From positions 31,870,554 through 31,934,553 of the forward strand of contig NC_092562.1 of NCBI RefSeq assembly GCF_037975245.1: a stretch of 64,000 nt of DNA. Direction: 5' to 3'. Of the stretch, positions 1 to 64,000 are shown piece by piece. The stretch's first letter is position 1. Each line of letters starts with the position of its first letter. The notes under the pieces were generated by a model. That model ran no database searches. It was not told the DNA's origin and saw only the letters and a list, made by a program, of their open reading frames with translations. The DNA comes from Apostichopus japonicus. Taxonomy: Eukaryota > Echinodermata > Holothuroidea > Aspidochirotida > Stichopodidae. Made by a program: the position numbers and the translations under genes.

Positions 1-323
1 ATGGAGTTGTCGGTGTAAGGGGTAGGGTGAGGCGCACACCCCCTCCGTAATCCTCGATTCGTCACTGGCTACCCTGTGTATATAATAGTGATCAGCGCTG
101 TAATAATGATTGTTCCTCTTCTCTTCCCGGTGTCTTGGCGTTTATCTTCTACTCCCTCCTTTTCTCCTTTTTCTCTCTTTCTTCATTTTCTTTTCCCTTC
201 CTTCCTCTTCTTCCTCTTCTTTTTCCCCCTCTTTTTCGCCTTTTTTCTTTTCTTTTTTTTTCTCTCCGCTTTTTCTTACCCGGGGGGCGCGCGCCCCCAA
301 CACCACCCTTGGATACGCGCCTG
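1..323. mobile_element. hAT-like non-autonomous element, right end (cut by window edge)
   Basis: This segment is closely similar to 18339-18652 and ends with the same sequence, GGATACGCGCCTG, which is the inverted form of the CAGTGGCGTATCC start of the full element at 17087. It contains a polypyrimidine tract of about 150 bases (roughly 120-290) and a palindromic GC-rich stretch (about 281-297). Short open frames here are low-complexity Ser/Phe/Leu translations and not genes. The left end lies outside the window. Confidence 0.6.
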
Positions 324-339
324 ATATTTTGCCAAAATA

Positions 340-387
340 TTTTTGCAACGCTACGCTCCAAGCAGGGTGGCGCTCCGCTTAGATAGT
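340..387 (-). repeat. Copy of the ~110-bp GCGGAGCGCCACC module (partial)
   Basis: Read on the minus strand this matches the module found at 8203, 8756, 17137, 17969 and 20449 (plus) and at 62220 and 62583 (minus). It lies just outside the right end of the element at 1-323, which suggests that element inserted into an older module-bearing element. Confidence 0.55.
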
Positions 388-1244
388 CTTTGGGACGTCC
401 AAGTCCCCATACCTTTCAGGCCTTAGGGGCAAACCCTGCTGGCATCCCTGAGTCGATCTTTACAGAAATTTTTGAGCACCTGCAAGAGAGCTGGTACTCC
501 AAGTTGGAGGGGCACCAACATCGTATGGAGGGGCACCAATAATTAAAGGAGGGGCACAATACGCATGTGCTGTATACTTGTGAAGTATTTGTGCACGTGA
601 TGGTGGGACAAATTAAGGGGGTGAGGGTGGGAGAACACTATTCTGAAAGTGGAAGGGGTATGCCCCTGGGCCCAGCATGGCTACTAGACTACTGGGAAGG
701 GTTTCATACACAAATGGAGACATATAGCCAACTTAGACAAATGCTCAGTGAATGACTGATTGGGAGGGGTTCATATTCAAATGGAGCCATAAAGCCACCT
801 TAGACATATATGCTCAGTGCATATGATAAACTGATACACATTGTAAAGTCATGTTGAGGTAAAACGTTTGCCTGAAAAAGCTCAGTAAAAGATCTTCGAA
901 AAATTACTGCATTTTTAACTGAAAGGCACCCCACAGTAATGAAACAAAACCCATGCAGAGGCCATTATTGTTGTGTATAACTTTATGATGCAGGTGCTTT
1001 GAAAAATAGGTCAAACGCAAAAAGATTTTGGGTAGAACTTCACGCAGTGTCACATTGCCTAAGTGGATACGAGTATATTGATACTTGCTAAATGATAGTA
1101 GAGATGGATAAGAGTAGGCTTTAATATCCTCTCTTATCCCCCCCCCCCCTTCCTGCATACAATGGATTTTACAAATGGCTTTTTACAAAGTGCATAACCA
1201 GGCACCATCATAAATGTAGGCCTATCACGTCGGGGTCACCAAAT
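388..1244. other. Intergenic, no gene recognised
   Basis: There are short direct repeats around 500-550 (GGAGGGGCACCAA-type) and around 700-830. No open frame in either strand resembles a known protein and no splice-consistent exon was seen. Confidence 0.5.
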
Positions 1245-1681
1245 TGTGGAGGTGGTATTTATAAAACTTAAAAGTCTTACCTATTCCTTATGGCTGTGAG
1301 TGTTCACGAAAAGGTGGTGTTTCTGGAATCTGCTGCGCCGGCCCGTAAGTCGGATTCACGACAGGTATGATGGCGGCAGACAGAATTGAAATTATTGTGT
1401 TGAGGTTAGAACTTTTACATTCATTACTATTTACCTTTCCGTTGGACACCTTAAGTCCATGAACGTTTATTATAAAACATGTGAGCTCTGATTCCAGCTT
1501 ATTTATATTTTTTGTGAGTGGATTAACGTTTCAACACAGTAATTTCAATTCTGTCTGCCGCCATCACACCTGTCGTGAATCCGACTTACGTGCCGGCGCA
1601 GCAGATTCCAGAAACACCACCTTTTCGTGAACACTCACTAAGGTAAGACTTTTAAGTTTTATAATTATAACCGCCTCCACA
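1245..1681. mobile_element. Fold-back element with ~150-bp inverted arms
   Basis: The left arm (about 1245-1401) and right arm (about 1533-1681) are near-perfect reverse complements around a spacer of about 130 bases. The arms include the inverted pair CGGATTCACGACAGG / CCTGTCGTGAATCCG and end in TGTGGAGG / CCTCCACA. No coding capacity is present. It looks like a fold-back or MITE-type element. No clear target duplication was identified. Confidence 0.7.
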
Positions 1682-2156
1682 GGCCTACAGACGTGTATTG
1701 CAGCATTTTTAGTAGTCTGCAGCGTTCGGTGGTGCATGTTGACTCACATGTGCATACGCACAACCTCAAAAATAATGCATACATTTACAACAAGCATTTA
1801 ATCTTCATCGTCATTTGTTTGGAAGGTACAAGGACTCCGTTGTGTTAAATCTTACACTCTAAAAACTGTTGGGCAAAACTGGTTGAGCAAACAAAGCATT
1901 GCCCAATATGAGTAAATATTAACCAACAACTGACTGAGTAAAAGAAATTACACAACTGATATGGGTGAACTTTGCTGTGCAAAAATTAAGATGTATTTTA
2001 TTGTTACTTTCTGTTGGGCAAACAAGCTTAATTTGCCCAATGTTGTGCAAAAACCAGCATTTTGGCGCCATATCTCTGTACTGGTACTCTGCGCGATGTG
2101 CATGCATCATGAGTAGATCGTATATAGGCCTAGTGAAAGTGTTATAACTTCCACAA
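1682..2156. other. Intergenic with GGGCAAA-type repeat
   Basis: From about 1855 the sequence ACACTCTAAAAACTGTTGGG begins a stretch rich in TTGGGCAA and TTGCCCAA. The same inverted end bounds the outer element at 7876-11108. This is probably a decayed MITE of that family, with an unresolved right end. No gene was seen. Confidence 0.35.
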
Positions 2157-3934
2157 TGGCTGACGAATTTGTTAGCGCAATACTCAAGAGGTGGGAAATG
2201 CCAGAGTTATGTGAAGGTGAGCGTAAAAACAATCCTCTGCTTGGTGTGTGCATCGAACACTGCGATCTCTACATATCAGTGGTATCGAATGATCGTTCGT
2301 TCTCTGGGTGGTACATGTAGGCTATACCAGTCATACGTAAAGGGCACTTATACTAATTGTATTTCCAGCATAGTTGTATTACGTTAGGCTAGTTTGTAGT
2401 GAAGCGATTCACAGGCGTACCCGCAAGTGTGTAACTAGGCCTAAGTTACTCACATTGTATTAACGATGCGAACGCCCGTGTAAATGCAGATCCTTGTCAA
2501 CTTACGGTAAGCTTTGCGTATTCACCATATATCTTGGCTATAGACAAGGTTTCACTGTAGCATTTTTGCGTTGTAAATCATCACTTGCACTCCGTTTTTT
2601 TTTTTTTTTTTTGCGGCAAGTGACCACATGAACCCTTATTAGCTTAACGTTAGACCTAGCCTTTCATAACTTAAGCCTAATGTTAGACTTACACGTACGT
2701 TGTTAATGCTAGTACTAGTAGTAGTACGTATCTACAGTATAATAATGGACCCTTCGAAGTTCGAACACTTAAGCACTAAAATGCTCCAGAATTGTATTTG
2801 TTCACACTTCTTTTAAAATGATACTATTGATGGCGGAAGAAACATTCTCGTTATAAAAAAAGTCGCTTCATAGGTTTCGTCAAATTGGTCCTATTGTATT
2901 TGTGCCATGGTGACATTATGCATTCGTTAGGGGTGTCCGAACTTCGAGAGGTTTTTCGAACTTCGAAGTACAGTAGCCTAAGTTAGGCCTGGCATTTAAT
3001 GAGTTCTAGGCTATAATAATATTAGTATAGCATAGTACATCAGCGCTAGTAATGTTATAGGCATTTGCATATTTTTCTCTTTCCTACAGGTAGAACAGGA
3101 CTTCAAATTATTCCAAAAACCAACTGCCAACATATTATACAACAAAGTGGCCGAATATTTTGCATTAAGAGAAGACGTTGGATGCACTGACTGATGGTAA
3201 GCCTAATTTATTGTAGTTGTGGCCTGTTAATTCATTGCTAGCTTCACTTAGAGCTTATGCCATGACAATATAGTTTCTCTTTCCAGTATATCGGTAAAGA
3301 TGGGTCAATATTTGGATTAACCTTCAAAATATGTTTGGTGGTTTGTTACTTTCTAAAAATCTATCAAAATCAACTGATCTGAATGGACTAAATCAGGTTA
3401 ATGTCAAATGGTGGCTTCTGAACCTTTCTGCCGCAAACTTTATCTCCAAACATTGCATTCAATAATATTAATTGGTTACTAATTTATTTTGTAGTCGCAT
3501 TTGAGTTTGTGTGTGGTTGAAGTGAGACCCAGCCCTGTTATAATATTAACTCAATGACAGTCACTTGGACATGTATCAGTGTTGTTTGTAGGTTCCACAT
3601 AGGGTTGGAATAATTCCTGTTGATGTCTCATTAAGTGAAATGTTTTTTGGTCAGCAGGAGTAATTACTGAAAACCTCATTATTAGCCTTGTTCACTCATT
3701 AATGCTCAATTGAATCTAATATTTGGATTAATTTTAATGTCGATAAGCACAAACTTGAAAAAGACCAATGAACTGAAGCTGGATATGTATACTTTCCAAT
3801 GCTGAGGAAAAGAATTTAGCTTGTTGTGTTGTGTATTCTTTTCAAGATGTTTTATGAGCAGGAAGATTAAACATGTTAAAACTTCTAGAAATTGATTTTT
3901 CCCAAAATATTGGACAATTGTATTCAGATTTCAG

Positions 3935-4301
3935 CAGTGGCGTAGGAAGGTACTTTTGAGTGGGGGGCTGAAGACTGGTGGCCGGCCTGGGGGAGGGGTC
4001 TAAGGGGAGGTGGTGTCCCCCTCCCCTTTGGAAGTTTTTTGCATTTCCAGGTGGCTTCAGATGCAATTTGGTGCAATATAGCACACCTCAACACCCACTC
4101 CATTTTGTAAACTTAATTTTGTATTTTCACCTGGCCTTAGATGCAATTTGGTGCTCCAAATGAGATTTTTTTTCTCATTTGGAAATGAAAAAGGGGTTTT
4201 CTTACTTGCGAAGCGGGAGGGCGGAATGATACTTCCGACCCTCCACATTTTTCACTGGGGGGGCTGGCGCCCCCCCAGCCCCCCCGGTTCCTACGCCCTT
4301 G
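3935..4301. mobile_element. hAT-type MITE with exact 8-bp target duplication
   Basis: The inverted ends are CAGTGGCGTAGGAAGG and its near complement ending CCTACGCCCTTG. The flanks carry an identical 8-bp direct repeat GATTTCAG (3927-3934 and 4302-4309), as expected for hAT-superfamily insertion. Inside is the palindromic G-rich module around 3990-4030. It is 367 bp long and has no transposase. Confidence 0.85.
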
Positions 4302-4899
4302 GATTTCAGTACGACTGTGTCAGGATGAAAGGTTAGCACATATTATGGGCTTTTTCATTTTTTTCTTCAAAATCTTATAAAATTTGTCTTTTAATTAGTG
4401 TGTAGGGTAGGTAATTAAGTCTTCTAATACAAATGTGTTGGTCCCCTATGAGTACACACGCCACATTAACTTTCATGTTGCTGTTATTAATGTGTATGAG
4501 CATAAAGTTGTGGAGCACATTTAGGGCGGTGTAGATCCCTTGAATTGTATCCTCAGTCCTTGAAGTTTTATATGGTCAGACTATAGTGTGTCTTATTAAT
4601 GTTTTTGTGGTTTATACCTGCAAGCATTCTCATTTCTTGCCTTAATCTCTTTTACAGATGAAAAGAAGAACTTAGCTTTCTTTCTGTTGCCATTGCTTTT
4701 TCGAGGACGGGCAAAGAAAAGCGGGTCTACTACGGTGACTAGTTGCCTTCAAGCATTCATAGACGATCAGCCAGTAAGCAAAATCATTAATTATATTTTA
4801 ACTAAAATTCTTTTGGTGGTACACCTTTTGGTTCATACCAGCTCAGCTGCAAGTTTGTTTAACCTCATAAACTTGGTGTGTTGTTTGTTACTTATTGTG

Positions 4900-5250
4900 C
4901 TAGTGGTCAAAGGTCATTTGAGGTTAACAAGGGTCAAACACTTAAAACCTTGTAAATATGCTAACTTAAAGGGTGAAAGTTGGATGAATCTCATAGGTTT
5001 GCCAAAATGAGTACACGAATCCCATTGATTATAGTAGAGGTCAGAGGTCATTAGAAGCCACCAGGGCAAATTTTTTAATTACACTAGTGATGAAATTGGG
5101 GAAGGTTCAATAATTTCATCGGTATGTAAACCCTGGTCATAATAATGAAGTAATCCGTTGCATGATAGTGAAAGGAAAAGGTCATTTGACATTAATGGGG
5201 TGAGGGCTACACTTTGAAAACCTTGTCAAGATAACTATGTTGACTTTCTT
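4900..5250. repeat. Dispersed AGGTCA-rich repeat
   Basis: Degenerate units of the form 'AGGTCAnAGGTCA ... AAACACTTnAAACCTTGTAAA' recur here and at 44480-45010 and 55810-56610. A perfect AGGTCA-G-AGGTCA pair is at 5038-5050 and a one-mismatch version is at 4904-4916. Confidence 0.55.
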
Positions 5251-5699
5251 GATCTGTCTTTATTTTAATTACACTGGTCCACAGTATTATAGCATTGTGC
5301 AGAAGTCATAAAACTCTGTCTATCCACCTGTTTTTGTTACATTTTATTTGCAACTCCAGGACTTTATTTTCTTTAATTTGCAGTCGGTGACAAGTGTTAG
5401 AGGACTACTGCAAGAAAATATCGAAGGATGAGAGACCACAGCAATTCATTCTGTGCTTAGGAGAGAGCAAAGGTTCCTCAGCAGGTTTTGTGATAATTGA
5501 GAGACATCCAATATGCAGTCCTCAATCCTAAAGGCAGTAGACTATTTGTTTTAAAAGTCATTATGTGTTGGACATTAACTTCCAAACTCAATGTAAGGGG
5601 GTTGGGAGTTTTTCCATTCTGAGGTGTATGAACTTGGTTTTATCAAAAGTCGTTCACTGAGTGCCTTTGGAGCTTTCGTAGCAAACAGAAGTATTTAAG

Positions 5700-6260
5700 G
5701 GTCATAATGTCCTGGAACAAACTTTTTAAATGGTTTCTCAGTATTAATCTGACATGTTTACATTTTAGGGTTGCAAACAATTTTTTGGGGGTCGGGGGGT
5801 GGTGGGGGGTAGGGGTAGATTTGTTATTGTATACAGTTGAGGCAAGGTTGGTATATCAAACAAACATTCAATTTGTGTGTCTTTCAGATCAGGGGCCAGC
5901 AGTGTCCCTATGATCACTTATAATTTTGATCTTGAAGCTGTTTTTTTTCTAGTACATAGAATCAATGTGGGATTTGTAACCATTTGGCTTTTGTTTGAAA
6001 GGATACATAAATTTTACACTTCATCAATCATCTAAGCAAAATCAAAATGTTAGCAAAATATGCCTTGCCTCCTTGCCAAAGCAATTGCAGATACAATGGT
6101 GTATCAATATTTTTCGGTGTGTGTCCTTGTTTAAAACATAAAATGGTTAGCTTCAATTGACTATATGTTGGAAAATATCAGTGATGTTATATTCACTTAT
6201 TAAGACCAGAGTTGCTTGAAAGAGACCAACATTAAGCTGTACATGATTGTGTGTTGCACC
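5700..6260. other. Intergenic, no gene recognised
   Basis: AT-rich single-copy-looking sequence with a short G-rich patch near 5789-5815. No exon-like frame was found. Confidence 0.45.
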
Positions 6261-7462
6261 CAGGGACGTCGCTAGAGGGGGGGTGTGGGGGGGGTCTCAC
6301 CCCCCCAATCTTGGTAAAAATTACGATAGTTGGAAAATTTGAGTGCGGCAATCGGAATTTCCGACTGTCAGAATTTCCGACTGTCGCCAGCTTCAATTCG
6401 GAATTTCCGACTGTCGCACTTTAATTTTTCTGACTGTCGCATTTTTATTTTCATATGTTCTTGTAATTTGTGAGTGACATAAAATTTTCGATCAAAATTG
6501 ACCTTTAATCAGTCATATTTACCACGTTTTCCTCGTCACATTGAGAAATTGTATCTCGCGATCCTTATACTCCACCATACAAAACTTCGTATTATTTTGA
6601 ATGATACTCTAAAAAAAAATACAACGTTCGCCAGCTTCAATTCGGATAATTTATGTATTAATTTTGCTATTGGGTGGGTCGACCCTGTTCGCTTGCTTCA
6701 AGTAAGTTCAGGATATACAGGGACATAGCCAGGGGGAGCAGGGGAGCGACTGCCCCCCCCCCTTTAGTGTCGAAAAATATGTTTAAAAACTGTTGTTATT
6801 ACACTGCTAATTAATACACGGCGATAACGATATTTGTTTTTAGGCCACTGCACATCTGGCTGTCTTACAAAATATGAAAGTTTATATTGTCCATCAGTTA
6901 AGTTCGTCAAATGTATTTCTGATATATTATGTAAAAGAACATGTAAAAGAATTCAAACAGGAAAACAAAATCTGCTGATAATATGATATCATATGATAAT
7001 GATGAAACTGGCAACAAATTGCACCAGATCGCATCTAAGGACCTTCAATTGTTCAAAAATATCTCAAAGGGGAGGGGGAGACCCCCTCCCCTTAGACCCC
7101 TCCCCCATAACAATCGCAAAAGGTGTTCCCTCTTTCAAACTCTTGGCTACGTCGTTGGGATATATATTGTCTCTATGGTATACAAACGCCAATGCTAATC
7201 TATGGAAGCTTAAAAGTGCCATCAACATAAGAAAAAACTTTGCCCCATAAAGGTACAAATGTATCGAAAAAAGTTCGGAACATAAGTGCAGTCGCGAAAG
7301 ATGGGGTGTCTGACTGACACTGACAGTATCGCTGACGATTAATGCGGGTGTGGGGTGGGGGGGGTACAAGGCAGCAGTCGGAATTTTCTGGCTCCAAAAC
7401 CCATCCAGTGGGAATTTCAGCCACTACACCCCCCCAATCATCAGGCCTTAGCTACGTCCCTG
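6261..7462. mobile_element. hAT-type element with exact 8-bp target duplication
   Basis: It begins CAGGGACGTCGCTAGA and ends TAGCTACGTCCCTG, flanked on both sides by GTTGCACC (6253-6260 and 7463-7470). Inside are degenerate repeats of GGAATTTCCGACTGTC (about 6350-6440) and a nested element (6718-7156). The stretch 6480-6600 reappears inverted at about 9840-9970. No transposase was seen. Confidence 0.85.
6718..7156. mobile_element. Nested hAT-type MITE (same family as 11633-12483)
   Basis: It starts CAGGGACATAGCCAGG and ends near TTGGCTACGTCGTT. The flanks AGGATATA and GGGATATA agree at 7 of 8 positions. The interior from about 6800 to 7050 is nearly identical to 12070-12400, and both end in an inverted G-rich module. 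Confidence 0.7.
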
Positions 7463-7470
7463 GTTGCACC

Positions 7471-7875
7471 TGTACCTTGTGTAGTTGATGTCAACATACA
7501 GGAGGTCTTCTGTGGTCAACACATTTCAAGAACTGAAAATAGTAAACAATGGCACAATATGGATAGCTAATATTTTCAGCTTTAATAATGTTGATATGTT
7601 GATTGTGAGTTTATGAAATTATTGCTATGGATGGAAGTCACAGATCGTTTAACTAGGTAAATAGAGGTCAAGCACTGAATGCTGTGAGAATTCATACTGG
7701 AGGAACAATCTGAAGTCGGCTAAGACCAGAAAAAATGAAAGTATGAAAACATTGAATTACTTGTTTGTTCTTTATCATTGTCTGTTTAAGCTTTATAACC
7801 TATTAAATAAACCCAGTTGTATGAAAAAGTTTGCAATGTTACATTCCAATGTTGGTATTGTATTAGTTAACCAAC
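7471..7875. other. Intergenic, no gene recognised
   Basis: No coding frame, tandem repeat or recognisable element end was seen. Confidence 0.4.
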
Positions 7876-8202
7876 CACTGTTATTTTTAACTAGCTGTTG
7901 GGCAAGAATCATTGGGTAAAGAAAAATCCATTGGTAAAAGGTTTTACACAACCATTGGGCAAATTGGTGACCAACATTGTTGGGTAAAGGCGTTGGGCAA
8001 AGGTGTTGGGCATTTATTTAACCGTTTGCTGGGCAAAATCATTAACCAACTTAGTTGGGCACTTTTTTGCCCAATATCAACCAGGAGGCATACGGACCCA
8101 ACGGATGTGTAAATAATTGCCCAGGTTGGACAATACTCATAGGCGTACGGGACCATTTCGGTTTGGGGGGCAGAAACTTTTGTGCCCGAAAGTTCCTGTG
8201 AC

Positions 8203-8320
8203 ACTATCTAAGCGGAGCACCACCATCGGTTGGCGCGTAGCGTACAAGATGTTTTTTGGCAAAAAATGCCTCGCAGATTGCCGGAAATGGCACTTCTGAG
8301 GCCTTGCAAGTTGCATCTAA
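8203..8320 (+). repeat. Copy of the ~110-bp GCGGAGCGCCACC module
   Basis: It reads CTATCTAAGCGGAGC, then ACCATCGGTTGGCGCGTAGC, then a conserved tail GGAAATGGCACTTC. It is shared with at least six other TIR-element interiors in this window. Confidence 0.7.
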
Positions 8321-8683
8321 ACATTCTTTATGTTATAATCTCCCGTTTAGAAATTTACACTTCCCCAAAAATTTGGTAAATTAGAAGAAGAAAAAATGGT
8401 AAAATCACTTTGAAGGGGAAAAATAGGACAGTATATTTTTTAGCTCCTATTTAGTTGTAAAAACCGTATTTATTATTTTAACACAGTACTCAGCTACCTC
8501 CAGAAAAACATCCATTGTAGGCGGGAAAATGTCGCTGTGTCGGGTGAGACTGCAATTTGTCTCACAAAAAAAGTATAAAAAATAACAAAGAATATGATAA
8601 ACCTGTACTTTAAGGCTTGTAGGCACCCCCCCCCCTCCACCATCCATGAAAAAGAAAATGTTTCTTATATACACTCATGTCGG

Positions 8684-10611
8684 CAGGGGCGTCAATCCGA
8701 TTTGAAACGTGGGGGGGGGGGGACGTAATCGCTTCGAGTATTCCGGCCGTAAGTACAATCTAAGCGGAGCGCCACCATCGGATGGCGCGCAGCGTACCAA
8801 GAAAATTTCATATTTTAATACCTGCCAGATCGCTGGAGATGGCACTTGACAGGCTGGATAGCAGCCATCTATAGTTGCGTGATTTCGGGAGAAAATTACA
8901 AATTCGTCACTCAGGAAATCTGCAATAAAGTTCATGCGACCTTCACTTTTGGTGGATTATTTCTTTTATTAGTGATTCCAATTGACATGAACATTAGACC
9001 CAGTGCAAGTTGACAAATGATGCGGCGAACTGGAACCCCAGCCCCATTTTGCCCTGTTTCAGGATAGAATACCCCATTTGTTCGAACCCATGTACAATCT
9101 GTGAATAAATTTACTTCGAAATGGGCACATTATATTGCACCAAGTCGGTCAATGAATGACCCCAGGGCCTCAGATATAGGCCTATTGCAGGGGTGGGCAA
9201 CCTTTTTGAATGAATGGGCCAGATTTTAGGAGTGAAAGATTGACAGGGCCGCACCTAACCAACGACCTGCTGTTGATTTCAAACCTTCGATTCCGAGGAC
9301 GTTCAAGCAATAGGTGTGTGTACTAGTTGCTAGGTGGATCTGCATCTGGTAATCGGGTGAATTCTGGTCGGAGCGTACTATGTAACCACCGTGTACCCAG
9401 GGACGTAGCTAAGGCCAGAAATTTGTACCCCCATGCACCCTCGCGCTGTTCCGAACTTTTTGCGATACATTTGTACCCACTGGCACTCATTTCACAAACT
9501 TATTAGCCCCCCACCCCAACCAAATATTTTGTGAAAATTCGGACAATATGCTGATAGCTTTTTTGGGCATCTACTGAAAGAAAGATAATTTGCAATGTTT
9601 TTTTCAGTAGTTAAACTGATATTATTTTTACCCAATAATTGTAACCAATACGGAAGGGTAATAAGACGGAAAATGATTGTATGTTATTTGCATGCGATGT
9701 AAATACCGAAGCATGCCTATATGATATGCACATTATTATGTGGAACGCGCGCGTAGCGCGCGAAAAATTTTGGTTTTCAAAAATCAAATTGGGCTCCTAC
9801 GCCTATGACGGTAATTCTATTAGGTATTTTTTTTTTGTAGTATTCAAAATCATACGAAGTTTTGTACGGTGGAGTATAAGAATCGCGAGATACAATTTCC
9901 CAAAGTGGCAAGGAAAACGTGGTAAATATGACAGGTTAAAGGTCAATTTTGACCGAAATTTTTCAATTTTGTTAGGTCATGCACAATCACAGGGATAAAT
10001 GAATAGGCTCTAGCTATGAAGTACTGTCTCTTATGATAATGACGGAGCGCACTAGTTTTCTACTGGAATCGGCCGAAGATGCGGCGTCTGTAATCCGAGG
10101 AACCAACGAACTTCTCTGCTAACTCCTCAGGCTTCAACTGGGCTAGACGTTCGCGGTGAATATGGCACACCAACACATGGTTCAGCCTCTGTTGAGTCAT
10201 GGTGCTCCGTAGCATTGTCTTCAAACGCCTCAAAGCACTAAAAGATCTCTCGGCCTTCGTCGCGGAGGAGACGAGGAGCAACCGCAAGAGAGCCTCATCT
10301 TCACCAAACATAGCCCGTACCGCTGGATTCATCGACTTGAATATTTGTCTATACCCTTCAACCGACGACGAATGGAACTGGCCTCGAAAGAAAGGCAGAC
10401 TAAGCTTAAGATTGTTGGAGAGCTCAGGGTACCAACTCACGAGATCTGGGTGGAATTCTCCATTCAGCAACATTGAGTGATATTCGATGATATGAATCCT
10501 GAGATGTGTAAGCCCTAACCAAATAGAGCAACGACACTACTCTTTTTCCAAATGTGTGGGGGGACATTTGATATTGTTGTCCCCACCCATCGAAATGTAT
10601 TGACGCCCATG
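8684..10611. mobile_element. hAT element carrying a relic transposase
   Basis: It starts CAGGGGCGTCAATCC and ends ATTGACGCCCATG, which is an inverted match. CATGTCGG precedes it and ATGTCGG follows it, so the duplication lost one base. It holds a module copy (8756-8862), J-like sequence (about 9480-9812), an inverted fragment of the 6261-type element (about 9815-9985) and the transposase relic at 10060-10510. Its ends resemble those of the short element at 20408-21192, which may be a deletion derivative. Confidence 0.65.
10060..10510 (-). pseudogene. hAT transposase, C-terminal dimerisation region (relic)
   Basis: The minus-strand frame runs openly for at least 137 residues. It contains the hAT C-terminal dimerisation signature, with AERSFSALRRLKTMLRSTM in the middle and a RLNHVLVCHIH tail. 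This is the most conserved part of hAT transposases and related ZMYM/THAP-type domesticated proteins. The BED/zinc-finger and DDE catalytic parts are not in the window: upstream (rightward) the frame fades by about 10545 and the element ends at 10611. It lies inside the TIRs of 8684-10611. I infer a truncated, inactive source copy and not a host gene. Confidence 0.75.
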
Positions 10612-11108
10612 ATGTCGGGGATGTCCAGGTATACAGTTGACTAGTTAGAAAAAATGTTTACTGCGGTTTTTTGCACTTCAGAGACTGCTACTCTCCATGC
10701 ATGCATGTCACCACGATTGTGAGCGGCGTTCCCTGTTAATAATTTTGGGCGATAGTGCAAAAAGCGTGGTAGCCCAGATGAGCTGCGCTATCGGTGATGT
10801 TACACGGAAATATTCGGGCATCATGATGCTAAATATAGAAAATCATTAGGCCTATATTAATATTAATGTCACAAAACAAATAACACAAAACGCTCTCCAC
10901 GGAATTGTCGGGCAAAAATATGAAAAAGATTCGGGCAAGCTACTGCATATTTATATATATATTTTTTTTTTTCTCCTCTTAGGCTGCCCGAATTTTTCAG
11001 GACTTTTGCCCGAATTTCTTGTCCTCTGGAAATGTGGAGGGGGGCAGTCCCCCCCCCCCCGCCTCGTTCGCCTATGGCGATACTTTGCCCAACAATTTTA
11101 AGAGTGTA

Positions 11109-11632
11109 GGCTTCTTTAGTTGATTAGCAATTTCAAATCAGTAAGGCACATCAATGGCCTATACCGGACAGTACTAACAGCAAGACCAGACTTTCATCTC
11201 AGTCCCAACAAAGCTTTTTATCACCAATACTTGTGTTGAATTCCAATTTCACATCCTAGCAATTGGATATAGCCTAGCGTAGTGAGGTGAACTATGAATA
11301 TGCATGGTGGGTACTATTTCTTGAGGGTGACCAGTTATTGTTATAGGAGTGTTAATCATGAGACATGTTAAATGGGTTGATGTTGAATGAATGGCCACCA
11401 TTTTGTTTATTATAGAGAACAAAGGGTTTGTTACGAGGCATATACCGACCACATGGTCCCATGTATGGATTTTATGATTATACTACTACTACTAGTAGTA
11501 GAACTACTAGTATATCGTCATGCTGAAGGAGTTGAGGATTTATGATTATTAATAGTTGTTTTCAGTTTAATTTATTCTGATGTATAGTTTGTTATGGCAT
11601 ATTAAGTCTGTATAAGAAAACTGTTATTGTTT
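11109..11632. other. Intergenic, no gene recognised
   Basis: A run of ACTACTACTAGTAGTAG-type palindromic trinucleotides lies at about 11480-11510. No exon was seen. Confidence 0.4.
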
Positions 11633-12483
11633 CAGGGACGTAGCCAGTAGGAGCAACTTCTCACCCCCCCCCCCCCCCTTTCAGTGTCGAAAAATGTTAA
11701 AAACTGCTTTTTTTTTAGCATGGCATTTTTTGTCAGTGCTCTTTTGATCTTGAATACTCGTCAGCTCCGTTAACTCGATTATAATCGTAGTAACATTCAG
11801 ACCTACTGATTGAGCTACTTACTTAGTTTGGCAGATGTAATTAGCTAAATTTAGCCCATAGCCTATTACAAGCCTTCGGTAGGCCACTGCGTAATAAAAT
11901 ACATATTGTCTACCTAACCGCACTCGATGGAGTGTCACGAACCGTATGCACAACAACGTCGACAACGTTCGTTCTCATCCTTTCTATATGATTCGTCCTA
12001 AGTTGTTGCACGAACAGCATGTTATGAAGCTAAGCTAGCAATCGTACGTGATACGCACTTCCTATAAATAATTATTACACTGCTAATACATTGCGATAGC
12101 GATATTGTTTTTAGGCCACTGCACATCTAGCTGTCTTACAAAATATGAAAGTTTATATTGTCTATCAGTTAAGTTCGTCAAATGTATGAAAGTCCAGACA
12201 TTGGACAATAAACAAGAACCATCCTACTGGAAAAAAAGTTAAAAGAGCCATATGTTTGTCTTTCTGATATAATATGTAAAAGAACATGTAAAAGAATTCA
12301 AACAGGAAACAAAGTCTGCTGATAATATGATAACATATGATAATGATGAAAGTGGCAAAACATTGCACCAGATCGCATCTAAGGACCTTCAATTGTTATT
12401 AGGGGACACCCCCTCCCCTTAGACCCCTCCCCATATCAATCGCAAAATGTGCTCCCCCTTTCAAATTTCTGGCTACGTCGCTG
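11633..12483. mobile_element. hAT-type MITE
   Basis: It starts CAGGGACGTAGCCAG and ends CTGGCTACGTCGCTG. The flanks TATTGTTT (11625-11632) and CATTGTTT (12484-12491) match at 7 of 8 positions. Its right half is shared with the nested element at 6718-7156. No coding capacity was seen. Confidence 0.8.
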
Positions 12484-12491
12484 CATTGTTT

Positions 12492-14160
12492 CATGTTATA
12501 CTGTTATGTCATACTAATATACTGGTACACTGGTACTGATATACTGGTACTGGAATAGTATACTGATATACAGTGACCATACTGGTTACACATAATATGT
12601 GTAACCAGTAGGGTATAATATACGTAATGTATCCCGAGGTTCTTTCTTGCCAATTGCAGGGTGATTGGTATTAGTATAGTACTTGTGTGCATATTATGTT
12701 TGGTATAGGTTCTGTGTCGATCATCACACTTGGTACTGTAGGCCCGTACTGTCATCCCAGATATACATGATTCACTGCTGTCATTGTTTCGTTGGGTTGG
12801 TGAGTAGGCTGGCCTGCATAGGCCTATAGGCGGTTATGTATCATAAGTGGTTGAGAATCGAGATCCCACATATTGCCTCTAGTTATTACCTGGTGAAGAG
12901 TGTTAAAGATTTGGACACAGAGTACAGTTGATTTCGTGATTATGTGTTGTCATTCTTTAACCTGAAACTATATATTACCGCATAACATATATTAGGTTCA
13001 TTAAAATGTTATTGTATCACTGTTAGATATTAAGAGGTAGTATAGTTAAGCTCAAGGTTATTCTCTTGTCATTTGAAACATGAGAAAATAGTACAAAGTG
13101 TGTCCCATGAATTTTATGGTGTTCCATGTACTTAGTTGTTGTTGTGACATATTACCGTAGTATTGTCATTCATGTTAAAGATACTTTTCTTTTTTGTCAC
13201 ATATTTCAGAGGCTGTTTTAACCTTGGTAAATAAATCGACAGTATATATTAAGCTCTAATCTTTGGTGTCACCCAGCTTATCGCTGTAACTGATTCTAAT
13301 CGACAGTCTTACCCATCTTGTCCCCTTCCTTTTTATCGGTGCACGACCCTTCACTAGACATAGTAACTACTGTAGCTTGGATACAACCATAACTTTATAG
13401 TTACACTAGTATAGTACTACTACTACTATAGTTAACTTGTAGCTATGCTTAGATTATAGGCAAACCGTATGATATCGTCCGTTGTGTCACTGCCAGTTAA
13501 ATACCAAATGACAGACGCAATGTAGAGGTAATATAATACTGATCGATGAAAACTTCGGTAACTTTCTACGAGTTGTATCTTAATTTGTTCAAAGCTGCAT
13601 TTCAATTTCTTGAAAATGTGAGGTATGTTTCCGTAGAAAATACTAATTAGTATTTTTACGTGTGAGCATTACAGATCGAGCAGCAACAAACTTTTTGTAT
13701 TAAATAAAAACATGTTAAGGTTCCTTTTCGCTTTCCATTCCGCATACACATACCCTTATATGTGTCTCACAATTCTGTGTATTTATTCATTTATTTATTA
13801 TTAAGAATTTTTTACAATAAAAAAATGAAGGGCGCCATCAATAAGTAAAGCGACGACGTCAGCCGTGTTATATATACATCTTGGAAATAACAAAACAGAC
13901 AGTCCATATCCAGACTAGGTCGGAGTAAACTCAAACATACAAATTTGTGACATTAGCCGATAAGTGCCATTTCGTCCGGATGCAACAAATTCCGCCGGCT
14001 GGTAGGTTAATTGTATTACATTAATGGAGTTCGATCATGAACAGCTAGTGATGTTTCCTTTTGTAAGCAATTGCCCAAGGTTACGCGTACTCTTCACTTT
14101 TATGGAACGCGAATAGGGAAAACGTAAGTAGTGGCAGCAACGCATCAGTAATAAACATCT
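12492..14160. other. Intergenic, no gene recognised
   Basis: There are short TACTGGTA-type repeats at about 12515-12610 and AT-rich sequence onward. No open frame looks like a conserved exon. Confidence 0.4.
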
Positions 14161-14164
14161 GATA

Positions 14165-14360
14165 GGCTAGAAACGACCTGTTTTGAATTTATAACGACCT
14201 GTCTCGAATTAACGTGACGACCCGTTTTGAATTAAAAACGGCGTGATTTAACTTAACGGCATGTTTGGAAGAAGCAACGGATTATTGTTAGTAGTAACAA
14301 CCTGATGTAATTAGTAACGGCATTACTTCAATTCGTAACGAATATAATATCAATTAGTAG
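14165..14360. repeat. Degenerate tandem repeat of AACGACCTGTTTTGAATT
   Basis: Five to eight decayed copies of an approximately 25-bp motif are visible (AACGACCTG..., CGACCCGTTTTGAATT, AACGGCATG...). No coding. Confidence 0.5.
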
Positions 14361-14533
14361 CAACGCTGTCGTAAAATGGTTTATCAATGCGTGGAAAAAG
14401 CGATGTGTAAAAAGCAACATTAGGTAAAAATGATTTCTGTAATCGTTTCTAATAAGCTACTGCACGGAGGATGAACCAATACGTATATATCGACGGTGAG
14501 CTGACTGATGTCAGGAAACGGAGTAAGGCTATA

Positions 14534-15029
14534 GCCTTTACTATGTCATGGTGTGTATGATGTGATCCCTAACCCAAATGATAGCTACAGAATGAGCCTA
14601 TACTATGTCATGGTGTGGATGCTGTGATCCCTAACCCAAATGATAGCTACAGAATGAGCCTATACTATGTCATGGTGTGGATGCTGTGATCCCTAACCCA
14701 AATGATAGCTACAGAATGAGCCTATACTATGTCATGGTGTGGATGCTGTGATCCCTAACCCAAATGATAGCTACAGAATGAGCCTATACTATGTCATGGT
14801 GTGGATGCTGTGATCCCTAACCCAAATGATAGCTACAGAATGAGCCTATACTATGTTATGGTGTGGATGCTGTGATCCCTAGCCCAAATGATAGCTACAG
14901 AATGAGCCTATACTATGTCATGGTGTGGATGCTGTGATCCCTAACCCAAATGATAGCTACAGAATGAGCCTATACTATGTCATGGTGTGGATGCTGTGAT
15001 CCCTAACCCAAATGATAGCTACAGAATGA
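14534..15029. repeat. 62-bp tandem array, eight near-identical copies
   Basis: The unit begins GCCTATACTATGTCATGGTG and ends CTACAGAATGA. Starts at 14534, 14596, 14658, 14720, 14782, 14844, 14906 and 14968 show an exact 62-base period. Only a few substitutions separate copies, and the first copy is the most diverged, so the array is young. It lies about 1.2 kb upstream of the sialyltransferase start. Confidence 0.9.
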
Positions 15030-16270
15030 TATGCATGAAACAATTGCAACTTGAAGTACGTACAGCCATACGGTTACAAAGTCATTCTGTGTTATTTAAA
15101 CATTATTTGGGGAGAATGATTTATAAGACACACTTAAATTGTTTTGAAAATATGAAGCGCCGGACAAGAGGTGCGGTATGTTCTCTCAAATATGAAAAAT
15201 GACAAAATGGTGGAGGTATAGATTTCATCTTTGCTTCTGAGAACGAAAGATCTATTCTTCTTGAATATCGAGTACAATTATCTGCCATTTTATTATCGCA
15301 AATAAAGTCAGAGTATATGATGCCATAAACATCAATATATTGACGCAGCGGTATAGCTTAATGTCATATTATAGTTAACTCAGCACTTAAGTGTTGACTT
15401 GAACAAGCTATATTATGATCATACATCATGTTACGGCTGACTGATCAGTAATTATAATCGACACTCAGCGTGTTATTAACAGAGTGTCATCAGAATGAAG
15501 TGGAAATGTTTTTGTAAGCATGTCTGTTAATACGTTTCAACTGCTTTATACATGTGCCAAAAACTAGTCAATTGTTTGAAGCATTGTCTGTTTTTGTAAT
15601 GCGCTGATAGCGATTATCGCTGGAATTGGTGGCACAGTCTGCACCATCTTAACCAATCGAAATATTTACTAAGGTGTTCTTAAATTTGGTCACCTCTGCC
15701 ACCCCGGAATGATCATGAGGATATTGTGGTCTTTCACTACATTTGCTACAATGATTGTCATCAGTGAAGCCTAATGAATGCCGTCAACAAGATAATGTAT
15801 ATTTGCTTTTATTAAACATATTCTTAATGTAGTGTGGAACTTTATTAACCTGTGTAGCTTGACAGAGCACTTACATGTGTATAATACAATGCGTTAAGCC
15901 CGTAAAAACGCTCCTGCATGCCGTCCGTATTCCCATAGCTTCACCTTATGTATTCAGCTTTATAACTGAAAACCGACTTCCTCTTTTTCAACAGATTCGA
16001 TTCTACCAAATTCAAGAAGTTGCAAGAACATCCAGCCGTCACGTTTCCCTGTAGTAATTCTGGCAGTTTCCCACTTAGCGGTATATGCCGGTGAACTTGA
16101 AGCAAGCGAACACGGCGGAGATATATTTCTCAGTTTGACATTGATGTGTACTTTAATGGATATATGTGCATCAACGACACATCATACCATTTGGTTAATA
16201 TTTTACATTGGATCTTGTAACCTTTCAGTTTGATTGTTATCAAGGTCAAATACTTGATAAGATAGATAAA
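15030..16270. other. Upstream region of the sialyltransferase gene
   Basis: No gene was seen. It presumably holds the promoter and 5' UTR exon(s). An open frame from 16208 runs in phase into the coding exon, but the methionine at 16271 sits directly before the membrane anchor and is preferred. No confident TATA or initiator element can be named. Confidence 0.4.
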
Positions 16271-19106
16271 ATGAAGGCCTTTCAGACATCTAAGGTTTAC
16301 CTGACTATTATTCTCTTGCTCAATTTTGTGTATCTTAGTTTCATTGGATTCCAGTTACAAAGTGGTAATTCATGTTTCGCTCCAGGGAGGACATCAACTA
16401 TCAGCAGATCTTTGTCAAGACAGGCAGAAAGCATTACCACGTCAGATTTGTCGGAGAACAGGACAAGAAACAGGTAAAGAATTACCACTTATGGCCAATC
16501 ACAATACTTTTGTCAATCAGATCGGACACCATGTTAAGTTACCTTTAAACATTGGAAATTATTTCTACTAGGCTTATAAGACATATGCCCCTGACTATGG
16601 CTTTAGCCTGGCGAAGATCGAATGCGTAGTGAAAGCGAAATCTCACAGAACATTCTATACATCATTCTTCCTCGGGAATTAAGAATGTCAGTATAATATA
16701 TTCACGTTATAACTAATTAACTGCGTGGGTTTCTGTTTACAAGTTGAACCTTGAAAGTTATCTAGTACTATTGTTGTATGCAAACAGAATACTCCAGTTG
16801 TGCTCATTATCAGTGTATAGGCCTATAACCCACTAAGCAGTAACAACCATGTTTATAATGATCAAGGGTTAGCAGATTTGATTTCAAATCTCTCAGGATA
16901 ATTGTTATAGGTCTATTACATTTAGTGCACTGTTAGATAGTACTTAGTACTCCAGAGTATAAAGAGTAAACAAGTGACCGTATAGTGCCTTAGCCTACTG
17001 TTATTTAACACTATACTTGGATCAATACCTAAGTATAGATAGAGAGTATAACCTTACGAAGAGTAAGTTCACAATTCATAGGCTATCAGTGGCGTATCCA
17101 GGATTTTCTAACCCGGGGGGGGGGGGCGCGAATTACTATCTAAGCGGAGCGCCACCATCGGTTGGCGCGCATCGTACAAGAAAATTTCTGGTTTTGATAC
17201 CCCCCAGATCACCGGAAATGGCACTTCTCGGGCTTGAAAATGACCAACCAGATGTACACTTTTGCCTGAGAATCAAGTATTTCCCAATAGTTTTTTTTTT
17301 CCATTCATAACCTTTTTGAAGATTGTCACCAGTCACACATCATGTTCGACCTCATCGCATGTCCTGTGGATCATTGCTTTTGTAGGTGATTATACGTTGC
17401 GGCCCACAATACCAGTCAGCCCCACTTTTCAAGGTTTAAGCCCATTATTTGTTCAGAATTTGAAAATTCACATTTCTCGTGAATAAACTCACTTCAAAAT
17501 ATACCCATAATGTTGCACAAAATTCATCTATGCAGCCCCTAATTCGCCATTACTAATGTAAAAGACATTTTTGACATGATTGGACCTCCATGCTTTTTCT
17601 CCATCTATATAAGACATTTCGTTGTTTACACTAGCATCCCGCGGCATACTGCGCAACTTTCACCGACTGGACGGTACACGATGGCATGCGATATAATAAC
17701 CGATGCTCGGTCAATGATATTGACATTACCAAGTTGAACGCGCGCAGAGCGCGCGAAAATGGTTGGTTATTTTTTTCGGGCAAGTCGTTACAGCCCCCAA
17801 ATCAAATTTGGGTGCTAGACCCATGACTAAACACATAGACAGTTTGAGGCTGTTCATCCTGAAACGCCATTTTCATGCTCATTGATATGATGTGATATCT
17901 GCTGTTTGCTTTAAAAATTCGAACAGGCGCGTAGCGAGGAATTTGCCAAGGGAGGGGCTTGTAGGCAAACTATCTAAGCGTAGCGCCACCCTGAGTTGGC
18001 GCGAAGCGTACAAGAAAACTTTGCCCGAAAATGCCTCCCAGATCGCTGGAAGTTGTACTTCCCAGGCCTTGTAAGTTGCATCTAAGCATTTTCTATTTAG
18101 AAATTACTAGCGATATCATAAACAAAATATGCTCAAGGGGGGGGGGGGGCGGTCGCCCTCTTCCCGAAATGCGTCATGTTCACCGACGACACGGTCGAGT
18201 TCGAGACCAGCCACAGTTGGTTTCATAGCACAATTCTACAATTGTTTAAGGCGTCCATACACACACGCGTTATGATAGACCATATATAGTATGATATATA
18301 GATACATTAGTGAGAGAGGGAAAATGGAAACGTCAAAAATGGAGTTGTCGGTGTAAAGGGTAGGGTGAGGCACACGCCCCTTCCGAAATCCTTGATCCGT
18401 CGCTGGCTACCATGTGTATATGAAAGGGATCAGCGCTGTAATGATGTCACTGTTCCTCTTTCTCTTCCCGGTGTCTTGACGTTTTCCTTTTACTCCCTCC
18501 TTTTTCTCTCTTTCTTCTTTTTCTTTTCCTTTCCTTCCTTTCCTCCTCCTCTTTTCCCCCCTCTTTTTTCCCTTTTTTCCCTCTTTTTTTCCCTCCTCTT
18601 TTTCCTACCCGGGGGGCGCGCGCCCCCAACGTCCCCCCTGGATACGCGCCTGGCTATAGATATAAGCATAATCTCCCACTATGAAACAAGCAATTCATAT
18701 GCAGTTGCTTTACAATTCTGGTACACTATATGCACTAATTATTTAACACTACTTGGATCAATGCCTAAGTATGGATAGAGAGTATAACCTTACGAAGAGT
18801 TTTCACAATTCATAGGCTATAGACTATGAAACAAGCAATTCATATACAGTTGCTTTACAATTCTGGTACACCATATATACTTACTTATGGTACATAAAAC
18901 CATGCATACTGACTGTGTGTGTGTCTGTGACAATCAGATCTAGCGGCTATATTCATTACGTTCGTAAACGTCCATTCAAAGGAATATAACGAGCGTCATA
19001 ATAAAGACAACCAGAAGAGACTTTATATGGTTAAAGTGATTCAGTTTGGTTAGGGACCATCACAAGAATATACTGCCGTAAATAACCATGACGTAATGGC
19101 ATATAG

Positions 19107-19147
<41 letters not shown>

Positions 19148-22100
19148 CATATATATATACATACATATATATATATACATACATATATATATATATATAT
19201 ATTTATACATATTCCATGATAGTGATGTCATGATACTGCATTGCTTCCTGGACTTGCACATTGTCACGACAAACCACATAAGTGCAAATGTCCATAATAT
19301 CCTCATGGTTTCAAACAAAGTCATGAAAGGAATGAGAGGACATTTATTCTGACATTAAACCGTAATATCTTGAATTATCATCTAAACATAATTATCTTAA
19401 AAAGGAAAATCCCAGTCAAATAAAAGGGCTGGTTTCCTGGGTTAGACTGTTGTACTATAGTAAACATTAGTTTGAAGTTTTGAAGAGATTTAACCTTTAA
19501 CATTATCACTATCGATTTGGCGACTCTGTATCCTCGTGGAGAGACATTCGGTAGCTTCCGTCGTTTTGCATTGAAGGTGGTGTCAATCAATGTGAATGAC
19601 TGAACCATGATGATTGGACTGACTCTTAATGACTCTTAATAATCATGTTGTGTAAAGTTTGGCATATGTAGTTATGTGAGAGTACAACTAATATCAACTA
19701 ATAGACAAGTAGACAATGATTCCTTTTGTATTAATGTTGTATTACTCTAGAATGAATCTCATCGCTCCCATAAGGAGGATGAGATAGTGTTGTTCCTTTG
19801 CCAGTTGAGCCATATACAGTTATGTCAGTTGCCATAACATGGCAGATTGTAAGCATTAAATGACCATCGCTTGGAAGTTGGAAGACAAACACTGAATCAA
19901 AAGAAGGTCCATATGTCTTAAACATGTCAAAACATGAATGAGTTCATTGACGTCGCTGAAACATGGTGCTTAAGCTGAACTGATTTATTTTTGTTGTTGA
20001 TTGACCTGTGACACTTAGTTAAAAGTCTAGTTACAGGGTTTCCTTCCAAACGCCCTAACTTTGCATCTAATGCTTGGATTACATATGTTGACCTTATCAT
20101 ATATACATACGCTACATTCCATTGGGTTCGGTTTACTTGATCCAAGATTCCGTGAGCCGTTCTATTGAAATCGGAATTCGTTTCGTGGAATGGCTACACT
20201 AGAATCAACTTCACGACACGAGTTTATGAGTCTTGATGTTAACAATAACTCTTAATGCAATGTCTACAAGAATGTACAAAGAGATACTTTAGTTTGAAAC
20301 TTCTTTGACTAACTTCAATTTCCCCCACATACGAGACATTAGAATTTCAGTGATTGACAATGAGTGGTAATCTTCTAGTGGTTAAGTTGGTATAAAATGG
20401 ACAAGAACATGGGCGTCAGCAGGTTTCAGAAAGTGAGGGGGACACTATACTATCTAAGCGGAGCGCCACCATTGGTTGGCGCGTAGCGTACCAGAAAATT
20501 TTGGGTACATAAGACCCCTAGATCGCAGGAGACGGCCTTCCTGAGTCGTTTTTAGTTACATCAGAACCAGATCTGTGAGGAGAAATTTTGTCTCACAAAA
20601 CTAAATTCCGACAGAAAGTACTGGTAGAAAGATGCCGTTCTGACACCAAGGGAGACGAATTACACAGCGTCCATCTCAAACGAAATATTTTCGGTAGTTT
20701 GGTATCATATAATACCCTGCATACAGGCAGAATACTGTCTGTAGGGCCTAAAATATATGATATTACCTTCCTGGTGGGGTCTTCGACTTGTTTTCAAGTT
20801 GAAATGCGTCGTTTTCTCTGATTCACAGTGTAGGGCAAGGGGAATTCCATTTCTGGCGAGAAGGGGTGCTTCCACAAAACACTCTAAAACATCGTTCAAA
20901 CATCGCACAAACTTTTATCAGAGGTCTCGGACGAAGCGGGGAGGGTGAATATCAGAGGAAGGGGGATAAAGGGCCAAGCACTGTTCTAATTTCCAGTGCA
21001 ATTTATTGATAATGATTCTTAAGTTAGATTCTACTTGAATCAGCTCAGCAATTGTGATAGAAAATCGCGCATATGCATGTGATTTTTTTAATAACTGCTC
21101 TGAAAAGTGGGGGGGACAAATGATATGATATCCCCTCCACTTTTGAAAGTGGGGGGACATGTCCCCCCGTCCCCCACCTGTTGACGCCCATGGACAAGAA
21201 CAAAAAAAGGGGAAAATTTCACAATTATTTTCACTGTTAAAAGTATGATTCTGGAGTCAGGACTCCCAGCCTAGTTTAGTTCAGTGTAGTGTTCACAAAA
21301 GGATATAGTCATGTTAACATCAAAACGGTATTGCCATATTGTATTTCTAGTAATAAATTTGTTCATTTGAAATCAATGTTTGCTGGCGATGGGATATGCA
21401 ACTCCGTGAATTGCCCTCATATTGTTTATTGTTCAAGTTAATAATGTACCGCAGTTTGTCTAGGATAGTAATGTTGTTAGAGCATTGTTTGACTGCTGTG
21501 CTAAGTTTAATTAATGTATTCTATGGTTTCAGTTTAACCGACAGTGAGCAGAAAATTTGGGTGTTCACGGATGATAATCTGGAGAAGATTTATTTCTACA
21601 ACAGACTCCTGAAAAAAGAACATAGTTTTAATAAAGCTAACCTTAAAACATTTAGGTGAGTAAATCTCCGTACTGTCACCTTAATAGTCTTAGCTATGGC
21701 ACTAAATCAATAGATGTGTTTCACTACAAGAGGAAATCAAAAAACAAAATTGATTACAGGGATATAGTACAATCAAACTCAGTTGAAACGTACTGCAGTG
21801 TGTTTATGAATTATATATGTAAGTTATATACTAACATATATAGTTAGTATAGTTTAGTATATCCAACACTAACACGACAAAGTACCACGTGATCGGTTTA
21901 TGCAGAAGGAGTTTGGCAGACTTTTAGGACACCTGCTTGCTACAGCCTAGATATTTAATGTTCTGTTTATCGTAATCTATATATTTATTAAAACAGAGGG
22001 CAGTATTGCATTCAATTGTCCTGCAAATCGACATTAACCTGCTTCTATAACGCACGTACGTGGCAGCTGCCGTATTTATTGCTTATTTGTTCTCCAAAGT

Positions 22101-25100
22101 AACATATTTAGTCCTTTTCAGCTGTGTAAATTTCATAGGGAGGGGACACCACTCCTCTGTGAGAAATAGTTGTTTGGGGAGAGCCGCATATTTCTGGGAA
22201 ATGGCGCTATCGATTCCGTCATTATAACTACATTGGTGCAGTTCAGGTATTCATTTTTGACCCGTGTTATTAAGTGCAAGCCGTTTGGAAGAAACTTCTG
22301 AAAAATTTAGAAGGGAGAGTGAAAATGCCACCATGCCCTTCCCGTAATTACTACTAGTCCATGACCAAAGTAACGCGTGATCGGTTATTGCAGAAGGAGT
22401 GATTGGTAAATTTTTAGGACACCGGCTTGCTGCCAGGGCATTGAATTTCTGTTTATCATATTTATTTATTTAGACAGTAGGCAATATTGTAATCGCATTA
22501 ACACGTACGTTACAGCTGCCAAGTTATTAATTTGTTTGCGAACCTTTGTAAAACTTTCAGCCTTTCAGCTGTGTAAATTGATATTACCTTGAATAACAAT
22601 TTTGTACGACTCGTAACTTACATTTCCCGTTTCTTTCTGACATCATCTGTTACATAATACCAGAGACAAGCTGTTTGGTGTATTGGGAGACGATTTCAAT
22701 AACTATTTGGTGGTACATCGAGGAAATACCGCAAATAACTCACAACTTCAGTACAACGGAAGCAAGAAACTCCGCTTTAACGTAACTGATAAAGTCTATC
22801 GACGATTACCCCATGTGAGCTTTGTGCGGTTTTAACAGTCGCTTCTCTTATTATTAATATGCATATATAAAGTTAAAAAGCTGAGCAATATATCAAAGAA
22901 GAAGTTATTTGATAAATACCAAAAAAGTTTGTTCAGCTAATCTTGCACTGCCAGTGTCAAACTGTGACGTCATATTCATATCGGTGTAGTAAGGTTAAAG
23001 GGATCAAATATGAGGAAGGGAGGGCTGAGGCAGGGCGACCACGAGATGTGCGATCAGTGTGTGTGGGGGGGGGGGAGGGGTTAAATTAGGGAGCTCGGTA
23101 AAATAAGAGGTGAAGTTTTTATAAATTTAATATTTTCATCATAATTTTCATAACATATTTGAAGAGTTAAAATAGGGGACCTATGATATAATTGTCCACA
23201 GGTTTGGACCTGACTTGAGGATTGTTATGGTATGCCCCACCGTCCATCGTGACCCATATTCAGTTTTGAGAATTGGTCAGAACACTGTTATTCTGGTCCT
23301 CTTCATATCTTGAGTTGGAGACTCCATTAGCTTATAAGATCATGGAGCATGGAGTACAACTGTAAGAAAGCTTCACATATCTACATTGTTTGTACTTAGA
23401 TAACTAGTGAATTAAGATTACGTTTTACGTTTTACTGTTCGACCATATAAGTTGGGAGCAAATTAAGTACAAACTGCAGTTTTAAATAATCGCTTGTTTG
23501 TCCTTCTGTAGTCTTTATTTTGTTTATTGTTGTCTCTTGTAATATAGAATTTTACCGTCAAAGAGTACAGACGTTGTAGCGTTGTAGGCAACAGCGGAGC
23601 GATACTTCAAAGCAGATGTGGACAAGATATTGATAAGGCTGACTTTGTCTACAGGTAAGGGGATCATCCATTCTAATCCTCGGTATACAGGTACGGGGAT
23701 CATCCATTCTAATCCTCGGTATACAGGTACGGGGATCATCCATTCTAATCCTCGCAAAGAATTGTACCGTTCTGGTATGGACGTTATAATCTGTAAAGTT
23801 TACTGTATAGTATACCAAACACATGTTATCAGTGAAATAGATATATGTTAGCGGAGTTGTTGACTAAAATAAAACTAAGTTACTTATACTAAACCAATCA
23901 TACCTTTAATCAAGCTTCCCAAACTGTCGAATGAGTCGCGAAGCTTTTACGGTAGATCGAGAGCCGGGTAGTGACAAACAAATTTGAAAAATAAAATTAA
24001 AAATGAAATTAAAACTACAATTGGTAAACAATATCATATCAACATCTCCTTGTCAAACGGTTAATTAATTCCATAATTCTGATAGATGTGTGTGAACTGT
24101 TGTTTACCGATCACTTAATATCAAACATATTAGTTACACGTTATTTATCAGTTCTCAGGGAGGAGAAATTTGATGGATGTTGGACCTCGGCTAGGAACAG
24201 TTTTTGAAGTAACGATCTGCTATCCGTGATGTTAGTATGGGGTCATTCAGCCTCATAATGAAAATATGAACTCTCTTGTTGTAAAAGTATAAGGGGTCAG
24301 TCCAATGACTATCACAAAAAATATTGGGCGGGGGAGGGGGTAGGGGTGGGAAATTATCTGCTAATCGGGGTGAATCCTCTTGTAAGACCGTGAGTTTTCG
24401 GTTCTTGGTCCTGACACTGCAGGCTAAAGATATTAAATGGAATCAATATTAAGACGATTGTGATGTTGTTAATCTTTGAAGATGCAATGCTGCCCCTATT
24501 CGACCATTTGTGAAGGACGCAGGAGAAAAGACAAACATAACCTCTTTTAATCCGAGTATTTTGGGCAAAAGGTGAGTTTAGTTATATTATAACGTTACCA
24601 TACCAACCTGCGACCGTATGAAAAGCCATTTTAACATTTAATCGGGAATTTCAGATATCTTAAATTGTTTCTTAATGTAGATATCTGAAATTGCATTCGA
24701 GATATCTGAATTTGAATTCGAGATATCCGAAATTGAATTCGAGATATCTGAAATTGAATTCGAGATATCTAAAATAGATTTCGAGATATCTGAAATTGAA
24801 TTCAAGATATCTGCAATTCTAATTCGAGATATCTGAAATTGAATTCGAGATATCTGCAATTGAATGCCAGATATCTGAAATGCATATGCAGAAATTCCCG
24901 ATTAAATGTTAAAATGGCGTACGTATGGAAAGCCATTTTAAACATTTAATCGGGAATTTTCAGATATCTGCAATTGAATTCGAGATATCTGCAATTGAAT
25001 TCGAGATATCTGCAATTGAATTCGAGATATCTGCAATTCTATTTCAGATATCTGAAATTGAATTCGAGATATCTGAAATTCTATTTCAGATATCTGAAAT

Positions 25101-28100
25101 AGAATTGCAGATATCTCGAATTCAATTTCAGATATCTCGAATTCAATTTCAGATATCTTGAACTCAATTCAGATATCTCGAATTCAATTTCAGATATCTC
25201 GAATTTAATTTCAGATATCTTGAACTCAATTCAGATATCTCGAATTCAATTTCAGATATCTCGAATTTAATTTCAGATATCTTGAACTCAATTCAGATAT
25301 CTCGAATTCAATTTCAGATATCTCGAATTCAATTTCAGATATCTCGAATTCAATTTCAGATATCTCGAATTCAATTTCAGATATCTGAAATTCTCTGGTA
25401 TTTTGAGATATCTGAAATTGATTTTAAGATATCTGCAATTATTTGTAGATATCTTAAATAAATTGGAGATATCTGTAATTTAATTTGAGATATCTGAAAT
25501 TATTTCGAGATATCTGAAATTCCTTATTAAATGTTAAAACGGCTTTCCATACTACCGAATGCAAAGACGTAGGATGCAGGGGTTTCAATTCTTTGTCATT
25601 TTATGAGCCGATGGGGAAAGGAATAGGGAAGGTTGTAGTTACCTCTAAATTCAGTCGACATGTTTCGAGAGTCTACCATATATAACTTCATATTGCTGAA
25701 TTACAACCTAGTTGAATTTACCGCAGAGTGGGCAGGGTGATGGATAGGGCCAATGAGAGGGCCAGGGTGAGGGATAGGGCCAGTGAGAGGGCAGGGGTGA
25801 GGGATATGGCCAGTGAGAGGGCAGGGGTGAAGGATATGGCCAGTGAGAGGGCAGGGGTGAGGGATATGGCCAGTGAGAGGGCAGGGGGTTAGGGATAGGG
25901 CCAGTTAAATGGCAGGGGTGATGGATGGGGCCACCGTTGTCAGATACTTTGCGTGTTTCAAAGCAAACATGGTTGTCACTATATACGTAGGTGCATCAAA
26001 ATCATTATTTCGGTTACCTCTTCTTTATTTTCTAAATCCCATCCTCTCCTCATTGAAGAATTGATTCCACTTGTCATAATTCCTGTATCGATTCGATTCC
26101 ATGTTTCATTGGTCTCTTGTAATCACAATTGATTACTGCTATAGGATTTATACGAACAAAGTATCGTCACCATCTCCCACTTATGACACAGCAGTTGTAA
26201 ATGATGGTACTTATATTCTATATTTCATTTTGATTAAATTGTGGTAATTGTCATAAGTGAAGTAAACAATCGGACACTTGTTAGTATAAATTAGTTTGTT
26301 TTACGTCAATGTATTATATAAATCCAGGTTGGTACCACTGATAATGTGTACGTAGTAACTAACATTGATGCATGGATATAACAGAACAGTACAATCAACT
26401 ATATACGTGCAAAACGTTTAAACCATGTTAATAATTGAAAGGTGAACTTGTTGTACGGGACATGATCCCGTTTACACACTATACAACAATTAGCATTGAG
26501 TACCACACGAGTCCAACAATACAAGTATAACGCTATATCTATAGGCGGCTGTTATATACGTTCTCCACAGTTCTGTTATATTAAAGGCCAAATGAAGTCG
26601 AGGAAAGGTAGGATAAAAATGATGAACAGCTTATTGTGTTGTGCAGAAATAAAATATTGTAATCTATTCACCTTATTTGGATGAGTGGATTGCGCAATAC
26701 ATGTATATGATGCCATAATGGACTACAACAATAAATGTCCCTCTTCTTATGATTTCCAAATTATGATATAAAAAATATTCAGCTGTGAGGCGGTAAGGTA
26801 TGATTGAAAAACTTCACCAAGTGATTTCAATTAATCAGCCCTAAATGCAGAAACAAAAACAATGAAAAACAAATAGAGATTAATTGTTGTCCATTTATGA
26901 CGTCACAAATTATTTTGAACAGTTCCAGCAATGGAATAACGTAGCAAGAGGAAAGTGTTACTAATGTGTCTATGTTTACTCTCGCTGTAAAATACACTTT
27001 GTAAATCGCAGCCTTGAAGATATTCGATTGGAAGGGGGCGGGGTTCGGGGGGGGGGAAGGGGGGTAGTCCAAAGCTTACAAGAGGTATCAAACCTTCAGA
27101 AGTGGGCAGATTACCAAATGAATTATTAATAAAGTGGTCTAATTTAAGCTTAGCAAACAAAGCTCCCAACCATTACCAGCAGTATATATGTGTCGTCGCT
27201 GAGACTTGTATTTACATGTTGCTATTGCACTTTATAAGTTATATCTAATATCTTTTTGTTTACTTCAGATACCATCGTCTAACCCATAATGACAGCTTGA
27301 CGTTATTCCTACGAGATATGAAAGAATATTACGGTATAGTATGGGCATCATGTTTTTCCTTCCAAGCCTACACCACTGAGTGCATACAAGTGCTTTGTAA
27401 CTATACTAACACTGAAAACCAGTTTGTTCTGGCACATCCCGACCACTTCCTAAGAGTAGAAAGATTTTGGCGTTCTCAAGGTTTCAAGAAAAGGCTTACA
27501 TCAGGTCAGTGTTTTACGTGATGTTTTGTTATAATAACATAATATTTTAAAGAACGCTTCAGTGTTATTGTATGTGAGTTACTCCAAATGAGGCGGTCCT
27601 GGGTGGGGGTGGTGGGCTTTAACAAAACAAGGTATTGTTTTTTTGACGTCAGGACGGACTTATACGTTATGAAATAATGTTTTAGCTCAATTCCTTTTGA
27701 CATGGTACATCGTGTACAATTTGGAAACTGGAAAATGCTCTTAATGAGAACTATATTGATAAAGAAATATCGAGTGAATTTATAGATGTCTGGATTAGTC
27801 CATTTTGACTGTATGACCTCGACGACCCCACGTTGGCCTACCCATACTGGATAAATATTGAATTTCTGTCTATTATGAATGGAATATAAGGGCAAACAAT
27901 GTTTAAATATATAAATAAATGATGCAACAGGATTTCATCATGAAAGTAAAACTGACTTTTGGCATCTAACAGTTTCAACAGGTGTTTGATAAATGAGGAA
28001 ATAATCCCGCACTATATAACACACACGCACAGAGAGAGATAGGAAGTGTGAACAGATTCATGCTGAACCAGGAAACTGCCTCCATGACCTGAGCGATATC

Positions 28101-29565
28101 AATCTCATGCTTCCATTAATACCATAACTGAATAAAACAGGAAGCTACTAACGTGTTTGAGTGAGAGCGTGAAGCCTATATCAGAATTGGTTGTAGTTAC
28201 TACCAGCAAGAGTTTCTCCATATTTTGAAGCTATACTATTTGTATAAAGAAACATATTGTTGTAAACTTAGAACTAATTTTTACGCAAAAGTAAGAACGA
28301 ACGTTTGCGATATCTTCCTGTCATCATAATTGGATTTACACGATATTATTATAGAAGTGTTTGTTTGAGTCCATTCAGAAGCTATCTGTTCTGAATTAGG
28401 AAACTATTCAATCTACATTAGAGTGACTCTTATGAAACAGTTACAGCTGTATTAATCATAACGATGGTGACATAAGTGAACGATGCCAGTATAAATAAAG
28501 GAAACAAAACTAAAATAGGCTAAGTTTCTTGCTTAGATCGAGGTACATTTCATCTTCATTGGCTTATTATTGAGGGCCAGTAGTTACTTTTAAATCTTCT
28601 AGTATTACAATTAGCCTTCATGTTGTCAGAAACTTAGCCACGGGGCGGGGTTGGCATCGTTGAAGGGGGGGGGGGGGGGGGTGGGGTGAGGGCAAAGTGG
28701 CGTCGCCAAGGTGCCCCTCAAATGCGAGTTTTGGTGTTAAACAAATACTCAAACAGAAACGTTTTATAAAAAGGACGAAACGTATTATATTCATCAGTTA
28801 AACTTCTGCTCACCGACCAACACCCTTAAGTAATCAAAATGCACCCCTCACTTCAGACCCCTCCCCAGGACGGCATTCAGAAATAAACATTGTGCCCCCC
28901 CCTAAATAGGTGCTGTGTCCCCAGATTGAAATATCTGGCGACGCCACTGGTGGGGGGGGGGGCACGCTTCCCCATGCTTTCTTCCAAATGGCCCACATTT
29001 AATAACACACGTTAAAAATAAATGTTTGTACTACACATCTGTAGTGTAAATGGTAGCTTCATTTTACATTTTATGCCCCCTTACACCTTCCCCTTCCCCC
29101 ACAAAAATATTCGACCTCCGTCTTATACTGCTTGCTGAGATTTTACATCGAAAAATAATTGAAATATTTTCCAAGATATTTTGTACTTGACATGGACAAT
29201 ATGACGGGGCTCCTATTGTTTTCCACTTTTTATCAAAATTTGCGATCCGATCTAAACCAACGGTGTGAACTTCGATGAATTTAAAGTCATTTCTTTCACA
29301 CTGGTTTTAAAATTACGTCTTCTTTTCAGGCTTTTATCTTGCTACAGCTGCTTTGAGTCACTGCAGTGAAGTTCATCTTTACGGATTTTGGCCTTTTACT
29401 CACAAATCGGGAAGTACATTTGAGCAGCTCTCTTATCATTACTACGATAACTTGAGTTACAACACAGCGAGTAGCAAAGGTCCACATGGAATGATGACAG
29501 AGTTCGCTATCCTTGTTCAGTTCCATCTCAGAGGAATACTGAAGTTACATGCAGGGGAGTGTTGA
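16271..29565 (+). CDS. Alpha-2,8-sialyltransferase (ST8Sia-type, GT29), seven coding exons
   Basis: Exons: 16271-16473, 21533-21655, 22664-22814, 23548-23654, 24482-24571, 27269-27504, 29330-29565. All junctions are GT-AG and keep phase, giving 381 residues, the usual ST8Sia size. Residues about 9-30 form the signal anchor of a type II Golgi protein. Exons 4-5 encode sialylmotif L ([20 protein letters not shown], then [11 protein letters not shown]), which binds CMP-sialic acid. The exon 6/7 junction encodes motif S ([16 protein letters not shown], then HLYGFWPF). HYYDN is motif III and HGMMTEF is motif VS with its catalytic His and Glu. The chain ends with the conserved Cys. Family knowledge: it transfers sialic acid to sialylated glycans; linkage and acceptor cannot be read here. 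Motif L has DAG where DVG is usual. Introns hold TIR elements, a 36-bp splice-donor repeat and fold-back repeats. Family call is confident; subtype is not. Confidence 0.9.
17137..17240 (+). repeat. Copy of the ~110-bp GCGGAGCGCCACC module
   Basis: The full module is present, CTATCTAAGCGGAGCGCCAC through to GGAAATGGCACTTCTCGGGC, just inside the left end of the element 17087-18652. Confidence 0.75.
17969..18075 (+). repeat. Copy of the ~110-bp GCGGAGCGCCACC module
   Basis: Diverged version (CTATCTAAGCGTAGCGCCAC ... GATCGCTGGAAGTTGTACTT). A start-like CAGGCGCGTAGCGAGG at about 17925 suggests it belongs to an element nested in 17087-18652. Confidence 0.65.
18737..18880. repeat. Duplicate of the insertion-site flanks (empty site)
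   Basis: The stretch TTATTTAACACT...CCTTACGAAGAG...CATAGGCTATAGACTATGAA...TTCTGGTACA is a second copy of 17001-17086 joined to about 18680-18730. In the first copy those two halves are separated by the 1.57-kb element. Confidence 0.75.
19101..19205. repeat. (TA)n / (TACATA)n microsatellite
   Basis: Nearly pure TA dinucleotides interrupted by TACATACA units. Confidence 0.95.
20408..21192. mobile_element. hAT-type element with exact 8-bp target duplication
   Basis: It starts CATGGGCGTCAGCAGGT and ends ACCTGTTGACGCCCATG, nearly perfect inverted ends. GACAAGAA is present at 20400-20407 and 21193-21200. It contains a module copy at 20449-20550. The right end resembles that of the transposase-bearing element 8684-10611. 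It lies in sialyltransferase intron 1. Confidence 0.88.
21880..22580. repeat. Direct duplication within sialyltransferase intron 2
   Basis: About 21880-22135 and 22367-22580 are diverged direct copies. Both carry CGTGATCGGTT, GCAGAAGGAG, TTTTAGGACACC and AGCTGTGTAAATT in the same order. Neither is coding. Confidence 0.65.
23651..23756. repeat. 36-bp triplicate carrying the exon 4 splice donor
   Basis: The unit ACAGGTAAGG...CTAATCCTCGGTAT occurs at 23651, 23687 and 23723. The first ACAG|GTAAGG is the inferred exon 4 donor; the next two read ACAG|GTACGG. Use of a later donor would place a TAA directly after the normal exon end. Confidence 0.85.
24625..24918. mobile_element. Fold-back element built of 21-bp GATATC/GAATTC repeats (copy 1)
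   Basis: The inverted ends GCCATTTTAACATTTAATCG and its complement, ending AATGTTAAAATGGC, enclose tandem 21-bp units of GAATTCGAGATATCTGAAAT type. Each unit contains the self-complementary cores GATATC and GAATTC. It lies in sialyltransferase intron 5 and is non-coding. Confidence 0.8.
24927..25548. mobile_element. Fold-back element built of 21-bp GATATC/GAATTC repeats (copy 2)
   Basis: The ends GGAAAGCCATTTTAAACATT and TTAAAACGGCTTTCC enclose more than 25 copies of the 21-bp unit. Unit orientation flips near 25090. It sits eight bases from copy 1 and shares the same terminal sequence. The heptad-like frames seen on both strands (QISRIQF and similar) follow from the 21-bp period. Confidence 0.8.
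25735..25930. repeat. 30-bp G-rich tandem repeat
   Basis: About six copies of GGGCCAGTGAGAGGGCAGGG plus GTGAGGGATA. Intronic. Confidence 0.85.
28693..28949. mobile_element. Probable hAT-type MITE in sialyltransferase intron 6
   Basis: CAAAGTGGCGTCGCC at the left is inverted to GGCGACGCCACTG at the right. The flanks are both G-rich, so the target duplication cannot be judged. An outer pair of G-rich runs (28665 and 28952) may mark a further element. Confidence 0.5.
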
Positions 29566-30325
29566 CAGTACTCAATGGATTTTACCTAGTAATACAGAAT
29601 ATAAGAGAGGATCGCATGGAGAGATTACAGAGTTCACCATATCCATGTTCAGTTCAAAGGCTCGCAGGAAATGACAAATCTTAGATGGTTTAAACCCGTC
29701 AATCTTTAAGCCCTGCCAACTGTTCGCGATTACTTGTTTGGTTTGAATTATCCGTCATATTTCTCTGTTGTTGGTATTATTAATTAATATCATGCAAACA
29801 ATGGATCTATTTCAGGACGAAAGCATGAAGACACCAAGTCTGAACCGTCGCGTCATCAGCAGCTGTGTAACTGAACTAGATTATATTAGCTTTATTTATT
29901 TATGGCCTACCCTATGGGGACCTACTGCTATATTTTGACACCATCGATTTTGAAGATATTGCTTTATTTACCTATTAAGTTAGAGTACCCGAAGTTTCGT
30001 TCCAAATAGAATTTCCTTCGGCGGCTAACTAATTTATTATATTTAAAAAAATATTTTTCGTTTGTTTCAGAGGCTAACTTTGGTTTTTATATACAATTCA
30101 CTTATACACAGACTTTCGCAGTAGATAAGTAGCTTGTATTTCTGTGCTTTCGTTGAACAATGGAAAAATACATTAGGTTGGTCAAATTGATCGCAAGGAT
30201 AAAGTATTAGTATCATCATATACCGACTGAAGTCATTTGAGTAAGTATATATAGTTATACAGGGCTTGTATATCGGAACTGCGGTACAATAGAGACGAAT
30301 CCAGCTATTTCGAGACTGATGAGAC
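29566..30325. other. Sialyltransferase 3' UTR and downstream
   Basis: No open gene. A TTTATTTATTTATGG stretch occurs near 29892. A confident AATAAA signal was not found close to the stop codon. Confidence 0.4.
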
Positions 30326-31472
30326 CAGTGGCGTAGCTAGACTTTTCCATCTGGGGGGGGGGCAAAGGGAGGGGGGACGAAGGGTCTGATTGGTGGGGCA
30401 GACTAAGCTAGGACAAAATACATACCAAACAGTTTGCATGACAAACTGTGGCAAATCGGGTATTGTGTCAGCAATGTAGGGTACAGATGGTCACTCTAAT
30501 TAGCTGACGTTTTATGTTATTTCCACATAGGTATTATTAACGATAAAACAGATCACTGAAAAAGTCATCGATAATTCTCTTTAAAAATCTGAATAGACTA
30601 TGCTCTTTCTGTCAGTATTCAAAGATGATCAGCATGATATCTGACTTGCCTGGGAGCGTAACCCCACCCCCCCCCCCGATCAACAAAAGATGTTATCATT
30701 CCCCCTTCGGGCCCTTCTTTTGCACTTTCTAGGGCTCACTCAAACAGTCTAGCGAAGGTTAATTCGCCTACTCTGATGACTGTCTGCGAACTTATCGACG
30801 AATTCGTCCAAATTGATCCCCCCTGACAGTTCCCTCTCGATATGTAAAACTCCGAGCTCACTACGGAAACACAAACGTATATAGACTACTAGGCTGTTCT
30901 GTGTTGAATGTACCTAACCCAAGAAACGCAGCGCGATTGGTCGCGTAGGCGTAGCAAAACTTGTAAGTTTCAGTCAAAATGCAAATTGTTTCTAAATACT
31001 GTGATATTCATTCTGCCATACACGTCACTCACGTGTGAATCATGTTTCGGAACACAATCCAGGGATCAGGGATAACCATGTGGCATGTGAACATTAACTG
31101 AACGTAGCCTGGCTTGTGAGTGCCGCGGAGACCGTTTAATTAAATTGCCAACCCGTTTCCACATTTGACAATACAGAGCCAGTGGCGTTTTTTGCGCTGC
31201 TGCTTGGGTAAAATTCTTTTTCAAGGCAATGTTCCCATGGAAGTGATTTTTATTTTGGCCACCCAATTTGGCAGATAGAGAATTAGGTAAATGGTAAAGA
31301 ATAAAAATTGCATCAAAACCATGGTAATATGCACATTATGCCCAGCAACATATTTAGTGCGTATTCAAGGTTTTTTTCTAAGTCAATAATTCCACTTGGG
31401 GTCGGGAATGGGGGCGAGCATTTCAACTGGGGGGGCTCCCGCCCCTGCCCCCCCCCGCTGGCTACGCCACTG
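30326..31472. mobile_element. hAT-type element with exact 8-bp target duplication
   Basis: It starts CAGTGGCGTAGCTAGAC and ends CTGGCTACGCCACTG. GATGAGAC is present at 30318-30325 and 31473-31480. It is 1,147 bp long with no recognisable transposase. Confidence 0.88.
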
Positions 31473-31480
31473 GATGAGAC

Positions 31481-34345
31481 AAGTCTTAGACCATTGCAAA
31501 GCTTACCGAGTACGAGACAACTCAGAGCTCAAGACAACCCCGGGGCCCGGGTTCAAGCGCGAGTCCACAGAAATGGATTAGAGCAAGAGTCCTGCCTGGA
31601 GAACTGTAGCAGCCCGACCAGTATATTGATATGTGTGATATCCTTCGGTGTTAGGTTAGGGCATGTGTATAGAATGAACAAAGAGAGGCAGAGAGCAAAC
31701 GATAGACGTGTGTTATCGTGCTCTATACGTACTATATTCTAATCTTCAAATCTGTCCGTTATCGTCCAATACGGTATAAAAGTTAATAATAAGGTGGCGG
31801 TATACTACTTCATCTTTACTATATTACAATATGGTGGTGTAAACATTAAACAAACACAAAAAAAAAAATCCTGAGATATGGGCCAAAATGTTCAGTTCAG
31901 ATTACAGGAAGCCTGCCTACAAAGAGAATTGGGCTTCACGAAAGGTGATATTTCACGCATTGGAAACAGATATAACCAAATAGCGATTTGATATACGGTT
32001 CATGTATCTCGAATATATTGTAATATATTGTCGCCGGCCAGGACCTGGTTTATGTGCAAGCAGGGAAGAACGATCATGTGTATCGTTATAATGCTAAAAT
32101 GATAAAGTTAATTATAAACTGTTTAACTTTTCTTGAGAAAGGAATATAATGATGTTGATTATCTTCCCATACACAAAATTTGTCGAAATTCAAACAAGTT
32201 GGAGGGCCTGAAGTTTCGATCCAACAGGATCTTCGAAGGCAAATTGGAACGAAAACAGCAAGGGCTCATTAGACCTAGACAGATGGAGAGACAATAAAAT
32301 TGGACCAATGAAGAATAAATAAAATACAAAAGACTGAACAAAAATGAGATAAAACAGTTTAGGAGATAAAAGAGCCGTTTATTTACATATTATGCTCAGA
32401 GTGTATCATATAGGTGATTTATGATTAGTTATAATTAATCTATGGTACACTCAAAGCCGTATTTATATATACTTTTCTGAGTACTTCTCTGAGTTTACCA
32501 TATATATTTATTATTTTTTATAAATAATCTATGGTACACTCAGATTCGTATATTTGTATTTACTGTTCAGAGTGCATCATAGGATATATATATAAATTAT
32601 TAGTTGATTGATATATGAAGTGCACATGATTGATTGATAAACCGGAAACTGCTTTAAAGGGCGCAAGAGTGATAGATAGGGCCAATGCAGTGTACCTAAT
32701 ATGAGTCATTTGAGACTTAAGAATGTATACAATTTTCATTCTTTATTCTCATATTAATATCACTTATACATAGACTTTATAGCCATTGACAAGAACTCTA
32801 AAGGATTTTCTGTTGACCAAAGTTGATGTTAAGCAAACGTAAAAAAGATTTCTGAAACATTTAGGCGTAAACCACATCCTCGTTGCATTTTGTATCGCTA
32901 TGATATGCATTCTTCAAATGTTGTGATACTTTGTAAATGCATCTGACGAAGGCAGTTTGCCAGGATGATGTCATCAGGGCACTTCAGCTAGCGCAGTGAA
33001 AATTTGTCCATCACGTTTCCACAGAGGGTAAGAATATATCTAAAAAGAAAAGGCTACATTTTGATGAAATTCAAAGGAGAGAGAACTTTGACAATTTAGC
33101 AAACTTTCCAAATGTATCAGGGGTCAAGGAGGCAACTCTGTGTAAATATTATTTTCCTTTGCAATTGAAATATTCAAAGAAATGTTATGACATTTTCAGA
33201 TCAATAGCCCTGGAATTTGAAAACTGTTATGACACCCCCCCCCCCCCAAGTAGAAATCATACCTTTGCGATCAAAAACAAAAACTGTGAGTGTGATTTTG
33301 GCCTAAACCTGCGGAATATTTTCAGTAAATTTAGTTTTTGACAGGCAACGAGCCTCAGTCATCGAAATTTGGCGTTCCATATATCTCGAATGATTGTCGT
33401 CTGCTATCACCATCCATTCCATCCATAGCACAGAAATTTATGGTTATACATCTTTATGTTCCGTATTTCAGCCAAACCATCATTTTCAAGGTCGAAAAGC
33501 CGAATGGAGCAGCGAAATATTACTTTATCCTAGCCTACATCATGCATTTGTGATTTATTTTGACACGGAGTAGTCATAAACTTCCACGGCAGGAGGATCG
33601 ATAGTTACGATATGAACAAGTTTGCGCACACGTAGGTTAGGCTTACGCATTTACTTGGGCTTAAGTTACATGACTACCGTAAGTAAGGCCTAGTTTCACG
33701 ATGTCGGTAGAACTTCGGCCTACGGTAAAACTACACATTACAAAGTTTAAAATAACACTCAAAAGTTATTAGGGTTAACCGGTACAGACCGTCTAGACAG
33801 TCAACTTTGGTAGTACACTGCGTTAGGTTTGAAGTTTAAAACATGAAATTAATGGCTGACCTTTAGTGCGAAGAAGGAATGAAGGGGTTGATGTGTGTGT
33901 TTAAATAGCTTCATTGTATTTCCCCTCAGTCTCATAAAATCCATCGGCCTAATCTTCCACTCTAACAGTTAAATTACCTGAACCTTTCCAGACTTAACAG
34001 ACTAAAACTCTATGGTATTGTACTATTGATGTTATTATGAGTGATAACTTCAAGTGTGTAGTGATCTGCTATACTCTCTTACTAGCTACATTATCAGCTC
34101 TAGTGATTAGCTACATGGTCCAACTTTGTAATAATCTGTGAAAGTTCCTTATAGAGAGTAACCATCTGAAGTTAAATTGTAAGCACTTTTAGGCTCTAAT
34201 TACTATATGTTAACATATATCAGATTATTTTCTCTGTGTGTGTGTAAATATGTGGCGGAAGGGTGGGTTGGAGGGGGCTTTGGTTCACTCTGAAAAAAGC
34301 AGTATTTATTACAATTGCTTTTTTCCAATCTTTGTTCCCTTAGTG
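31481..34345. other. Intergenic region, upstream of the HD-domain gene
   Basis: No conserved coding frame was seen. Two diverged copies of a ~100-bp AT-rich unit (AATCTATGGTACACTCA) occur at about 32430 and 32525. GGCCTA-rich sequence around 33640-33730 may lie near the HD gene promoter. A good acceptor (CCCTTAG) ends at 34343, so a non-coding first exon is expected upstream. Confidence 0.4.
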
Positions 34346-37300
34346 ATGGATATTTGTCAGAGAATTACATCTCTGCTCCCTGGTGGTAATCCAGATTGGA
34401 TGCAACAAATTGAGACCTGCTACAATGAAAGTACCAGGTATTACCACACACTGGATCATGTATGTTGTATGTTCAAACAAATGGACAGAGTATTAGATAA
34501 ACTTGAAGATACTGAAGCAGTTTCCTGGGCAATTGTGTTCCATGAGTAAGTATGCAAACTATTCGGAAGACTTCAAGTGTTTTATGGATTCTTGAAGTAG
34601 CTCGGCACTTTATTTAAACCTGTTATAGAAACCCTGGTGTTAGAAGTATTTAAGTACATTCAGAAACTTCAGAAAGGGAACTGATGATGAATTGCTTATG
34701 TTAATGTACATTAAAGAACATATGGCATGTAAATAATTGTGGATACAAATGGAAACTTATTGGAATGTTTATAATGACAAATGTTGTGAAATGTTTTGTA
34801 AATTTATTTTGGAGACATAAAGGAAAACAATGTTAGGATGTTTATGAACAATCTTGACTTTTAAGAGTTTGAGGAATGTTTACCAAAGTAATAAGGGACA
34901 TGGAGGTGGGTATGGGATGGTGGTTAGTAGGCAAGATATATGCTTCCTAAAAGCTAAGGAGGAACATTTAAGAAATGTTGCAGTTTATCGTAAAAGGCAC
35001 CAGGTGTGTGAGGACGTATCTATCATATCCCTGTAATTCTCTTTTAAGTTTTTTAATCTTTGAAGATCATTATGTCTGGTATTAACTAGATGATCTGGAA
35101 CACTTCATAAACATGATACATGATCAATCTGTGTAAGGTTTAATTTAGTTCCTGCTAGCCTGGCAAAGGAACTATACTTCAGGTTATTCCCTGTAAAGTA
35201 TATCTGTATTATAATCCTTCCATATTTGTCACTCTCCATACATGCAGCATTATTTATGACCCTGAAAAGTCCAATAATGAGCTGAAGAGTGCAGAGTTAT
35301 TCCAAACATTTGCTGTGGAGTGTCTCAACCACTGGAGCAAAGACAGGGTTCAGAAAGTAGTCGATTGGATCCTAGCAACACAGTCTCATTCTGTGCCTGA
35401 TGAACACTGGTGAGAATATAAACAGGCAGTTGCAAAGCATGATGCCTCCTCTGAATGAACAATGAACAATTGAACATTTACTGAGGTAGAATGCCAAGTC
35501 AAATTAAAGCAAGTAATTTCAGTGTAAACCTCTGAGGTAACATTTTACATAAAACAATAAGAATGACCTCCCCAGATATGTCTTTCATAGAATCAGTTTT
35601 ATTCTTTTTCTATGAATGCTGCTTGTTGCAGAGAAATGACCAGGATGTTATTCATCACTGAAATGGCATTCTAATCTGTAAAATGATGACTGTATGCCAA
35701 TCATTGCACTAATACACTTTATCAAGAAACACACTGGAATTCTATTGAACATTTTGCTTGTTCCTTTGTCAGTTTGTCATGACTGTTAGCCAGTATACAC
35801 CATAATATCTCTTATACACCATACTATCTATTATGCACCATAATACAGTATCTCTTATACACCATAATATATCTTATACACCATAACTATATCTGATACG
35901 CTATTCCTTATACACCATAACTATAACTTATACACCATAAATATATCTTATACACCATAATATCTCATATACACCATGCATAACTCTCTGATACACCGTA
36001 AGTATCTCTGCTATTATAAGCTATCTCTGATACACTGCTAGTATCTCTGTTTCAAGCAATCTCTGGTAAACATCCCATTTTTTGCAGTTCTGATCTATTG
36101 TTCTTCCTGGACTTGGACTTGCAAGTTCTTGGTTGGCCAGAGGCAGACTATGATATGTATTCAAACCAAATAAGAAAAGAGTATTCATTTGTGCCAGAAG
36201 ATGTATTTAACCAGAAACGACCACAGGTATGATTATCACCGAACCCACTCAATGTTTCTTTAAATAACAAAACATTTTTTGCTGAGAATCATAAATGTTT
36301 TGTTGTTGTTTGATATAACTTGTTTCTAATATAATGTTAGCAAATTTTGTTTGATAGCAATATATATTCAAGAATCCACAGTTGACACTTTACAAAATTT
36401 GTTCATTTTGAAACCATAAGTTCACGTCAAAGTTATATAATAAGCCATTGTCAGTCACATAGTAACAAGAAAGTGACAGTGATGATTCGAAAGCATTAAC
36501 TGCAAACTCAATAACAACACCATGAATGTAGACTGTAAAAAGTTAAATAGTTATGACCTAGGAAGGCTAGGATAACAGACAGCAGTACAATAGAGATGCT
36601 ACTTGCACTCTGTAGCTTACAAGTCTGTTATAAGAATTGACAACTCACAAACTAATCACAGTAGTAGCAACAACAAGTCTTAGGAGTGATACGGCCAGAG
36701 TGGACATGTTGCTAGTCTTAGTAGCGATGCCAGAGTGGACATGTTGCTAGTCTTAGTAGCGATGCCAGAGTGGACATGTTGCTTGTCTTAGGAGCGATGC
36801 CAGAGTGGACATGTTGCTAGTCTAAGGAGTGATGCCAGAGTGGACATGTTGCTAGTCTTAGGAGTGATGCCAGAGTGGACATGTTGCTAGTCTTAGGAGC
36901 AATGCCAGAGTGGACATGTTGCTAGTCTTAGGAGCGATGCCAGAGTGGACATGTTGCTAGTCTAAGGAGTGATGCCAGAGTGGACATGTTGCTAGTCAAA
37001 GGAGTGATGCCAGAGTGGACATGTTGTTAGTCTTAGGAGTTATACCAGAGTGTTGCTAGTCAAAGGAGTGATGCCAGAGTGGATATGTTGCTAGTCTTAG
37101 GAGCAATGCCAGAGTGTTGCTAGTCTTAGGAGTGATGCCAGAGTGGACATGTTGCTAGTCTAAGGAGTGATGCCAGAGTGGACATATTGCTAGTCTTAGG
37201 AGTGATTCCAGAGTGGACATGTTGTTAGTCTAAGGAGCGATGCCAGAATGGACATGTTAGTCTTAGGAGCGATGCCAGAGTGGACATGTTGCTAGTCTTA

Positions 37301-38278
37301 GTAGCGATGCCAGAGTGGACATGTTGCTAGTCTAAGGAGTGATGCCAGAGTGGACATGTTGCTTGTCTTTGGAGTGATGCCAGAGTGGACATGTTGCTAG
37401 TCTTAGTAGCAAATGCCAGAGTGGACATGTTGCTAGTCTTAGGAGCGATGCCAGAGTGGACATGTTGCTAGTCTAAGGAGTGATGCCAGAGTGGACATGT
37501 TGCTAGTCTTAGGAGTGATGCCAGAATGGACATGTTGCTAGTCAAAGGAGTGATGCCAGAGTGGACATGTTGTTAGTCTTAGGAGTTATGCCAGAGTGTT
37601 GCTAGTCTTAGGAGTGATGCCAGAGTGGACATGTTGCTAGTCTTAGGAGCGATGCCAGAGTGGACATGTTGTTAGTCTTAGGAGCGATGCCAGAATGGAC
37701 ATGTTGCTAGTCTTAGGAGCGATGCCAGAGTGGACATGTTGCTAGTCTTAGGAGCGATGCCAGAGTGGACATGTTGCTAGTCTTAGGAGCGATGCCAGGA
37801 ATGACATGTTGCTAGTCTTAGGAGCGATGCCAGAGTGGACATGTTGTTAGTCTTAGGAGCGATGCCAGAGTGGACATGTTGTTAGTCTTAGGAGCGATGC
37901 CAGAGTGGACATGTTGTTAGTCATAGGAGCGATGCCAGAGTGGACATGTTGTTAGTCTTAGGAGCAATGCCAGAGTGGACATGTTGTTAGTCTTAGGAGC
38001 GATGCTAGAGTGGACATGTTGCTAATTACTTGCTCTTTCATTGACTTTGGTTAACTAAATTAGAATGTCGTTCATACTTCAAACACTTCTTACCTTTAAG
38101 CTATTTCTGCTTATTCTTATATGTTACAAATCTTTCTCCTGAATTTTTGTTACAGATTTTGAGAAGTTTTTTAGACCGGCCTAGACTGTACCAGACAGAC
38201 AAATTCTTTGAAGAATATGAAGAACAGGCCAGAGAGAATTTAAATAGAGAGATATTAAGATTGGAATCTATTGGATGA
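34346..38278 (+). CDS. HD-domain metal-dependent phosphohydrolase-like protein, four exons
   Basis: Coding exons: 34346-34545, 35248-35409, 36088-36226, 38156-38278. Every junction is GT-AG and phases agree, giving 207 residues. The protein has the HD-superfamily metal-binding pattern: YYHTLDH near residue 33, an HD pair in FHDIIYD that is completed only after splicing exons 1 and 2, and a later Asp in FLDLDL. It ends in a LDRPRLY...ARENL region typical of COG4339 (predicted HD phosphohydrolases of about 200 residues). Substrate is unknown for this family, so no reaction is claimed. The start is the first Met after the CCCTTAG acceptor; the in-phase frame from 34238 crosses that acceptor and is rejected. 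An AATAAA lies 118 bases after the stop. Intron 3 is mostly a 35-bp minisatellite. A LINE begins just downstream. Confidence 0.85.
35800..36020. repeat. Degenerate TATACACCATAA repeat in HD gene intron 2
   Basis: About ten decayed copies of a motif of roughly 20 bases, TATACACCATAATATCTCT. Confidence 0.65.
36680..38023. repeat. 35-bp minisatellite, nearly 40 copies, HD gene intron 3
   Basis: The unit is AGTGATGCCAGAGTGGACAT followed by GTTGCTAGTCTTAGG. Variants (CTAAGG, CAAAGG, GTTAG, AGCGATG) alternate and some units have internal deletions, consistent with unequal exchange. It ends about 130 bases before the exon 4 acceptor. Confidence 0.92.
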
Positions 38279-38395
38279 ATCTTTTGATGTGCAACGAGTT
38301 TAACAAAGACATGTACATGTGATCAATACGTATTTGCACCCCTGTCTTTTATACTGCATGTAAAAATACCCACGGATAAGCTGTTGTTCACGAGA

Positions 38396-38401
38396 AATAA
38401 A
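38396..38401 (+). terminator. Poly(A) signal of the HD-domain gene
   Basis: AATAAA lies 118 bases after the TGA stop, directly before LINE-derived sequence starting near 38440. Confidence 0.6.
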
Positions 38402-39150
38402 CTGTAAGTCTAATACATTCTGACTGTAAATATAGAACTTTGTGTTTTAGTTTAGTTTAGTAGAAACAAAAAGGATCAGGGGGAACCCTCAAGTCCCCAT
38501 CAAGGACCATATAGGAGAGAAAAAAAACCTGAAGACACAAACACTCAGACCCGATTACAATGCTTAAATTCCTTGTCAAAGGATTCTTAAACTCATTCAC
38601 ACTACTTGAAACTTTCTCAGGCAAACTGTTCCACTCATTCACAACCCTATTAGAAAAAAAGTTTTGCCGAATAATAATCCTACTTTGTAACTTCTGGAGT
38701 TTAAGACAATGACCTCTGGTACAACTACTGTACTACAGTATGAGCAAACATCTTGAAAACCTGAATCAAGTCACCATGTAACCTCCTTAGCTCCAGTGTG
38801 GTGAGATTCAGCAGCTGTATAACCGCCTATAATAAAGAACACCCTCTAAGGAACTCATCATCCTAGTAGCCCTCCTCTGGACCTTCTCCAGTTCTTCCTT
38901 ATCCTTAGCCCTTAGCAAAATATGGGTTCCACTGAAGCGTGCACAGCATACTCCAGATGAGGCCTAACAAACTGCTTATAAAGCCTAACAACTATGTCCT
39001 CTTTCAGCAAACTGGATCTACTCTTGATCATACCTAAAACCCTATTACCTCTTTTAGCAACTTCAAAACACTGTTTAGAAGGTTACAGAGATGATTTATT
39101 GTAGATACCTAGTTTCTTTCAACAAAGACCTCCTGTAACTTCTAACCAGT

Positions 39151-39284
39151 TGTCGGATCTGTGTCCGTGGATCGACCATATGATGAAATGTAAGGAAGAG
39201 CAAGTTGCTAACTCAAGTTGTCATAACACTTTACTATTCGTTTTTATGCATTATCAATTGATGGCGCTATATCAGTACACTACA
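39151..39284 (-). repeat. 3' LTR of the Ty3/gypsy element
   Basis: It starts TGTCGGATCTG and ends CAGTACACTACA on the plus strand, and is a direct copy of 42487-42626. Confidence 0.8.
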
Positions 39285-39569
39285 TCCCTTTCCTTTTCAG
39301 AATACAGAATTTATGATGTAATTGTAATATCAGAATTGTTTTTCCGCAAACACAGCACACTTGATTATAATGAATTTATGTGACTGTTATGCTTAATGAA
39401 CATTTCTATAAATATATCTTTTCTTGCAAACTGAACAGAATTTTGTTGTAATTTTTGTGTCATAAACAAGTTAGTAACATATATACAAACACTTCAAATG
39501 TTCCTGTCTGGCTTGCAACAATTTAAGTTACATAATCCTCTAAATATTTAGGTGGTTTCTTAACTCTAA

Positions 39570-40535
39570 CTATTCTAAATATTTAGGTGGTTTCTTAACT
39601 CTAACTATTCTTGGACTAGAACATTCTTGTTCCTGACATTCATTACCAGTTGACTCACTTTGACAATTATCAGTATTACTATCTTGATATGGTGTATTTT
39701 CTTCTATGTATTTCTTTGTGACTGGCATTTCGTCTATATTCCACCCTTGTGGAGAACGTACTGTCATTTGAGAGTGAAAATTGTCTACAACCTGAAATGG
39801 TTCTGGGTGGTTTGAAGGTGATAATTTGTTTTGTTTGTCCTGCTTAACAAGAAGTTCGTCACCTGGAACAATTTGGTTCTCTTTAGCATTTCTCTTTAGA
39901 TCACAATAATCTTTAGACTTTTGTTTCATTTCCCTATCTCTATCAGCAACTGTCAAATTCTCAATGTTACCATAAAGTTCTGGCAATCTGGGTCGAATCT
40001 TTCGAATAAACAGAAGTTCGGCCGGACTAACTCCCGTCTTGTACTGTGGGGTGTCGATCGATAGGCAAGAAGAAATTGAATTAACTCAGTTTTCCAATCC
40101 TTCTTTTCTACTTGAGCAATTTTTAATGCCTTTAGGATGGTACTATTCTGCCCTTCTACCTCTCCGTTTGCTTGAGGCCATAGAGGTGTTGTTGTCCTGT
40201 GATTTATGCCACATGCCTCTAAGTAAGAATCATATTCAGCAGAGACAAAATTTGATCCATTGTCTGTTTTTATGGATTCTGGATACCCATCTCTACAGAA
40301 TATGGCTTCAAGTTGTTACCTTAAGAATATCTACTTCAAAGTATCTACTAAAGTAATCAACAATTACAAATAGGTATGACCCATCTGGCAGTGGACCCAT
40401 TAAATCTGCCGCTAGGTGTTGCCAAGGGGAAGAGGGTAGTGGGATTGATTGGACTGGGTCAGGATGTGATGCTAAGCCTACTACCTGACATCCATGACAT
40501 GTCTTGCATTTTAGCTCAATGTCTTTATCAGCGCA
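39570..40535 (-). pseudogene. Ty3/gypsy integrase (broken)
   Basis: Read on the minus strand from 40535 leftward: an H2C2-type zinc-binding segment (CKTCHGCQ), the core with the SDNGSNF motif, the downstream Glu region (PQANGEVEGQN), then the GVSPAELLF and LPELYGN region and a C-terminal domain open for 138 residues to 39570. Frameshifts and a stop break the core. The upstream side is cut by the inserted element 40630-41187. Confidence 0.8.
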
Positions 40536-40629
40536 GGGACACCAAATTTTTGTTCGTAGCCGTTAACGCCTACGAACAAAAATACACCCTGGTGTCCTTC
40601 GTGGGCCAATTCAATTACTTGTTTACGAA

Positions 40630-41187
40630 CAAGGGCGGCGGAACCGGGGGGCACAGGGGGCACGTGCCCCCCCCCCACACTTTTCCTCAGGTTAAAAATG
40701 TGCCCTTTTTCTACATAAAAATTGAGGTGTCTCAAGTTAGAAAGAGGCCAGGGAACCAGAATGAACACTCGGGAAGGGCCGTTTCCGGCTACGCCCCTGA
40801 CTTTTAATGAATTTCTGTGGGTCAAACTCAAAGCTATTTCGAATGAAAAATAATTTGTTAAGATATTAACAAGAAGTAAACTCTAATTCGGAAGATTCCT
40901 ACATTAGCAACTAGCATGATTTCACCTCATTTTGTCTCCAATAAAAAACTTGTTCCTTGTTTCCCAATTTGCACATTGGATATTGCAGTGCTAGTATGCA
41001 TATTTTCCTTGAGGGGGTGGGGGGGGGGGGCGGGACGTTGATGGAGTGATGTGTATACGCAAATAAGTTAATACAATAAGAGATATAAAGGGTACTAAAT
41101 ATAAGGCTGCATCAGTCCAATCGAATTTCTTCAAAGTGCCCTTTGATGTCGGTGCCCCCCAGATTAAAAGTGCTTCCGCCGCCCTTG
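40630..41187. mobile_element. hAT-type element inside the LTR retrotransposon
   Basis: The perfect 13-bp inverted ends are CAAGGGCGGCGGA / TCCGCCGCCCTTG. TTTACGAA lies on both sides (40622-40629 and 41188-41195). It contains a fragment of the shared module (CACTCGGGAAGGGCCGTTTC, about 40766). An overlapping 143-residue frame starting at 40376 is not a gene. Confidence 0.9.
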
Positions 41188-41382
41188 TTTACGAAGTACC
41201 TTTGGCATATTCTATTACCTCTAAGAACTAGTTTGCCTACAACTGCTAGTTCATTTCTAACCATTTTGTATGGTATTGGAATTTGTTCGCAATTTTCCTT
41301 CTACACACACTCCCTTACAAGTGTTAACTCCTCATCCACACTACTTTCGTGTTCTAACTTTTTTGATAGGAATAGCCATTGG

Positions 41383-41642
41383 CATAGGCGTAGGAAGATG
41401 GGAGCTGCAGCCCCCTCCCCCAACCAAACATTTTTGTAAAAATTCGGGCAATATGCTGAGACTTTTTCGGGCACCAATTCGGGCACAAATTGCAATGATA
41501 TGTAGCTAAAGGAAATCAATAGTTACAAAACCGATGCATGCCTATATATGTACATTAACGAAAAAAAAATCGGTTTTATTTTCCGGGCAAGTCGTTACAG
41601 CCCCCCCCCCCCCCCCAATCAAATTGGGCTCCTACGCCTATG
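41383..41642. mobile_element. Short hAT-type MITE inside the LTR retrotransposon
   Basis: It starts CATAGGCGTAGGAAG and ends CTCCTACGCCTATG. GCCATTGG and GCCATTTG flank it (7 of 8). The interior (TTCGGGCAATATGCTGA...) is also found at about 9530-9560. Confidence 0.82.
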
Positions 41643-41699
41643 GCCATTTGGGATGCATTTTTGGCAACAAACTTAATGTGATCTCCAATGTTTACCCTT

Positions 41700-42486
41700 G
41701 GTCCTACTTTGCCTGTTGTTAACCTAGATAGGGCATCTGCAACATTTTCTTTACCAGGTATATACTTAACAGCAAAATGTTATGATTGATGTCGCAACAC
41801 CCACCGTTCAATTCTAGCTGATGGCTTAGATCGCTTAGAATAAATATACTCTAACGGCTTATGATCTGTTAGTAACTCAAAATCTGTACCATATAAGTAA
41901 ATGTGATATCTTTCGCATGCCCATACAAGACCTGCAAGAGCTTTCTTTTCTGTTTGAGAATATCAACGTTCATACGTCGTTTAAGCTTCCACGGGGCTAG
42001 CGTCTGCTAAGTTACCTGCGTTTTTGCATCCTGGTCAAAGTATGCCAGTGTGTCTGTATTTGTAATGCATCTTTTAGGTTTTGGAAAGATTGCTCTTGTT
42101 CTTTCCCCCAAGTGAATATTTAACCCTTTTTGGTGAGCCTCCTTAGCGGCTCAGATATTGTCGCCAAATTCGGAATAAACTTTGAACAATATTGAACTAG
42201 GCCTAAAAAGGTACGCTCTACTGCAGCTGAAGTTGGCCGTCTAGCCTCTTTAACTGCTTCAACCTTTTCATAACTTGGACATATACCATTACCTGACAGT
42301 TTATATCTCATTAACACTAGTTATTTCATTCTAAATTCACACCTATGTTCGTTTAATGTAAATCCAGCTTCTTTGACTCGTTCCAACACTTTCTCAAGTC
42401 TTTGGTCATGTTCCTCCACATCTTTACCGTGCACTATGATATCATCGGATATGATGATATGAGTACCATCCCATCCTCGTCGCCAT
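41700..42486 (-). pseudogene. Ty3/gypsy reverse transcriptase C-terminal half and RNase H
   Basis: The minus-strand frames give ISDDIIVHG (the YxDD active-site box in altered form), then the thumb region with FLGLVQYCSKFIPNLA and an LRRLTKKG end, then RNase H with LLTDHKPLEYIYS. Stops and a frameshift near 42320 break the frame. It abuts the 5' LTR at 42487, so the upstream coding part has been deleted. Confidence 0.8.
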
Positions 42487-42626
42487 TGTAGGATCTGTGG
42501 CCGTGGATAGATAATATGATGAAATGTAAGGAAGAGCCAGTTGCTAAATAAAGTTGTCATAACACTTTACTATTCGCTTTTATGCATTATCCATTCATGA
42601 CGCTATATCAGTATCAGTACACTACA
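42487..42626 (-). repeat. 5' LTR of the Ty3/gypsy element
   Basis: Direct repeat of 39151-39284, with a small CAGTAT expansion near its end. Confidence 0.8.
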
Positions 42627-42915
42627 CCATTAAGAGTGTAGATATACTTTTGGTTACTAGCACCAATATGCATCGCCTTGAATTTATCAATTTTAAAAAA
42701 CATATGCCATCGCTGAGGCAAGGAAAAAACCTTATCCAAATCCATTTGAAATTTCTCAGAATAGCTTTTGGAAGCGACTTGCAATGGACGCATACAGTTT
42801 GGTGTCATCAGCAAACTTCCTGGATGTACACGATTGTATCTCCATCAACGTCATTTATATAGGCAACAAACAACAAAGGACCCAAAAACAGACCCTTGAG
42901 CCCCACTAGTACTGT

Positions 42916-43015
42916 CAGGCGCGGCGGAACGGGAAAATTATGGGGGGGGGGGGGCTAAAGTGTGGAGACTATCAGAGCCGTGATAATATCATTGTACAAT
43001 ATAATTTTGGTTGTT
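42916..43015. mobile_element. End of a hAT-type element (partner end not found)
   Basis: CAGGCGCGGCGGAACGGG followed by AAAATTATGGGG is the inverted form of the right end of the element 61490-62750. It truncates the LINE. No matching end with the flank AGTACTGT was found. Confidence 0.55.
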
Positions 43016-43019
43016 TTAC

Positions 43020-43300
43020 TTTATATTCATTTCATTTCATTTATTTGTTTCCACATTCAAAATATATTACATAAAAATAGAAGAAAATGTATGTGACAAG
43101 TGGAGGAGGTCTGAGAAAGCCGAGGCTCTTACGAGGCAGACCCCCCGTACAAAGACAATAAGAAAAAAATAATAATAATGAACAATGCATGCAATAAAAC
43201 AAAGGTTTCACACACAAATAAACCATGTAACTGTACTTACATTACATAAGATAACATTATACAATTTAAAGAAATATCATATATGTAAAAGACAAAAAAG

Positions 43301-43330
<30 letters not shown>
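43020..43330 (-). mobile_element. Probable non-LTR element 3' tail and an adenine run
   Basis: TTCATTTCATTTCATTTATT at about 43027 is the complement of the (ATGAAATGAAATAA) tail that ends the LINE at 63245. The body to about 43150 holds a few decayed codons. A run of about 35 adenines follows at 43300-43329. Confidence 0.4.
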
Positions 43331-43331
<1 letters not shown>

Positions 43332-45398
43332 AAAAAATATGTTTTACCTTAGCCAACTTAAACTTATCATGATCCAATATAATTGTATGAGACTGAAATG
43401 GACTGAATGAAATACTTTTTTATTAATTGTAATACAATTGTTGTAATACTTTATTATTGTATTACGTTATTATGGTACAAAATCATTCTATGCTACATCT
43501 GTGTGAAAGGGTTACTGAACACAGTAATGAACGCCAGCCTACTTTCCCAGATCTAGGTCACCTTCAGGGACGAACTATAGTCATTTCATATTTGTTCAGT
43601 AGCACCTGGTTCTGCTCTATGCTCAAGGCCCATAATACTATGCACGGATACACAACCCTGCCTGTCTTCATTGATTGAACCAGCCAACGATCGTCATTAG
43701 CGCTCGACAAACAGATAGGTCTAGATACACCAAAAACGAAAATGGCAGCGTATGTTCCAGAAACTGTTTCGAGTGTTCACAGAATCTAACGTTAAACTTA
43801 GGCCTAGGCTAGGTCCGAGTTGGGCACAGTCGCTACTAACATAGGCCTAACAGTAACACTAGCAACAGTCACTGAGGCCTAAGCTATCCTACTCCAACTT
43901 TTCCAAGGCTATACACTAGGCCCACATTTCGTATGTACAGTAAATGGGGTAGCGCCTAGTGGTTAGGCTATGCCTAACGTTAGATGTCGGTACCGTATAG
44001 TCTGCAGGCTCTACTAATACTATATCTAGTATGCCTCATCACTCCTGAGTTCCAGTCCAGAGAGCGTGCTATTGTCACAAGCATGGTCGTGGTTATTTAC
44101 CAATTAATTGGTTAAATAAGGATGTGTCACCCTTGCTTGTAACTCTATCATTGTTGAGCTAAGTAATATTGTGACGTCCATGTTAGCTTCTATGCATTGC
44201 CCTCAATCTAGGGAGAAGATGATAATGATCTCTGAGTCTGACAAACTATCATCTTTACAAGTTAGCCTAGGCCAACATAAACGGTATAGTTTTCTGCATT
44301 AGGAAAGTTTCTCCTATTGGGTTCCATTAAACTGGATTTATGTGCTACCAGTGTCTATACAGTCTTGGTAGTGTGCAAGTGTGTGTGTGAATGTGTGTGA
44401 CGCCCAGCTTGTAAACACAATATCTCAAGATAGGCAACATGGTTACTTTGTATACTTGGCATGTGGATGCATTATACTGAATAGAAGAATCCTGTTGGTT
44501 TGGTGGAGCTCAAACTTTCTCCGAGGTCACCAGAGGTAAAACACTTAAAAACTTGTAAACATGATATCTCTTGATAGGAAGTACAGTATGAATACTTTAA
44601 TACTTGGCATGTTGCTTCATATTGAGTAGAAGAACCCTAGTAATTTAGACTTAACATTTGGATGCATCTTATTGACAAGAAGAAGCCTATAGTTTTTCAT
44701 TGAGGTCAAAGTTCATCTGAGGTCACCAGACATCAAACACTGAAAACCTTTAAAACAAACATGATACTGTATCTTACTGTAGGAAGCATGGATACCCTTC
44801 ATACTGGGAATGTGGATGTGTTTTATTGAATAGAAGAACTCTATTGTTTTTGGTGGAGGTCAAAGGTCATCTGGGTTACAAGGGTTAAGTCTGAAAATCT
44901 TTAAAATGATATCTCATGGTAGGAATCATGGGTATTTCTCATACTTGGGGTGTGGATGCATCACATTGAGTACAATACTGTACCCCTATTGTTTTTGGTG
45001 GAGGTGTGTATTGCCAGGAACATTAGACTGACCTGTGTTTATCATGCCATAGTGTAATTGTACATCAAAATGGTGGTTCAGGACATTTATATGATAAGAG
45101 CTATTTCTAGTGCACAATAGAAGTCTAGTGTAATGAAGTCATTGAAACCTCATTGCATTTTTGCATTCTGCTTACTTTTTCTGATAATTGACAAGCCAGT
45201 TCATTTGTCAAAGAAATGATCGCACATGAGCATTGCCACGAGTCTCTTTCCATTGGTTCAATAAGCACTACTACAGTACAATGCTCATCTTTCTGACATT
45301 CAGTTCAACAAGTTTTGCACTAGGCTAGTATTGCCTAGTGCTTTTGACTGGATGATCAGTTAAATATATATAACTAAACATGCCATCCTAATCCTTAG
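43331..45398. other. Intergenic, possible HSDL2 5' region
   Basis: GGCCTA-rich, promoter-like sequence lies around 43790-44010. From 44480 to 45010 come degenerate copies of the AGGTCA repeat. No exon was confirmed, and the HSDL2 first exon could lie here. Confidence 0.35.
44480..45010. repeat. Degenerate tandem AGGTCA repeat
   Basis: About three to four units of 120-150 bases carry AGGTCA pairs, AAACACTTAAAA, CTTGTAAACATGATATCTC and CTTGGCATGTGGATGCAT. A perfect AGGTCA-A-AGGTCA is at 44857-44869. Confidence 0.6.
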
Positions 45399-45750
45399 GA
45401 GGGCATTGTGGTCAAGTGGTTAAGGCAGTGGACTGGTGATCTAAGGATTACAGGTTCGAGCCCTGGCCAGATCATTGCGTTTTTCCTTGGGCAAGGCACT
45501 TTATCTCCATTGCCTCACTTCACCCAGGTGTATAAATGGGGACTTGCGAGGTAACTTGTAAATATAGTTGCGTGCGCCGGTTTCTGGCTGCACCCTATGG
45601 GAAGTCCCCCGGGGGACACGTTGTTGTGGTGCACTGTGGTGCCCCAGGAGAGATTGATTGAATTGCGCACACTTTGGTGTGTGGGTGTGACAAGTTACCA
45701 ATGACCAAGGCTAATAGCGCCTTTGAACAATTTATGTTGACTTTGTTGAT
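45399..45750 (+). mobile_element. tRNA-derived SINE
   Basis: The head has a perfect pol III A box (TGGTCAAGTGG, 45409-45419) and B box (GGTTCGAGCCC, 45453-45463) spaced as in a tRNA. A conserved body follows (TTGGGCAAGGCACTTTATCT at 45488) and a (TTGATTGAT) tail near 45740. The tRNA-like part would not fold as an intact tRNA, so it is not called a tRNA gene. Confidence 0.88.
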
Positions 45751-48249
45751 TGATTGATCTAACTTATGACGGGATGTAAATATATGCTAAGTAAGCACTT
45801 GGAGAATTCTTATATAACCAACAGTCCTTTGAATTACCGTAGCAATCCTTGTTTGCAGGACCATTGGAGAAAAGGCTTCCACTAATAAGCATCAGCCATT
45901 TATTTGTCTGATTAGTAAAATTGATTTGGGAGTTATGATTGATTACTGATGACTTGAAGAACAAGAATGTCAAATACCATTTTCAAAGCATCTCTTAAAA
46001 AAATGAAGGTCTCTTTTACATACCACCGCCAGAATTGCTCCTGTCTTCTTCAACTTGCTATAGAACTGGCTAAATGTGGTCAAAACGGCCAAAGTTAGAA
46101 TGACACCATCAACACATAATCAAATTTAAAATGAAACCATCAACACAATTATAGTTAGAATGACACCGTCAACACATAACCAAAGTAACAAATGATACCG
46201 TCAACATATAACCACTTATTTCCAAGTTTGCAAACCCCAAGGATAATGGTTAATTGACATTCCACCAAGGCTGGGAATGAGTATTGTTAGTAGTATAAGT
46301 TATGTAATCAAATATAAGTCAACATACACACCTCAAGCAGAGTAGCTTTACTGTCACTCCTCAGAAAAATTGATTCTCAAGTTCTCAACTTAGTATTTAG
46401 GTAATAGATTTTAACATTCTGAATCACTTTATCAAATAAAAGTCATGAATGCATTTCATAATGAAGAAAAGCAAGTTGTACAATCTGCACCGATATACTG
46501 TACCAGAGATTATTCTAGTCTGTTGCTTCTGTGGCGTTATTCTTTTCCTCTTGGCAAAGATTAAACATTGAATCAATGAGGTCTAGGAGCCAAAAGATAA
46601 AAGTAATTTTTTTGCAAAAGTGTGAGAGATAAGCAGACATTGCAGCAGCTTGCAGAGTATAGCAGGAAGGCTGTTCAGAAGTCAGAACACTTTAATAGTG
46701 AATATTTTGTTATTTAATGCAAGTTCTTCTACTTATATCAGAACAACAAGTTTTCAGGAGTAGTTGCTTGTGGAATACTGCAGGACCAACCAGTTCAATC
46801 CATTAATAGCAATTCTAGAAACTGCCAAGAATGAGGAAGCAGGATGAGATAACTGACTATTTCAGCTTCTTTGCTCTGTTTTCTGTCACAGATATCACTG
46901 ATTTAGTGTGATATTGAAGTTCAATTGAGATAATAAGGGTACACATAAGTTGATTAAAGTGGCATGGCATCTGTTGATAACAGATGACTTTTAAGATGAT
47001 TATGAAGAGTGGTTCTATGTGTAGACCTAGCTATATGCAGTTCAAACAAACAAGAGTTATTGCTGATGTCACCATCAATTGTCCCAGAAGAAAGGTTGTC
47101 ACTTTAGTTAATATTTTATTAAGGTAAATGAAAATATTGGAAATTTGAAACAAAAGCCCATACACAATAAGTATTTACACCTTTTTCTTTTCTTTTTTGC
47201 AAAATATCTGTAAAGTTCAAATTTCCCAAAGTTGCTCAAGACTTGTCTGACTATGTTACAGTGTGTGTTGGTGGTGTTCTAGTGTTTGTGTTTGAAACAG
47301 CAGTCAAATAAAAATACAGTCTACAGGGGTCAAAGTTCGAAGAGCTTTATCTGTTTGGTCCATCTAATTACTTCAAACTAGCAAATTAAAGTCAGCAGAG
47401 CTCAAGGGTTGGAATCAGTCAGGTGATCTTAGTAATAATATGTAGCTTAGACAAGACCCACACTGTAGATAACTGTAGATAAGTAGACTGTAGGTAAAAT
47501 CTCATAAGGTGCTGGTGTGTTACAGTATCCAGCTGATGTTAGTGCAATCAAGACTTGAATATATTGATTGGCCCGTCAAATCCCACCTACAGAAGTGTTT
47601 GTAACCTGGAATGAAGACCAGCACTCACTAGTTACCATACAGACCAATTGTGCTCGCTTAATCTCAATATTACAACAGGACAACAGTGCTTTATTTAAGT
47701 CATGCCAACCAAAATGAAAGGGTTTGTATCTTTGACTGTTACTTTTACTGTGCCCACACCATCAAGGTGGCATAGACATGCATGTCACAAAGTGTGTTCT
47801 TTCATATTAGTTTGCTAGTTAATCATATAAGTAAGCATTTGTGACAGTGATAAGCTATTTTAGGAAGAGTTGTCTTTGTGTCTGAAAGGTTAGGGTGTTA
47901 AGCCTTGTTCTGTACAGTGTTTGCATTGTGGTGCACTCTCTCACATTAATAGACAAGTTGCAAGAGACATTGCATGTTTATCACATGAATAGCTTAATTT
48001 GTTTGAATTTGGTAATTAAATGTTAAAATATGAACTATTGATATTTAGATTGCTAACGACCAGCTTTAGTTTTCAGCAACCATACGTACTGTAAGCTACA
48101 GAGTGTGTATCGGTGTGAATATGCTGCTCTCTGCTAAAAGACTTTCTAATCCACTTATTTATTTGAAACAATATGTATAATTCTTGTCGGCCATGGTTTG
48201 TTCTTCATGTACTACTAGTGTAAAACACTTTTATGTCTTTTCCCTACAG
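45751..48249. other. Upstream/intron sequence before HSDL2 exon 2
   Basis: Four decayed ~28-bp units (AATGACACCATCAACACATA) lie at about 46095-46210, related to the array at 48650. The first HSDL2 exon, expected to encode fewer than ten residues, was not identified. No other gene was seen. Confidence 0.35.
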
Positions 48250-51200
48250 CCAACTAGCTGGAAAGACATTGTTCATCACTGGAGCAAGTAGAGGAATTGG
48301 CCAAGCCATTGCTGAGAGAGCAGCAAGAGATGGAGCCAACATTGTCATCGCAGCCAAGACAGCCACCCCTCACCCTAAACTACCAGGAACCATATACACT
48401 GCGGCTGAAGCAAGTAGGTTTACCCTGTACCCTGTCAATCTGTTTTCTCGTATTACAGCCAGGGAGACAACTGTTATTGTGGTTTGCTTTGACAGTATTT
48501 TGGTCTACCCAATTATCCCCTCCCCCTCCCCCACCCCATCTACACTGTAACCCTCTTATTTTCCCACATACATAGTACTATATTACATTTACTTACAGTA
48601 CCATAAACACATTTCAAGATTAGCATGATGAAAATGTAAATGGTCTTGGACTTCAGCAGCACAACCCTGCCTCCATGACACTACTAACACAACCCTATCT
48701 CCATGGCACCAGTAAACACAACTCAATGACACCAGTCACACAACTCTGTTTCCATAACACCAGTAAAACAATTTTATGTTAACACCAGTAAAACAATTTT
48801 ATGTCCATAACATTGGTAACACAACCCTATGTCCATGACACCAGTAACACACCCCTATCTCTATGGCACCAGTAATACAACACTGTCTCCATGACACCAC
48901 GTACACAACCTTATCTCAATGACACCAGTCACACACCCATCTCCATGGCACCAGTAAAACAATTCTTTGTCCTTGACACCAGTCAAACAATTATATGTTC
49001 ATAACACCAGTAAAACAATTCTATATCCTTGGCACAACACACCCCTGTCTCCATGACAACGGTAATAGAACCATAACTATGTCCGTGACACCATTACAAC
49101 AATTCTATGACCATGACACCAGTAAAACAATTCTATATCTATGACACCATTAAAACAATTCTATGTCCATGACACCATTAAAACAATTATATGTCTGTGA
49201 CACCATTAAAACAATTCTATGTCCATGACACCATTAAAACAATTCTATGTCTGTAACACCATTCAAACAATTCTATGTCCGTGACACCATTCAAACAATT
49301 CTATGCCCGTGACATTAGTAATACAACCCTATGTCCATGACACCATTAAAATAATTCTATGTCTGTGACACCATTAAAGCAATTCTATGTCCATGACACT
49401 ATTAAAACAATTCTATGTCCATGACACCAGTAAAACAATTCTATGTCCATGACACCAGTAAAACAATTCTATGTCCATGACACCAGTAAAACAATTCTAT
49501 GTCTGTGACATTAGTAACACAACCCTATGTCCATGACACCATTTTTGTGCTGATTAACTATACTGTCCATTTCTCTTCTTTACAGTTGAGAAACTTGGCG
49601 GTCAATGTTTGCCTTGTGTTGTTGATATCAGAGATGAAGCCGCTGTGCAGGCTGCTGTTGATGAAACTGTCTCCAAGTTTGGTGGCATTGACATACTTGT
49701 TAATAACGCCAGTGCTATCAATTTGTCAGGTAAAATCCTTAACGTCCACTGATTAATACTTAATTAAAGCTTAGTGGATAGTTGAAGAATTATGCACTAT
49801 TGATCACCGCCAGTAAGGATGGACTTAGTTTGACATATCGAAAATCAATCTTTCATTTGTGATCACATCCTTGCATTTTCACTAAAACATTTGAGCATGA
49901 AGTACAAAATCTCCAATCGTGCAATAAGAAGGCAGGTTTGTCAATTGACTGCCTGAAGTCAGTTTACTCATTTTCAGATTTGAATAGGAGGTGTCTGAAT
50001 TTTGAAGGATTCTTACTAGTCTAGCATTAAAGGTGTTGTATGAACTAACTAATTTACAAAAGTCACTCCTGGCTTTGTTCATTTCATGTTTCCTTTCAGA
50101 TGAAACTCATTGTGAAATCATTGATATATCAGTGTATATATGTATGCTGTATAACAGGTACATATTGATATTACAATAAATATGTCAGTACAATTCAATT
50201 TACAGGTACTGAAGGTTTGGATATGAAGAGATATGATCTCATGCATAGTATCAACACAAGAGGAACCTACTTGTGGTAAGTATTTAGTATCCCTAATATG
50301 GATTACAAGAGGACTAAGTCCTAGGCCCTAGTGAGTTTCATTGTCCCTTATTCTGTATCAGTTAGAGAACACTATAGTTTATATCCTTTCCTGAGTGGTG
50401 TTGATAAAACGAAAGAGCTATTGTTTTCCTATGTCATTCAGTGATAAAAGTATGTCAGAAGAGAAAGATGGCTGGTTCTAATGTTGATTTGAAATTGTTA
50501 TTACCTCACTTCATTTCCTTGACTCGTCTCCTTCATATTAGAATATTAGCAAGAAAAAAGGTCACTGATCCTTTAGAGGTCCTAGATTAATCCATGAATG
50601 CAAAACAATACAAGGCTTTGTAGATATTGTCAGCATGTTTGATTTCAGTATCTTTTTGTCCGTCTTTGATGTAAGGCTTGATAAGTTGCCTGTCAAGTGA
50701 TCCTGTAGAGAAATCCTTGTGTATTGTTAGAAGGGAGAAGAGAAAGTAACTGGTCTAAATAATTTAGAAGTGTCTGGTTCCCACTCCACTGTTCAGCGAC
50801 TATTATTCATTGCAAGAAGGGAGAAGAGAAAGTAACTGGTCTAAATAATTTAGAAGTGTCTGATTCACACTCCACTGTTCAGCGACTATTATTCATTGTT
50901 AGAGGGAGAAGAGAAAGTAACTGGTCTAAATAATTTAGAAGTGTCTGGTTCCCACTCCACCGTTCAGCGACTATTATTCATTGTTAGAAGGGAGAAGAGA
51001 AAGTAACTGGTCTAAATCATTTAGAAGTGTCTGATTCCCACTCCACTGTTTACAGACTAATATTCATTGTAAGCACTATTCAGTATTGGTGTCTATGAGT
51101 GCAACAAGCTGTTTTCTTTAAATATGGACTTCCATGTGCAATTATATCTCACCATATTCATTGAATATCTGTCCTATTGTCTGCCATGTTAATTCTCTCT

Positions 51201-54200
51201 GCAGTTCAAAGTTGTGTATCCCTCACCTGAAGAAGAGTTCCAACCCTCACATACTTAACCTTAGCCCGCCCCTTCTCATGGATGCTAAATGGTTCAAGAA
51301 TCATGTTGGTGAGTGTTAGTCAGATCCTAAAAGTTTCCATCATATTTGGTTGTTTAAGTGTCTGAGTGGTAAACTTGAAGATGCTATAAAGTGAATTAAC
51401 TGTGTGGTAAGGGTATTACAAGTTCATAACAGTGAACCGATGTTGTCTGAGTACATTTTAGGGGTATTGGACCTTTCTTAAGAGGCATTGTTTAAGAGGC
51501 ATTGCATTCGTACATTGCTTGGTACAAGGACTTGCATACATTGTAGTACATTGCAGATGAAAGTTAAATCATTTGGAAGACTCTTAATTACTAGAACAAT
51601 TGCCAGATAATGTTCACAGCCAAATTAGTCCTCACTCTCTCTGCTAATTACTAGTTAAAGTAACCATAAAATGCATTATTTCCATTAAATCGTAGCATTT
51701 CACCAGTATGTAATTATGTATTTGAGGATGTTGTAAATGCATTACCTACATACACAATTTAACAGCAGTGTTTGCAAATGTTTTTTCTATTGGAATTGTC
51801 CGAAATGGTCACATTTCATATTCAAAACTTTATGTCACGGTATGTCAAGGTTAAAATCAATTGACGCTTGTGGAATTCTATTTTGGTTGTCAAAACATTT
51901 TGGACAGTTTAGCCAGTTAGTTTGAAATTGTTTAGTTTATTTGTTATTGGAATTGCGTAGTTTATTTGTTATTTGTTATTTGTTATTGTGTATCAATTGG
52001 TTTTCATTATAATATCTGAATAAGGTAGGGGCAATGGAGAGGTTTTAATTATTAATGCATTTATCACCAGTTATAAGATGCTTATAAAGTATGCAGACCA
52101 TGATATGTATTGTTCTTAACAACAATAGGTGTTGTTGTTTATAACAATGGGATTTGTTATTTATAACAATAGGTTATACCATGGCCAAGATGGGAATGTC
52201 TATGTGTGTCCTTGGTATGGCTGAGGAACTAAAAGATGCAGGCATAGCAGTTAATGCACTCTGGCCTAAGACTGGTGAGTAAAGAAATGATTGGATCATG
52301 TAAGCATTAATTATTGGGAATATTATAACATTATATTATTACATTGTTGGTATGGCTTCGGAACAGAAAGATGCAGGCATAGCAGTTAATGCACTCTGGC
52401 CTAAGACTGGAAAGTTGTCCTGTAAGTATTTACGTTAAACTGTTTTTTTTTATCCCTCCCACAGCAATCTACACAGCTGCAATGGAGATGTTGGGGGGGG
52501 GGGGGGTGGAGGCAGGTCATTTAAACTGTTTTGTTTTACCCCTCCCACAGCAATCTACACAGCTGCAATGTTTGGTTTTATCCCTCCCACAGCAATCTAC
52601 ACAGCTGCAATGGAGATGTTGGGGGGGGGGGGGGGTTGAGGCAGGTCATTTAAACTGTTTTGTTTTATCCCTCCCACAGCAATCTACACAGCTGCAATGG
52701 AGATGTTGGGAGGGGGGTGGGGTGGAGGCAGGTCATTTAAACTGTTTTGTTTAATCCCTCCCACAGCAATCTACACAGCTGCAATGTTTGGTTTTATCCC
52801 TCCCACAGCAATCTACACAGCTGCGATGGAGATGTTGGGGGGGGGGGGGGGTTGAGGCAGGTCATTTAAACTGTTTTGTTTTATCCCTCCCACAGCAATC
52901 TACACAGCTGCAATGGAGATGTTGGGAGGGGGGTGGGGTGGAGGCAGGTCATTTAAACTGTTTTGTTTAATCCCTCCCACAGCAATCTACACAGCTGCAA
53001 TGTTTGGTTTTATCCCTCCCACAGCAATCTACACAGCTGCAATGGAGATGTTGGGAGGGGGGTGGGGTGGAGGCAGGTCATTTAAACTGTTTTGTTTAAT
53101 CCCTCCCACAGCAATCTACACAGCTGCAATGTTTGGTTTTATCCCTCCCACAGCAATCTACACAGCTGCGATGGAGATGTTGGGGGGAGGCGGAGAAATC
53201 AAGAAGAGTTGTAGGACTGCTGATATCTGTTCAGACTCTGCTTATGCAATCATCACCAAAAATAGCAGATCTTTCACTGGAAATTTCTGTGTCGATGAAG
53301 ACATTCTCAGAAAGGAAGGTGTAACTGACTTTACCAAATATGCATGTGAACCAGGTATGAGAGTCATAACTTTCAACAATCTTTGCATCTGACACCAAGA
53401 CCCTTTCATCTCAAACCTATGACAACCACTCATTTATATGTTTGGCCAGTTTTTTTAATTACATTGTAATATCCTAGCTATGGTATTTTAACTGGTCGAA
53501 TGCTTTGTTATTCGAAATCTTTTGAATACATGTTGACCTCAATCACTTTATGGACAAAGTAATAGGGCCAACAATACAATCTGTCCAATGTGGAATAGTA
53601 CAGGCATGTAATTGTTTCATACTAGATACTAGATTGTCAGTCAAGACAAATATCCATTTTTTCATCGTATCTTGCTTCTTTTCATCTTAACTCTGTTTCT
53701 TCCTTTCCGTTAGGTCATCCATTACAGCCAGACTTCTTTCTAGATGTTGAGCCCAATGATCCGACATTCCAGGGAGATGTTTCTCAGATCTACAATGAAT
53801 CACTAAAACAAGGAGTTGAATCTGTTGATGGAGGTCAAGTGGCTGGCATGTTTGAGCTCATCAAGGGTCAACTCAATGAAAAAATCGTCCAAACTACAGG
53901 CGCTGTTTTCCAGTTTGAGCTTTCAGGTAATTAATGTCTTTAATTACTGGTGGATAAATTTAAGGTTCCTAAACCTGTTTATTTTGGGTATTTTGTTCTA
54001 TACATTACAATTGCCAGTTAATCAATTAGTTTAAGTCACATATGAAGGCGAGCAAGCATTTTAAGAGGTATGTGACATATATTTTGAGTTCTAACTTCAA
54101 GTGAGAAGTAATTATCTTTCATGTGAAGATGCTTATTGTTCTCCAGTTTTATATCTTGCTTGCTGACATGCCTGCTTCATCCTTAATCTCATTTGTATGA

Positions 54201-54530
54201 TTGTGTTTGGATGCCAAAACCAGGAAACTCTCTGATATAAGAGAGTAACATTTTCCACTTTTACCTTAATGCTTCTCTTTATTTACAGGTAGTGAATCAG
54301 GGACATGGCACCTGGACCTAAAGTCAGGAGTTGGGGCTGCTGGAACCGGGGCCAGTCAAGGAGCAGCAGATGTGGTATTCAAGATGGACAGCAAAGATTT
54401 CATCAAAATGTTCAAGGGAGAGCTAAAAGCAACCTCTGCATTTATGACAGGGAAACTGAAGATCAAGGGAGATATTGGGAAAGCAATGAAACTGGAAAAA
54501 TTAATGGGCAATGTCAAATCCAAAATGTAA
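48250..54530 (+). CDS. HSDL2: Hydroxysteroid dehydrogenase-like protein 2 (SDR + SCP2), first exon missing
   Basis: Exons: 48250-48413, 49586-49729, 50206-50275, 51205-51308, 52173-52274, 53154-53354, 53714-53926, 54289-54530. All junctions are GT-AG and in phase, giving about 413 residues against about 418 in vertebrates. The SDR part shows the NAD(P)-binding TGASRGIG, then NNAS, a Ser in LNLSPP and the YTMAK (YxxxK) catalytic pair. The last two exons encode an SCP2 lipid-binding domain, and the protein ends SKM, a peroxisomal PTS1-like tripeptide. Family knowledge: a peroxisomal or mitochondrial SDR of uncertain substrate linked to lipid metabolism. The ATG at 48233 overlaps the CCCTACAG acceptor and is not the start; the true first exon lies upstream. 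The acceptor of the exon at 53154 is the last of 11 tandem copies, and the preceding exon has a degenerate duplicate at 52347. Identity is confident. Confidence 0.93.
48650..49540. repeat. ~28-bp minisatellite in HSDL2
   Basis: About 30 copies of CCATGACACCAGTAAAACAA plus TTCTATGT. The left half is degenerate and the right half is more homogeneous. The array stops about 45 bases before the exon acceptor at 49585. Confidence 0.88.
50731..51070. repeat. 86-bp tandem repeat, four copies, HSDL2 intron
   Basis: Units start GGGAGAAGAGAAAGTAACTG at 50733, 50819, 50904 and 50990. Each includes TTAGAAGTGTCTGATTCCCA-type sequence and CAGCGACTATTATTCATTG. A fragment recurs near 54665. Confidence 0.88.
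52347..52410 (+). repeat. Degenerate duplicate of the preceding HSDL2 exon end
   Basis: It matches 52213-52276 over 64 bases with only a few changes (GGTATGGCT...GGCCTAAGACTGG). The splice donor ACTG|GTGAGT has become ACTGGAAAG, so the copy lacks a donor. Confidence 0.85.
52450..53160. repeat. Tandem array of 11 HSDL2 splice acceptors with exon start
   Basis: The block ATCCCTCCCACAG|CAATC followed by TACACAGCTGCAATGGAGAT is repeated, with predicted exon starts at 52465, 52551, 52593, 52680, 52767, 52809, 52896, 52983, 53025, 53112 and 53154. Spacing is 42 bases (a short unit) or 86-88 bases (a long unit with a poly-G run and GGCAGGTCATTTAAACTG). Only the last copy continues into the full exon. 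From 52896 on, spacings are 87, 42, 87 and 42, all multiples of three, and the frame stays open. Confidence 0.93.
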
Positions 54531-55700
54531 AATTAAATCATGAAAGGTGTGTTAAAAAGTAGGTTGGATGGAGCAAAATAAGATTTGTTGTAATAGTAAT
54601 GATAACTTGAATCACTGAGTGTTGTAGGAGATGTTGGCCAGAGGGTTTTCAGAAACTATTATTGATTGTTAGATGGAGAAGAGAAAGTAAATGTGATATG
54701 GTGACCACATGTTAATCACATGTTAATCACATGTTTATAATTTCAGACTGATGTTTGTAATACTTGATTGGGTGTATGACAGAGTAAGAAATATTAAATC
54801 ACACACTGCCACAGATAAATCAGGAAACATTCCCCTGTGCAAGAATCCTCAAAGTGTGAGTGTGTGTAAATGTGGGTGGGAACTGGGTATGGGGGTGCAG
54901 GGTTGGTTGTTCAACCATTACCAGACACCAGGGTATGTATTTGAGTTTAATGATGCTAGTATATTTCATGTACTTGGTTTTTCACTCCTTTTATTTGAGG
55001 TATGTAATAGTGGAGACGTCACTGAAATATTTAATAGGATGTTGAACTGTTGCATAATGCAAGAAACTATTAAGCTAAAAGATAAAGGACTTATGAGTCT
55101 ACCAAGCTACACTTTATCTTTTGAACTGAATGATAAGAAAGATATGTAATGATAAACAGTTCTGGCAGCAAAATATTGATGGAAAATCAAATTGTCAAAC
55201 ATCAAACTTTGTTGAGTTTCAATTTGATAGAAATTAACAAAAATGAAACCCTAAGCATGCATGAGTAATCTGTCTTTTAAAATGCTTGGTTGTGTTCTGT
55301 GTAGAATACTTCAGCAGTTAACAAACTGTAGCTCATGATGTAATCGTTATGGGCTTGTTTGATAATGTTAACATACTGCAGCTGATGACGTCATCGTTAT
55401 GGGTTTGTTTGATAATGTTAACTAACTTGAGCTGATGATGTCTTATAAATACAAAGTGTACGCAGTGCTTAATTCTCAACTATCTCATTTTATTCTTGAA
55501 TCAGACATTAAACAAAGGAAACTTTATTAATTAGTTTTAAATAAACTCTGAAACACACAAAGTAAATCAAGAAATTTAAGAATGCAGAACTATTACTTTA
55601 TATTGGTTTACTAGCTTTAGTCATTTCCAATGCAAATCAACTGACTTTAATGGTGCACGCTAATGAAGTATCAAAATAAAGTTTAAAGTTTCCTCAAAAA
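54531..55700 (+). other. HSDL2 3' UTR
   Basis: No second gene. A 132-residue frame at 54751-55149 resembles nothing known and has no splice or start support. AATAAA at 55675-55680 with an A-run at 55697 marks the likely polyadenylation site, and another AATAAA is near 55542. Confidence 0.55.
55675..55680 (+). terminator. Candidate HSDL2 poly(A) signal
   Basis: AATAAA about 1.15 kb after the stop, followed within 20 bases by an adenine run. Confidence 0.5.
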
Positions 55701-55809
55701 AAAAAACATTGTGTCTTGTTTTTGCTTTCAGTGTTATAACCTCTGAAATCATGACAGTGAATGTTTAAGTAGATATATAGGCAATTGAATCACATCTATT
55801 ATTAAATAG

Positions 55810-56610
55810 ATGATAGTGTTTTGTGGAGGTCAGAGGTCATTTGATGCCATCATTGCTTTCGCCGAGGTGAATGGTCATTTGAGGTGAGAAGCAGACAACG
55901 TGAAAGTCTTGTAAGAACTGTAACTCAAAAAGTGATATTTTGATGGTTCATAGCATTAGGATATCCCACAGTGCCTGTTGCATTGTGGTTACTTACCGAA
56001 GGCAGGCAAACCTATGCAGTCAAGTTGGCTGTGTGCATACATATGTGTGTATGTGACGCCCTTGCTTGTAAACAATATCTTGAGGGGCACACTGTAGATC
56101 TCATATTTGGCATGTGGCTTCATCATATTTAGTCAAGAACCCTATTGGTTTTGGTGGAGGTGAAGGGTCATATGAGTTCAGCAGAGGTCAAAACATGAAA
56201 ATCTCAAAAGTCTTATCTCCAAACCCAAACATCAAGGAAGCTCATATTTGCATGGGAGGTTAGTGTAATGCTGTGTGAAATCTCCACACTATTCTGGAGG
56301 TCAAAGGTCATTACAGGTCAGCAGAGGTCAAATCTTGAAAAACTTGTAAACACGATATTTCAAGAAACGTAACAACAGAAGATCTCGTATTCAGCATGTG
56401 GCTTCCGTGAATTGAGTGCAAGGTCCCTATTTTTTGGACCGAGGTCAAAGGTCACCAAGGGTCAACAAAGCTAAAGTTTGAAAATGTGAATACCTTTTTC
56501 TTCTCTAGAACCTGAGCATCCACAGACTTCATATTAGCATGGTATATTAAGGCAATATTGTAGAGCACTTAAACTCAGTTTCAACCTGAAACCTTGAAAA
56601 TATAACGTCT
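55810..56610. repeat. Degenerate tandem AGGTCA repeat
   Basis: Five or so units contain AGGTCA pairs, CTTGTAAACAnnATATCTC and CATATTTGGCATGTGGCTTC. Perfect AGGTCA-N-AGGTCA pairs lie at 55827-55839, 56298-56310 and 56442-56454. Confidence 0.65.
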
Positions 56611-58030
56611 CAAGATTCTGTATGTAAACTACAGTAGATCTCTGCATTTGCTTTTTTTTTGTCCAGTTTCAAGTAATAAGCCCAGTTAATAGTGCCTTCA
56701 GTATTGATCACACCCCGTAATTTGCTCATAGACAGCCACCTGAGTAGACTTGACTTACACACATCAAGACTTGACCTTTAATTCCTCATGGTTATTGTAC
56801 ATGTTGCTCTTGTCAAACAAAGCAGATAAGAGATATACTGTCTATTAGCTGTGGTAGGTGGTTTTCACGATATCTTGTAAGAAATAAGTGCAGTTTGAAT
56901 CTTCTTGAAGCTGCTACATTAACATGTATTTCTGTCGAACGTTGCTAAAGTCAACACCGCTCACACAATAAACCACTTGCACACACACGCGGAGTAATGC
57001 AAACCTGCACAATCAGTGTGCAGAGCTTGTCAATCCCTGACATAATATCAATGTTCTCCTCTTTAACTCCAGTTTACCCTGATCCACGCTAACAGCAATG
57101 TAAAGCTGATATTGGATAGTTGGTTTACAGTCGTCAGTGAAAGCCTTTGGATGAACGCTCGTCTGCATGGGTTCAGTTCAAAACCCTCCAAGAGTAGCCA
57201 GCTTCTTCGGGTCTGAACATCTAAAGAGTCTTGTATCACGGTTCGGACGATTCCTCCATGTAACCAGATTTCTTTGAAGTGCTGAGTTCTCTTCCACGAA
57301 TATTGCAAAATAATGTTATGCTACTCGTCAAACGTTAGGATTTAGATCTAGTCAATCGCTTCTGTTTGACAATGACACCCCCACGCCCCCCTTCCATCAA
57401 CTTCGTTTGTAACTCAGACGTATGCAGAAATGGGTAAATGAAATGAAGTCTACAACTCTGTAAAATAGACCTTAAAGGCGAAGGGTATAGCTGGAGGCAG
57501 GAAAGTATTCCGAACTGGCTATGTGGTTTGCTGTTTAAAGGAGTGTACAGTTTGTTTAAAGTTCTTGACAGGTATTCACCACGTATGTACTTATCTATCA
57601 CTACCCACCCCCCCCCCTTCCCACGACCTCGAAGCTGTGACGCAAGAGCTCAAAAAAGAGTTGTATATTGTTACAGCGGATTAGGTTTGATTAGCGCTGT
57701 ACGTGTTATTGTGTGTAATGTCCAAACAGCGTCTAAGCAGTCAGTTGTTATTACAACTCACTTTTCAAAGTTTAAAAGGGTAACTGTCATGTGCAAATAG
57801 TGAATAACTATCATTGGTTACATTTTTACAATAATTTAACTATGCATAATTCTACACAGAAGAAAAGTTTTGAGTGTCAATTCTATATGTATTTTTCATA
57901 AGAATATTTGTTAAAGATGAACAATTGCTTATGAAAGTTACGCTGGCATACACAGAGCAGCAACAGGGAGGGTAGCAAATTTATCGAAGATTTTTTCGCA
58001 TCAAGAAAATATATTTTGACATTTCTTCGA
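56611..58030. other. Intergenic, no gene recognised
   Basis: Short open frames at 57063-57308 (-), 57335-57601 (-) and 57528-57800 (+) show no family resemblance or splice support. Confidence 0.4.
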
Positions 58031-58038
58031 TCCTGCAT

Positions 58039-59070
58039 CACTGGCGGATCCAGGGCCTTTGTTTGGGAGGGGCCAAAGTGGCATTAGAGTGATATGGGGG
58101 AGGGGTCTAAGGGGAGGGGGTGCCCCCCTCCCCTTTGGAAAATTTTCTATTGCTGAATGCCCTCAGATGCAATTTGGTGCGACAAAAGTGTACAATGGTG
58201 ATGTTAATTTACTTCTAAAAAAAATGTTTCCCAGGTGTAATTTTCTAAAATATTTATAAAACAAAGTTGGGATCATCTTTCTCAAGAAATTTTATTTCTC
58301 ATAGGTTATAAATTTGTTACAACCAGCCTGTAACTGCAAAATGGTGTTAAACTGTAAATCCTCATGCTCATACATTTACATAGCTCCCAACTCTTGAGAA
58401 GGCAAATGCTGGTCCATGTCACGAATCGCCGTCCTGGGGGAGGGGTATAAGGGGAGGGGGTGTCCCCCTCCCCTTTTGATTTTTTTTGGAATCCTGGTTA
58501 TGCCTACATGTAAAATGGTGGCACTTAGAAAGGCTTTTGTCACCCAAAATTTTCTGAGAAATATGCATTTTTGTGTGTGTAACATCAATAAATTGAATAG
58601 TAGGTGATAATTCATTCTTTCCCGTGGCAAGAAAATGTTCGCTGCTCGCCCCAATGAAAAGAAATATAGGCTAATTTGAGGTTCAAATGATGCTGTAAAG
58701 GAGGTTTTATACTCTATTATGCTAAATGCTAAAGAAATGATGGTTGCTAAGTCAAAATTTGATGCAAATTTTTTGTATGTATACTTGACAATTACAATGC
58801 GGTTTTTTTCGGACGCTTGTGCGGGTCAGCGGGTTTGGGTGTTAGAATGCGGGTCTAATTCCCGCGAATTGCGGGTCAGTTGGGAGCTCTGCATTTAATT
58901 TTAAACCAGAAAACGAAAAGGGTTAGACTAGTCTACCACTGCTATTCCTCTCGATTTATTTAATTTCCAATCATATGATTTAGCGGATGTTCGGAAACAC
59001 TTTTTGGCTCACCTTTGGGGGGGCCATGGCCCCCCCCCCCCTTGCCCCCCCCCCCTTGGATCCGCCAGTG
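58039..59070. mobile_element. hAT-type element with exact 8-bp target duplication
   Basis: It starts CACTGGCGGATCCAGGG and ends CTTGGATCCGCCAGTG. TCCTGCAT is present at 58031-58038 and 59071-59078. It holds two copies of the palindromic G-rich module (about 58095-58135 and 58437-58475), the second probably in a nested element. Confidence 0.9.
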
Positions 59071-59078
59071 TCCTGCAT

Positions 59079-59989
59079 CAATGGCAATGAAATATATATT
59101 CATTTAGGAGTAAATTGTCTGTACTTTTCATTAGTGATACAAGCTAACGTATTTCAGTCAATGGTTGAAAGGTTCAAACAGGTCAAATATTTGTCCTAAT
59201 TCAAGTAGAGCAACAATTTCTGCAGGAATCCAATTAGTTCATAACGATGCCCCAGCATCTCAAGCAATTTTATTGTACCGTTTATTGTGTGATAGTTGAT
59301 TCTCTGGTATGTGAATCCAACATGTGAATGCATTGGTGAGTTCTTTGCAAAATATTGATGCTGTATGCCAACGTCAGTACATAAACACAATTGAGCTTTG
59401 ACCTCAAGGAGAAAGATGCTGATGAAACATTCTCTGAGATATAAATACTTTTGCTTCCCTTACCAACTCTTGATACTCACGTGACGTAATATCATCATGA
59501 TCATACGGTTACAGATGTCTCCGATGCGAGGGAAATGTGGTTGAGAATGGATCAAATTGTTTGATTCCGTGTCCAGGCTCTATCTTGAACGCAGGCGCAA
59601 CCACGTGTACCTCTGGGGTGGGGGAGGGGGTAGCTATAGAACATCCCCTTCCCACTGGCAGACAAAAATATTACAAGAATTCTACTAGTGTGCAGTAAGT
59701 CAATGTATAACATGCGTTACAACCTGGACAGTTGTAAATATAGCACTATTTTGCATCGAAGCACCCCCTCCGCCGAATACCAAAATGTCTCAAAGGAGAG
59801 ATACACACTTACACCTCTCCCTGGAAAACTAACAACATATCCCATCACCACTCCAAACACTAGTGGTTGCACCGCTGATCTTGGGTGACTTCTTAAAATA
59901 TGTCCTTCGAGGAGAACGAATTTCTGCCTGGAACTGATATCATGAATCAAAGGTTTTCATTTCCTTGTTCATTCATAGTATTCTGTACC
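59079..59989. other. Intergenic, no gene recognised
   Basis: No conserved coding frame or repeat apart from a short G-rich patch at 59615-59632. Confidence 0.4.
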
Positions 59990-60890
59990 ATTGTCTCCTT
60001 AGAGGGGAGTGAAGGGTAGACCATGGTCTCCTTAGAGCGGAGTGAAGGGTAGACCATGGTCTCCTTAGAGCGGAGTGAAGGGTAGACCATGGTCTCCTTA
60101 GAGCGGAGTGAAGGGTAGACCATGGTCTCCTTAGAGCGGAGTGAAGGGTAGACCATGGTCTCCTTGGAGGCCTGTGAAGGGTAGACCATGGTCTCCTTGG
60201 AGTGGAGTGAAGGGTAGACCATGGTCTCCTTGGAGGGGAGTGAAGGGTAGACCATGGTCTCCTTGGAGGGGAGTGAAGGGTAGACCATGGTCTCCTTGGA
60301 GGGGAGTGAAGGGTAGACCATGGTCTCCTTGGAGGGGAGTGAAGGGTAGACCATGGTCTCCTTGGAGGGGAGTGAAGGGTAGACCATGGTCTACTGGGAG
60401 GGGAGTGAAGTGTAGACCATGGTCTCCTTGGAGGGGAGTGAAGGGCAGTCCATGGTCTCCTTGGAGGGGAGTGAAGGGTAGACCATGGTCTCCTTGGAGG
60501 GGAGTGAAGGGTAGACCATGGTCTCCTTGGAGAGGAGTGGAGTGTAGACCATGGTCTCCTTGGAGGGGAGTGAAGGGTAGACAATGGTCTCCTTGGAGGG
60601 GAGTGAAGGGTAGACCATGGTCTCCTTGGAGGGAAGTGAAGGGTAGTACATGGTCGCCTTGGAGGGGAATGAAGGGCAGTCCATGGTCTCCTTGGAGGGG
60701 AGTGAAGGGCAGTCCATGGTCTCCTTGGAGAGGAGTGAAGGGTAGACCATGGTCTCCTTGGAGGGGAGTGAACGGTAGACCATGGTCTCCTTGGAGGGGA
60801 GTGGAGTGTAGACCATGGTCTCCTTGGAGGGGAGTGAAGGGTAGACCATGGTCTCCTTGGAGGGGAGTGAAGGGTAGACCATGGACTCTC
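59990..60890. repeat. 33-bp minisatellite, about 27 copies
   Basis: The unit is GTAGACCATGGTCTCCTTGG followed by AGGGGAGTGAAGG. Because 33 is a multiple of three, long open frames appear on both strands (a 288-residue frame from 60141 on plus, with 163- and 203-residue frames on minus). The first five units carry TTAGAG where later ones have TTGGAG, which puts a stop in the plus frame. ACCATGGT gives each unit a palindromic core. Confidence 0.92.
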
Positions 60891-61214
60891 TTGGAGAGGG
60901 GAGAAGTTGTAGATTCTCTTTTAATTGTAGGAAGAGAAGGGGGAGGGGAGATTATCTATCGGATTAGGTGTAAGGTAAGTATTTCTAATTCCAATGTTTC
61001 TCGGTAATGTTGCAACGAATTGAGTTGCTCTAGGCAATTCAAAATGACAAATAGGTTCAGCAGTTGATTCTTAATCAATTCATATACTTGATAAACAGAA
61101 GATAAACTGAAACAAAAGAGGATTACAGTGAAACCGAAATGATAGACATATTGTATGTCGCTTTCATTGATACTTAATGATATTAACTACATTGTCTCGC
61201 AAAAAGTATTTGCA
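60891..61214. other. Intergenic, no gene recognised
   Basis: AT-rich sequence between the minisatellite and the LINE. Nothing identified. Confidence 0.4.
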
Positions 61215-62028
61215 CTGTATTGCCCCTCACCAAGCTATTGAATACTATTTTACAGAAAAGAGCGATCAGACTTATTACTCTCTCTCTCACCATAGGGATC
61301 ACACAAACGTGTTATTTAAGTCAATATTTACTGAAGCTCAATGATCTGTTCTATCTTAATATTCTCAGTTTTGTTTATCGTTCATTACACGAAATGCTAC
61401 CAAATACTCTGAATGCCTTCTCTACACAGAACTCGAACATCTACGCTCGCAACACTAGGCAAGCTGATTATCTGCACCCAAGGCAATGTCAGTGGCGGCG
61501 GAACCGGGGGGGGGGGGCTTGGGGGGGGGGGGCTCAGCCCCCCCAATGAAAAAGTTGAGGGGGCAAATGCATGATAAGCCCCCCCAATATTTACCAAGGC
61601 TCCGAAACGTGCATCTGCCCATTTTTTAATGCATACTTGTCGATCTGTCCGATGCACTCGTATATATACTATATAGGTGTAATAATTAAATATGATAATT
61701 GATTGTCTGTATCATGCCTCATCGAATATTAGTGTTTTAAATAAGAGGGTAATAAGCTAAACGCTACACTCATCAACATTTGCGTTTACACTACGAGTAC
61801 ACGCAAGGCGTGAAACATGGCTTTAAGTTTAAACGCAATCAATTATTAAACGAACAAAAACACAATATTAGCATTTCACCTGTACTGTATAGGGTACATG
61901 CATTCATGACATGATGACAGTGCTAGGTCATAGAAATTTGTTGGCAACTGCACATGGTTTTGGAATGACCCATTTGTTGACATTAAGAAATGCTTTCTGT
62001 TTTTTTTTCTGATGACATTTATTTAATT

Positions 62029-62402
62029 CAGGGGCGTCGGAGCCGGTACGGGCAGGTCCGGCGAACGCCGGACCAAAATTCACGACGCAAAAAAAAAAAA
62101 AGTAGAACTAAAAAATGTAAAAAAATTTTTTCGGAGGTATATGTTTCAATAATTTTCAATAATGATGACGGCAAGTAGGCTAAATGTGACTACTCTGGCA
62201 TGGCAGGGGTCTTGTTTTCAAGCTCGGGAAGTGCCATTTCCTGCAATCTGGGAGGCATATTTTCAAAATTTCTCCATTACGCTACGCGCCAATCATGGTG
62301 GCGCGTAGCGTAGTTTGACCTTCCAAACGTCCCCCGATAATTATGATAGTTGGCCACACTCTGAACCGCCGTACCAATCAAAAAAAGCTTCCGACGCCCT
62401 TG
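62029..62402. mobile_element. Nested hAT-type MITE
   Basis: It starts CAGGGGCGTCGGAGCCGG and ends AGCTTCCGACGCCCTTG. The flanks ATTTAATT and TCTGAATT agree only at 5 of 8, so the duplication is decayed or coincidental. A module copy lies at 62220-62320 (minus). Confidence 0.6.
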
Positions 62403-62582
62403 TCTGAATTATTGCATTTAATTGCAAGTAGTAATTTACTACACTCAAAAACGTCTTTGCGAGTACACGTCGAGTAATAGCTACTCTCTTAAAACACCAT
62501 CGAATATACAAATTACAATGTTTTTACAGATTTTAACGTGCAATCTGAGAAATTGCAGGCTTGAGACCCATGTTTTAGGGCT

Positions 62583-62701
62583 AGGTATTCGCAGCATAAA
62601 ACACTCGGGAAGTGCCGTTTCCGGCCATCTGGGGGGTTTGAAAAACCCAAAATTTCCTTGTTCGCTCCGCGCCAACCGATGTGGCGCTCCGCTTAGATAA
62701 T
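62583..62701 (-). repeat. Copy of the ~110-bp GCGGAGCGCCACC module
   Basis: On the minus strand it reads ATTATCTAAGCGGAGCGCCA, GGTTGGCGCGGAGCG and then GGAAACGGCACTTCCC, close to the copies at 17137 and 20449. Confidence 0.75.
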
Positions 62702-62927
62702 CTCCACATATTAGCCCCCCCCCAATAATTTTCCCGTTCCGCCGCGCCTGGGCAATGTCACAACAATATCTCTAAAAATAGCTCACATCATCGAGCCATC
62801 ACAATCTGGAATCCCCTACCTTTTACTGGCAATGCCTTCTTTAGTGGCTTTTAGCAAAAAAAAACTTACATGGCTAGAATTGGGATTTGGTTTTGCCTTC
62901 TACTCAATATTTGCTTGTACTTATGGC

Positions 62928-63070
62928 AGGGGAGAGGGAGGGGAAGGGCGGGGCGGGGAGAGGGAGGGGAAGGGGAAGGGAAGGGGCGGGGAGAGGGAGG
63001 GGAAGGGAAGGGGAGAGGGAGGGGAAGGGAGGGGCGGGGAGAGGGAGGGGAAGGGGCGGGGAGGGGTGGT
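62928..63070. repeat. Polypurine (GGGAGAGGGAGGGGAA) tandem repeat
   Basis: About 140 bases are almost wholly A and G on the plus strand, with units GGGGAGAGGGAGGGGAAGGG. Frames on both strands (Gly/Arg/Glu or Pro/Ser/Leu) are low-complexity artefacts. Confidence 0.92.
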
Positions 63071-63360
63071 TCTGTTTTGTTTTTGTTCTCTTGTCTAATT
63101 GTAAAGCTCTGTATTTTTTCAGGGAGCGTCACTACCCGACAAACCATATAGGTTGTTTTTTTAGTACACTTCCTTGCACAAGCTTTGTTTCTTATCTCCT
63201 TCTATGTTATATGTCAGACTTAGGTTGTGATAAAATAAAGTAAATGAAATGAAATAAACGTAATGAAAGGTAATTTAAACATTAACGCTTAGTCAGAACT
63301 AATAGTATGATTCACGCTGGTTAATTATATACTACCGAGAGATCAATCATCTCACTGTTC

Positions 63361-63813
63361 TCAACAACTTATGTAGAGGTTACTCGAACTGTAGGTGTCT
63401 TTATTATCAGCAAAACACTTGGCAGCAGCTCTGTCGCACTCACAAGTCCCTGCTCCACATTTATGCAAATTAGTGAACCGTTCAAACCATGAATATTCAG
63501 AAGGAGCACCTAGAAGAGAAAAGAAGCAGAACGTATCAATACTGTATGTTCATTGGCAACGTCTTCTTTTTCATCGTCACTGGCATCTCCATAGCAACCG
63601 TAGCCATTGCTTTCCTTCAAAGTCGTTAATTTGATTATCATCAGTAAACTAAGTGCTCTCATAATGTCGGAAACTAACTTACTGCAAGTAACGGAGGCGT
63701 CGGCTTGGCCGCAGTTGTTGCGTGAGTACTCGTAGTCTACAGTATACACAAGTTCATCAGGGGTACACTCACTATGCTGATCCTCGTAGCATCGGTCGTG
63801 GTCATAGCAACAT
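63361..63813 (-). CDS. Secreted phospholipase A2, last two exons (partial)
   Basis: Minus-strand exons 63813-63683 and 63509-63361 join in phase (1) with GT-AG borders and end in TGA. The first encodes the sPLA2 active-site helix CCYDHDRCY, with the catalytic His-Asp pair, followed by a Cys-containing loop. The second encodes the CECDRAAAKCF helix with the second catalytic Asp and the terminal disulfide cysteines. About 92 residues are visible. Family knowledge: a Ca2+-dependent secreted enzyme releasing the sn-2 fatty acid of phospholipids. The signal peptide and Ca2+-binding loop (YGCxCG) must lie in exons beyond the right edge, since 63814-64000 holds only intron with a microsatellite. Pattern fits the conventional (group I/II-like) class; subgroup and role (digestion, immunity or other) cannot be told. 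Confidence 0.9.
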
Positions 63814-63842
63814 CTAAACAAGGAAGAAAAGACGTTTATGTT

Positions 63843-63847
<5 letters not shown>

Positions 63848-63890
<43 letters not shown>
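63848..63890. repeat. (AT)n microsatellite
   Basis: About 21 AT dinucleotides in the intron of the phospholipase gene, followed at 63893 by a TTCATTTATTTCATTTCATT stretch resembling a LINE tail. Confidence 0.95.
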
Positions 63891-63893
<3 letters not shown>

Positions 63894-64000
63894 TTTATTT
63901 CATTTCATTTATTCAGATTTTTCATGCAAATATGGTACAGAGCTGTTTTGTATAAGGTAGTCTTATATACAAATAGAGGACCTTATACAATGCATTCCTT

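Follow-up and report, generated by a model that had tools for sequence, protein, structure and literature searches.

In human ABCA7, intron 18 carries a VNTR (25-bp unit) that begins at the exon 18 donor, and transcripts keeping one 25-bp unit are reported (PMC5954066). Among the systems compared here, this VNTR is the closest precedent for the locus described here, an array in the HSDL2 gene of the sea cucumber Apostichopus japonicus, as in both the minisatellite unit includes a canonical coding-exon splice site. The two nevertheless differ. In ABCA7 the donor is repeated by a unit that is out of frame, whereas in HSDL2 the acceptor and part of the exon are repeated with in-frame periods. Moreover, length variation and transcripts have been measured in humans for ABCA7, while the HSDL2 array is known from the sequence of one assembly. 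By analogy, the HSDL2 array may be viewed as an ABCA7-type phenomenon at the opposite intron end, the repetition of an acceptor with part of its exon and the in-frame periods being what sets it apart.

Other systems are more distant. In EBNA-LP of Epstein-Barr virus, entire exons, flanked by their own acceptor and donor, are contained in the repeat units. EBNA-LP resembles the HSDL2 array in that protein length can follow repeat copy number via splicing, but its units are whole exons whereas those of HSDL2 hold only a weak GTCATT donor-like site. This site (GGCAG/GTCATT, the slash marking the exon/intron boundary) lies in the long units, 35 nt ahead of the next acceptor, and would delimit a mini-exon of 52 nt. 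The use of one such mini-exon per long unit was rejected, GTCATT being a poor donor, the gap to the next acceptor being so short, and the mini-exon being out of frame. Likewise, the array is not a set of tandemly duplicated exons of the mutually exclusive type, in which each copy is a whole exon with its acceptor and donor. Finally, adjacent acceptors can yield in-frame protein length variants at NAGNAG sites (PMC3250501). Those acceptors are 3 nt apart, whereas the HSDL2 acceptors are 42, 86 or 87 nt apart in an array of 11, and two acceptor AGs 3 nt apart do not occur among them. Among the matches listed by searches of the open-licence literature on repeated or duplicated acceptors and on HSDL2 in sea cucumbers, we recognised neither the HSDL2 array nor another acceptor multiplied in this way.

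The window, i.e., the whole 64-kb stretch of DNA that was analysed, carries on its forward strand an HSDL2 gene of which eight coding exons were placed (48250..54530; Table 1). The model lacks the upstream first coding exon, which was not located. Every junction is GT-AG, and the spliced frame is open across 412 residues. The assignment to HSDL2 made in an earlier note on this DNA holds: of the solved structures, the one closest to the spliced protein is HSDL2 3kvo (E 7.3e-117), and Pfam finds adh_short followed by SCP2, i.e., the SDR domain and then the SCP2 domain expected of HSDL2. A protein search of the genome (671,581,487 bases over 35 contigs, including a mitochondrial one) returned 11 matches, eight of which are the exons of this gene. 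The other three are just 25-33% identical, on which grounds a duplicate of the gene was rejected, and HSDL2 appears from these matches to be single-copy. The COX1 gene on contig C35 reads better, as judged by eye, with NCBI table 9 (AAA=Asn, ATA=Ile), a code used by echinoderms, than with table 5, these being the two tables compared.

Table 1. Features of the HSDL2 locus (positions in the window)
Feature	Position	Strand	Basis or remark
HSDL2 coding exons	48250-48413, 49586-49729, 50206-50275, 51205-51308, 52173-52274, 53154-53354, 53714-53926, 54289-54530	+	GT-AG junctions, open frame
22-bp repeat, 3.3 copies, doubling the acceptor of the previous HSDL2 exon	52103..52174	+	TRF, direct repeats
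Exon before the array; donor after 52274	52173..52274	+	
Partial duplicate of the 3' end of the preceding exon (52212-52275), in the intron that holds the array	52347..52410	+	60/64 bases identical
Minisatellite, 42- and 87-nt units, 129-/216-nt higher-order periods, 11 acceptor/exon-start copies	52435..53173	+	TRF, direct repeats, unit comparison
Units 1-6 (acceptors 52465, 52551, 52593, 52680, 52767, 52809), all giving a premature stop	52465..52895	+	Predicted splicing from 52274
Units 7-10 (acceptors 52896, 52983, 53025, 53112), in frame and stop-free	52896..53153	+	+86, +57, +43, +14 residues
Complete exon, beginning at acceptor copy 11	53154..53354	+	

Across the boundary between exon 53154-53354 and the intron ahead of it lies a minisatellite, with tandem units of tens of bases, in which the 3' splice site and the first exon bases (CCACAG/CAATCTACACAGCTGC) occur in 11 exact copies. 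Their first exon bases are 52465, 52551, 52593, 52680, 52767, 52809, 52896, 52983, 53025, 53112 and 53154, with successive spacings of 86, 42, 87, 87, 42, 87, 87, 42, 87 and 42 nt. TRF gives periods of 42/87/129/216, and a direct-repeat search returned the same 11 copies. Every copy (11/11) contains the coding exon's canonical splice site, and, as the earlier note had it, only the last one continues into the complete exon, with GT-AG junctions and an open frame. The stretch from -11 to +16, which comprises 11 bases of the intron and 16 of the exon, is invariant in all 11 copies, one of the next four exon bases is variable among them, and the exon bases common to copies number 20-31. The array is plainly a repeat beyond chance.

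In silico splicing from the donor after 52274 divides the copies into two groups. Joined to copies 7-11, the frame stays open and the protein gains 86, 57, 43, 14 or 0 residues, just as had been claimed for these five stop-free acceptors spaced 87, 42, 87 and 42 nt apart; the two remaining frames of units 7-10 hold two stops each. Joined to any of copies 1-6 (6/6), the frame reaches a stop at residue 209-290 of the readable part of the protein, in every case over 50 nt ahead of the last junction. The failure of the upstream copies had been ascribed to changes in poly-G length. This is correct for unit 1, which at 86 nt is one base short and is the sole unit with such a change. It does not apply to the TGA of units 3 and 6 (52593 and 52809), which at 87 nt match the open units in length and in which the stop results from a substitution, GGTTGAGGC replacing GGTGGAGGC, with T where the open units carry G. 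The extra residues would enter at T/A within WPKT/AIYTAAM. The alignment to 3kvo runs about 80 residues past this point, so that the insertion falls within the SDR portion rather than at its last helix, and the place given in the earlier note, between the SDR core and the C-terminal helix, is imprecise.

Eleven 3' splice sites that share one core within a single intron, and that are set apart solely by their upstream context and by distance, constitute a natural experiment on acceptor choice. Three rules can be confronted with it: use of the strongest acceptor or the one nearest to the donor, use of the one nearest to the next donor (exon definition), and use of the first AG past the branch point. 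Depending on the rule, the product would be a frame-shifted exon of 890 nt, the normal exon of 201 nt, or in-frame insertions, and sea cucumber RNA reads could therefore decide between them. First, copy 1 has TTTAC at -32 and 17/20 pyrimidines, the highest count of the 11, and it alone has a yTnAy motif beyond -12. Copies 2-11 have 15-16 pyrimidines and show yTnAy only at -12, with none between -13 and -50, while all seven other HSDL2 acceptors have one at -16 or further. Judged on these motifs, the frame-shifted copy 1 would be the best acceptor, as the only one with a branch-point-like motif at the usual distance. Acceptor strength alone would thus predict the 890-nt exon, at odds with an intact, conserved gene. 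Second, exon definition should favour copy 11 and its 201-nt exon, considering that the other internal exons of HSDL2 measure 70-213 nt and its other introns 359-1172 nt. Third, scanning for the first AG past the branch point skips AGs nearer than 12-15 nt (PMC1431707). Such scanning would be expected to favour the upstream member of each pair, giving insertions such as +14 residues. TTTAAAC lies about 25-29 nt ahead of 53112, where the AG-free stretch is 35 nt, vs. 30 nt for 53154; from these two features a preference for 53112 over 53154 may be weakly expected. A branch point shared by the two and favouring 53112 is not borne out by the yTnAy scan, in which both are without a motif beyond -12.

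The units themselves are near-identical. All four 42-nt units are identical, as are the 87-nt units 4, 7 and 9, while units 3 and 6 are one base apart, and the higher-order copies of 216 nt match the reference to 98% and 93%. This near-identity points to a young minisatellite. None of the five variable sites among the five 87-nt units falls inside the acceptor core, a number too small to mean anything, and selection on the core was dropped as an explanation. G-quadruplexes are a likely aid to repeat instability; when they are allowed, a folding program places one in each of the six long units and another within the true exon, in its first 60 nt. Spread of the array DNA by a mobile element can be set aside, as all genome matches (3/3 and 7/7, in a search that skips very common words) are at the HSDL2 locus.

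We favour, with a probability of about 65%, the reading that the array is a young, G-rich minisatellite grown by accident over the constitutive acceptor of HSDL2, taken jointly with leaky or decoy use of its acceptors. A local tandem duplication across the intron/exon boundary would have started the minisatellite, which would then have expanded through slippage or unequal exchange. The old intron end would have stayed with the first copy and the whole exon with the last, leaving the intermediate copies as hitch-hiking acceptors of an array that probably did not originate as a regulatory device. The normal protein would be made from acceptor 53154, with some leaky use of neighbouring acceptors, e.g., 53112 (+14 residues). 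Copies 1-6, if used, would yield mRNA open to nonsense-mediated decay, for which reason the array could be neutral or mildly harmful, and its copy number probably differs among animals. The intact, apparently single-copy HSDL2 suggests that enough normal product is made. What is at play would be a minisatellite growing through the constitutive acceptor of a conserved gene.

The premature stops also lend themselves to a regulatory interpretation, in which copies 1-6 would act as poison acceptors that commit transcripts to nonsense-mediated decay, thereby setting how much HSDL2 is made. All six upstream copies produce such stops, and copy 1 is the strongest-looking acceptor of the array; nevertheless, stops of this kind would gather in any untranslated repeat, and we hold this control of output to be unlikely. 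The strength of the frame-shifted copy 1 and the youth of the array would also suit a damaged allele, the array largely breaking HSDL2 in this animal or population while other alleles carry fewer copies. Given that the rest of HSDL2 is intact, such damage is likewise unlikely. Upstream poison sites and the last five productive acceptors might also be combined in a splicing rheostat that depends on copy number, the polymorphic minisatellite setting both enzyme dose and loop length, an arrangement that we regard as quite unlikely.

It is improbable that the array is a length-variable splicing cassette, i.e., that copies 7-11 serve by design to give HSDL2 with 0, 14, 43, 57 or 86 residues more after WPKT. 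Copies 7-11 are stop-free and in frame, and both periods are divisible by three, which together amount to a mild hint of constraint. However, when the 129-nt unit was shuffled (4000 shuffles), a fixed frame was stop-free in a fraction of 0.25 and some frame in 0.63, two periods both divisible by three are expected by chance in about 1 case in 9, and 10 of 36 arrays (genome sample plus window, HSDL2 array included) have periods divisible by three. Openness is therefore near chance, and the in-frame property is weak evidence. In addition, the units are too alike to reveal selection, the added residues would fall within the SDR portion, a stop or a frameshift is present in three of the six long units, and minisatellites are common in the genome. 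Of the two roles that the earlier note offered, decoy acceptors remain plausible because copies 1-6 all lead to premature stops, whereas the length cassette is without positive evidence.

Poly-G runs and tandem repeats are usual trouble spots of assemblies, and a one-base poly-G error, which would bear on the 86-nt unit, is possible. That an assembly artefact explains the array is nonetheless hardly credible, as it is shorter than 750 bp and would be spanned by single HiFi reads, which average 14,729 bp at 64-fold coverage in the A. japonicus HiFi assembly (PMC10344927).

Minisatellites are common in the genome from which the window comes: 22 arrays were found in 190 kb (19 sampled genome stretches) and 14 in the 64-kb window. 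In 3 of 36 arrays, that of HSDL2 included, YAG is preceded by a pyrimidine-rich stretch (14/17 or more), both strands of the unit being considered. When the whole genome was searched for pairs of close acceptor-like words, 13 sequence matches were returned, four in the HSDL2 array and nine elsewhere; the reversed pattern gave five.

Local duplication is seen elsewhere in the gene. The 22-bp repeat at the previous exon supplies a further upstream acceptor copy, with its first base at 52129, 44 nt upstream and out of frame. In the partial copy of the end of that exon, the donor is replaced by GAAAGT, and the four changes with respect to 52212-52275 are bunched within about 10 bases. Its use as an alternative exon was rejected, as no good acceptor was seen ahead of it by eye and its donor is GAAAGT, and so was its inclusion by read-through of the first donor, which meets TAA at once. 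Two further minisatellites lie in HSDL2 introns, at 48672-49541 (28 bp x 31) and 50723-51073 (86 bp x 4).

Elsewhere in the window, a 33-bp x 27.5 array (59976-60920) stays open over long frames on each of the two strands (315 and 290 residues), which a period divisible by three would lead one to expect. Pfam searches with six other ORFs of the window gave nothing for five and one integrase match below the curated cut-off, an integrase-core-like fragment on the reverse strand at 39956-40315 (PF00665, E 1e-6). About 0.63 Mb separates the window itself (C2:31870554-31934553) from the end of its contig, which measures 32.56 Mb. Among the sampled stretches, one of 10 kb (L039:1-10000) consists entirely of a 22-bp satellite, in about 455 copies. 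Finally, a small contig (C29; stretches L042 and L043) carries COX1 pieces about 15 kb apart, which may represent either tandem mitochondrial copies left unplaced or an insertion in the nuclear genome.
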